From positions 1 through 38,621 of the forward strand of contig CALKXD010000274.1 of NCBI GenBank assembly GCA_938003855.1: a stretch of DNA of 38,621 nucleotides, in the 5' to 3' direction. The number at the start of each line of letters is the position of its first letter. Position 1 is the stretch's first letter. The position numbers and the translations under genes were made by a program. This stretch comes from an uncultured Granulosicoccaceae bacterium. GTDB lineage: Bacteria; Pseudomonadota; Gammaproteobacteria; Granulosicoccales; Granulosicoccaceae. Below the pieces are notes generated by a model, which was not told the origin of the DNA, did not search any database, and was given only the letters and a program-made list of their open reading frames with translations. This document shows, piece by piece, positions 1 through 38,621 of this stretch.

Positions 1-213
1 ACTGAAACCGAAACTTGGAAAATACGAGAAGCGCCAGGCTTGATTCTCAGGAACCAGTATTGAATTCATCGCAGGATTGTTAACTGCAGATTGAATTGAA
101 TAAATGCTGGAGGACGGGCCCATAGTCATACTCGACCCGGTATTGACTCCAGCAGACCCCGCCAGTACTGGTCCGGTATTTAGAAAGGCCGCGAATATTA
201 TTATTTTTTTCAT
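1..213 (-). CDS. Exported TraF-like / outer-membrane protein, N-terminal part only
   Basis: This reading frame is open from an ATG at 213 to the left edge of the window (71 codons, no stop), so it is a 5' partial gene. The protein begins MKKIIIFAAFLNTGPVLAGS, a classical signal peptide with two lysines, a hydrophobic core and a likely cleavage after VLA. The mature start contains a Ser-rich stretch and the words SAVNNPAM and ENQAWRFSYFP. A signal peptide followed by an early NPA motif is what I recall of the TraF_2-type family of outer-membrane-like proteins (F-plasmid TraF-related). An AGGGA Shine-Dalgarno-like sequence lies about nine bases upstream. Function is not established from 71 residues, and another beta-barrel family is possible. 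Confidence 0.6.
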   Translation of the reverse strand, partial: MKKIIIFAAFLNTGPVLAGSAGVNTGSSMTMGPSSSIYSIQSAVNNPAMNSILVPENQAWRFSYFPSFGFS

Positions 214-596
214 GCCGTATCCCTGGTTTCGACCTGTAATACGGCGTCAGGTCGATTGAGTTAACTTTTGTGTCGAAACGCAGTCAGGTAATCGGCGAAG
301 CTTTATTTATCTAAACCTGTTATTCGAACCCAGACGTCAGGGCAATGGCAGCGAAATCCTCAGCCGTCGCAAAACAAACCGTACAGGACCCTGGATAATT
401 TAAGAATGAAACGGCAATAGGCTAATAAATTCAAAGGATTACAGTGGGCGGCTCAAAGCGTGGAACACACAAACGATGCCACGCCGGATTTTAGTAAGAG
501 CCCGTGTCAAAACTTCCCCCACCCTTAATGCGGCGACGCGTCGATTCATGATCGACACTAAAGCGAGCGCCACGGCGGCACTAAAAGCCGCCAGTT
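214..596. other. Intergenic region, no gene seen
   Basis: There are 383 bases between the start of the exported protein and the stop of the DUF418 gene, both on the minus strand. The open frames here are short, antisense to neighbouring genes and not protein-like. The region must hold the promoter of the exported protein, but I see no clear -35/-10 pair or terminator. Confidence 0.5.
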
Positions 597-1595
597 TCAG
601 CGCACAGACAATGCGCTACCATTGGCCGCCCTGCGCCAGAGATACTCGACGGGCCCGTGGCGAAAGTGTCTTAACCAGACGGATGACCCATAGAGAATCA
701 TCGCCCAGATCAATAGCATTCCGCTCCCCAGAAGCGTTGCAGTCGCAGTGAAACTGCCGGCTTGCAGCAGATGATAAAAACACACCCCTAGAATTGTCTG
801 CAACAGGTAATTGCTCAGCGCCATACGGCCCGCAGCAGCCAGGCGTGTTTTTAAGCCAGAGAACCATTCTGTCTTACACCACCACATCACCAGACAGACA
901 TAGGAAAATGCAACGGCGGGGGCACCGATATTGTTAATGGCCGCCGCGTTTTCATCGGTAATCCAGGCCAATGACACAAAAGGCAGCCCGAGTAGAAAAA
1001 AAACCATAAAACGCACTCGATACCATTGACGGGGTCGATCACCGGTAATAATTCCACGACGGTAGAGGCTCATCCCGAACAGCATCATCGCCAGCGCCCG
1101 ACTGAAAAACTCATCGCCGCCCGGCCCTGCACCCGACAACAACCAGGCCACTGGTGCCCAGTACCAAAGCACCAGTGCTAAGCCGGCAAGCACCAGCGCC
1201 GGTAGATTTCTACACAGAAACAACAACATCGCACACACGGCATACACAGCCAGGATATCACCCACCCAGAGGGCACTGTGGAGTAACCCGATTCCGAGCA
1301 AAAGAAAATTGCGTCGGAAGAAAATCACAAATGACCGGCCGGTAACCTCCCCTAGACCAAGCAGCACTGATGCTCCGAACAACATCGAAAAAACCGCCAT
1401 CATTTTGTTTACCACCAGCACCAGTGAGAACACCATAAACGGGGCTCCCCAGGTACCCATTGGGAGGTCAGTAAACGCCGCCTCAATTTGCTCGACACTG
1501 TCGATATCGTAGAGGACAATATTGGCGCCAACGATCCCCAATAGTGCAAAACCTCGTAGTATATCGATTGCAACGATACGTGTTTTACTGCTCAT
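597..1595 (-). CDS. DUF418 / YeiB-family multi-pass membrane protein
   Basis: This is an integral inner-membrane protein of 332 residues with about eight to ten hydrophobic segments. The N-terminus, RIVAIDILRGFALLGIVGAN, is the hallmark of the DUF418/YeiB family (a conserved D-x-LRG-x-A-L-x-G-I entry helix). The C-terminal third, with AAGRMALSNYLLQTILG near residues 255-271, matches the DUF418 domain, which carries a G(R)M-x-LTNY-x-x-Q motif. The family is broadly related to membrane acyltransferases and is often called a transporter, but its biochemical role is unknown. The ATG at 1595 opens directly on the conserved motif, so the start is well supported. It is followed at 1684 by fucU on the same strand, 88 bases upstream, possibly in one transcript. 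Length is slightly short for the family (often 350-400). Confidence 0.88.
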   Translation of the reverse strand: MSSKTRIVAIDILRGFALLGIVGANIVLYDIDSVEQIEAAFTDLPMGTWGAPFMVFSLVLVVNKMMAVFSMLFGASVLLGLGEVTGRSFVIFFRRNFLLLGIGLLHSALWVGDILAVYAVCAMLLFLCRNLPALVLAGLALVLWYWAPVAWLLSGAGPGGDEFFSRALAMMLFGMSLYRRGIITGDRPRQWYRVRFMVFFLLGLPFVSLAWITDENAAAINNIGAPAVAFSYVCLVMWWCKTEWFSGLKTRLAAAGRMALSNYLLQTILGVCFYHLLQAGSFTATATLLGSGMLLIWAMILYGSSVWLRHFRHGPVEYLWRRAANGSALSVR

Positions 1596-1683
1596 AGTAG
1601 TGGCATACCATTACACACTTTTAATTGAAGTACCTTGCCTTAAGAACAACACCCGATGATGCGCAGGCAGTGGCACCATCAAA

Positions 1684-2130
1684 CTAATCGAACACCACCC
1701 CCTTTTTTAGAATAAAGCACCCATAGGGACGATCTTCCGATGTCTGTACCACGGCATAAGCCTTTTTGGCTGCCTCATAAAAGGCGAATCGCTCAATGGA
1801 TCCCATAACAACCTCACCGTCAGTGGCCCTGTTGCATTCATCCAGCACCTCCTGATGAACCTCCAGGCGTGTCTCCGGCTCTCCCACAACCTGCATATGA
1901 TGGACCGGGCAGTCGACAAACGAATCAAGCGGAAACAACTGCAGAATTGCCGCAACCGCCTGCGAATCATTTAGCCCGTCCAAACGCAACAGCTTACCAC
2001 TGCTGGTGCAGCTCGATACGGAATGGGCAGGGAAATTTCGATCCGCTATGACCAGATCATCTCCATGACCCATGGCGCGTAACACCCACAACAGATCTGC
2101 ATTAATTACGGAAGGAATACCTTTTAACAT
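1684..2130 (-). CDS. fucU: L-fucose mutarotase (RbsD/FucU family)
   Basis: This is a 148-residue protein of the RbsD/FucU family, cytoplasmic decameric enzymes that interconvert the alpha and beta anomers of L-fucose or D-ribose. It opens MLKGIPSVINADLLWVLRAM followed by GHGDDLVIADRNFPAHS. That is the diagnostic FucU N-terminus with the active-site His (about residue 22) and the acidic residues at 24 and 30. The C-terminal segment around residues 130-140 (EDRPYGCF) corresponds to the substrate-facing aromatic motif of the family. Length is normal (about 140-150). No fucose isomerase, kinase or aldolase gene lies in the window, so the substrate here may be another sugar. It could share a transcript with the downstream DUF418 gene. 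Ribose pyranase (RbsD) is less likely because of the length and the ADLLWVLRAMGHGD motif. Confidence 0.93.
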   Translation of the reverse strand: MLKGIPSVINADLLWVLRAMGHGDDLVIADRNFPAHSVSSCTSSGKLLRLDGLNDSQAVAAILQLFPLDSFVDCPVHHMQVVGEPETRLEVHQEVLDECNRATDGEVVMGSIERFAFYEAAKKAYAVVQTSEDRPYGCFILKKGVVFD

Positions 2131-2585
2131 GTCTAATTGCCCTGTTTCTGTATCAATTTGTTAGTCAACGATGCTGGTATGCTCACAGTATTCAGAGACG
2201 AACCCGATATCAAGGGCCGGTGCGGCAATAGAGGCGATTTATCCACCGCGTGGCGATGCGACGCAAAACACACAACCCGAATCAAACCGCCACTGCCAAG
2301 TAAATTTAAACGCATTGAAGATGCGTTACGAGTACGCAGTCATCAACCACCTGGCCTAGGGATTCCACGGCAATCGACAGACAACCGCGCGTGCAATACA
2401 AAGCTGGCACAGCACCCCTGACACAAAGCCCGGTACAGATAGCAGGACAAAAAAGGGTCTTACCAGGTATACGGCATAACCCGGGCTAAGGCATCTTTAC
2501 CGGTTAACGGCGGCCGCAGGCCAACGCTACGGCGGTAGTAGTGGCAATCAACGTGGGATTGTTGCGCTCTCCTTCGCAGGGACGG
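2131..2585. other. Intergenic region, no gene seen
   Basis: There are 455 bases between fucU and the DUF1456 gene. The overlapping open frames on both strands (longest 94 codons) have basic, proline- and cysteine-rich compositions typical of chance frames and no convincing ribosome-binding site. It must hold the fucU promoter. Confidence 0.5.
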
Positions 2586-3086
2586 CTACTCGCCCCATGA
2601 AAAACCGCCGTCCTCGGACGCAGGCTTGCCCTCTCGAAAGTGCAGCTGCAGACCATGCAGAAAATTTCGCAATATCTGGTCTTTGCATTCGCGAAAATGT
2701 TTATGGCCTGTCTTTCGAAAGAAGGCACTGAGCTCATGCTTGCTGATCTCGGAGCCACCACTGGCCAGTACCGCTAGTACTTCATCGGCCTGCAGATTCA
2801 GAGCTATTTTCAGTTTGCGGAATATTATATTGTTGGTCAGGTGCTTCTCTATAGTCGGTGCAGGCCCTTCTTTGACACCGCGCTGCGAGACAATGAATCC
2901 ATTCAGGAAGGTGGCAAAAACGGTGTCATTGCAACTCTTGAATGCTGCATCGTCAGGTTTTTTCAACCAGTCACTGATTTCTTCGCGGGTAACCTCTTTG
3001 CCAGCCAGACGGAAGATCGAAATCACGGCTGAGTCATTGAGGTCGAAGGTGTAGCGAAGCCGCCGGAGCATGTCATTGTTCGTCAT
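2586..3086 (-). CDS. yehS: DUF1456 family protein (YehS-like)
   Basis: This is a 166-residue soluble protein made of two similar repeats. The first (about 1-70) starts with TNNDMLRRLRYTFDLNDSAV and ends in CNDTVFATFLNGFIVSQRG. The second (about 82-150) starts LTNNIIFRKLKIALNLQAD and ends CKDQILRNFLHGLQLHFRE. Each carries the N-x-(I/M)-(L/F)-R-(K/R)-L(R/K)-x-(T/A)-(F/L) helix, a K/R-E-I/L-S segment and a terminal C-(N/K)-D-x-(V/I)-(L/F) motif, exactly the two-copy arrangement of DUF1456 (E. coli YehS). Function is unknown and no catalytic residues are evident. The length matches the family (about 155-170). It is divergent from the GGT/AcnX operon; about 220 bases separate the two starts. Confidence 0.92.
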   Translation of the reverse strand: MTNNDMLRRLRYTFDLNDSAVISIFRLAGKEVTREEISDWLKKPDDAAFKSCNDTVFATFLNGFIVSQRGVKEGPAPTIEKHLTNNIIFRKLKIALNLQADEVLAVLASGGSEISKHELSAFFRKTGHKHFRECKDQILRNFLHGLQLHFREGKPASEDGGFSWGE

Positions 3087-3308
3087 AAGAGAGTATTCAA
3101 TCGTTAAGGCGTGACGATATCAGAAAAGCACGCGCCAGACTAACGCGGTGAACGTCAGTGCCGCACAGGACAGCCATAATCACTGACACGGTTACATCAG
3201 CCACTGGCCGGCAACCGGCGGCGCTGATTGCTTGATCCCGACCGGTCGCACGCCCATACTTTCAGGGTCTGGCAACAGTCAGCTGCCACCGCCTTTCAGA
3301 GTCACACT

Positions 3309-5096
3309 ATGTCTGCATTTACAACGCGACCGGAAATACTCGGCAACTTCGGAGTGGTAGCGTCCACCCACTGGATCGCTACCGCAGTCGGCATGAGCAT
3401 CCTTGAAAAAGGCGGCAATGCCTTCGATGCTGCGGTTGCCACCGGTTTTGTACTGCAGGTGGTCGAGCCGAATCTGAATGGTCCCGGAGGCGATATGCCA
3501 GCGGTGCTGTACAACGCTGCCCGCAACCAGGTGGAGGTGATCTGCGGACAGGGGCCGGCACCGGCAGGAGCGACCATAGAACACTATCGCTCAGAGGGGC
3601 TGGACCTGATTCCCGGTGACGGACTGCTGGCCACCGTCATACCCGGTGCTTTCGACGGTTGGATGCTGATGTTGCGCAACTACGGATCCATGCACTTGAG
3701 CGACGTTCTGGAACCCGCCATCTATTACGCCGAGCGCGGGCATCCGGTGTTGCCTCGAGTCGCGGACACCATCGCCGACATGGCTGAATTTTTCAAACGC
3801 GAATGGCCAACGTCCTATAAAACCTGGCTACCCACCGGCAACGCCCCCGTTGGCAATCAGAACATACGCAACCCGGCGCTCGCCCGCACCTGGAAAAAAA
3901 TCATTGACGAGGCTGGAATCAAATCCGATAGAGAGGAGCAGATTGAACTGGCTCGAGCGGCATTCTACAAAGGTTTTGTGGCTGAGGAGATTGATCGGTT
4001 TTTGCAAACCACAGAGGTGATGGACGGCAGCGGCAATAGGCATAAAGGTGTTTTGACCGGCGACGACATGGCCAACTGGCAGGCAACGGTAGAGTCGCCT
4101 GCCAGTTATCAGTATCAAGGCTGGCAGGTATCGAAGACCGCCGCCTGGGGCCAGGGACCGGTGTTGCTGCAATCACTGGCAATTCTCGATGGCATTGATA
4201 TCGGGTCGATGGATCCCTGCGGAGCAGACTTTGTTCACCACGTAGTCGAGACCATGAAACTGTCGTATGCAGACCGCGAGGTTTACTACGGAGATCCCGA
4301 CCATACCGACGTGCCGCTCGAGCACCTGCTCTCGAAGCGCTACAACGCACAACGCAGAGCACTGCTTTCGCACTCTGCCGACCAGACCCTGCGCCCTGGA
4401 GATATTCCGGGCTTTGAAACAGTGCGACAGCAAACACTGGCAATGCTGGCGGATATGGGGGTCTCCACAGAGAGCGTCTATGAGCCCACCATGGCGCACT
4501 TGTCCGACAAACGCGGTGACACTGTCCATATAGATGTCATAGACAAACACGGCAATATGGTCGCCGTTACTCCATCCGGTGGCTGGCTGCAATCATCACC
4601 GACCATAGAAGCACTCGGGTTTTGTCTGAACTCGCGCGCGCAAATGTACTGGCTGACCCCGGGACTGCCAACATCGCTGCACCCGGGCAAACGGCCACGC
4701 ACCACACTAACCCCGACCATTGCCATACACGAGGACGGCGCAGCGATGGCGTTTGGCACACCCGGCGGCGATCAGCAGGATCAATGGCAACTGGCGTTTT
4801 TCCTGCGTCATGTCCACCACTGCACGAATTTACAGCAGGTCATTGACCAGCCGCTTTTTCACACGACCCATTTCCCAAGCTCGTTCTATCCACGCTCACA
4901 GCAACCGGGGCACATTATGGCAGAGCGTAATTTCGGCAGCGCGGTATTAGCGGACCTTGAAGCACGCGGACACCAGGTCACGGTCGCCGACGAATGGACA
5001 ATCGGTCGTCTGACCGCCACCCGTCGTGAGCCCGACGGCTTGCTACGCGCAGCGGCAACCCCCCGCTTAATGCAAGCCTATGCAGCCGGACGATAA
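3309..5096 (+). CDS. Gamma-glutamyltransferase-family (Ntn) hydrolase, cytoplasmic
   Basis: This is an Ntn-hydrolase of the gamma-glutamyltranspeptidase family, which is made as a precursor that self-cleaves before a threonine to give large and small subunits. From the ATG at 3309 it has 595 residues. The large-subunit entry VASTHWIATAVGMSILEKGGNAFDAAVA and the motif NGPGGD are typical. The presumed cleavage/nucleophile Thr is residue 405 in KRGDTVHIDVIDKHGNMVAVT, and the glycine-rich FGTPGGDQQDQWQ loop follows near residue 484. No signal peptide is seen, unlike periplasmic glutathione-degrading GGT, so it probably acts in the cytoplasm on another gamma-glutamyl amide or acyl compound. The frame also opens at a TTG (3228), but the added 27 residues are not family-like. 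It lies 41 bases before the AcnX genes and is almost certainly co-transcribed with them. Confidence 0.92.
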   Translation: MSAFTTRPEILGNFGVVASTHWIATAVGMSILEKGGNAFDAAVATGFVLQVVEPNLNGPGGDMPAVLYNAARNQVEVICGQGPAPAGATIEHYRSEGLDLIPGDGLLATVIPGAFDGWMLMLRNYGSMHLSDVLEPAIYYAERGHPVLPRVADTIADMAEFFKREWPTSYKTWLPTGNAPVGNQNIRNPALARTWKKIIDEAGIKSDREEQIELARAAFYKGFVAEEIDRFLQTTEVMDGSGNRHKGVLTGDDMANWQATVESPASYQYQGWQVSKTAAWGQGPVLLQSLAILDGIDIGSMDPCGADFVHHVVETMKLSYADREVYYGDPDHTDVPLEHLLSKRYNAQRRALLSHSADQTLRPGDIPGFETVRQQTLAMLADMGVSTESVYEPTMAHLSDKRGDTVHIDVIDKHGNMVAVTPSGGWLQSSPTIEALGFCLNSRAQMYWLTPGLPTSLHPGKRPRTTLTPTIAIHEDGAAMAFGTPGGDQQDQWQLAFFLRHVHHCTNLQQVIDQPLFHTTHFPSSFYPRSQQPGHIMAERNFGSAVLADLEARGHQVTVADEWTIGRLTATRREPDGLLRAAATPRLMQAYAAGR

Positions 5097-5137
5097 CCCG
5101 TTACAGCCACCACCTTACAGCAGACTAAAGGCTCCTG

Positions 5138-6364
5138 ATGAAACTCACTGAAGAAGAAAACGCCATGCTGGCCGGGAAACTGGGTGAGCCACTGCGCTGG
5201 GCAATTGATCACCAGATCAAAGTCGGCACGGCTTTCGACGCCGAAGACATGGTGCCGGTCAGTCAGTCCCACATGATGGTTGACCCGGAGAGTGTCGGAG
5301 AGCCGGGTGTGCTGTTTCTGGAACAGCTGGCCGCCAATGGAGCGCACGTGCAGATCCCGATGATTACCGACCCGCGCGGTGTCGACCTCGACTACTACCA
5401 TCCGCTGGGTCAAACCGAAGAGATGGCCAACCTGGATCGCCGCACAATTGCTGCCTGCGAGCAGATGGGTATTTTAATGACGAATACCTGCATCAACTAT
5501 CAAACCATCATGTCGCCCGCCATCGGCGACAACGTCGCATTCGGTGACACCGGCGTGGTCATCTACAGCAACAGCGTTTGCGGCGCACGGTCAAATTTCG
5601 AAGGCGGCCCCTCGGCTCTAGCGGCGGGACTCACCGGTCGAACCCCGCGCTACGGTTTACACCTGGATAAGCACCGCCTGGCAACGCGCCGCTTTTCGGT
5701 AGAGGAATCGCCACAGCATCTGACCGATTGGGGAGTACTCGGTGCGACTATTGGCAAAATGGCCGGCTCCTATTGGGAAGTACCGGTGATTGAAGGGATC
5801 AACGAAGCCCCGACTTCTGACCAGCTCAAACACATGGGCGCGGCCATGGCAAGCTTCGGCTCTACGCCGCTGTTTCATATTGTCGGAGTCACACCCGAAG
5901 CACACAGCCTGGCTAGCGTCGGCGGCGACGCCCTGGCAATCGAAAAGATCACCGCGCAAGATCTGCAAACAACACTCGCGGCCTATGGCAGCACCGGTGA
6001 CCCGGTCGATGTTGTGGTGTTTGCCGCCCCACAGTTATCGTTAATCGAAATGAGTGAACTCGCCGCCCTGTGTGTCGGTAAAAAATTCAGCGTTCCATTG
6101 TTAGTGTGCACTTCACCACAGGTCTATCCCGATGCACAGCGGATGAAACTGGTCAATGCTATCGAAGATGCGGGTGGCAAAGTACTGCAAGGCACCTGCT
6201 TCTATAACCAGTATGCACGGGAAATCGGCGAAGCAAACGGCTGGACACACCTGCTGAGTAATTCGGCCAAAATCGTTAATATACTCGGCGGATACGGCTA
6301 TCAACCGGCACTGGCCAGCATGGAACGGTGTATTGATTCTGCAGTCGCGGGAGTAATCGTCTGA
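5138..6364 (+). CDS. Aconitase X large (catalytic) subunit, type II
   Basis: This is the large subunit of the split aconitase X (DUF521) family, Fe-S dehydratases of the aconitase superfamily. Characterised members dehydrate cis-3-hydroxy-L-proline to 1-pyrroline-2-carboxylate in bacteria or phosphomevalonate in archaea. The 408 residues show the family opening LTEEENAMLAGKLGEPLRWA and the block NSVCGARSNFEGGPSALAAG. Probable cluster cysteines are C118 (TNTCINYQ), C148 and C354 (GTCFY). The C-terminal SNSAKIVNILGGYGYQPAL is the expected substrate-binding segment. An AAGG motif lies 6-7 bases before the ATG. The stop overlaps the start of the small subunit by one base (TGATG), indicating translational coupling. 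In bacteria the 3-hydroxyproline reaction is the best guess, but the GGT-like neighbour is not a usual partner. Confidence 0.92.
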   Translation: MKLTEEENAMLAGKLGEPLRWAIDHQIKVGTAFDAEDMVPVSQSHMMVDPESVGEPGVLFLEQLAANGAHVQIPMITDPRGVDLDYYHPLGQTEEMANLDRRTIAACEQMGILMTNTCINYQTIMSPAIGDNVAFGDTGVVIYSNSVCGARSNFEGGPSALAAGLTGRTPRYGLHLDKHRLATRRFSVEESPQHLTDWGVLGATIGKMAGSYWEVPVIEGINEAPTSDQLKHMGAAMASFGSTPLFHIVGVTPEAHSLASVGGDALAIEKITAQDLQTTLAAYGSTGDPVDVVVFAAPQLSLIEMSELAALCVGKKFSVPLLVCTSPQVYPDAQRMKLVNAIEDAGGKVLQGTCFYNQYAREIGEANGWTHLLSNSAKIVNILGGYGYQPALASMERCIDSAVAGVIV

Positions 6365-6771
6365 TGACAACTTTCAAATGCCACGTCGGGATTGGTCCGA
6401 CAGTCAGCGGTGTCGCACTGGTCGCCCGTGATAATTTTTCAGCACGCTACGATCTAGACCGAATCAACGGTGTTTTTTCCCGCCCGCAACACGCTTTGCA
6501 CGGGCAATCCTACAAAGACAAAATACTGGTATTAAATACCGCAAAAGGCGGTGTTGCCAGTGCCTGGATGCTGCACGAAATGAAATCACGCGGCATCACG
6601 CCAAAAGCCATACTTTTTAATCAAGCCAACACCATACTGATGCAGGGTGCTGCCCTCGCCGACCTGAGTATGTGCGATCAATTCATCGATGGCGATATCA
6701 CCACTCTGATTAAAAACGGCCAACTGCTGGAGGTAAACCCGGCAGCCGGAATCGTTACGATATTGGAGTGA
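6364..6771 (+). CDS. Aconitase X small (swivel) subunit, type II
   Basis: This is the small subunit (DUF126, swiveling domain) that completes the active site of type II aconitase X. The 135 residues contain the family words GPTVSGVALVARDNFSARYDLD (split: GPTVSGVALV, then SARYDLDRINGV), LHGQSYKDKILVLNTAKGGVA near 44-65 and AILFNQANTILMQGA. The TAKGGVASAW segment is the expected S/T-x-K-G substrate loop. Length is normal (about 130-140). It overlaps the large-subunit stop by one base and closes the three-gene operon. An inverted repeat starting at its stop codon (6769-6789) could help terminate the transcript. No proline racemase, pyrroline reductase or transporter is adjacent, so the full pathway must be encoded elsewhere. 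Confidence 0.92.
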   Translation: MTTFKCHVGIGPTVSGVALVARDNFSARYDLDRINGVFSRPQHALHGQSYKDKILVLNTAKGGVASAWMLHEMKSRGITPKAILFNQANTILMQGAALADLSMCDQFIDGDITTLIKNGQLLEVNPAAGIVTILE

Positions 6772-6789
6772 TGGTTTGCCGTGCCATCA
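6769..6789 (+). terminator. Possible weak terminator hairpin after the AcnX operon
   Basis: Arms TGATGG (6769-6774) and CCATCA (6784-6789) form a 6-bp stem with a 9-base loop beginning in the stop codon of the small-subunit gene. No T-tract follows, so intrinsic termination would be weak. The next gene is convergent (arsR stop at 6836). Confidence 0.3.
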
Positions 6790-6835
6790 CACCTCTGCGG
6801 ACATTATTAAGCGGTGTGAATGTGACTTCGGCACG

Positions 6836-7174
6836 CTATTCATCTGGCCGGCAACAGAGCGCAATGCCACAACACGACAGCACCTGTGGGTCATTACCAC
6901 AGCAATCTTTCAGCACATAGCTAAGCAAGCCCGCCACCTGGTTAAAATCAATCCGGTAGATAATCTGCCGGGAAACGCGCTCTGACGACGCCAGTCCGGC
7001 GCGTTCCAGTGCCGACACATGGAACGACACTTTAGACGGTGCTGCCCCCACCGCCTCACCAATAGCACCGGCCGACACACCGGCACTGCCACTGGTGATC
7101 AGCTGCCGGAAAATATTCAGGCGTACCTCGTGCGCCAGCGCTGCAAAGCAATCGACCGCTTGACTTTCATTCAT
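6836..7174 (-). CDS. ArsR/SmtB-family metalloregulator with C-terminal cysteine pairs
   Basis: This is a 112-residue winged-helix repressor. The N-terminus (CFAALAHEVRLNIFRQLI) and the recognition-helix region (GAAPSKVSFHVSALERAGL, about residues 42-61) followed by the wing SERVSRQIIYRID are typical of ArsR/SmtB proteins. Instead of the classical ELxVCDL cysteine motif in the DNA-binding helix, the cysteines sit at the C-terminus as three pairs: C91-C92, C101-C102 and C107-C108. C-terminal As(III) sites built from a CC pair plus a further Cys are known for the Acidithiobacillus-type ArsR, so an arsenic or soft-metal/thiophilic ligand is plausible. It is divergent from a DUF6428 gene; the 48-base gap holds an AT-rich dyad that is the likely operator. 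No arsB, arsC or arsM gene is adjacent. Confidence 0.9.
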   Translation of the reverse strand: MNESQAVDCFAALAHEVRLNIFRQLITSGSAGVSAGAIGEAVGAAPSKVSFHVSALERAGLASSERVSRQIIYRIDFNQVAGLLSYVLKDCCGNDPQVLSCCGIALCCRPDE

Positions 7175-7202
7175 ATTTTTATATTATCAGTATTATTGAA
7201 AT

Positions 7203-7220
7203 ATAAGAAGGATATCTTAT
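7203..7220. promoter_or_regulatory. Candidate ArsR operator / RBS-overlapping dyad
   Basis: The sequence ATAAGAAGGATATCTTAT has perfect 6-base arms ATAAGA and TCTTAT and lies between the divergent arsR and DUF6428 starts, covering the AAGAAGG Shine-Dalgarno of the latter. The rest of the 48-base gap is almost pure A/T, as expected of ArsR-family operators. Binding here would repress both genes. The alternative is an mRNA hairpin that hides the ribosome site. Confidence 0.45.
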
Positions 7221-7222
7221 AC

Positions 7223-7768
7223 ATGAAACAGCAATCCAGTTTGTTACGCTTCAGAGAAAACCTGCAACACCACCGGGACCTGCCTTTGGCTTTCAACGCC
7301 GCCGGCACTGCCCTGTCTCCCGGTTACCACCTGACGGAAATTAAACTGGCCACCGTGCGGTCACTTGATTGCAGCAGCAAAGCCGATCAATGGGATGAAG
7401 TAATCGTGCAACTGCTCGATGGCAACCCCGCCTCCACTGCGGGGTACATGAACGTCGCAAAATTGCTGTCTATCCTCGACAGGGCTCTGGCTCAACAATC
7501 TTCATGTGACAGCGCAGAGCTCTACTTCGAATTTGCCCCCACGGATAATACGCTGCAGAAGTTCGCTGTTGCATCCATCACTGAAGCGGACGGCGTGGTA
7601 CACGTGGGCTTGCAGGGACTGCAAACTCAGTGCAAGCCTTTCCAGCGCATGCTTGCTCAGGCCAGATCAAGCCAGCGCACCGACAATAACCCGGCTTCTG
7701 TCGGTGGCAGCACAGCCGCACAATCCACACTAACCGACACCAACTCAGCATCAACGTGCTGCAGGTAA
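7223..7768 (+). CDS. DUF6428 family protein, ArsR-associated
   Basis: This is a 181-residue cytoplasmic protein of unknown function. The core (about residues 25-135: LSPGYHLTEIKLATVRSLDCSS, DQWDEVIVQLLDG, YMNVAKLLSILDRAL, AELYFEFAP, HVGLQGLQTQCKP) matches what I recall of DUF6428, a family typically encoded beside ArsR-type regulators. The C-terminal 45 residues are Ser/Thr/Ala-rich, look disordered and end in a vicinal cysteine pair (TCCR), echoing the paired cysteines of the neighbouring regulator. The ATG at 7223 has a good AAGAAGGAT ribosome site; the same frame stays open upstream to 7019, but that extension is antisense to arsR and unlikely. It is divergently transcribed from arsR and presumably controlled by it. 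Confidence 0.75.
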   Translation: MKQQSSLLRFRENLQHHRDLPLAFNAAGTALSPGYHLTEIKLATVRSLDCSSKADQWDEVIVQLLDGNPASTAGYMNVAKLLSILDRALAQQSSCDSAELYFEFAPTDNTLQKFAVASITEADGVVHVGLQGLQTQCKPFQRMLAQARSSQRTDNNPASVGGSTAAQSTLTDTNSASTCCR

Positions 7769-7975
7769 GCAACCGCCCTGCACGTGTAGCGCGTTCTTTT
7801 TCAGCTCGGCCTGCACGGGAGCAATGGCAAGCGGGATAATAACCTGCCCCTGCCGACAGAGTGAACAGCGCAACCCCGCCTCATCGAAGATCAGTCCGTT
7901 AAAGACGGCACCGGGCAACTTAGGCGTGCCGTAGTATCGCCCTGCGACTGAATGCGGGATGATCCCGACAATGTT

Positions 7976-9220
7976 CTATACGGCATCGTCATTTGTTCCC
8001 TGGACCAACGCCAGCAACAGTAAACCAGCGCCCGCGGCAAGCAAATAGCCAACCGCAACGACATTGACCGTTTCAGCGTAAAGTCGACCCAGTGACATTG
8101 CAAAAACTACCCCGATGGCACTCGACACTGACGCGACAATTGCCGCACCAAGTCCAGCGACCCTCCCCAGGTATTGCATAGCCAGAGAATTCAGGTTACC
8201 GAAAAGAATCCCGAAACTCGCCATGGTAAAAAACAGACAAAACATAAACACAGCGAGCGATGGCCTGCCGTCGCTCACAACACAGGCAACCAGCAACACG
8301 GAAGCAAACATCAACATACCCAACAGGCCCAATGACGACATCCCCTGCATACCGTAACGCTTCACCACTTTGCTGTTGACAAAGGCAGCACCACCGAGGC
8401 CTAAGGCCAACACCGCAAAATACATTGGAAACTGCCGGGTCACACCGTAGACATCAGTAAAGACTGCTGGCACAACACTCAAAAAAAGCAACTGGGCACC
8501 GAACACGCTACCGGCAACCGCCGTGTAGATCATCACTCGCCGGTGTCCGACAATCAATCGCGCGTTTTCCCGCAACGATGCATAACACCAGGGGATTCTA
8601 TCTTTCACCGGAAGCGTTTCGCGCTGCCTGGCACACAGCCACACACCGCTGACAGCAGCCATAAGTAAATACAGTACGAAGATCCAACGCCAGGCCAGAA
8701 AATCAAGCACCACCTGTCCGATCAGCGGCGCAAGCATTGGAACCAAAATAAAGACCATCAAAACCAGCGACATAATTCTCGCCATTTCGTCGCCTCGGTA
8801 TAAATCCCGGACCAATGCCCGGCTCGCGATCTTCGGGCCCGAAATGCCAACCCCCTGTATTACTCTGCCCAGCAACATCTGCTCAAGTGTCACTGAGGAC
8901 ATAGCGATCAGTGTACCCAGGCAATAGACAACGAGGCCGACAATAATCGATTTTTTGCGCCCGATGGCATCGGACAGTGGGCCGAAAAAAAGTTCGCCAA
9001 GTACCATTCCTGCGATGAATACTGAAATGACCCACTGAGTGTTTAAAGTGTTACCTACAGACAGTGAAGTCCCGATCGAATACAACGCTGGTAGCAACGC
9101 ATCAATACTGACCGCAGTGAGCGAGGTCATTAGTGATATCAGCGCAATAAACTCTAACTGCCCGGCTTGCCGGGTAAACTGAACTCCATGTGCTTTACAA
9201 ACTTCCATAACATCAGACAC
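7976..9220 (-). CDS. Bcr/CflA-type MFS drug efflux transporter
   Basis: This is a proton-coupled major-facilitator exporter of the DHA1 group, 414 residues with about 12 membrane segments. MFS motif A is seen as GPLSDAIGRKKS between helices 2 and 3. The stretch RALVRDLYRGDEMARIMSL, followed by VPMLAPLIGQ and AWRWIFVLY, is characteristic of Bcr/CflA proteins (bicyclomycin, sulfonamide or chloramphenicol efflux). The annotated start is a GTG at 9220; an ATG four codons further in (9208) is equally possible. It converges on the DUF6428 gene; whether it belongs to the ArsR regulon is unknown. After its TAG stop the same frame remains open for 74 further codons (see findings). The substrate cannot be read from the sequence. 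Confidence 0.9.
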   Translation of the reverse strand: MSDVMEVCKAHGVQFTRQAGQLEFIALISLMTSLTAVSIDALLPALYSIGTSLSVGNTLNTQWVISVFIAGMVLGELFFGPLSDAIGRKKSIIVGLVVYCLGTLIAMSSVTLEQMLLGRVIQGVGISGPKIASRALVRDLYRGDEMARIMSLVLMVFILVPMLAPLIGQVVLDFLAWRWIFVLYLLMAAVSGVWLCARQRETLPVKDRIPWCYASLRENARLIVGHRRVMIYTAVAGSVFGAQLLFLSVVPAVFTDVYGVTRQFPMYFAVLALGLGGAAFVNSKVVKRYGMQGMSSLGLLGMLMFASVLLVACVVSDGRPSLAVFMFCLFFTMASFGILFGNLNSLAMQYLGRVAGLGAAIVASVSSAIGVVFAMSLGRLYAETVNVVAVGYLLAAGAGLLLLALVQGTNDDAV

Positions 9221-9934
9221 GTGTGGTTTACAAAAAACACTGCCAACAGAAAATTACGCCATCAATACTACGCACTGTCTGATCGCGAAACACAAAAATA
9301 CGGTATCGCCATCAGCGGTCGTTTCAGTGCCGTATCCTCAACGATAGAACGATCATGTAGTCATTGAACCTACAAACGTAGAACCCCGCTGACGGCAATC
9401 ACATCAAATCAGGTTTAATCTAGAATTATTCTAAATTCTCTGCAAAGTGATTATGACCATTAAGCGCTTCGCAGTTTTAGCTAGCGCAATAGCGGATTAG
9501 CAATACCGCCGTGACGAGGCGAACTGTATTCACCCAGATCAGCGTACGCTTCCGGCGGTAAAATCACACGAGACGATCTCACGCATATCGGATCGCTCAA
9601 CACAGTCACCAATAGCAATACAGTATCGCGAGGAAAATCACATACGGCTGTGGCTATCGCCGTTAAGGGTTACGGCAGTGCAGCGGATCCCTGCGTTACC
9701 CGAAAGAAATACCTTTGCCTTGCTTCAGGCAGCAGCTGGCACTTAGTGTGCGTACCGCCACAACAGACGCTGAGCATGATCGCTGAAACATCCGTGGCAA
9801 AAGCTGAGTACCAATGCTGCAGCGACTGTTGAACCCCGCGGGTAGCACATCGAGCACAAACAACAGGCGTTCAACATAACGGTATTGACAGCTCACACCC
9901 TCGGCAAGCCTGACTCCGGCAGTATCAATACAAG
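9221..9934. other. Intergenic region with possible gene remnant
   Basis: About 714 bases lie between the MFS gene start and the PfkB stop. Around 9418-9436 there is an AT-rich dyad (TAGAA TTA TTCTA). Shortly after, at 9453, a frame begins MTIKRFAVLASAIAD and stops at 9498-9500; the same frame is then open to 9743. The start looks like a signal peptide cut short, so a decayed gene is possible. The other open frames (for example plus 9650-9832) are not protein-like. No RNA gene was recognised. Confidence 0.4.
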
Positions 9935-10843
9935 CTAGTTTTCAACCATCGACAATGACGAGTTCCGGTGATCCCAATCATCTAGGTTTACTGCGCCACC
10001 AACACTCGCCACGGCTTTCGCGCCACAGGTATTCCCTAGCGCCAGACAGTGTTGCAGCGGTTGCTGCTGCAGCCAGCCATGAATAAATCCGGCATTAAAC
10101 GCATCACCGGCGCCAGTCGTATCTATCACCTCAACAGCGTGCGCCGGACTGGTAATGGTCGACCCCTCAAAGACAACCGCTGCACCGACCTGCCCCTGCT
10201 TGATGACACACAATGTAACATCTGATGCGTGGACCCCACGCTGGAGCAATTGATCATATTCATCCTGGTTGGGCAGAAACACATCAACGTGCCGAAGTAA
10301 CTCAGCCAGATCTGTCCGCTTGAATACCTCGTCGTCCCACCCGCAATCGACAGACACCGAAATACCCGCCGCATGCGCGTCTGTTATCAGCTGAGGATGC
10401 TCCGCTAATGAAGCCAGCTCACCAATGTGCAGATGAGAAAATCCGCGCAACTGCGACCAGTCAATTCGCTCCACGGGCAGCGCTGTTCCACTGCGTCGTG
10501 TCAGGAAGGCACGTTCTTCATTCATCGTCATGGCAACAGTAATTTGCGGGTCATCAGCCCCCTGCGCGCAATGACAATGCTCGGTACCAATACGGCTTTG
10601 CTGCAACTGTTGCTGGATGACGGCGGCAAACGGACCAGCAGGAAGCGTCGCCAACAGGGATACCCGCTGATCAAGCGCTGCCAGGTACGCGGCGGTGATA
10701 TAGGCACCACCACCGGCATGCAGAGACAACGCACTGGCGAATTGTTCTTCGCCAAGTACCGGTAGTTTACTGAGACCACTGAAAATCAAATCGCAGTACA
10801 CACGCCCGACGCAAAGCACACCGCTGCATCCGGGCATACTCAC
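9935..10843 (-). CDS. PfkB-family carbohydrate/nucleoside kinase
   Basis: This is a 302-residue ribokinase-fold kinase that should transfer phosphate from ATP to a hydroxyl of a sugar, sugar acid or nucleoside. The N-terminus has the family substrate motifs (VLCVGRVYCDLIFSGL, then HAGGGAYITAAYLAALDQ, residues 42-59). The C-terminal PfkB signature DTTGAGDAFNAGF lies at 241-253 with catalytic base Asp247. The lid region around residues 95-120 (NEERAFLTRRSG) is close to fructokinase and ketohexokinase-like members, but specificity cannot be assigned. It starts with GTG in a GTGA overlap with the stop of the ABC ATPase gene, so it is the last, translationally coupled gene of the six-gene ABC operon. 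It presumably phosphorylates the imported sugar moiety after processing. Confidence 0.92.
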   Translation of the reverse strand: MSMPGCSGVLCVGRVYCDLIFSGLSKLPVLGEEQFASALSLHAGGGAYITAAYLAALDQRVSLLATLPAGPFAAVIQQQLQQSRIGTEHCHCAQGADDPQITVAMTMNEERAFLTRRSGTALPVERIDWSQLRGFSHLHIGELASLAEHPQLITDAHAAGISVSVDCGWDDEVFKRTDLAELLRHVDVFLPNQDEYDQLLQRGVHASDVTLCVIKQGQVGAAVVFEGSTITSPAHAVEVIDTTGAGDAFNAGFIHGWLQQQPLQHCLALGNTCGAKAVASVGGAVNLDDWDHRNSSLSMVEN

Positions 10844-11898
10844 GTAATTCGCTGTCCGGAGGTTTCATCAAACAAGTGCATATCCTCAGCAGAAGCACTC
10901 AGTGACACGACGTCACCAACGGCGGGCGGCGCACGGCCGGATGCTTTGGCGATCACCTCGGTACCGTTGACCGTGACATACACCAGCGTCTCAGACCCTA
11001 GCGGTTCGAGCACATTGACAGTCCCCGCGAACAACGGTGACTCGCCACCAACGGTTAGATGATCCGGTCTAACACCCACCAGCACTGGCTGACTCTTAAG
11101 CAGAGACGATACATCAGATTTAAACGGGGCAACACCATCGAGAAACACCAGCCCGTCCCGCCAATGGCCTTTGAGTATATTCATCTCCGGCGCTCCGATG
11201 AAGCGCGCGACAAACAGATTGGCTGGCAAGTGAAACACTTCCTGCGGTGTTCCGACCTGTTGTATACGCCCCTCCTTCATAATGACAATGCGATCGGCCA
11301 TTGTCATGGCTTCGACTTGATCGTGGGTAACAAAGATAATGGTATTGCCAACCCGCTGATGCAGCTTTTTGATCTCCAGACGCATTTGCGTACGCAATTG
11401 CGCATCAAGGTTGGAAAGCGGCTCGTCAAACAGAAACACAGCCGGGTCACGAACCATGGCGCGGCCGATAGCGACGCGTTGTCTCTGCCCACCCGACAGT
11501 TGATCGGGCTTGCGATCAAGGAGTTCAGTCATGCTTAGAATCCTGGCGACTTCATCAACGCGTGCGGTTTTATCCGCCTTGCTCATCTTTGCAGTGCGCA
11601 ACCCGAAACCGATATTCCTGCGCACTGACATATGCGGGTAGATCGCATAGTTTTGAAATACCATGGCGATATCACGCTCTTTGGGTTCAAGGTTATTTAC
11701 CACCCGCTCACCAATCATCACATCGCCGGAGGTAGCACCCTCCAGCCCCGATATAATCCGCAAGCTGGTCGATTTTCCACAACCGGAAGGCCCCACCAGT
11801 ACAATAAATTCTCCGTCCGCAACGGTCAGATCAATACCGTGCAGAACCTGCGTTTTGCCATAGAACTTCACCAGATTTTGCAGTGCGACACTTGCCAT
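10840..11898 (-). CDS. Carbohydrate ABC transporter ATP-binding protein (MalK/UgpC type)
   Basis: This is the ATPase subunit of a CUT1-type importer, 352 residues. Walker A is GPSGCGKS (36-43), the Q-loop Gln is at 82 ([11 protein letters not shown]), the signature is LSGGQRQ (134-140), Walker B is VFLFDEP (154-160) and the switch His is in [11 protein letters not shown]. After about residue 235 comes the TOBE/OB-type regulatory domain ([11 protein letters not shown], then [15 protein letters not shown]) typical of MalK, UgpC and MsmX. The ATG follows the lyase stop by three bases, and the end overlaps the kinase gene by four. Such ATPases may serve several transporters, but the operon position ties it to the permeases here. 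Confidence 0.96.
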
Positions 11899-11901
11899 GG
11901 C

Positions 11902-13392
11902 TCAGGAATCCAGTAACTGTTGAAAAGCTCGGGCAAGCGCTTGACTGGCGGCAACCCGTTGCTGACGCGCGTCCTGCAATTGCAGCTTTTGTCCATTGAG
12001 CGTTGCAGCATAGGTGTTCAGAGCGCGGTCCATCGCCGCAGGTGCCGGCCCACCGGGGCGATCCCGAACAGCCACAAAATTGCGCGCGCTGACGGCATCT
12101 ATATATTCGTCTTTCGATAAATTACTGGTCGTTTCAGTGTGCCTGTCAAATGCCAGAACAAAGCTGTCGTAGCCATCCATCAATGCGGTATTTCCGGCAA
12201 TGACCGATCTGGCGGTCTCTGCAGCAATCTCGTGGGCATTCCTGAACGACAACGCATCGCGGCGAACCAGCGTATCAGCTAACTCAGTGACCGTGATACA
12301 GGCTTTATCTGCCGTGGCACAAACGCGCTCATCATCGATACTGCTAAGTGCTACCACGGTGGTGAGTAGTTCCAGCACCCGCCCCGCTGATTCAAACACC
12401 GCGTAGCCGGCTTGCTGCACTTCGCCTTCACTGTCGTTCATGTCGGTAAACGGCGTATTGTGCATCGTATTAACAATGGTATCGCAACGGCCGCAGGTGA
12501 CCGACGCCAGATGGCGCAGATGCTCGATAGGTACCGGATTGCGCTTTTGCGGCATGATCGAACTGATTTGCACCAGACTGTTTGGCACATACAGCTGCCC
12601 CACTTCGAACGCCGTCCAGAATTGCATGTCTTGTATAACGCGGCCTAAATGAAGAAACAATAGTTTGACCGCCGAGTACCAGCCGGTGATGTAATCGATA
12701 GAAGCAATGCAGCCGTAGGAATTCAGTAACGGTGACTGAAACCCCAGCAACTGCGCCATGCGATCCCTGTCGATTGCAAAACCGCTGGTGGTAATGGCAG
12801 CAGCACCCATCGGACAATGATCCAGATTGCGGTAGGCGCTCAGCAGTCGATCAGTGTCGCGCTGCAGCACTTCCGCCGCAGCGCACAAATAGTGGCCATA
12901 GGTACTCGGCTGCGCCGGCTGCCCGTGGGTGTAGGCAACAATTAACGTATCACGCTCGGTGTGTGCTTTGGCCAACACGGTATCGGTCAGCAATAACACC
13001 TGGTCAAGCAGAGTCTCTGCTTTGGTCTTAAGCACCTGCTTAAACAAGGTGTGATCCATATCGTTTCGGGACCGGGCTGTATGAAGCATGCCTGCCTTGT
13101 CTGTCCCCAGGCGTTTACCAAGCTCGGACTCAACCAGAAAAAAATAATCTTCAACCTCACCGGTATACTCAAGCGTGGCAGGATCTACCGTCGCATCGAT
13201 ATCGGCCAATGCCACGGCTATTTCACGGGCTGATTGCTCATCGACAATACCGGTATCAGCTAACATCACCAGATGGGCCTGGTTTATATCCCTGACGGGA
13301 TCGACAAAGTGTCTTTTAGCGCCTTCAAACAAAGGCGCCAGAACCGTGCGCTTGTAGACCGAATCCGGAAACTTGCTGCTGTCCTTAATCAC
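11902..13392 (-). CDS. Argininosuccinate-lyase-like C-N/C-O lyase of the aspartase/fumarase superfamily
   Basis: This is a 496-residue member of the aspartase/fumarase superfamily, cytoplasmic homotetramers that eliminate an amine or alcohol from a succinyl-type substrate to give fumarate. The three active-site regions are visible: HTARSRNDMDHT (104-115), YTHGQPAQPSTYGH (154-167) and the mobile catalytic loop SSIMPQKRNP (277-286) with the Ser base. The closest family is argininosuccinate lyase, but the T-G-RSRND-Q and THLQ-x-AQP words are altered (TARSRNDM, THGQPAQP) and the protein is longer than ArgH (about 460). It sits in the middle of a sugar-type ABC operon and not with arginine genes, so a catabolic role on an imported compound is likely. 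EDDS-lyase-like enzymes are a known precedent for ASL relatives in catabolism. The start is a GTG, four bases after the permease stop. Confidence 0.88.
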   Translation of the reverse strand: MIKDSSKFPDSVYKRTVLAPLFEGAKRHFVDPVRDINQAHLVMLADTGIVDEQSAREIAVALADIDATVDPATLEYTGEVEDYFFLVESELGKRLGTDKAGMLHTARSRNDMDHTLFKQVLKTKAETLLDQVLLLTDTVLAKAHTERDTLIVAYTHGQPAQPSTYGHYLCAAAEVLQRDTDRLLSAYRNLDHCPMGAAAITTSGFAIDRDRMAQLLGFQSPLLNSYGCIASIDYITGWYSAVKLLFLHLGRVIQDMQFWTAFEVGQLYVPNSLVQISSIMPQKRNPVPIEHLRHLASVTCGRCDTIVNTMHNTPFTDMNDSEGEVQQAGYAVFESAGRVLELLTTVVALSSIDDERVCATADKACITVTELADTLVRRDALSFRNAHEIAAETARSVIAGNTALMDGYDSFVLAFDRHTETTSNLSKDEYIDAVSARNFVAVRDRPGGPAPAAMDRALNTYAATLNGQKLQLQDARQQRVAASQALARAFQQLLDS

Positions 13393-13396
13393 GAAA

Positions 13397-14275
13397 CTAT
13401 CCCTTTAACCCGGCCATAACCACGCCTCGAATGATATAGCGTTGAAAAATCAGGAAAACGATCAGTGTCGGGATAGTCGCCAGTGCAGCACCGGTCATTA
13501 TTAACTCCCACTCCACCTGTTGCTCAACACTGAATGTTGTCAGCCCGATTGGTAGTGTGTAGAGAGACTGATCATTGGTGACAATCAACGGCCAGATAAA
13601 CGCCGTCCAGTTGCCCAGAAAAACAAAAATGGCTAATGCTGCAAGTGCCGGTTTGACTAGCGGCATTGCAACAGTCCACCAGATCTGCAGTTCGTTTAAG
13701 CCATCAATGCGTGCCGCCTCGATGAAATCGTCCGGTACGGTTTCGAAAAACTGCTTCATTAAAAATGTCCCGAAAGCAGTCATCAGGCCCGGAAACATGA
13801 TTCCCCAGTAGGAATCCAGCCAGCCAAAAGATTTGCTCATGAGATACCAGGGTATAATCAGCATCTCGGTGGGTATCATGAGTGTCGAAAGTATCGCTAT
13901 AAATACAAACATCCGTCCGGGAAAGCGGAACTTGCATAGCGTGTAGCCCACCAGACTATCAAACAGCACATTGGAGATAGTCGTAATCACGGCAATGACC
14001 ATCGAGTTGATAAACCACTGGTAAAAACGCCCGTCCTCCAGCACATAGGTATAGTTTTCTATGGTCGGCTCTTCTGGAATCAAGTTCAGATTGTAGAGCT
14101 CAAACGGATACTTGAACGATGCCGATAACATGTACGCAATCGGCATTACCATCAACACACCACCAGAGAACAACAACAACCAGCGGATATATTGACCATA
14201 GCTGCGCGGAACCGGCGGGCGTTTTACTTCCAGCAACGCATCGCTGACCGGTTTTATGGATTGCCCGGCCGCCAC
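13397..14275 (-). CDS. Carbohydrate ABC transporter permease (MalG type)
   Basis: This inner-membrane permease has 292 residues and six predicted transmembrane helices after a cytoplasmic N-terminus of about 25 residues. The first helix is WLLLFSGGVLMVMPIAYMLS. The EAA loop that docks on the ATPase reads DDFIEAARIDGLNELQIWW followed by MPLVKPALA (about residues 190-220), the MalG/UgpE pattern. The protein ends GVVMAGLKG, the typical C-terminus of CUT1 permeases. The start is a GTG one base after the stop of the partner permease gene, so translation is coupled. Confidence 0.95.
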   Translation of the reverse strand: MAAGQSIKPVSDALLEVKRPPVPRSYGQYIRWLLLFSGGVLMVMPIAYMLSASFKYPFELYNLNLIPEEPTIENYTYVLEDGRFYQWFINSMVIAVITTISNVLFDSLVGYTLCKFRFPGRMFVFIAILSTLMIPTEMLIIPWYLMSKSFGWLDSYWGIMFPGLMTAFGTFLMKQFFETVPDDFIEAARIDGLNELQIWWTVAMPLVKPALAALAIFVFLGNWTAFIWPLIVTNDQSLYTLPIGLTTFSVEQQVEWELIMTGAALATIPTLIVFLIFQRYIIRGVVMAGLKG

Positions 14276-14276
14276 T

Positions 14277-15170
14277 TCAGCGGCTCCGCAGTAAGAATAG
14301 TTGCAACAAACTGACGATCAGCAGTACTGTAAACAGTACCACCGTCTGCGCGGCTGCGTAACCCATATCGTAGCCGTTGAATGCCGTGTCATAGATCATC
14401 AGTACCATCGGCTTGGTCGAATTCAACGGCCCACCCGGGTTGTTGGTCGTCATATTAAACACATGGTCAAATATGCGTAAAAATCCGATTGATGAAAACA
14501 CCACCAGAAACACCATAGTGGGTTTTAACAGCGGCAGTGTGATCTCCGTGAGCACCGTCCAGCCAGAGACACCATCGATTCGCGCTGCTTCGTAGTAGGT
14601 TTGCGGGATAGACCGCAAGCCCGCCATAAAAATGATAATCTGAAATCCCAGTCCCGCCCAGATAGCCGGCGCCAGAATGGCTGGCAATGCGTTAGTGGTA
14701 GAGTTCAGAAACGAAATCTGCGGGATACCCAGAGTCGATAAAAAGTTATTAAACAGACCAATTGGAACCGGCTGATAAAACCATCGCCAGACCCAGGCCA
14801 TCGCTACAGCGCTGGTTAAAAATGGCAGAAAGTATAACGCTCTGATAAAACCGTGCATAAAGCGCACACGGTCCAGATGAAACGCAATGGCAAACGCAAT
14901 CAACAAGCTCACTGGCGTGCCAAGCAACAGATAGACAAAGGTGTTCTTAAAAACAATCCAGAAAACAGGATCAGCGACAAGCTTGTCAAAGTTATCAAGA
15001 CCTGCCCAGGTGCGATCACCGAGCAGGTTCCAGTCCTGAAAGGCAAGTACAATGGCATTGCCGGTAGGGTAAAAACGGATCAGCGCATAGAACACCACGG
15101 GAATCGCTAAAAAACCCCACGCCCAGGCAATCTGCTTCTGTGCAATAGACAGGTTGCGATAATAGCTCAT
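14277..15170 (-). CDS. Carbohydrate ABC transporter permease (MalF/UgpA type)
   Basis: This inner-membrane permease has 297 residues and six predicted helices, starting at AWGFLAIPVVFYALIRFYPTG. The intracellular EAA motif is YYEAARIDGVSGWTVLTEI with TLPLLKPTM (about residues 190-218). The segment FNMTTNNPGGPLNSTKPMVLMIYDTAF is the region recurrent in MalF/UgpA-like CUT1 permeases. It pairs with the next permease and is preceded by a 65-base gap after the binding-protein gene, a usual place for mRNA processing or attenuation that raises binding-protein level. Confidence 0.95.
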   Translation of the reverse strand: MSYYRNLSIAQKQIAWAWGFLAIPVVFYALIRFYPTGNAIVLAFQDWNLLGDRTWAGLDNFDKLVADPVFWIVFKNTFVYLLLGTPVSLLIAFAIAFHLDRVRFMHGFIRALYFLPFLTSAVAMAWVWRWFYQPVPIGLFNNFLSTLGIPQISFLNSTTNALPAILAPAIWAGLGFQIIIFMAGLRSIPQTYYEAARIDGVSGWTVLTEITLPLLKPTMVFLVVFSSIGFLRIFDHVFNMTTNNPGGPLNSTKPMVLMIYDTAFNGYDMGYAAAQTVVLFTVLLIVSLLQLFLLRSR

Positions 15171-15235
15171 TACCGCAAGCCGTCCTTAGCTGTCATTAGT
15201 TCATCGATCCAGTTATAGCTACCGTCAACAGAGTA

Positions 15236-16489
15236 CTACTTGTAATACTCGTCGAGTATTTTCTGCTCTTCGGCGGCCGCCGCCTTTAGGGAGTCTTCCA
15301 CCGACTGATTTTCCAGTTCAACACGGCTCAGCATATCGACCATCACCTGGCGCTGCGCACTTTCATTGGCAAACTTGGTCGTATTGGCGTATTCCAGCCC
15401 CTTGATGAACGGTCCGAATACCGGGTCAGCGCTGTTAGCTTCCGTCAAAGCGGCTGATGGTTTGGCTGGCAATTCGCCGACCGTATCAAGCCATATCTGC
15501 ATTGCTTCATCGGAGGTAACGTACTGCATAAACTTGACAGCCGCGGCATGTTTTTCATCAGTCGCCTTGGAGGTTATGGCATTGACCCAGTAAGATGAAT
15601 AGTTCGACTTAACCCCTGTCGGGCCTGCCGGTAGCTCTGCTACGCCATACTTCAGACCGCGTGTTTTGTTGAGCGCACCGATACGAAACGATCCATCTAT
15701 ATGCATACCTGCGCGTCCCGCCTTAAATGCCGCCTGGGGCTCATCCATAAAACCGGCTAAAGTCACGCCATGCTCGCTGCGCAGACCGTCATAGAATGCC
15801 AATGCACTCTGACCGGCCTCATCGGTATAGTTGACGGTTTGATAGTCGTCGTTGTAAGGCTCACCACCAAACTGTCGCACCAGCACTTCGCGGAACCAGT
15901 GATGATCCTGCGCTGTCATCCCCGTCGTGATTCCGACCGTTGTCAGATTACCTGCCGCGTCTTTCTGAGTCAGCTTTTTTGCCGTCTCGACGAGTTCGTC
16001 CAGTGTCGCCGGTGGGTTTTCGATTCCAGCATCCTTAAACAGCCGTTCGTTGTAAAACAGTGCCAGAGAACGTACAGCGGTCGGCAGCGCCATGTATTCT
16101 CCGTCGCGCTTCATCGCCTGCACCATCGGAAAAAACTCTTTTTCTATTTCTGCAGGGACAAAGGTGTCGGCCGGCAGTGGCTGAATAAGCTTGGCTTCAA
16201 CATAGTCGTTCAACCAACCATAGAATAACTGCACAACATCGGGTCCTTCACCTGCAGGAATCGCTGCTGCCACCTTCGTCCGATAGTCAGCGTAGGGGAA
16301 ATGCGTCATCTTCACCGTGATATCCGGGTTTGCTTTCTCGAAGTTTTCGATAAGCGTATCCATCGCAGTCACGCGTGCCTGAAAAAAGTACTGCCAATAT
16401 TCAATTTCAACGGCCTGTGCCTGACCGCCGGCAAATGACAAAACGCCGGCCGCAGCGGTTCCCGCTACCCAATTTCGAATTTTTCCCAC
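15236..16489 (-). CDS. ABC transporter extracellular solute-binding protein (family 1)
   Basis: This periplasmic binding protein captures the operon's substrate. I choose the GTG at 16489 because an AGGAGAA ribosome site lies four bases before it; a TTG at 16510 in the same frame would give seven extra residues containing that site. From the GTG the 417-residue protein starts MGKIRNWVAGTAAAGVLSFA and has a Sec signal peptide likely cut after GGQAQA, before VEIEYW. The mature part has the family-1 motifs EIEYWQYFFQARVTAMDTL, EKANPDITVKMTHFPYADY, PTAVRSLALFYNERLFKDAG and PGYV-like SNYSSYWVNAI. This resembles UgpB/MalE-like proteins for oligosaccharides or glycerol phosphodiesters. It is the first gene of the minus-strand operon and faces the ROK regulator gene. 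Confidence 0.94.
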   Translation of the reverse strand: MGKIRNWVAGTAAAGVLSFAGGQAQAVEIEYWQYFFQARVTAMDTLIENFEKANPDITVKMTHFPYADYRTKVAAAIPAGEGPDVVQLFYGWLNDYVEAKLIQPLPADTFVPAEIEKEFFPMVQAMKRDGEYMALPTAVRSLALFYNERLFKDAGIENPPATLDELVETAKKLTQKDAAGNLTTVGITTGMTAQDHHWFREVLVRQFGGEPYNDDYQTVNYTDEAGQSALAFYDGLRSEHGVTLAGFMDEPQAAFKAGRAGMHIDGSFRIGALNKTRGLKYGVAELPAGPTGVKSNYSSYWVNAITSKATDEKHAAAVKFMQYVTSDEAMQIWLDTVGELPAKPSAALTEANSADPVFGPFIKGLEYANTTKFANESAQRQVMVDMLSRVELENQSVEDSLKAAAAEEQKILDEYYK

Positions 16490-16654
16490 ATGCTTCTCCT
16501 GGTTCAACAACCCGACCCGCGGGCTGATTATGCGATTTTTAAGCGCGGAGAAAACGCGCTGTTATGACTTCCGTTACTGACCACTCTGACGTTGCCACTC
16601 AAGTATTAACTCAATTTATTTGAATTATCAAGAAATTTGATTGAAACTGCCCGA
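16490..16654. promoter_or_regulatory. Divergent promoter region with candidate ROK operator
   Basis: The 165-base gap separates the ABC operon (minus) and the ROK/PIG-L operon (plus). It becomes AT-rich toward the ROK gene, where 16611-16644 carries an imperfect dyad with ends TCAAT and ATTGA and inner TTATTT / AAATTT half-sites, resembling the spacing of NagC/Mlc-type ROK operators. No consensus -35/-10 stands out. Confidence 0.45.
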
Positions 16655-17848
16655 ATGAAATCGATATCACCCATCCATGTCGGCTCTAATGCCGAACGCA
16701 CCAAACTTCACAACCGGCAGGTAGTGCTGCAATGCCTACGCACCTTGCAAACCGCAGGCAGGGCGCAAATAGCGCGCGCCTCAAAGTTAAGTACACAAAC
16801 CGTCAGCAACATTATCAGTGAGCTGCAATCGGAGGGCTGGCTGCTTGAAGCCGGTCGTGTCTCAAAGGGGCGGGGTCTGCCGGCAATTCAGTACAGCATT
16901 CGCCCCACCGCCGCCACCGCGCTGGGCATGGAGATCCGATCTGATGCCGTATTCGCTGCGGTAGTCGATCTGGCCGGCAATACACTTGCAAGTGACCGCA
17001 CACCAGTCACTGACTCCAGACCCGAGCGCGTCGCAGCGGCCGTCTCAAAAATGAAAAGCTCGGTCATCGACAAAGCAAAGATACCGGCGAGCTCGTTGCT
17101 CGGAGCCGGTATCGTTATGCCCGGCCCGTTTGGTCGCGTGGGACTGTCCGACGCCGGCCAATCAACACTGGTGGGATGGCACGATGTCGATCCGCAGGCC
17201 TTGTTCTCCAGGGCATTGAACATTCCCGTGGTGATCGAGCACGATACCATTGCCGCCGTGTTTGCCGAACGCGTCAGCGGCCACGCCATTGACCTGGACT
17301 CCTATGCATTTATCTATTTCGGCACAGGCATCGGCCTGGGTGTGATGGCAAACGGCCAGGTACTGCGCGGAGCGTTTGGCAATGCCGGCGAGTTGGGACA
17401 TGTCGTTATAGAGCGGGGGGGCAACCCGTGCGCCTGTGGCAATTCAGGTTGCCTTGAAACTTACGTCAGCCGATTCTCCCTGCATAAACACCTGGCAAAA
17501 AACAACATCTATGTCAGCGACGGCAACGAGCTTGAAGCGTTATACGACGCTGGCAACCCCCATCTCAATGACTGGCTGGATCATGCCAGTGCACCATTAG
17601 CGCAAGTTATCGGCATGGTGGAAAACCTGTTTGATCCGCAATCTATAATTCTGGGCGGTGCCATGCCGGCTCCGCTGCTCGACTACTTAATCAGCCAGAT
17701 AACACTGGCGCCGGGCTCCATCGCCGATCGCAGCGATCGACTAACACCCAGGGTAGTGCGCGGGAAGTCCGGTCGAATGACTGCGGCATTGGGTGGCGCT
17801 GCAATAATAATCAATGAGCTCTTTGTGCCGCGAATCGCTGCAGCCTGA
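16655..17848 (+). CDS. ROK-family transcriptional regulator (NagC/XylR type)
   Basis: This is a 397-residue protein (from the ATG at 16655) with an N-terminal winged helix (NRQVVLQCLRTLQTAGRAQIARASKLSTQTVSNII in two parts, about residues 20-55, and GWLLEAGRVSKGRG as the wing) and a C-terminal sugar-kinase-like ROK domain. The ROK zinc motif is complete: CACGNSGCLE with cysteines near 258, 260 and 265. The glycine loop FGTGIGLGVM is present. Such proteins are usually repressors released by a sugar or sugar phosphate. An alternative TTG start at 16637 adds six residues. It is divergent from the ABC operon and 20 bases ahead of the PIG-L gene, so it is the probable local regulator of both. Confidence 0.94.
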   Translation: MKSISPIHVGSNAERTKLHNRQVVLQCLRTLQTAGRAQIARASKLSTQTVSNIISELQSEGWLLEAGRVSKGRGLPAIQYSIRPTAATALGMEIRSDAVFAAVVDLAGNTLASDRTPVTDSRPERVAAAVSKMKSSVIDKAKIPASSLLGAGIVMPGPFGRVGLSDAGQSTLVGWHDVDPQALFSRALNIPVVIEHDTIAAVFAERVSGHAIDLDSYAFIYFGTGIGLGVMANGQVLRGAFGNAGELGHVVIERGGNPCACGNSGCLETYVSRFSLHKHLAKNNIYVSDGNELEALYDAGNPHLNDWLDHASAPLAQVIGMVENLFDPQSIILGGAMPAPLLDYLISQITLAPGSIADRSDRLTPRVVRGKSGRMTAALGGAAIIINELFVPRIAAA

Positions 17849-17868
17849 ACACTGACAGGGAAACATCA

Positions 17869-20238
17869 ATGACTGAGACCGCCCGCCAACGGATTATCGC
17901 ACAACAATTCTCACCGCGAATTCTAGAACTGTGGCAAGCACTGCAGGCGCTGAAAAGCTGCGTGTCTTTTATGAATACCGGCGCTCATCCCGATGATGAA
18001 ACCTCCGCGATGCTCGCGGCACTCAGCCTGCGAGACGGGATCAAAATCTCCTATGCCTGCGCCAACCGCGGCGAAGGTGGTCAAAACGATATTGGCGCTC
18101 AGACAACCTGTGATCTCGGTGTGCTGCGCACCGCAGAGATGGAACAAGCCGCAGACGCATTGAACTTAAACATGTACTGGCTAAGTGAGTCGCCGGAGGA
18201 CTCAATCTTTGATTTCGGTTTTTCCAAAAGCGGTGTTGAAACACTAGCCAAGTGGGGCTACCAACGTACCCTGCTCCGCTTTGTAGAAATCGTACGCCTG
18301 GAAAAACCCGACATCCTCTGCCCGACGTTTCTAGATATACCCGGACAACACGGCCACCACCGCGCGATGACACAACTGGCGCACACCGTCGTCGTCGCAG
18401 CAGCAGACGCGAGCTTCAATGGTGTAACACTTGCGCCCTGGCAAATTAAAAAAATGTACCTTCCTGCCTGGAGTGGTGCCGGTGACGCTTATGATGACGA
18501 TCTTCCCCCGCCTGCCGCTACGCTGGTGGTTCAAGCCAGCGGCGAAGATCCGGTCAGTGGCTGGACCTACGAGCAGATCGGCCAGCACTCCCGACGGTTC
18601 CATCTGACACAGGGCATGGGGCGCTGGGTGTCTCCCGGCCAGGAGCGGAATTGGCCTCTGCACCTGTGTTACTCACACACTGCCGAGACCGACTCATCTC
18701 TGATGTCAGCGCTACCGGCAACCCTTGACCGGCTTGCCGCCTTTGCCAACGCACCGGCAATAGCCGCTACTCTGGAACAAGCACAATCTGAAATCACCAG
18801 AGCACTGGATGCTTTTCCCGCCTGCGACAAAGTTCGCAAAGCCGCATCAAGGGCCTTAACCCTTATCCGCGACGCCGAAAAAAACTGTCCACAGACCGCC
18901 AGAGCCGAGGTCATACACCGACTTCAGGATAAATCCAACCAACTGGCCCGGGTCATCAGACTGGCCTCACGTGTCAGTGCACGCGGATGGCTGGCCACAG
19001 ACACATTGCACACTGGCGACTCCATTCCTCTGCAGCTGGAGTCAACCAGCGGCGACGCCGATGCACTTGAGGTATCGATTCAGGTACCGGCCGGCTGGAC
19101 ACACACGGGTAACAGCGTAACCGCTACCGATGCGGCACAATCGCATAACAATTATCCAGCCATTTACCAGCCTCACAACCCTGCCGATCCATCACTGCAG
19201 GTAAGCCTGACTGTCGACGGCCAGACATCCGTCACAAACATAGCACTGGAATCAAGCCCGCTGCTGCTGCCGGCGTTGTCTGCCAGGCTTGACCCTGAGT
19301 CCGCCGTGCTGAATACCCTAACCGACAACCGGAAAATCACACTGACTCTCGGCGATCAGCATCCGGCGAGCGCCACAGCCTCGTTAAAACTTCCAGACGG
19401 GTGGCGCAGTGAACGCAGCGGCAATGGCTTTGACATTCACGCCCCTGACAACATCGCCCCCGGACTGTATACAGCAGCACTGCTACTCGACGGACAACCG
19501 GCCAGTGTCGCCAACGTATTTAAATACCCGCATATAAAACCGTGCATGCGCACCTATCCCGCAGAGTTGTCCATCAGAGTACTTGATGTGGCCATCCCGG
19601 ATGTCCGCATCGCCTACGTCGGCGGTGGCAATGACCGCGTGCCACACTGGCTCTCGACAATCGGCCTGTCCATCACCGAACTCACCGATGCAGACCTTAC
19701 AAGTGACTCGGCACTGGCACTGTTCGATACCTTGATCATCGGGCTGTTCGCCATACGCACCAGACCGACGCTACAACACATCATACCCGCCATTCACGAC
19801 TGGGTAGAGCGCGGCGGCAATCTGCTTACGCTGTATCATCGACCCTGGGACGACTGGAACGAACACACCATTCCGCCAAAGCGCCTCCGTATAGGAAAGC
19901 CCTCTCTGCGCTGGCGCGTCACCGATGAAAACGCCACGGTGACGCACTTGCTACCAAAGCACTCACTGCTGAACATCCCCAACCGGATCAATGATTCAGA
20001 CTGGCAACACTGGCACAAGGAGCGCGGACTCTATTTTGCCAGCGAATGGGACGACAGCTATGAGGCCTTATTATCCATGGCCGATCCAGATGAAGCCGCG
20101 CATCATGGTGCGCTAGTCAGTGCACGCATTGGGCGGGGCCGGCACACGCATACCTCGTTAATCCTGCACCACCAGATGGAAAAACTGATCCCCGGTGGTT
20201 TCAGACTGATGGCAAACCTTGTCGCCGGATCAGCCTAG
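17869..20238 (+). CDS. PIG-L family deacetylase with C-terminal amidotransferase-like domain
   Basis: This is a large (789-residue) cytoplasmic protein whose first 260 residues form a PIG-L/LmbE zinc deacetylase domain. The metal motif AHPDDE is at 39-44, NRGEGGQND at 66-74 and the third ligand region is GQHGHHR at 159-165. PIG-L enzymes remove N-acetyl groups from GlcNAc-type conjugates (BshB, MshB, DacB). Residues about 380-545 look like beta-sandwich domains, and 570-789 resemble a class-I glutamine-amidotransferase/ThuA-like fold (IRIAYVGG-type start VRIAYVGGGNDRVPHWL, then FDTLIIGLFAIR, WVERGGNLLTLYH). No signal peptide is present. It follows the ROK gene by 20 bases with an AGGGAAA ribosome site. 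Its role is probably to deacylate the compound imported by the facing ABC system. Confidence 0.9.
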   Translation: MTETARQRIIAQQFSPRILELWQALQALKSCVSFMNTGAHPDDETSAMLAALSLRDGIKISYACANRGEGGQNDIGAQTTCDLGVLRTAEMEQAADALNLNMYWLSESPEDSIFDFGFSKSGVETLAKWGYQRTLLRFVEIVRLEKPDILCPTFLDIPGQHGHHRAMTQLAHTVVVAAADASFNGVTLAPWQIKKMYLPAWSGAGDAYDDDLPPPAATLVVQASGEDPVSGWTYEQIGQHSRRFHLTQGMGRWVSPGQERNWPLHLCYSHTAETDSSLMSALPATLDRLAAFANAPAIAATLEQAQSEITRALDAFPACDKVRKAASRALTLIRDAEKNCPQTARAEVIHRLQDKSNQLARVIRLASRVSARGWLATDTLHTGDSIPLQLESTSGDADALEVSIQVPAGWTHTGNSVTATDAAQSHNNYPAIYQPHNPADPSLQVSLTVDGQTSVTNIALESSPLLLPALSARLDPESAVLNTLTDNRKITLTLGDQHPASATASLKLPDGWRSERSGNGFDIHAPDNIAPGLYTAALLLDGQPASVANVFKYPHIKPCMRTYPAELSIRVLDVAIPDVRIAYVGGGNDRVPHWLSTIGLSITELTDADLTSDSALALFDTLIIGLFAIRTRPTLQHIIPAIHDWVERGGNLLTLYHRPWDDWNEHTIPPKRLRIGKPSLRWRVTDENATVTHLLPKHSLLNIPNRINDSDWQHWHKERGLYFASEWDDSYEALLSMADPDEAAHHGALVSARIGRGRHTHTSLILHHQMEKLIPGGFRLMANLVAGSA

Positions 20239-20272
20239 CCACAAGGTGGTTTCAGGATACCTCGACACCACC

Positions 20273-20302
20273 GGTCTAAAACCAGAGCTCTGGTTTTAGA
20301 CC
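20273..20302. terminator. 30-bp perfect palindrome after the PIG-L gene (probable bidirectional terminator)
   Basis: The arm GGTCTAAAACCAGAG (20273-20287) is followed at once by its exact reverse complement CTCTGGTTTTAGACC (20288-20302), 34 bases after the PIG-L stop. In RNA it would make a hairpin of about 13 bp with a small loop, having internal A and U runs. No long T-tract follows, so it may stabilise the 3' end or bind a dimeric protein rather than act as a standard terminator. Confidence 0.6.
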
Positions 20303-21254
20303 ACTGACAACCACACTAGAGTCGACCACCGGCATACAAAGATACCAAACCCACCGTCCCTCCCACTGATACTTTGCACTCGCCGCGTGTTAAATATGCC
20401 GAAAATATAGAGACTCTTGTCACACTATATTAATCGACAGCCGTACCAGTCGTCTTATAGGAAACACCACAAATTACCGTTCCTGCTGCCGATCATAGAG
20501 CCCGCTATTAACAGGGGAGAGTGACGCCATGGCCAGATTAATCTCCAAGTGCCGTTGAGTTAGCCCCCGGGCGCAGGATCCGACGGTAGGTATTTGCCAG
20601 CAGCAGACCGATTCAACGATAACAGCATCAGTAGCTAATGGCCGTTTTCAAAACCTGTACCTGCCGCTGATCTATCCCTATGACAATTCCGTGATAGGGT
20701 ATTTTACTTTGTCACTGACGTGCCACCAGCGCAAGGCAAGCATACTGACATGTCAACCTAAACGATAGAGCTGTTGTACTCGACGCTTTAGTTCATGACA
20801 TTGAACTATGACCTACCTACTGGCTCATATTTGGCAATGATATTGAACAACGCCGACACCATAAGTTGACATAACATCACTTGTCTTCTGACAGCAAACC
20901 GTAATAAATATTGTAAAAACTGAACATCAACATGCTGACACTATCGCGAACCATGTTTCAATGCAGCACAACAACCAGGCACACACGTGATACTCAGATC
21001 GGTCGCAACATCAGTTCCTAACCACACTGACCCATTCACCAACATGGAGTTACCCCGCAATGAGTCCATTGCCACTGCATCAGCAACTACGCAACCGGCA
21101 ACACGGCATCGCCGGGCGAACACCAACACAGGACAGCGGTGCTTTGGCAGCCATGTAAGAACATCGATCAGCACTCATCACGCACCACCCGTGCGAACGT
21201 GGAACAGTATAGCCAAGGTAGTTTTTGCGCCTGAATCAAATGAACCGTAAGTAA
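20303..21254. other. Long intergenic region, no gene recognised
   Basis: About 950 bases with no convincing gene. An 87-codon plus-strand frame (20987-21250, GTG start) ends four bases before the glycosyltransferase but has a Thr/His/Asn-rich, chance-like composition and no ribosome site. A well-placed AGGGGAGAG precedes an ATG at 20529 that encodes only MARLISKCR before TGA, possibly a leader peptide. AT-rich stretches at 20380-20430 and 20820-20930 could hold promoters. Confidence 0.45.
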
Positions 21255-22232
21255 ATGATTTTATCTATAATTATCCCAGTGAAAAACGATGCAGCCAACT
21301 TACAGGCCTGCCTGCAGTCAATCAAAGATGCTCACACGCACGGCATCGACTACGAAATTATAGTCATCGACAACGGCTCCGACGACAACACCTTAGCCGT
21401 CGCCCAGCAGTACACGTCAAATACCAGGGTTGTTCCTGACGCTACCGTTGCAGCGCTTCGCAATATCGGTGCAGAGAAATCCAGCGGCACCCTACTGGCT
21501 TTCCTGGATTCTGATTGCACAGTAAGCGAGAACTGGTTCAAGCAAATTGACCACTACAGTCAGGATGACACCACCATCTGCTTTGGCAGTCCACCGGACA
21601 TTCCCGCTAGTGCCACCTGGGTCCAGCGCTGCTGGTACCAGATCAGGCGCAAAGGGTCGGCTGAGGACGGAGCATTTCCCATCGAGTGGCTCGAATCAAT
21701 GAACCTTTTTGTCAGGCGCTCGGCATTTAATGCGATCGGCGGCTTCGATGAGAGCATGGTCACCTGCGAGGACTACGATCTGTGCATGCGCCTGAAAAGC
21801 CATGGCGCTATTGTGTGTGACAGCAGCATTGTCGCTATTCATCACGGTGAAGCTGCAACACCGCTGCATTTTTATCAGAAAGAACGCTGGCGCGGCATCA
21901 GTAATGTACAGAGCTTCAGAAAGCACGGCTACAACCTGGCGGAGTTACCCAGCTTGCTGTTTCCCCTTGTGCAACTGATCCTGGTAGCCGTGGCGTCGCT
22001 GACATTGGCACTATCGCTCGGTGGCGTCTTTCCACTGACCTGGTGGATCGCGGGCGTGGTAGTCTGGCAAGCTCCTCTGCTGTTACTGGCGTTCAGGAAA
22101 AAAGACCACGACGCCGGAATGCAGCAAGCCATCGGCATCAGCCTGTTGGTGAACATCTACCTTGTTGCCAGAGGGATATCCTTATTCACTGGAGCTTCCT
22201 GGGCCAATCAGACTGCAGTGAAAACTGCCTGA
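21255..22232 (+). CDS. Family 2 glycosyltransferase, membrane-anchored
   Basis: This is a GT-A fold glycosyltransferase, 325 residues. The start MILSIIIPVKNDAANLQACLQ and the nucleotide-sugar motifs VIDNGSDDNTLAVAQQY (37-53), VAALRNIGAEKSSGTLLAFLDSDCTV with the DxD-type DSD at 85-87, and GGFDESMVTCEDYDLCMRL (about 162-180, with the ED catalytic pair) are all classical GT2. Two hydrophobic segments near the C-terminus (about 230-255 and 258-278) anchor it to the membrane with the catalytic domain in the cytoplasm. No other polysaccharide gene is adjacent and no strong ribosome site is seen before the ATG. The acceptor is unknown. Confidence 0.92.
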   Translation: MILSIIIPVKNDAANLQACLQSIKDAHTHGIDYEIIVIDNGSDDNTLAVAQQYTSNTRVVPDATVAALRNIGAEKSSGTLLAFLDSDCTVSENWFKQIDHYSQDDTTICFGSPPDIPASATWVQRCWYQIRRKGSAEDGAFPIEWLESMNLFVRRSAFNAIGGFDESMVTCEDYDLCMRLKSHGAIVCDSSIVAIHHGEAATPLHFYQKERWRGISNVQSFRKHGYNLAELPSLLFPLVQLILVAVASLTLALSLGGVFPLTWWIAGVVVWQAPLLLLAFRKKDHDAGMQQAIGISLLVNIYLVARGISLFTGASWANQTAVKTA

Positions 22233-22375
22233 CTCAGCAGCTTACCCGCAATCAGCTGTTAGCTCTGCAACGCGAGGTCGATGCAGGGAGTGTGCTCCGC
22301 CTGCTTGCTCAGCCAGCCGCAATCAGCTAGCGCCCTTCGAGTATGCCACCCGCGCGTCCCAATCCTTCGCACACC

Positions 22376-22603
22376 TTAATTCGCCGTTTTATTTTCGCGA
22401 CTGCGTTTGTTTTTTTTGGTCTGTTGTTGATGAAACTCAGCAAGCTGAGTCGAAGCCCAGGCCTGCGCCTCCTCCTCAGTGGCAAAGCCGTCCTGCTTTT
22501 TAGACGTGCTGGTTTTTCTCGCCGAAACCCGTCTTAGTATTTCTGCACTCCAGGCCCCCTCGACCTCCTGCAATCGGCTAGTGTATTTTTTACTTTGTTT
22601 CAA
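22376..22603 (-). CDS. DUF3622 family small protein
   Basis: This is a 75-residue, highly charged protein starting at a TTG (22603). The pattern KKYTSRLQEVEGAWSAEILRRV followed by KTSTSKKQDGFATEEEAQAWA matches the DUF3622 family of small gammaproteobacterial proteins (an SAEI-x-RRxSx(R/K)KT core and a GFATE-x-EAQ-W helix). Function is unknown. The C-terminus is Lys/Arg-rich (QQQTKKNKRSRENK). It lies 16 bases after a probable 49-codon gene on the same strand and converges on the glycosyltransferase gene. Confidence 0.75.
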   Translation of the reverse strand: MKQSKKYTSRLQEVEGAWSAEILRRVSARKTSTSKKQDGFATEEEAQAWASTQLAEFHQQQTKKNKRSRENKTAN

Positions 22604-22619
22604 TAGATTCTCAAGTTAG

Positions 22620-22769
22620 TTATTCAGCGCCCTCATCGTCCAGCGCACCTTCACCGGTGATATCATTCCGTTCACCTGATGAGAACTCGCTTTCCGCAAT
22701 CGAAAACAGCCAGCTCCGCTGCGCTGGTGATAAGGTGGCACCGGCATAATCCCGTGCCACCGGCGACAT
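22620..22769 (-). CDS. Hypothetical small acidic protein (49 aa) upstream of DUF3622
   Basis: A 49-codon frame from an ATG at 22769 to TAA at 22620 would encode a protein starting MSPVARDYAGATLSPAQRSW, followed by LFSIAESEFSSGERNDI and an acidic tail ending LDDEGAE. An in-frame TAA lies two codons upstream of the ATG, so the frame is bounded. The composition is protein-like (amphipathic SPAQRSWLFSIAESEF helix, acidic tail). It is 16 bases ahead of the DUF3622 start on the same strand, suggesting a two-gene unit. No clear Shine-Dalgarno is seen and I recognise no family, so it remains tentative. Confidence 0.42.
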   Translation of the reverse strand: MSPVARDYAGATLSPAQRSWLFSIAESEFSSGERNDITGEGALDDEGAE

Positions 22770-23134
22770 TGTCGTTTAGCGGCTGGTACAACAGGGTTTA
22801 CATGATACGACGGAGATAGACGCGAAGGTAAAAGGCAGACGTTGGACTCTGCACCATCCAGCCGGCGGTATTATTGATGCAAAGGGTGCATAACACAATA
22901 TACCCCCACGACCTCCTCTGACCTGCGCGCCTGTCCCGCGACACCGTAACAGGCCCCCGGCCCGTTCAGTGGTTTCACCCCGCCATCGACGCCGGATTTC
23001 GATTTACAAGCCTGTACGTATTGCTTAGGATGCCCCAACATACTCCAGGTACCAGAGATGAAACAGACAATCCACACAAACCACACACCTCACCCGGTGT
23101 GGCAACGACCATCAACTTTAAAGCCGGTACACTG
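22770..23134. other. Intergenic region, no gene seen
   Basis: There are 365 bases between divergent genes. The oxygenase frame is open upstream to 23021, but those 38 codons (Pro/Thr/His-rich) are not family-like. No RNA gene or clear promoter was recognised. Confidence 0.45.
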
Positions 23135-24151
23135 ATGCTACCGGTACTCGATATTGCCAATTACCTCCAAGCCCCGGACAGCGATCAGGGACGTGCATTT
23201 GTACAGCAACTGCGAGACACCTGCCATGGCCCTGGATTCTTTTATTTAACCGGCCACGGCGTTGACCCGCAACTCGACCGGAACACACTCGATGTTGCCA
23301 ACCGCTTTTTTGATTTACCAGACAAACAGCGCGAAGCACTGGCAATCGGCAATTCCCCGCACTTCCGCGGTTACACGCTGTTAAAAAACGAGATGACAAA
23401 TGGCCGCATCGACTGGCGCGATCAGATCGATATCGGCCCGGACGAAGCAACCCCCGAATTAACCCCGGGCGCTCCACCATGGCTGCAACTGCGCGGCCCG
23501 AACCAGTGGCCGGACAGCCTGCCCGATATGCCTGACATTGTCACCGACTGGATGAGCCACATCCACCCCGTTGGAATGGCACTGATGCAGGCGTTGGCAA
23601 CCGGCCTTGGACAACGCGCTGATTTTTTCGACGATCGCATGACACCTGATGCCTACACCCGGGTGAAAATCATTCGCTATCCTGCACAGCCGGAAAACGA
23701 CGGTAGTGGACAGGGGCTGGGATTGCATCACGATTCCGGCATCATGACTTTCATCCTGCAAGATGAAATTCCCGGGCTGCAAGTAATGAGCGAGGGCAAA
23801 TTAGTAGATGTCAAATCTATGCCGGGAGCATACGTCGTAAACCTCGGAGAGATGATGCAATCGGCAACTAACGGTTACTTGCGCGCAACAAAGCACCAGG
23901 TGGTCAGCCCGCCAGCCGGTAGGCAACGGATTTCTGTCGCCTACTTTATGAACCCACGACTCGATGCGCGCTTCGAACCCATCAGCCTGCCGGCAGATCT
24001 CGCGGCAATGGCAGAGGGCGGGCAGAACGCCGATCCGGGTGATCCGGTATTCGCAACTTTCGGCGCAAACACCCTGAAAATCAGAATGCGATCGCACCCG
24101 GATGTCACCGAAGCTTTTTACCGCGACGTCAAGCTCACCGATCTCGACTAA
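23135..24151 (+). CDS. 2-oxoglutarate/Fe(II)-dependent oxygenase, isopenicillin N synthase-like
   Basis: This is a 338-residue non-haem iron oxygenase. I choose the ATG at 23135 because MLPVLDIANYL is the standard start of the family (DIOX_N domain with HGPGFFYLTGHGV at 31-43). The iron triad is H198-x-D200 (GLGLHHDSGIMTFILQD) and H254 (RATKHQVVSP), and the 2-oxoglutarate motif RxS is R265/S267 (QRISVAYFMNP). Family members hydroxylate, desaturate or cyclise small molecules, including ethylene-forming and plant-type oxidases; the substrate is unknown here. The segment ENDGSGQGLGLHHD is typical of bacterial IPNS-like proteins. An SDR gene follows after 131 bases on the same strand. Confidence 0.93.
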   Translation: MLPVLDIANYLQAPDSDQGRAFVQQLRDTCHGPGFFYLTGHGVDPQLDRNTLDVANRFFDLPDKQREALAIGNSPHFRGYTLLKNEMTNGRIDWRDQIDIGPDEATPELTPGAPPWLQLRGPNQWPDSLPDMPDIVTDWMSHIHPVGMALMQALATGLGQRADFFDDRMTPDAYTRVKIIRYPAQPENDGSGQGLGLHHDSGIMTFILQDEIPGLQVMSEGKLVDVKSMPGAYVVNLGEMMQSATNGYLRATKHQVVSPPAGRQRISVAYFMNPRLDARFEPISLPADLAAMAEGGQNADPGDPVFATFGANTLKIRMRSHPDVTEAFYRDVKLTDLD

Positions 24152-24282
24152 TACCGGGCGCTGCGCATTTCGTCGTGGCGGAGTATCACCATAGCGCAAG
24201 AGAGTTCACAACAACACCGTCCTTACCAGTGCTTTGCAGGCAGGGACCTGCCTAAGCACTCAACAACTTCGAGGGTGCGCTA

Positions 24283-25032
24283 ATGCTACTCACCAACAAA
24301 ACCGTGCTGGTCACAGGCGCTGGCCGTGGCATCGGACAGGCAATTGTTACCACCGCCAGACGCGAGGGTGCACAAGTTATTGCCCACCTGGGGCGCAGGC
24401 CGGGAGATCAGCCACCTGAAGCATCGAACCCCCACCCTGACCTGTATCAACTCTACGGCGATCTGACCAGCACGGCCGACGTGGATTCTATTTGGGCTTC
24501 AGCACTTGCCTGGCGCGGTCGCGTTGATGTGCTGATCAATAACGCCGGCATTTATACGCCATCCCCGATCAACGATATCGACCAATGGGAGACTGGCTGG
24601 AAAGCTAATCTGCAGGTAAACCTTGAGGCTCCGGCCCGCTTTTGCAGGCACGCCATTCAACACTTTGAAGCCAGCGGCGAAGGAATCATCATAAACATGG
24701 CAAGCCGATCTTCGCACCGTGGGGATGACGCCGAGCATCTTGCGTATGGTGCCACCAAAGGTGGCCTCCTCGCTTTAACCAAAGGGATCTCCCGTAGCTT
24801 TGCCAGTCGCGGCACACTGGCTTACGCAATCGCACCGGCATGGGTCAGAACGGAGATGGCCGAAATGCATATCGCAAACGTGGGAGAACAGCAAATCATC
24901 GCCGCATTGCCTATGCGCGAGATTACTCCACCTTCAGACGTTGCCGAAACTGTGGTGTTTCTGGCGTCCGGACGTGCCCGACATGCAACCGGCTGTACGG
25001 TCGATATCACCGGTGCTGACTACGTCCGTTGA
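24283..25032 (+). CDS. Short-chain dehydrogenase/reductase (FabG-like)
   Basis: This is a classical SDR of 249 residues, NAD(P)-dependent. The Rossmann motif is TGAGRGIG (11-18), the structural motif NNAG is at 86-89, and the catalytic Tyr155-x-x-x-Lys159 (AYGATKGG) is preceded by the Ser of NMASRSS near 141-144. The C-terminal PSDVAETVVFLASGRARHATG and DITGADYVR are the usual 3-oxoacyl-ACP-reductase-like ending. A GAGGG ribosome site precedes the ATG by about eight bases. The position after the 2OG oxygenase suggests oxidation of an alcohol that the oxygenase makes, but this is inference. Confidence 0.94.
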   Translation: MLLTNKTVLVTGAGRGIGQAIVTTARREGAQVIAHLGRRPGDQPPEASNPHPDLYQLYGDLTSTADVDSIWASALAWRGRVDVLINNAGIYTPSPINDIDQWETGWKANLQVNLEAPARFCRHAIQHFEASGEGIIINMASRSSHRGDDAEHLAYGATKGGLLALTKGISRSFASRGTLAYAIAPAWVRTEMAEMHIANVGEQQIIAALPMREITPPSDVAETVVFLASGRARHATGCTVDITGADYVR

Positions 25033-25473
25033 GAAAACCTATGCATTGACTCAACCCGGACCCGCGTCTCGCTTGCATTAAGAAAATACCAGGCCACAGG
25101 AAAAACGCCTGTCAGTTAAGGACTACAGAATATCGTCTCGGCAATGTACTGAGATTACCCGGATGGTCGCTCACGCTAAATGTTGAAAACACTTAAGTGG
25201 TAACCTTAAAAAATTGTGTAAGGGCTGAACACATGATGCGGATTCGGGCATCATGCAAGGCAATGACCTCAGCCGTGGGTTGATCTATTTATCACAGCTA
25301 GACTGACCACCCACCAGACCGTATGATTAAAACGGCGTTCACGTTCCCGGACAACTTACTCGCACTGGATTGCCCGGCCGCTGGAGACTTTATATTTATA
25401 GTGTCTGCAGTAGACCGGCATCGGAGTTGGCAACCGTAGCGCAACATTCAATCACCGAACGGATCTTCAACAG
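25033..25473. other. Intergenic region with a structured segment
   Basis: There are 441 bases between the SDR and the TauD-like gene, both on the plus strand. Apart from the nested hairpin at 25223-25274 no gene or RNA family was recognised. AT-rich stretches near 25200 and 25380 may be promoters. Confidence 0.45.
25223..25274 (+). other. Nested inverted repeats, possible structured RNA or terminator
   Basis: Inner arms CATGATGC (25232-25239) and GCATCATG (25248-25255) are perfect with an 8-base loop. They are enclosed by outer arms GGCTGA (25223-25228) and TCAGCC (25269-25274). The element lies 190 bases after the SDR stop and 200 bases before the dioxygenase. No T-tract follows, so leader-RNA structure or a protein site is as likely as termination. 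Confidence 0.35.
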
Positions 25474-26535
25474 ATGGCGGGCATACCAACGCAGCAGCAA
25501 TCTTTCCAAAAAATTCGCTGGTCTGGTGATGCCGTATGGGATAACCAAACCGTTGGCGACGACAGCGACTGGATTGTCAATCTGGATGACCGTGAAATCA
25601 GCGAGATTCTGACCTGTGTTGGTAAAAGCAAATCAACCGGCAAACCGATAGGCCAACTAACGCGTGCAGACTTCAATCTGCGACACACAGGCCCTCGATT
25701 GCTGGCACTGCGTGACGATGTACTGAACGGACGCGGATTCGCTGTACTGCGTGGCTTAACCGGCAGCGACGAAGATCTCATAAGAGCTTACTGGGGTATA
25801 GGCACCTGGTTTGGTGATCCGGTATCGCAGAACGCCAGGGCCCACCTGCTCGGCCATGTCATCGATCAACGTGCGACACCGGCTGCCGGAACTCGTATCT
25901 ATCAGACAAACCAGGCTCAACCGTTTCACTCTGACTCCTGCGACATCGTCGGTCTGCTCTGCCTGCGTCAGGCAAAACACGGTGGCGCAAGTTCAATAGC
26001 AAGTTCTGCAGCAATCTACAACAAACTGCTCGACAACGACCCGGAAACACTCAACACTTTATGTGGCGAATTTCAATGCGACCGCTACGGTGAAATTCCG
26101 CAAGGCAAGCTGCCCCACTACACAGTTCGTGTTTTTAATAACGTTGACGGGAATCTGGTCTGCTGCGGTATGGATCCCGACATACGCTCGGCCCAACGAC
26201 TTGACGGAGTAGCACCGTTATCAACATTGCAGTTATCAGCGCTGCAGGCATTCCAGCAGGCAGCCGGTACGCTTGCGCTGAACATGACTCTCGCACGCGG
26301 CGACATCCAACTGGTCAACAACCTCACAGTGGTCCACGCCCGCGAGGAATTTGAAGACTTCCCCGAACCCGACAAACGACGCTACCTTATCCGATTGTGG
26401 CTGTCCTCTCCGCACGGACGACGGCTGCCGGCGTTTATGGCAGAACGCTGGGGCAACATTGACCCTGGCGCAGTACGCGGGGGTATCAGAGTGCCGGGCG
26501 CAGTGCCGGCCGTTCACCTCGACCCGGATCACTAA
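25474..26535 (+). CDS. TauD/TfdA-family 2-oxoglutarate-dependent dioxygenase
   Basis: This is a 353-residue Fe(II)/2OG dioxygenase of the TauD/TfdA fold (gamma-butyrobetaine hydroxylase/SyrP-like branch). The facial triad is H152-x-D154 (QPFHSDSCDIVGLLCL) and H288 (NNLTVVHAREEFED), with the 2OG-binding Arg near 307 (RRYLIRLWLSSP). The N-terminal RGFAVLRGL and the middle GGASSIASSAAIYN are standard for the clade. The C-terminal extension after residue 315 (LPAFMAERWGNIDPGAVRGG) is seen in bacterial homologues of unknown substrate. The ATG at 25474 lacks a strong ribosome site. It converges on the molybdoenzyme gene and may or may not be co-regulated with the 2OG oxygenase/SDR pair upstream. 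Confidence 0.92.
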   Translation: MAGIPTQQQSFQKIRWSGDAVWDNQTVGDDSDWIVNLDDREISEILTCVGKSKSTGKPIGQLTRADFNLRHTGPRLLALRDDVLNGRGFAVLRGLTGSDEDLIRAYWGIGTWFGDPVSQNARAHLLGHVIDQRATPAAGTRIYQTNQAQPFHSDSCDIVGLLCLRQAKHGGASSIASSAAIYNKLLDNDPETLNTLCGEFQCDRYGEIPQGKLPHYTVRVFNNVDGNLVCCGMDPDIRSAQRLDGVAPLSTLQLSALQAFQQAAGTLALNMTLARGDIQLVNNLTVVHAREEFEDFPEPDKRRYLIRLWLSSPHGRRLPAFMAERWGNIDPGAVRGGIRVPGAVPAVHLDPDH

Positions 26536-26615
26536 CTGTTTTGTTATCCGGCACAACCTTATTGCCGCGCGTCAGCAGCCATGATCCGGTGGAGCAGGTA
26601 CGGCAATCACTGAAT

Positions 26616-27695
26616 CTAGCTTACCGTTACCGGGTGCGGATGCACGCCGTTGTAGAGGTATCCTCCAGCATTAAACTTTACTGCATCAGGCTGTGCCCGC
26701 CCGGCAGAGTCCGTCGCACGAGTCATTAACACACGCTCCCCTGCCGTCACGTGCCACTCAAACTCAAAACGGACCCAGCCATATTTGTCGTTGTGCTCAC
26801 CCAGCACAGCATTACGCCAGTGACGACCACCATCATCACTCCACAGAACCGACGCGACAGGCGACCCCGATGAGCGCGCATAGCCGTGAATCGTATGGTG
26901 ACCACCAGTCAGTTGCGCCGGCCACGGCAAAGCAAGGCTGCTTTTAATATTAAACCGGGTGATTGGCGCGCCGTCAGCGGGTTGATACACCCCGGCCGGC
27001 CAGTGCTCGCCCCTTAGAACATACGATGTGGTATTGCGCCTGACCCAGATCGGCTTAGTGGATACTTCGATATCCTGAACCCACTTAATGCTGTAAGCAC
27101 CAATCCAGCCCGGTACCAGAACCCGAACCGGAAACCCGTGCTCAACAGGCAATGGCTCGCCGTTCATCGTCAGCGCTAACAATGTGTCCATATCGAGTGC
27201 TTTGTCTATTGGCATCGGCAGCCGCACTACCCCTTCACAGGAGTCGGTTTCTGAACCACTGGCACACACTTGCAGCGCGCTGTCTTTCACACCAGCCAGC
27301 CGCAGGACATCACGCAGTGCAACACCGGTCCACTCCGCCATACCAACCGCGCCTGTCGACCAGAGAAGATCGGCGGTACCGGACGGCGGCCGCAGGGTTT
27401 TACGATCAACCCGGATAAAAAAGGCACGATGATTACCGGCACATTCAAGCACTGCCGGCAGGCTACGCTGTTGCATCCCAAGAAGCTGGTTATAGCGTAT
27501 CGTCAGCGCTTGTCTGACACCGTCACCATGAATTCGCAGCGCGTATTCGCCGGCTGAAATACGTGGCGCAGTGCCACTACTGCAGACAAAAAAGCGCTCA
27601 TTCGGAGTGATGAATTCTTTCTGGTGTTCCAGCGGAGACTCCAGCGAGCATCCATGCACCAGCATTTTCGAAAGATCTTTAACTGAAGTACTCAC
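26616..27695 (-). CDS. Sulfite oxidase-family molybdopterin oxidoreductase
   Basis: This is a molybdenum cofactor enzyme of the sulfite oxidase fold, 359 residues. The central Mo domain has the ligating cysteine C85 in LPAVLECAGNHRAFF and the sequence GFPVRVLVPGWIGAYSIKWVQDIEV (about 205-229), the classical cofactor/substrate motif. Residues about 250-355 form the Mo-co dimerisation (Ig-like) domain (HGYARSSGSPVASVLWSDDGGRHW). There is no haem domain and no Tat signal, although many bacterial homologues are exported, so it may act in the cytoplasm or lack its native N-terminus. Start is a GTG at 27695 with an AGGGG-type site upstream. The electron acceptor is not encoded next to it. It is transcribed in the direction of the long minus-strand block, just after the TTC38-like gene in coordinates but upstream on its own promoter or read-through. 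Confidence 0.91.
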   Translation of the reverse strand: MSTSVKDLSKMLVHGCSLESPLEHQKEFITPNERFFVCSSGTAPRISAGEYALRIHGDGVRQALTIRYNQLLGMQQRSLPAVLECAGNHRAFFIRVDRKTLRPPSGTADLLWSTGAVGMAEWTGVALRDVLRLAGVKDSALQVCASGSETDSCEGVVRLPMPIDKALDMDTLLALTMNGEPLPVEHGFPVRVLVPGWIGAYSIKWVQDIEVSTKPIWVRRNTTSYVLRGEHWPAGVYQPADGAPITRFNIKSSLALPWPAQLTGGHHTIHGYARSSGSPVASVLWSDDGGRHWRNAVLGEHNDKYGWVRFEFEWHVTAGERVLMTRATDSAGRAQPDAVKFNAGGYLYNGVHPHPVTVS

Positions 27696-27785
27696 CGCCT
27701 GCCCCTTACCCGCTTAAGTAGCCAACCGTCGATTGCCTGTAGCAACTTAATCACAGCACTGATCAGAACCTACAGCCGCAAGGCC

Positions 27786-29111
27786 CTACACACAGGCACC
27801 TGCGTAGGCCGCACGATGTGACACGTTACTAAAACCCAGCAGTGCTATATCGTCTAGATAAACTCCCTGCAAATCACTGCGGCCAAGTTTGCGCGCCGCG
27901 TCTACCAGTAAATAATAATACACATCACGCTGCGCATGACTGGCCCCCATCAATGCCAGGTCACCACGCACTGCCCCGAGTACGTCAATCACCCGCTGAT
28001 AATCTTTGCGACGGTGAGCCAGCACTGCCTCACAAACCGGAATGCCGACAACGCTATAGGATAACGCCAGCGATCCGGACTGAGACAGCACCTGCTCGCG
28101 CATACTTGCCAGTAGCTCATTAGCTTTACGGTATTGGCCGGTCGCAGCAAGTACCATCATGTCATGGGTATTGCTAAACGCACTGCCGTGGTTAGCCACA
28201 CGACCGGCGCAGATGTCACCAAGCACATGCCAGTGATCACCGACATCAACGCCGTACAACTCAAGACGCATCAACAGCGACGCAACATTGGTTATATCGA
28301 TAGTGGCAGCCGGAGCGGCGACAACCAGCGCCGAGTCCGGATCTCTGACCTCGGTCGTCAGCAGTTGCAGTACCTGCTCATAGCGCCCGACCTCCAGTAA
28401 AAACAGACACATGTGCCACCAGAGGTGATGGCGCATCTGATTGGCTTGCTGCCATTGCCCGCAGAGAGACTTCAGCCACTCAATGCCACTGCGCATCTCT
28501 CCTTTCATCAACAGTACATGGGCAACCGCATGAGCACCCCATACATCGGTCGGATCAATCTCAACCGCCATTCGACCAAAACGCTCCGCGGAATCCAGAT
28601 AACCAGCTTCTTCGTTGGCAAACGAGCGCAGCGATAAAAACGCACCATAGCCGTCGGTATCGTCAAGCCATGCCGGTGCCGCACGCTCAGTGACGTTGCG
28701 CATATGCTCAAACTGCCCCATCCAGAAATACTCTTCCTGCAGTAACAGATGCATCAGCGAGTCGGTAGGATTATTTTCAAGCCACTGTGCGAGTATTGCA
28801 GCACCCGCCTCCCGGTTACCACCGCTGGCAAACTTCAACGCCGACAGTAACTGATGGTCTCGTGAGACCGGTGCGGGCAGGCGCTGTTGCACCTCATCGA
28901 TCAGGGTGCCAATGCTCTCAGCCAACGCCGCATCGCCCGCGCCATGCAGCATCCAGGCTTTGACTATGCGCGGCGTGGCATAACTATCATCGGCGGCAAT
29001 AGCGGCATCAATGCTTTGCATGGCATCCGCCCGCCAATGTACAAATTTATCAATACCCTGCGCACAAAGCGCTACAGCATCCCGCTCTGTGGCAAGCGTC
29101 TGATCAATCAT
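27786..29111 (-). CDS. TTC38-like tetratricopeptide repeat protein
   Basis: This is a 441-residue all-helical TPR protein of the tetratricopeptide-repeat-38 family. Helical repeats run from about residue 25 to 420. Examples are SIDAAIAADDSYATPRIVKAWML, DSAERFGRMAVEIDPTDVWGAHAVAHVLLMKGE (about 175-207, the strongly conserved family core with AVAHVL and M-x-G) and the NQMRHHLWWHMCLFLLEVGRYEQVL segment (about 227-251), which is the family's signature with two His residues. Other words are NHGSAFSNTHDMM and HRRKDYQRVIDVL. Bacterial members are cytoplasmic with no known biochemical activity. The ATG at 29111 has an AGGAT site about eleven bases upstream. It lies 90 bases ahead of the molybdoenzyme gene on the same strand, so the two could share a transcript. 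Confidence 0.88.
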   Translation of the reverse strand: MIDQTLATERDAVALCAQGIDKFVHWRADAMQSIDAAIAADDSYATPRIVKAWMLHGAGDAALAESIGTLIDEVQQRLPAPVSRDHQLLSALKFASGGNREAGAAILAQWLENNPTDSLMHLLLQEEYFWMGQFEHMRNVTERAAPAWLDDTDGYGAFLSLRSFANEEAGYLDSAERFGRMAVEIDPTDVWGAHAVAHVLLMKGEMRSGIEWLKSLCGQWQQANQMRHHLWWHMCLFLLEVGRYEQVLQLLTTEVRDPDSALVVAAPAATIDITNVASLLMRLELYGVDVGDHWHVLGDICAGRVANHGSAFSNTHDMMVLAATGQYRKANELLASMREQVLSQSGSLALSYSVVGIPVCEAVLAHRRKDYQRVIDVLGAVRGDLALMGASHAQRDVYYYLLVDAARKLGRSDLQGVYLDDIALLGFSNVSHRAAYAGACV

Positions 29112-29322
29112 AGTGGCTTATCCTGTTCCGCTTTCAGTCACTTTGTGAGTTCGGCATTTATGCTCCACGATACCCTGCCCGTTACATTGTCCGGGACCGC
29201 CTTTATAAGCAGGCCGGGCAGTCCGTCCTACCATGCCACACAACAACACAGCGATCCGGTAAATACAGTGAACATCAGGCAGTGACGCGTGTCGCTCCAT
29301 GCGCCAATCGACACTCTGCCCG

Positions 29323-30219
29323 CTACGGCGATGTCTGTTTCAGTGTAGCCAGCACGGCTTTCTCGAATTTGTATTTCTGGCCGGTCTCGTCAACGCCAAT
29401 GACGGGATACTTGCGATTATTCGGTTTAAAGCCGATCAGGCGAAACGCCCTGCCATTGACAGTGAAGCGGCGCAGGTAATCGTCCGCCGCAAGCGCAAAA
29501 TAGGCGGCCAATGCTTCAAACTCAAGCCGTTGTGTATCAACGGGGTCAACGCCCGCAAGATTGAAGTTTAGAGTGATTTCACACCCCTGATCGCTGTAGC
29601 TGCCCTTTGATCCGGAGATTGCCAGACCGTGGTCGCTGGCGTATTTTTCAACATGCTCAAGCAACCCTTTACGAAAAGCAGCCACAGACCCGGCCGTAAA
29701 AGCTGAGGACGGGGTTGAGGTGCCACTTTCTACCGCTGACGTTTTGCCGTCTGAATCACAGGCCCTGATCTCAAGCTTGCCGAGTGTGTCGGCCTTGCGG
29801 CCGCGAATCCACACCGTCGACCAATTGCGCCGCGGTTTTTTGTGGTAGCTACGGAACACTTCACCGGTATCGCGATGCACCAGCACCCAGGGTGCAGCCG
29901 GCTGGATTACTTCGCCATCATAACAGGCAACCGGACGCGCACCAATTTCAACGCAAATAGCCTTCCAGCGCTTGTCGTGCGCGCAGTTTTCACCATGACG
30001 CTGCCATGCCAGTGCATGGGCTATCTCGTGCAAGATGGTGTCATAGACTTCAGCCCGGTCATTGAGCTCGCACAGCGTGCGACTCAGACTGATGTGCTTT
30101 TTGTCGATCCGGCAAACACCAAAGCGCCTGCGTGCATTATCGAGGCCGCCGGTCCAGTTGGACAGCCCGTGCTGCTGCAGTGATTGATTGAGTAGGTCCA
30201 GCGCTTCTGCGACGTTCAT
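29323..30219 (-). CDS. SprT-like metalloprotease-domain protein with C-terminal extension
   Basis: The first 160 or so residues form a SprT-like zinc peptidase domain: the motif HEIAH is at 64-68 (YDTILHEIAHALAW), with a further His at 81 (HDKRWKAICVEIGARP) as third-ligand candidate. The GLDNARRRFGVCRIDKKHISLS start is typical, and the usual C-terminal zinc-ribbon cysteines appear largely absent. After a Ser/Thr-rich linker (about 158-180) residues 185-298 form a second domain, ending GRAFRLIGFKPNNRKYPVIG and then GQKYKFEKAVLATL. I associate this with phage- and plasmid-type hypothetical proteins. SprT-domain proteins include the DNA-protein-crosslink protease SPRTN, but the bacterial role is unknown. 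Total length of 298 is about twice that of plain SprT. Confidence 0.82.
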   Translation of the reverse strand: MNVAEALDLLNQSLQQHGLSNWTGGLDNARRRFGVCRIDKKHISLSRTLCELNDRAEVYDTILHEIAHALAWQRHGENCAHDKRWKAICVEIGARPVACYDGEVIQPAAPWVLVHRDTGEVFRSYHKKPRRNWSTVWIRGRKADTLGKLEIRACDSDGKTSAVESGTSTPSSAFTAGSVAAFRKGLLEHVEKYASDHGLAISGSKGSYSDQGCEITLNFNLAGVDPVDTQRLEFEALAAYFALAADDYLRRFTVNGRAFRLIGFKPNNRKYPVIGVDETGQKYKFEKAVLATLKQTSP

Positions 30220-30337
30220 ACCGTGGAAAATTGATAGTTGGCCACGACTGGATATTACCCTATTTGCAGCGCATTCTGTGGTTCTTTACAGCAACGATAT
30301 TGGTTTACTGATGCCGCCGGTCTAAATCGGCGAGCCG

Positions 30338-31264
30338 TCACTCGGGAAAAATCTGCAGCGGTATCTGCGCAGACACAATCCAGTTGGGAACATCGACAAT
30401 CTCGGCTATTTTCAGATCAACGATAGCGCCACACAGAATATAGGCTTCTGCACGGGTAAGGCCTTTTTCAGTAGCCAGCCAGTCGATCATCTGTCGCACC
30501 GCATTCTGTGCATTGAGGTAGAGATCCGGTCCGTGCGCGGTGGTACCAAAGTGACCGCCGCTGTCGGTCTTTGTCATCGGACTGGGGCGGATGTACTGCA
30601 GCTCTTTGATAGCGGAATTTTTCTTCACCGAAAAACGCATGGTGACTGTCATCGGGCACTCTATGCCCGTACCACAGATCTCTCCCTGCCCCTGATTAGC
30701 ATGGCAGTCTCCCGTCGAGAACAACGCACCGGGTACCAGCACCGGTAACCAGAATGTGCTGCCAGTGGTAAGATCGCGCACATCGACATTCCCACCATTC
30801 TCACGCGGCGGAATAGTATTCAACCGTCCGGCATCCCGCGGAGCCACACCGACACAACCGGGCATCGGCTCAAACGGCAAGGTGATGTCATTGACACCAA
30901 AGTGACAGGTATCACCGTCGAGCACCCACTGATGAAAATGTGGCTCTGGAAAATCATCAGACAGCAATCCAAAGCCGGGGCGAAAAGCCGTCCAGCCCCA
31001 GCCCTTATGCTGCATATCGAGTATTTCAACTTCCAGTGCATCACCGGGTTCTGCACCGTTTACATAGACCGAACCGTTCAGTGCATGCACTTTGCTGCGA
31101 TCAACGTTCAGGTAGTTGTCCAGCGTGGAGTCTTTAGTGTATTGCCCACTGGCCTCCAGACACTCGAAAACCACCGTGTCGCCAGGCTCAATTACCAGCC
31201 GTGGCTCTACTGAATTATCCCAGAACGGCTGAGAAATGCTGTCGTCAAGGTAGTGTGTTGTCAT
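30338..31264 (-). CDS. Acetamidase/formamidase family protein
   Basis: This is an amidase of the FmdA/AmdA family, hydrolysing formamide, acetamide or related short amides to ammonia and the acid. It has 308 residues from the ATG at 31264. Family motifs are VIEPGDTVVFECLEASGQ near the start, HALNGSVYVNGAEPGDALEVEILD (about 60-83), APRDAGRLNTIPPRENGGNVDVRDL (about 140-165), LFSTGDCHANQGQGEICGTGIECPM (about 180-205, with the metal-type GDxHAxQGxGE motif) and the C-terminal EAYILCGAIVDLKIAEIVD. An upstream ATG (31285) would add seven residues, but a TATAAT box at 31288-31293 would place the transcription start at about that ATG, so the inner start is favoured. No amide transporter is adjacent. 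Confidence 0.92.
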   Translation of the reverse strand: MTTHYLDDSISQPFWDNSVEPRLVIEPGDTVVFECLEASGQYTKDSTLDNYLNVDRSKVHALNGSVYVNGAEPGDALEVEILDMQHKGWGWTAFRPGFGLLSDDFPEPHFHQWVLDGDTCHFGVNDITLPFEPMPGCVGVAPRDAGRLNTIPPRENGGNVDVRDLTTGSTFWLPVLVPGALFSTGDCHANQGQGEICGTGIECPMTVTMRFSVKKNSAIKELQYIRPSPMTKTDSGGHFGTTAHGPDLYLNAQNAVRQMIDWLATEKGLTRAEAYILCGAIVDLKIAEIVDVPNWIVSAQIPLQIFPE

Positions 31265-31371
31265 CGGCTCAACCGGTAAATACATCCATTATAGAAAACC
31301 AGCTACCGCTGGCCCTGAGTGCCATGCAAGCAGAGTAAACAACTCACAGAGAATACCACCGCCCGAGCTGA

Positions 31372-33216
31372 CTATATTGACTCGTCCTCTCCGGACGCCT
31401 GCCGCAACCACATCTGCGAGTAGCGCCCTTCTCTGGCGAGCAGTTGCTCATGCGTACCCTGCTCTATTATCTGCCCGGCGTCGAGCACAACAATTTTGTC
31501 TGCGTCTACCACCGTTGAAAGGCGATGCGCAATGGTGATCACCGTGCGTCCTTCACTCATCTGCCGCAAGCTCTCTTGTATATCACGCTCGGTATCGGTG
31601 TCCAGTGCCGAGGTCGCCTCGTCGAGCAGCAGCACCGGCGGGTTTTTCAGCAGCGTGCGGGCTATGCCGACCCGCTGCTTTTCACCACCGGACAGTTTTA
31701 ACCCACGCTCGCCGACGGCGGTATCGTAACCGGCGACCAGGCCATCGATAAAGTCGTGTATCCTGGCCGCTTTAGCTGCGGCGACAATTTCTTCAAAGCT
31801 TGCATCGGGTCGGCCATAGGCGATGTTATAGCCGATGGTATCGTTAAACAACACGGTATCCTGAGGCACAATTCCAATGTTCTGATGCAGGCTATTCTGG
31901 GTAACATCACGAACGTCCTGCCCATCGATGCTTAGCGCCCCCCCGGTGACATCGTAAAAGCGAAACATCAACCGGCCGATGGTCGACTTCCCCGAACCGG
32001 AAGGACCCACTATCGCCACGGTCTCTCCAGCGGCCACTGACAAACTGAGCCCTTGCAGAATGGGTCGCTCACTGTCGTAGCCAAATTTTATCGAATCAAA
32101 GTGCATCGCGCCGCCGGCAATCTGCAGGTCGGTGGCGTCGGGCTTGTCCTGCACTTCGCGCTGATATCGGAGCAGGTCAAACATCTCACCCATATCGATC
32201 AATGACTGGCGAATTTCCCGGTAGACGGTACCGAGAAAATTTAACGGCATAGTGATTTGAATCATGTAGGCATTCACCAGTACAAAATCACCAACGGTCA
32301 GATCACCGTTATTTACCCCGATAGCAGCCATCACCATAACAATCACCAAACCCGCGGTGATCAGCAGTGACTGCCCGAAATTAAGAAATGCCAGTGAATA
32401 GGATGTCGTCAGCGCGGCTTTCTCGTAGCCTTTCATGGATTCGTCGTAGCGCTCGGCTTCACGATCCTCAGCATTAAAGTACTTAACGGTTTCGTAGTTG
32501 AGCAAGCTGTCGATGGCCTTTTGATTGGCATCCGTGTCCTTGTCGTTCATTTGCTTGCGAACCTGCACCCGCCATTCAGTCACTTTAAAGGTAAACCAGA
32601 TATAAACGGCAATGGTCACAACAATGACAGTCAGGTACCAAACATCGAAGACAAAAAACATGATCGCGCCAATCATCACCAGTTCAAGGACTAATGGCCC
32701 TATCGAGAACAACATAAACCGCAGCAGGAAGTCGACCCCCTTCACCCCGCGTTCGATGATCCGGCTCAAACCACCGGTCTTGCGCGTCAGGTGATAGCGC
32801 AACGACAACGCGTGCATATGGCGAAAAGTCTCCAGCGCAAGCTTGCGCAAAGAGCGCTGCCCGACCTTGGCAAAAATCACATCACGCAACTGATTAAAAC
32901 CCACCGTCATCAGCCGCGCCACACCATAGGCGATAGTCAGACCGACCGCACCGGTGATCAGCATGAAAGTCGCATCCGACCCGCCGTCATCCGGCGCCAT
33001 CGCGTCAACCGCTCCCTTGTACAAAAACGGTGTTATCACTGACACCACACGTGCCACCACCAGTGCTACCAGTGCCAACACCACCCGTACTCGTATTTCA
33101 CGGTTGTCCGCTGGCCACAAATACGGCAGGACACGGCGGATGGTGCGAAGGCCGCTGCGCCGGGCCTCTGTTTGACTGTCGGCTTCTGCTTGATTGTCGA
33201 TAGTGTCGACGGACAT
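31372..33216 (-). CDS. Atm1-type ABC exporter (half-transporter with fused ATPase)
   Basis: This is an ABC half-transporter of 614 residues (ATG at 33216 after a GGGA site; a TTG at 33240 would add eight residues). Six transmembrane helices (about 45-330) precede the nucleotide-binding domain. ATM1/HMT1-class words are YHLTRKTGGLSRIIERG, LLNYETVKYFNAEDREAERYDES and NFLGTVYREIRQSLIDMGEMFDLL, which in NaAtm1 and yeast Atm1 line a glutathione-binding pocket. The NBD carries GPSGSGKST (Walker A), LSGGEKQRVGIART (signature) and VLLLDEATSALD (Walker B). Such exporters move glutathione-linked compounds or metal adducts and support Fe-S or heavy-metal homeostasis. It probably works as a homodimer in the inner membrane. 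Confidence 0.95.
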   Translation of the reverse strand: MSVDTIDNQAEADSQTEARRSGLRTIRRVLPYLWPADNREIRVRVVLALVALVVARVVSVITPFLYKGAVDAMAPDDGGSDATFMLITGAVGLTIAYGVARLMTVGFNQLRDVIFAKVGQRSLRKLALETFRHMHALSLRYHLTRKTGGLSRIIERGVKGVDFLLRFMLFSIGPLVLELVMIGAIMFFVFDVWYLTVIVVTIAVYIWFTFKVTEWRVQVRKQMNDKDTDANQKAIDSLLNYETVKYFNAEDREAERYDESMKGYEKAALTTSYSLAFLNFGQSLLITAGLVIVMVMAAIGVNNGDLTVGDFVLVNAYMIQITMPLNFLGTVYREIRQSLIDMGEMFDLLRYQREVQDKPDATDLQIAGGAMHFDSIKFGYDSERPILQGLSLSVAAGETVAIVGPSGSGKSTIGRLMFRFYDVTGGALSIDGQDVRDVTQNSLHQNIGIVPQDTVLFNDTIGYNIAYGRPDASFEEIVAAAKAARIHDFIDGLVAGYDTAVGERGLKLSGGEKQRVGIARTLLKNPPVLLLDEATSALDTDTERDIQESLRQMSEGRTVITIAHRLSTVVDADKIVVLDAGQIIEQGTHEQLLAREGRYSQMWLRQASGEDESI

Positions 33217-33502
33217 GTATTTCCCGGGAGTTATAAACAACCGTGCAGAAACACAGTCGCATAGGTTGGATCAGAGCCTTAACAATACAGGCTTCAGGGG
33301 AGATTTGCGGCGCTTTCGCGTGCTCAATTCCACTACGCCAACGTAAGGCCCGGAATGATAAATTCAACGGTGCTGTAGACACCTTAGCTAGCCGACGACG
33401 CGCGTTGGAATGCGGGCCCATAGCAACAACGTGGTGCGATCAGTCAGGTAACAGCGACACAAGGCGTCAGGTGAGCAATCACCAACCACAACACCGTCAG
33501 CC

Positions 33503-35179
33503 TCAATCAGACACTCTTTTAAGCACGCCCCGGTAAGCCACAATGCGACCGATAATCGGTGCATTAACAGTGACATCAAAAACAAATCGCCCGTCTCTGG
33601 CGGTTTCAAACGCCGCGCCCGTCGGCAGCAGCATTACGGGCAGCGGCAGTCCGGCAAAGGTCCAGCCGACCGGCACCAGGTGGAGTTCGTCATCACGCAG
33701 ATCAAGTGTCAACTGCACCGTGACAAAACCAAAGCGTTCCATCAGCAGATGATGGTGCACGCCGGTCCCGGCCCACTGCACTGAGTGAAACTTCTGCCCG
33801 TTAAAGTCCCGCTCCCAGACCTCCCGATCGCCCTGCCTGGTCAGAGTCACCGTCAAGGGAACATCCCGGCCCGACCCGGGAAACCCGATCACAGCGGCGA
33901 CTAACCGCGCAAGTAAGTTACTGCTACCGCGAACCTGAGCCGTCCCCTGCCATCGGTGCATTGCCGTCACATTGTGCAGATCGCGAACCGGTGCCGGCAA
34001 TCTTGTCATCGCCGCAGCCAGCACGGTGTCATACACCGTGTCTGCGCGTGCCTGCCCACCCGAACCCGTTTGCCGGAAACCACTGTGCACCTGCAGTTTT
34101 TGAAAGGCTCTCTGATAGTCCGACAGACTGATCAGATCGACGGCGGCACGAGCGCCGCTGTCGGGCGTTGTTCCATTAAGCAATTTTTTAATCACAACAC
34201 TGGCAGGAATGGCAGGAATAAAAGGCCCGTCATCCCCTTCAGCAATCAGATGCCAGGACCGTGTCACGGCTACGCCGTCCAACCTGCCACGTACTTCGAC
34301 AAACATCCCGCCACGATTCGGCCCCCAGCTAAAGCGTGTTAGCAGCCAGTGCACAGCCGGCGCAAGCGGGTGCAGCGCCGGCAGTCGCAGACGCCCGCGG
34401 CACCACGCTAAGGTACTTAGTATCCGGTGGTAGATGGCGGGAGTCGGACCTGCACCAAACCAGACATCTGCAAGTCCGGTAAAACGGTGCTGTAACAATC
34501 GCAGATCGGGTACGTCGACCAATGAGTAGCGCAGCCGCTTGAGTGGCCGGTATCCGGGGGGCGCAATTCGGTAATAATAAGAATCAACAAACGCGCGTGT
34601 TTTCGCCAGGCGACCATCCTGCCAGCGCAGCACCTCGTCACCGGCATAACTCAGAATTGATCGCATCACCGACAAACCGGGCACGGCATGCGGGGCAGGT
34701 GAAATACCTGCCCGTATCGTTTCCGGCTCGAAATCCCTGGCAACCTCGGTCACAACGGCTGACGTTAACGCAGGACAAGTACTGACACCGGACAACACAA
34801 ATACCCCGGCATCTGTAGCAGCGTTATCAAAGCGCGTAATACCAGTAACGAACTCACTGCCATCGGCAAGATCAATATAGGGGACGCCAGCCGCTATACA
34901 GGCGTTAATGACAAAATACGGATCATCACCGTAAATTTGAAAGGGTCCGCTTGCGTCAACGACCAGATCAGGTTGGTGTGTAATCAGATAGCCGACCACA
35001 TCAGCCCGGTCAAACGCCGCAGGGATCAGCGTCGACGCACCACTGTACGCCTCTATAAAATTTTTTGTCTTGTCAGCACAGCGGCCCGCAATGATCAGTG
35101 TCAGTGCGGATTCATCGCTCAGCAGTGACACCAGCCGTCCACCAAAAAAACCGTAACCCCCCAGAATCAGTACCTTCAC
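33503..35179 (-). CDS. Saccharopine dehydrogenase-like NAD(P)-binding protein fused to DUF4166
   Basis: This is a two-domain protein of 558 residues. Residues 1-130 form a Rossmann domain of the saccharopine-dehydrogenase-like type: KVLILGGYGFFGGRLVSLLS and DLVVDASGPFQIYGDDPYFVINACI, followed by YIDLADG and SGVSTCPALTSAVV. Residues about 385-558 match DUF4166 (LPAPVRDLHNVTAMHRWQG, GSGRDVPLTVTLTRQGDREVWERDF, then HLVPVGWTFAGLPLPVMLLP). The N-terminal domain lacks catalytic substrate features I can point to, so it may be an oxidoreductase of unknown substrate. The GTG start overlaps the stop of the DCC gene by four bases (GTGA), indicating translational coupling with that thiol protein. Domain fusion of this type is known in proteobacteria but its function is not. 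Confidence 0.88.
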   Translation of the reverse strand: MKVLILGGYGFFGGRLVSLLSDESALTLIIAGRCADKTKNFIEAYSGASTLIPAAFDRADVVGYLITHQPDLVVDASGPFQIYGDDPYFVINACIAAGVPYIDLADGSEFVTGITRFDNAATDAGVFVLSGVSTCPALTSAVVTEVARDFEPETIRAGISPAPHAVPGLSVMRSILSYAGDEVLRWQDGRLAKTRAFVDSYYYRIAPPGYRPLKRLRYSLVDVPDLRLLQHRFTGLADVWFGAGPTPAIYHRILSTLAWCRGRLRLPALHPLAPAVHWLLTRFSWGPNRGGMFVEVRGRLDGVAVTRSWHLIAEGDDGPFIPAIPASVVIKKLLNGTTPDSGARAAVDLISLSDYQRAFQKLQVHSGFRQTGSGGQARADTVYDTVLAAAMTRLPAPVRDLHNVTAMHRWQGTAQVRGSSNLLARLVAAVIGFPGSGRDVPLTVTLTRQGDREVWERDFNGQKFHSVQWAGTGVHHHLLMERFGFVTVQLTLDLRDDELHLVPVGWTFAGLPLPVMLLPTGAAFETARDGRFVFDVTVNAPIIGRIVAYRGVLKRVSD

Positions 35180-35625
35180 TGCAGCAGCCGCCGCTGTACT
35201 TCAAAGTCAACTGTACGGCATAAATCAGCGCGTCCAAACCATCGGATACGATTGCGCGCAATCAGGTAGTACAGTGCATCGAGAAGCCGTTGCGGTATGA
35301 TTCGAAGTGCTCCCAGACAACGCCATCCACCGCCCAGCTTCACAGCGGTGCGAACGACAGCGTCAGATGCCGAATAAGCCAGGCCGTCAACGATCAATAA
35401 CCACGATACCGGATCGTCCGGATCGAGTTCGTAGTGTTCCATCAGAGCGCGTCCCAGGCTGGACTGCAATGGCACAATGCGAAACTCAACGCTGCGATCA
35501 TTGCGTGAAATCCACCTTGCACCCCGGGCACACAAAGCACAGTGCGCGTCCATCACACAAATTGGCCCCTGATGATCAATCGCGACCACGGACTGGTAAG
35601 AATACGGCGTCTGCATTCGGTACAT
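35176..35625 (-). CDS. DCC-family thiol-disulfide-type protein (DUF393)
   Basis: This 149-residue protein belongs to the DCC (DUF393) family, named for the N-terminal D-x-x-C-x-x-C motif; here VMDAHCALCARGARWI with C29 and C32. Typical companion features are present: FRIVPLQSSLGRALMEHYEL, DPVSWLLIVDG, YSASDAVVRTAVKLGGGWR and a C-terminal ALYYLIARNRIRWFGRADLC. The fold is thioredoxin-like and predicted to do thiol-disulfide chemistry, but the substrate is unknown. The usual Gly after the first Asp is replaced by Ala. The next gene (DUF4166 fusion) overlaps its stop by four bases. The start could be either the ATG at 35625 or the one three codons later; neither has a strong ribosome site. Confidence 0.9.
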   Translation of the reverse strand: MYRMQTPYSYQSVVAIDHQGPICVMDAHCALCARGARWISRNDRSVEFRIVPLQSSLGRALMEHYELDPDDPVSWLLIVDGLAYSASDAVVRTAVKLGGGWRCLGALRIIPQRLLDALYYLIARNRIRWFGRADLCRTVDFEVQRRLLQ

Positions 35626-35790
35626 TGTATTTTATTGCGGCTGCGGGCATTACTCCGGCACCCCACTATTGAACTATCCCGTGCCGGTTGCAAGCTATTT
35701 GCAGCAGCCACAGGACAACCGCCTCAAAAAACTGCCAACACACATAAAGCCGCGACCGGCATCGCGTGAAAGTGCTTTGCGGATAAATAA

Positions 35791-35830
35791 GAGGGTGACC
35801 CAACCCGACTAAACAGATCGGGCCACCCTC
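35791..35830 (-). terminator. Probable rho-independent terminator of the slipin gene
   Basis: On the minus strand GAGGGTG (35830-35824) and CCCGA (35822-35818) pair with TCGGG (35808-35804) and CACCCTC (35797-35791), giving a two-part GC-rich stem with a small bulge and a nine-base loop, followed by TTATTTATCC. It sits 30 bases after the slipin stop at 35860. Confidence 0.7.
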
Positions 35831-35859
35831 CTCCACTGCCGGCATGACTATGTCGGGTT

Positions 35860-37164
35860 TCAGCCAGACTTTTGCGGGCCAAGCTTCACCAAACCATTCA
35901 TCACCGCATCAAGACCACCGTACACGGACAGACTACCCACATTCTCGGTAACCCGCTCCAGAGTCTCAAGCTCCTTCAGGCGCAGCGCCACAGTATTGCT
36001 CTCCATCACTTTCGCAGTGTTCAGCAGCGACCGGGTCGCGTTGGTTTCTTCACGCCTGCGAATAACATTAGCCTGTGCCGCTTTCTCGGCTTCAACCACT
36101 CTAGCCAGTAACTCTTTCATGTCACCGGGCAGAATGATGTCTTTGACACCGACGCTTTTGACTTCGATCCCCAGCGCTGCAAAAGGCCCCTCAAGGTAGT
36201 TGGCAACATCACGATCAATGGTGCTTTTGTCCTCGAGCAGGTTATCCAGGGTTCGTGTGCCAACAGCGGCACGCAAACCAAACTGAATTTCCTTGTACAG
36301 GTGATCCAGTGGGTCTTTCACCTGTTGCAGAGCTCTAGCCGCATCGACAAACTGATAGGTAGCCGTAACGTTAATACGCAGGGCGACTTTGTCACGGGTC
36401 AGAATTTCCTGCCCCTGCACCTCCAGAGTTCTCACTCGAAGATCAACCAGATCCACTGCAATATCACGATCGACTTTCCAGAATGCCTGCAGCCCCGCAC
36501 CCAGTGTGTCGGTAAACTGACCATCCAGGTACAACAGACCCACGTGACCTACAGGCACAGTAACCGCATGAATCACACGGGCAACCTGCTCAGCTATTGC
36601 GCTGTTTTTATCACTCAGCAACCGACGTGCGAATGCACTATCAACCGACAATTCCTGTTTCAGGTCAACCCGCTGCACCCGTATAGATACCGGCCCCTTC
36701 CAGTACAATGCTCTGGATGCCGGGGCAAGCAGCGCTGCCGGTTGCTCATTGAAATAGACCAGCGCCATTTCACTGGAGCCGGTTTCGACAAACTCAAACA
36801 GTTGATCGACCGTGGCACGCTCTGCGTCCAGCAGGTAGTCTGCCAGCCGGTGCTCAAATACAGGCTTTGCTGTATCGAAGGTTTCGACAGTGACAAACTG
36901 TAGCAAGTTGAAAAAACGATAGTCTCCTGGTGCAAGAAAGGATTGAAAATCTCCGTCCCTGAACAAGAGACCGCGTTCGTGCTTGCGCACAATAAATTTA
37001 ACGTAAAAAAACATAGTGCGTTCTCCTTGTTGGGTTAATGTTAAGGATGATGAGTTACCCGACGGCAACCCGGTTTGCTTCGCTGTACTCGCACCACCAA
37101 CACGGGGTTTTGCGTTGCGCGCCAGCACTGCTCTTTCGACTTCAGCAAGTCGTTTTAGGCTCAT
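35860..37164 (-). CDS. Slipin (SPFH/stomatin family) with N-terminal extension
   Basis: This is an SPFH-domain protein. The core from MFFYVKFIVRKHERGLLF has a first small domain, then the SPFH region (VPVGHVGLLYLDGQFTDTLGAG, VDLRVRTLEVQGQEILTRDKVALRINVTATYQ, LEGPFAALGIEVKSVGVKDIILPGDMKELLARVVEAEKAAQANVIRRREE in three stretches) and a helical C-terminus, as in slipins that scaffold membrane microdomains. Two in-frame starts both have excellent ribosome sites: ATG 37164 (AGGAGGAAG; 434 residues) and ATG 37014 (AAGGAGAA; 384 residues). The inner start gives the usual slipin N-terminus; the outer adds 50 residues with a charged helix (LKRLAEVERAVLAR) and a Ser/Thr-rich linker. A third ATG at 37185 has no site. 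No NfeD partner gene is adjacent. Confidence 0.9.
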   Translation of the reverse strand: MSLKRLAEVERAVLARNAKPRVGGASTAKQTGLPSGNSSSLTLTQQGERTMFFYVKFIVRKHERGLLFRDGDFQSFLAPGDYRFFNLLQFVTVETFDTAKPVFEHRLADYLLDAERATVDQLFEFVETGSSEMALVYFNEQPAALLAPASRALYWKGPVSIRVQRVDLKQELSVDSAFARRLLSDKNSAIAEQVARVIHAVTVPVGHVGLLYLDGQFTDTLGAGLQAFWKVDRDIAVDLVDLRVRTLEVQGQEILTRDKVALRINVTATYQFVDAARALQQVKDPLDHLYKEIQFGLRAAVGTRTLDNLLEDKSTIDRDVANYLEGPFAALGIEVKSVGVKDIILPGDMKELLARVVEAEKAAQANVIRRREETNATRSLLNTAKVMESNTVALRLKELETLERVTENVGSLSVYGGLDAVMNGLVKLGPQKSG

Positions 37165-37451
37165 AGAAACTTCCTCCTGAAGCATAAAAATTAGTGTGCC
37201 CCGCCATCACAGCATCATCGCGGATCACTGGCTCGAGCCAGCCGAACACCACACGCGCCAGATCAACTGACTGACATCACCTTAGCTTTCGCTAAAAAAG
37301 ACACCAGCCATTCGTCTGGAGGATGAAGCGCCGGACTACCCTGCAACACAGCAACCGGCCATCATGCTGCTGCCGGCTAACGACTGTGTGCCCTTACAGG
37401 CAGCACATCATCAACCAGCTGACGGCAGAGGCATTGGTGGGTGATCACTCA
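37165..37451. other. Intergenic region upstream of slipin
   Basis: No gene was recognised in these 287 bases. A 14-base perfect palindrome CTGGCTCGAGCCAG lies at 37228-37241, about 65 bases before the outer slipin start, where an operator could be. Confidence 0.4.
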
Positions 37452-37514
37452 CCCGATCATGTGGAGTCGAACCACGGGCTTTACAGCCTACCAAACGATC
37501 CGCAAAGGATCAGG
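37452..37514 (-). other. tRNA-like fragment (degenerate tRNA, Tyr-like loop)
   Basis: Immediately after the Gln-type tRNA on the minus strand there is a second tRNA-like sequence. Acceptor-like halves CCTGATC (37514-37508) and GATCGGG (37458-37452) pair with one G-U. A T-arm CGTGG-TTCGACT-CCACA is clear, and a CTGTAAA loop like that of tRNA-Tyr (GTA) occurs in between. The D-arm and a 5-bp anticodon stem cannot be folded and the total is only 63 bases, so it is probably a decayed or remodelled tRNA. Confidence 0.35.
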
Positions 37515-37586
37515 AGCGATAGCCGGATTCGAACCGGCTCCCCGCAGATTCAAAACCTGCTGCTCTACCCGATGAGCTATATCGCG
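37514..37586 (-). tRNA. tRNA-Gln-like (anticodon TTG), atypical
   Basis: The minus-strand sequence folds as a 73-base tRNA. The acceptor CGCGATA/TATCGCT has six pairs and a C-T mismatch at 1-72. The D-arm is GCTC-ATCGGGTA-GAGC, the anticodon arm GCAGG-TTTTGAA-TCTGC (U33 present, anticodon TTG), the variable loop GGGGA and the T-arm GCCGG-TTCGAAT-CCGGC. CCA is not encoded. TTG reads CAA (Gln), but the 1-72 mismatch, C73 and the lack of the usual Gln acceptor sequence differ from standard gammaproteobacterial tRNA-Gln, so charging identity is uncertain and it could be supernumerary or a pseudogene. Confidence 0.7.
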
Positions 37587-37878
37587 CGGAAATCACGAAG
37601 CAAGCCTGGTACACACGGTGCGATGGTTAGCGTTGGTGTGCCGGCAGGGGCAAAAACCCTGAACCGCAAGGCGTTACTCACATGAACCTCCCTGGTATTC
37701 CGGTCCGGAAAAATCGAACTACTGCGCCGGTGTCACGCGGTTGCAGCAATGCCGCCGAAGAAGCATCGAAAAATAATTCAGATGTTCATCCATCAGTGTT
37801 GTTGATACTGACGCCAAGATTCATCTGCAAAATTCTGTTTTGTCTAGACCCTGTTTGTATTTGAGCCATATCGCAGGT
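37587..37878. other. Intergenic region between tRNA and the short transcription unit
   Basis: No gene was recognised in these 292 bases. Open frames here are antisense to or run out of the tRNA region and are not protein-like. It presumably contains the tRNA promoter, but no clear -35/-10 pair was identified. Confidence 0.4.
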
Positions 37879-37919
37879 AAAAAAAAGCCCCGAATGACGC
37901 AAACCATTCGAGGCATTTT
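37879..37919 (-). terminator. Strong rho-independent terminator
   Basis: On the minus strand GCCTCGAATG (37914-37905) pairs with CATTCGGGGC (37896-37887), nine of ten bases, with an 8-base loop, followed by eight T residues (37886-37879). It is preceded by AAAA, so it could also work weakly on the plus strand. It closes the unit that starts at the promoter near 38169-38196. Confidence 0.85.
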
Positions 37920-38162
37920 GAAGTGCACTCGACAAGGTTCGTAATCTGAACCCTGCCGGATACTATCAGCGAGGGCTCAGCGCGCGGTTCTCCCGATCCA
38001 AAAGCAACCGGGTAGTGTTTTGTTTATTGAATTTTTCATCACTATAAGCATCGCAGAAATTAACCACACCACACCCGTACCGGGCGTGTCAGCGAAGCGA
38101 TAAGCATTCGCGGCTGCACCGGTCGGTTGGTCTATTTTATAAGTAGATAACTGTTTCATGGC
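37880..38162 (-). ncRNA. Candidate small RNA or leaderless small-protein transcript (~280 nt)
   Basis: A near-consensus promoter (38169-38196) and a strong terminator (37879-37919) bound a transcript of about 280 bases. It contains a stable hairpin, CACGCCCG-GTA-CGGGTGTG (about 38064-38082). A 60-codon frame (ATG 38159 to TGA 37977) starts MKQLSTYKIDQPTGAAANAY and has one hydrophobic stretch (VVWLISAMLIVM). However, its ATG would be only about three bases from the transcription start and has no ribosome site. I recognise neither a known RNA family (not tmRNA, RNase P RNA, SRP RNA or an obvious 6S RNA) nor the protein. RNA gene or small membrane protein are both open. Confidence 0.4.
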
Positions 38163-38168
38163 GGCGGA

Positions 38169-38196
38169 AGTATATAGAGGTATAACGCTTTGTCAA
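38169..38196 (-). promoter_or_regulatory. Sigma-70 promoter
   Basis: On the minus strand TTGACA (38196-38191, perfect -35) is followed after 16 bases by TATACT (38174-38169, five of six -10 matches). Transcription should begin near 38162. Confidence 0.75.
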
Positions 38197-38582
38197 CAGC
38201 AACGGGTAATTATCTGTAGATTATGGTGAACCTGCAGGTATTTTAGTGACCTTCCAGATTTCGCTCCTGGCACTATCAACACCGACCTACTTCCCTGCAT
38301 AGATCCCCGTGAGACCGCACAATTGCAGAACCACCGAGTCCTCAGACAGATGGTCAGGCACCCTGCCTGCGTTCTCCCTACCCCGTCGATACGTTCACCG
38401 CTGCGAGGCTGATACCGGGCAAGCCGAAAAGGCAACACGGCAAAAAGGTCAGCGGGTTCGCGGTGCTTTATCTTATCGGTACAAACCTTTACCGTTACCC
38501 CTGAATTGTCGTGAAAATACAATTGGTTCACACTGTTTGCGAGTAAATTGTCCGCAGAGTTTGAGTTTTCGGAGGCTTATTA
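38197..38582. other. Divergent intergenic region
   Basis: There are 386 bases upstream of the plus-strand gene at 38583. A 112-codon minus-strand frame (38193-38531, GTG start) covers most of it, but it has no ribosome site, is unusual in composition and ends inside the -35 box of the neighbouring promoter; I do not accept it. The promoter of the plus-strand gene must be here. Confidence 0.4.
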
Positions 38583-38621
38583 ATGCAACACACACTGACG
38601 CAACACGAGTACGACGAAATC
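38583..38621 (+). CDS. Start of an unidentified plus-strand gene (partial)
   Basis: An ATG at 38583 preceded by a good GGAGG ribosome site (spacing eight bases) opens a frame to the window end: MQHTLTQHEYDEI, 13 codons. The gene is cut by the right edge and cannot be identified. Confidence 0.6.
   Translation, partial: MQHTLTQHEYDEI

Follow-up and report, generated by a model that had tools for sequence, protein, structure and literature searches.

What would a bacterium import and degrade with a sugar-type ABC importer, an apparent argininosuccinate lyase, a PIG-L amide hydrolase and a sugar kinase encoded side by side? The question is raised by positions 9935-20238 of the window, by which we mean the whole analysed stretch of 38,621 nucleotides from an uncultured Granulosicoccaceae bacterium (assembly GCA_938003855.1, contig CALKXD010000274.1). 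The region holds eight genes, with a minus-strand operon for a CUT1 ABC importer, a lyase and a PfkB kinase divergent from plus-strand ROK and PIG-L genes:

9935..10843, minus strand: PfkB-family sugar kinase, proposed glucosamine (or glucosaminide) kinase (PF00294, 9.5e-34)
10840..11898, minus strand: ABC importer ATPase, MalK/UgpC type (NF008653 UgpC, 489 bits, above cut-off)
11902..13392, minus strand: ArgH/EDDS-lyase superfamily lyase, predicted to release fumarate (PF00206, ASL_C2)
13397..14275, minus strand: ABC permease 2, MalG/UgpE type (PF00528)
14277..15170, minus strand: ABC permease 1, MalF/UgpA type (PF00528)
15236..16489, minus strand: periplasmic solute-binding protein (SBP), CUT1/MalE-UgpB type (SBP_bac_8, 5e-43)
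16490..16654, no strand: divergent promoter region, 165 nt (sequence; intergenic comparison)
16655..17848, plus strand: ROK-family transcriptional regulator, NagC/Mlc-like (PF00480, 1.4e-42)
17869..20238, plus strand: PIG-L/LmbE amide hydrolase fusion (PF02585, 1.6e-14)

The reading frames of the kinase and the ATPase share 4 nt, and gaps of 3, 4 and 1 nt separate the ATPase from the lyase, the lyase from permease 2 and permease 2 from permease 1; the 65 nt between permease 1 and the SBP are the sole larger spacing in the operon. The SBP was started at GTG 16489, giving 417 residues, the same length as its homologues, and together with the ROK start (ATG 16655) this start defines the divergent gap. 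The importer has the components of a CUT1 system, namely an SBP_bac_1/8 protein, two MalF/MalG-type permeases and a MalK-type ATPase with TOBE. Open reading frames, strands, families and gaps all match the preliminary description of six packed minus-strand genes facing ROK and PIG-L over a 165-base promoter.

Among 62 related loci with sufficient flanking DNA, the SBP, both permeases, the lyase and the ATPase were each found in all 62, PIG-L in 61, ROK in 57 and PfkB in 45, and the gene order is preserved across some 80 species, far beyond chance. Within one family represented by 87 genomes, the lyase and PIG-L are confined to the identical 17 genomes (Fisher 2e-18, kinship uncorrected). The gene set also occurs in Bacillota (35% identity; L126 and L127) and in Deinococcus, where it lies on plasmids and includes a stand-alone PIG-L and a kinase. 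PIG-L is missing nearby in L096 and in a Roseomonas locus with a ROK kinase and NagB-II, and an apparent case of PIG-L without the lyase (G004) is not a clean exception, since its contig stops within the SBP gene. In 24 loci, PIG-L comes coupled with a DMT permease of the EamA type. The preliminary description had named co-occurrence of lyase, PIG-L and ABC operon as its check and homologous loci without lyase or PIG-L as grounds for abandoning it; the counts (61 of 62 loci, 17 and the same 17 genomes) came out in its favour, the partners being inseparable. The gene set is real and conserved over several bacterial phyla, which supports one coherent catabolic locus. The word self-contained holds only in that sense, because the gene for the last deaminase usually lies outside the locus and some relatives lack PfkB or ROK.

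The lyase is annotated argH in RefSeq and scores 280 bits against the argH profile (TIGR00838), a borderline match to a cut-off of 279.5, and a search of its own assembly found no other ArgH. These observations would suit a true argininosuccinate lyase that entered an ordinary sugar operon by chance or serves arginine salvage there. The window protein shares with ArgH the fold, the catalytic loop and the TH and SRND motifs, but its identity to true ArgH is only about 27%, compared with 57% within ArgH. We compared the residues of 86 lyase-clade sequences with those of 26 ArgH sequences, using the numbering of the window lyase. The catalytic SS-x-MPxKxN loop (S277, S278, M280, K283 and N285), TH (T155 and H156) and SRND (S108-D111) are invariant in the lyase clade, whereas six residues on the leaving-group side, V287, H291, N312, D317, N319 and Q326, separate it from ArgH and are invariant in 86/86. 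At positions 287, 291, 317, 319 and 326, all 86 sequences carry V, H, D, N and Q, and ArgH carries D, L, Y, K and E (Y in 25/26, the other four in 26/26). By these residues, the fumarate side of the ArgH active site is retained in the lyase and the leaving-group side is altered. A separate true ArgH, scoring above 540 bits, is present in 41 of 44 carrier genomes. One ArgH candidate from the window's own genome (L001) was identified as PurB; hemC, which adjoins argH in the sister genome, is likewise missing from the window's own genome, and therefore the lack of ArgH looks like an assembly gap. The lyase, moreover, always accompanies the ABC operon. Residues and co-occurrence together point to a specificity different from that of ArgH, and a genuine argininosuccinate lyase appears very improbable.

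The best PDB fold match of the lyase is EDDS lyase (6g3d), the nearest solved structure, which would favour the catabolism of an aminopolycarboxylate of the EDDS or aspergillomarasmine type, one of the two candidates first put forward. However, the amine-side residues of EDDS lyase, D290 and Y320 (PMC12363623), align to V287 and D317 in the window lyase, a sugar-type ABC importer, PIG-L, a sugar kinase and NagB do not fit, and an amino-sugar kinase or deaminase would have no place in such a pathway. We have dropped this candidate as extremely unlikely. In the lyase tree (FastTree support), the root among the lyase clade, a deep Bacillota group and ArgH plus EDDS lyase was left unplaced. Distant lyases, in L105 and in Natribaculum, adjoin fumarate-reductase-type flavoproteins.

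The sugar product can be approached through the kinase and its replacements. The PfkB protein, also present in the Bacillota locus L126 and in the Deinococcus loci, reaches no NCBIfam equivalog cut-off and has no glucosamine-kinase signature. In four loci (L083, L088, L095 and L100) a ROK kinase gene stands in its place, with a glucosamine-6-phosphate deaminase gene next in line; L083, L095 and L100 were profile-scanned, and L095 lies above the nagB cut-off (TIGR00502). The Roseomonas locus has a ROK kinase and NagB-II (NF046059, 1.8e-93, below cut-off) in the position of PfkB. NagB and NagB-II are unrelated enzymes that both deaminate glucosamine-6-phosphate. With one reaction supplied by either of two unrelated deaminases, the variants point to glucosamine-6-phosphate, which makes glucosamine the very probable sugar product. 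Among about 80 loci, only 4 have NagB in the operon and one more has NagB-II; in the window's own genome NagB is encoded elsewhere and scores above cut-off. The absence of NagB from many carriers was considered as counter-evidence and set aside, as most of these carriers have a SIS-type GlmS-C-like candidate.

The PIG-L protein has 789 residues in three parts, an LmbE domain, beta domains and a ThuA/GATase1-like domain. In structural comparison, residues 30-285 matched MshB (Z 21.8) and BshB (Z 18.5), and residues 577-789 matched ThuA-like proteins (Z 15-17). The LmbE/PIG-L superfamily is marked by an HXDD plus H zinc motif with a spacer of 97-148 residues, and the enzymes characterised up to 2014 all act on N-acetyl- or N-acyl-glucosamine (PMC4101496). 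The window protein carries this motif as H40-P41-D42-D43 and H164, with a spacer of about 120, and the metal ligands are invariant in 31 homologues. Its likeness to MshB and Mca is at fold level (about 20% identity), and at 22 bits it stays below the NCBIfam equivalog cut-offs for MshB, BshB and Mca. The stand-alone Deinococcus PIG-L scores 161 bits for MshB (below the cut-off of 224), 124 for Mca and 84 for BshB2. The best reading is that the window PIG-L is predicted to act on N-acyl-glucosamine.

From the computed gene set and synteny, co-occurrence, residues and operator we infer a pathway, including its reactions, their order and its substrate. The CUT1 importer would take up a conjugate, and PIG-L would hydrolyse the amide on the 2-amino group (the acetyl of a GlcNAc-X compound, or the cysteinyl in the case of bacillithiol). 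The ArgH-like lyase would then beta-eliminate the C4-dicarboxylate as fumarate to leave glucosamine, which PfkB, or a ROK kinase elsewhere, would convert to glucosamine-6-phosphate. Fructose-6-phosphate and ammonia would finally arise through NagB or NagB-II, whether encoded in the operon or at another place in the genome. We regard dedicated uptake and breakdown of a small glucosamine conjugate with an N-acyl and a malyl (or succino) group as an even bet, and glucosamine plus fumarate as the probable products. The first suggestion, a C4-dicarboxylate carried by an N-acylated sugar, remains the best reading, and GlcNAc-malate has become the leading candidate because the NagB, NagB-II and ROK-kinase variants indicate glucosamine.

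The likeliest class of natural substrate would be bacillithiol together with its GlcN(Ac)-malate precursors or breakdown products, set free by other bacteria. Many bacteria make bacillithiol (PMC6282198). BshC was found in none of 40 carrier genomes, with controls detected, so that a bacillithiol-type substrate would be foreign. No thiol-specific genes were consistently linked to the loci; a few of them (L043, L070 and L074) contain an additional VOC-family gene, which was rejected as thiol evidence, its Fos-type matches being weak. The bacillithiol family is a serious candidate at slightly under even odds. More tentatively, bacteria that do not make bacillithiol may degrade imported bacillithiol (or GlcNAc-/GlcN-malate) by means of PIG-L, which would cleave the cysteine or acetyl amide, and a new O-malyl-glucosaminide fumarate lyase, so that fumarate and glucosamine-6-phosphate would enter central metabolism. 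The literature that we found held no account of C-O elimination from a sugar malyl ether by the lyase clade.

The C4 group could instead be attached through nitrogen. A C-N lyase acting on a Heyns-type N-(2-deoxyglucos-2-yl)-aspartate, or an acylated relative, would give fumarate and glucosamine directly, by the usual reaction of the superfamily (ArgH and EDDS lyase), and NagB or NagB-II would follow naturally. A Cereibacter paralogue (32%) lies with an asparaginase, an amino-acid ABC importer, a fructoselysine-6-kinase-like gene and a deglycase-like SIS protein, a neighbourhood resembling an Amadori (fructosyl-Asn/Asp) pathway. Such a substrate, however, offers no obvious amide for PIG-L, the most tightly linked partner, and the amine-adjacent acidic residue (D290 of EDDS lyase, conserved in ArgH) is invariably V287 in the lyase clade, so we consider it unlikely. 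Attachment through sulfur is less probable still. Here PIG-L, which resembles MshB and Mca, would act like Mca or Bca on succinated mycothiol or bacillithiol, an S-(2-succino) lyase would free fumarate from the cysteine part, the glucosaminide would go to the kinase, and the PIG-L-coupled DMT permease could export an amino acid. A superfamily member, 2SL, does act on N-acetyl-2-succinocysteine in an ABC-transporter operon (PMC9706529), but the other yxe-type genes (acetyltransferase and deacylase) are absent from the conserved gene set, and the deaminase and kinase variants mark the sugar as a main product.

The ROK domain of the regulator is accompanied by an N-terminal wHTH (a weak MarR match, below the Pfam cut-off) and by palindromic operators nearby, as in NagC/Mlc-type regulators:

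16606..16627, no strand: operator palindrome 1, TTAACTCAA-TTTAT-TTGAATTA, proposed ROK binding site (motif comparison)
16623..16645, no strand: operator palindrome 2, core TCAA-GAAAT-TTGA at 16628-16640, 17 bp from palindrome 1

The palindromes lie 44 and 27 bases upstream of the ROK start, a spacing kept in many relatives. Of the 61 divergent promoters of homologous loci, 44 contain the tandem motif TTAACTCAA-N5-TTGA, against an expectation of 0.4 from dinucleotide shuffles. ROK may keep both operons repressed through these tandem sites in the absence of the compound or of a sugar derived from it.

The gene set is common to Pseudomonadota, Bacillota and Deinococcota and masked by the argH label; it would define an undescribed glucosamine-conjugate catabolic route, and the open-access literature on bacillithiol catabolism, GlcN-malate uptake and PIG-L with argininosuccinate lyase did not describe this pathway. 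The residues V287/H291/D317/N319, against D/L/Y/K in ArgH, offer a rule for correcting the annotation. Should bacillithiol or its malate-linked precursors prove to be the substrate, the locus would encode the first dedicated breakdown route known to us for a thiol that ranks among the most widespread in bacteria, and fumarate lyases would gain a member that acts on a sugar-malate ether.

The locus resembles several known systems in part. ArgH is set apart by the lower identity, the six leaving-group-side substitutions and its own coexistence in most carriers. EDDS lyase (Chelativorans sp. BNC1) shares the ArgH superfamily, the fumarate-binding and catalytic residues and a catabolic context, but is about 30% identical, has Q159 where the window lyase and ArgH have H, and is encoded in a chelator operon rather than a sugar operon. 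The 2SL loci of Enterococcus italicus and Dickeya dadantii (PMC9706529) likewise combine a fumarate-releasing class I lyase, an ABC-transporter catabolic operon and a deacylase. Their N-acetyl-S-succinocysteine substrate and acetyltransferase-bearing yxe-type loci differ from the conserved sugar kinase, ROK regulator and PIG-L described here, a distinction drawn from locus content. MshB, BshB, Mca and Bca, which are deacetylases and thiol-conjugate amidases of the LmbE/PIG-L type, share the PIG-L domain with its HPDD plus H zinc motif, whereas the window protein is a fusion with beta and ThuA-like domains in a catabolic operon, whose carriers lack BshC. GlcNAc and glucosamine operons (NagK/NagB/NagB-II, NagC-type) share the ROK regulator, a sugar kinase and, in variant loci, NagB or NagB-II; to these the window set adds the lyase and the PIG-L fusion, and its kinase is often PfkB.

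Pfam and NCBIfam assignments reproduced exactly the gene content that the preliminary description had claimed for 9935-20238: a minus-strand operon for a PfkB kinase, a UgpC/MalK-type ATPase, an ArgH (argininosuccinate lyase)-superfamily lyase, two CUT1 permeases (perm2 and perm1) and a MalE/UgpB-type solute-binding protein (SBP), divergent from plus-strand genes for a ROK regulator and a PIG-L protein. The tight packing and the 165-base divergent promoter were also confirmed; genes overlap or are separated by 1-4 nt, except perm1-SBP (65 nt), and the SBP/ROK gap is 165 nt, with start codons and palindrome copies placed as follows:
16489, minus strand: GTG start codon of the SBP gene
16606-16627: palindrome copy
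16623-16645: palindrome copy
16655, plus strand: ATG start codon of the ROK gene

Comparison of the divergent regions of 61 loci revealed the common palindrome TTAACTCAA-N5-TTGA(GTTAA), often as a pair spaced by 17 bp, with its members lying 44 and 27 bases ahead of the ROK start; the window carries both. Its core occurs in 44 of the 61 regions, versus 0.4 on average in dinucleotide shuffles, and is missing among them in a second sub-group (Martelella, Aminobacter and others; ROK about 40% identical). Its position and conservation suggest that it is bound by the ROK protein.

The organism belongs to a Granulosicoccaceae-like group, with relatives including 'Chromatiales bacterium ex Bugula neritina' and Granulosicoccus. 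Beside the locus, the window contains a gamma-glutamyltransferase-like gene, an aconitase-X-like gene and an MFS transporter gene (3228-6364 and 7976-9220), which also adjoin it in a sister genome (L023/L027) and not in other families.

A homologue scan with five lyases as queries yielded 80 loci, mostly from Rhodobacterales and Hyphomicrobiales, with a few from gammaproteobacteria and Bacillota. In tblastn counts restricted to the 62 loci with enough flank, SBP, perm1, perm2, lyase and ATPase were each present in all 62, PIG-L in 61, ROK in 57 and PfkB in 45. In the family to which Roseibium marinum belongs, the lyase clade and the PIG-L family occurred in the identical 17 of 87 genomes (Fisher 2e-18, relatedness ignored). 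Among the 57 nearest genomes the lyase was found in five, all with PIG-L; in the sole genome with PIG-L and no lyase (G004), the contig ends within the SBP gene. In a Bacillota locus (L126), homologues with identities of about 25-50% line up consecutively as ROK, PIG-L, SBP, two permeases, PfkB and lyase, and plasmids of Deinococcus ficus and D. deserti carry ROK, lyase, SBP, two permeases, a stand-alone PIG-L and a carbohydrate kinase. Relatives lacking the lyase or PIG-L gene, which the preliminary description would have counted against its proposal, were sought; because of these counts and the L126 and Deinococcus loci, the gene set holds apart from rare variants (L096, Roseomonas and possibly Bosea).

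Additional genes accompany some loci. A DMT/EamA-family permease gene, absent from the window, directly follows PIG-L, with ends overlapping or nearly so, in 24 of the 80 loci and in G004 (L036:2322-3233, L046:990-1862, L095:2161-3051 and some 20 others); its role may be to move a product, for instance an amino acid, out of the cell. In Granulosicoccaceae relatives, an HpcH/HpaI aldolase or a D-amino-acid-dehydrogenase-like FAD enzyme lies right behind the operon (L034:10887-11687, L041:13483-14742, L045:13485-14747). A few Rhodobacteraceae have a VOC/glyoxalase-family gene inside the locus (L074:5994-6485, directly before the lyase; also L043 and L070), with weak matches to Fos-type thiol transferases.

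The strongest clue to the identity of the sugar comes from variant loci. Four of them (L083, L088, L095 and L100) lack PfkB and have instead a ROK sugar kinase followed by a NagB homologue; when the deaminases of L083, L095 and L100 were scanned, that of L095 scored above the TIGR00502 cut-off. In the Roseomonas haemaphysalidis locus, NagB-II comes after the kinase; this SIS-type glucosamine-6-phosphate deaminase is unrelated to NagB (best model NF046059, 1.8e-93, below the strict cut-off). Two non-homologous deaminases for one reaction in the same place argue that the shared steps would yield glucosamine, then glucosamine-6-phosphate. The window's own genome encodes an above-cut-off NagB outside the locus, and most carriers without NagB have an SIS-type candidate. 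The general idea of the preliminary description was upheld and made more specific.

The lyase shows about 27% identity with ArgH and 30% with EDDS lyase, and its AlphaFold model (pLDDT 92) is closest to EDDS lyase, then to ArgH/delta-crystallin. Its catalytic and fumarate-side residues are invariant. V287, H291, N312, D317, N319 and Q326 are fixed in all 86 sequences of the clade and its deep Bacillota relatives, whereas 26 ArgH sequences have D, L, G/S, Y, K and E there, fixed or nearly so. Two of these positions align with D290 and Y320 of EDDS lyase, which adjoin its substrate (PMC12363623). These amine-side changes, together with the sugar enzymes of the locus, weaken the EDDS-type aminopolycarboxylate proposed earlier as a second candidate substrate, which was not upheld.

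RefSeq labels proteins of the clade argH, yet 41 of 44 carrier genomes additionally encode a true ArgH (> 540 bits). The window's own genome, rated 98% complete, has no canonical argH; since hemC, which adjoins argH in the sister genome, is missing too, one segment was probably lost in an assembly gap. Distant lyases lie beside fumarate-reductase-type flavoproteins (L105, Natribaculum), in agreement with fumarate as the product. More distant lyases, on haloarchaeal plasmids (L166, L170) and in Bacillota (L122, L124), accompany mandelate-racemase-type enzymes and MFS transporters, fumarate-reductase-like subunits or amidohydrolases; several fumarate lyases of unassigned function, labelled argH, seem to belong to this branch of the superfamily.

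The PIG-L protein has invariant zinc ligands (H40, D43 and H164) and an invariant general base (D42). For residues 30-285 the matches are MshB (Z 21.8), LnmX, diacetylchitobiose deacetylase and BshB (Z 18.5), and for residues 577-789 they are ThuA/GATase1-like proteins; the stand-alone Deinococcus PIG-L scores best against MshB, Mca and BshB2. Every LmbE enzyme characterised by 2014 acts on N-acetyl- or N-acyl-glucosamine (PMC4101496).

We consider this a genuine, conserved catabolic locus, with reactions predicted from sequence; no description of such a locus was found in the open-access literature searched. The substrate would be imported, its amide at the 2-amino group hydrolysed and, before or after this step, its C4-dicarboxylate removed as fumarate by beta-elimination; phosphorylation and then deamination would follow. 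A serious rival is an N-linked substrate, a Heyns-type aspartate-glucosamine, which gains from a 19-kb region of Cereibacter sphaeroides pB (L167), where a 32% lyase paralogue accompanies an asparaginase, an amino-acid ABC importer, a fructoselysine-6-kinase-like gene and a deglycase-like SIS protein, a set resembling a pathway for fructosyl-asparagine or fructosyl-aspartate that employs a fumarate lyase. By analogy with 2SL, an S-succino substrate is possible (PMC9706529).

The best candidate substrate, a tentative one, is bacillithiol (Cys-GlcN-malate). Together with its precursors GlcNAc-malate and GlcN-malate, it is a known natural glucosamine compound bearing N-acyl and malyl groups, and its L-malate has the stereochemistry used by the lyase superfamily. 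BshC was absent from all 40 carrier genomes, so a bacillithiol-type compound would stem from other bacteria, and bacillithiol producers are widespread (PMC6282198).
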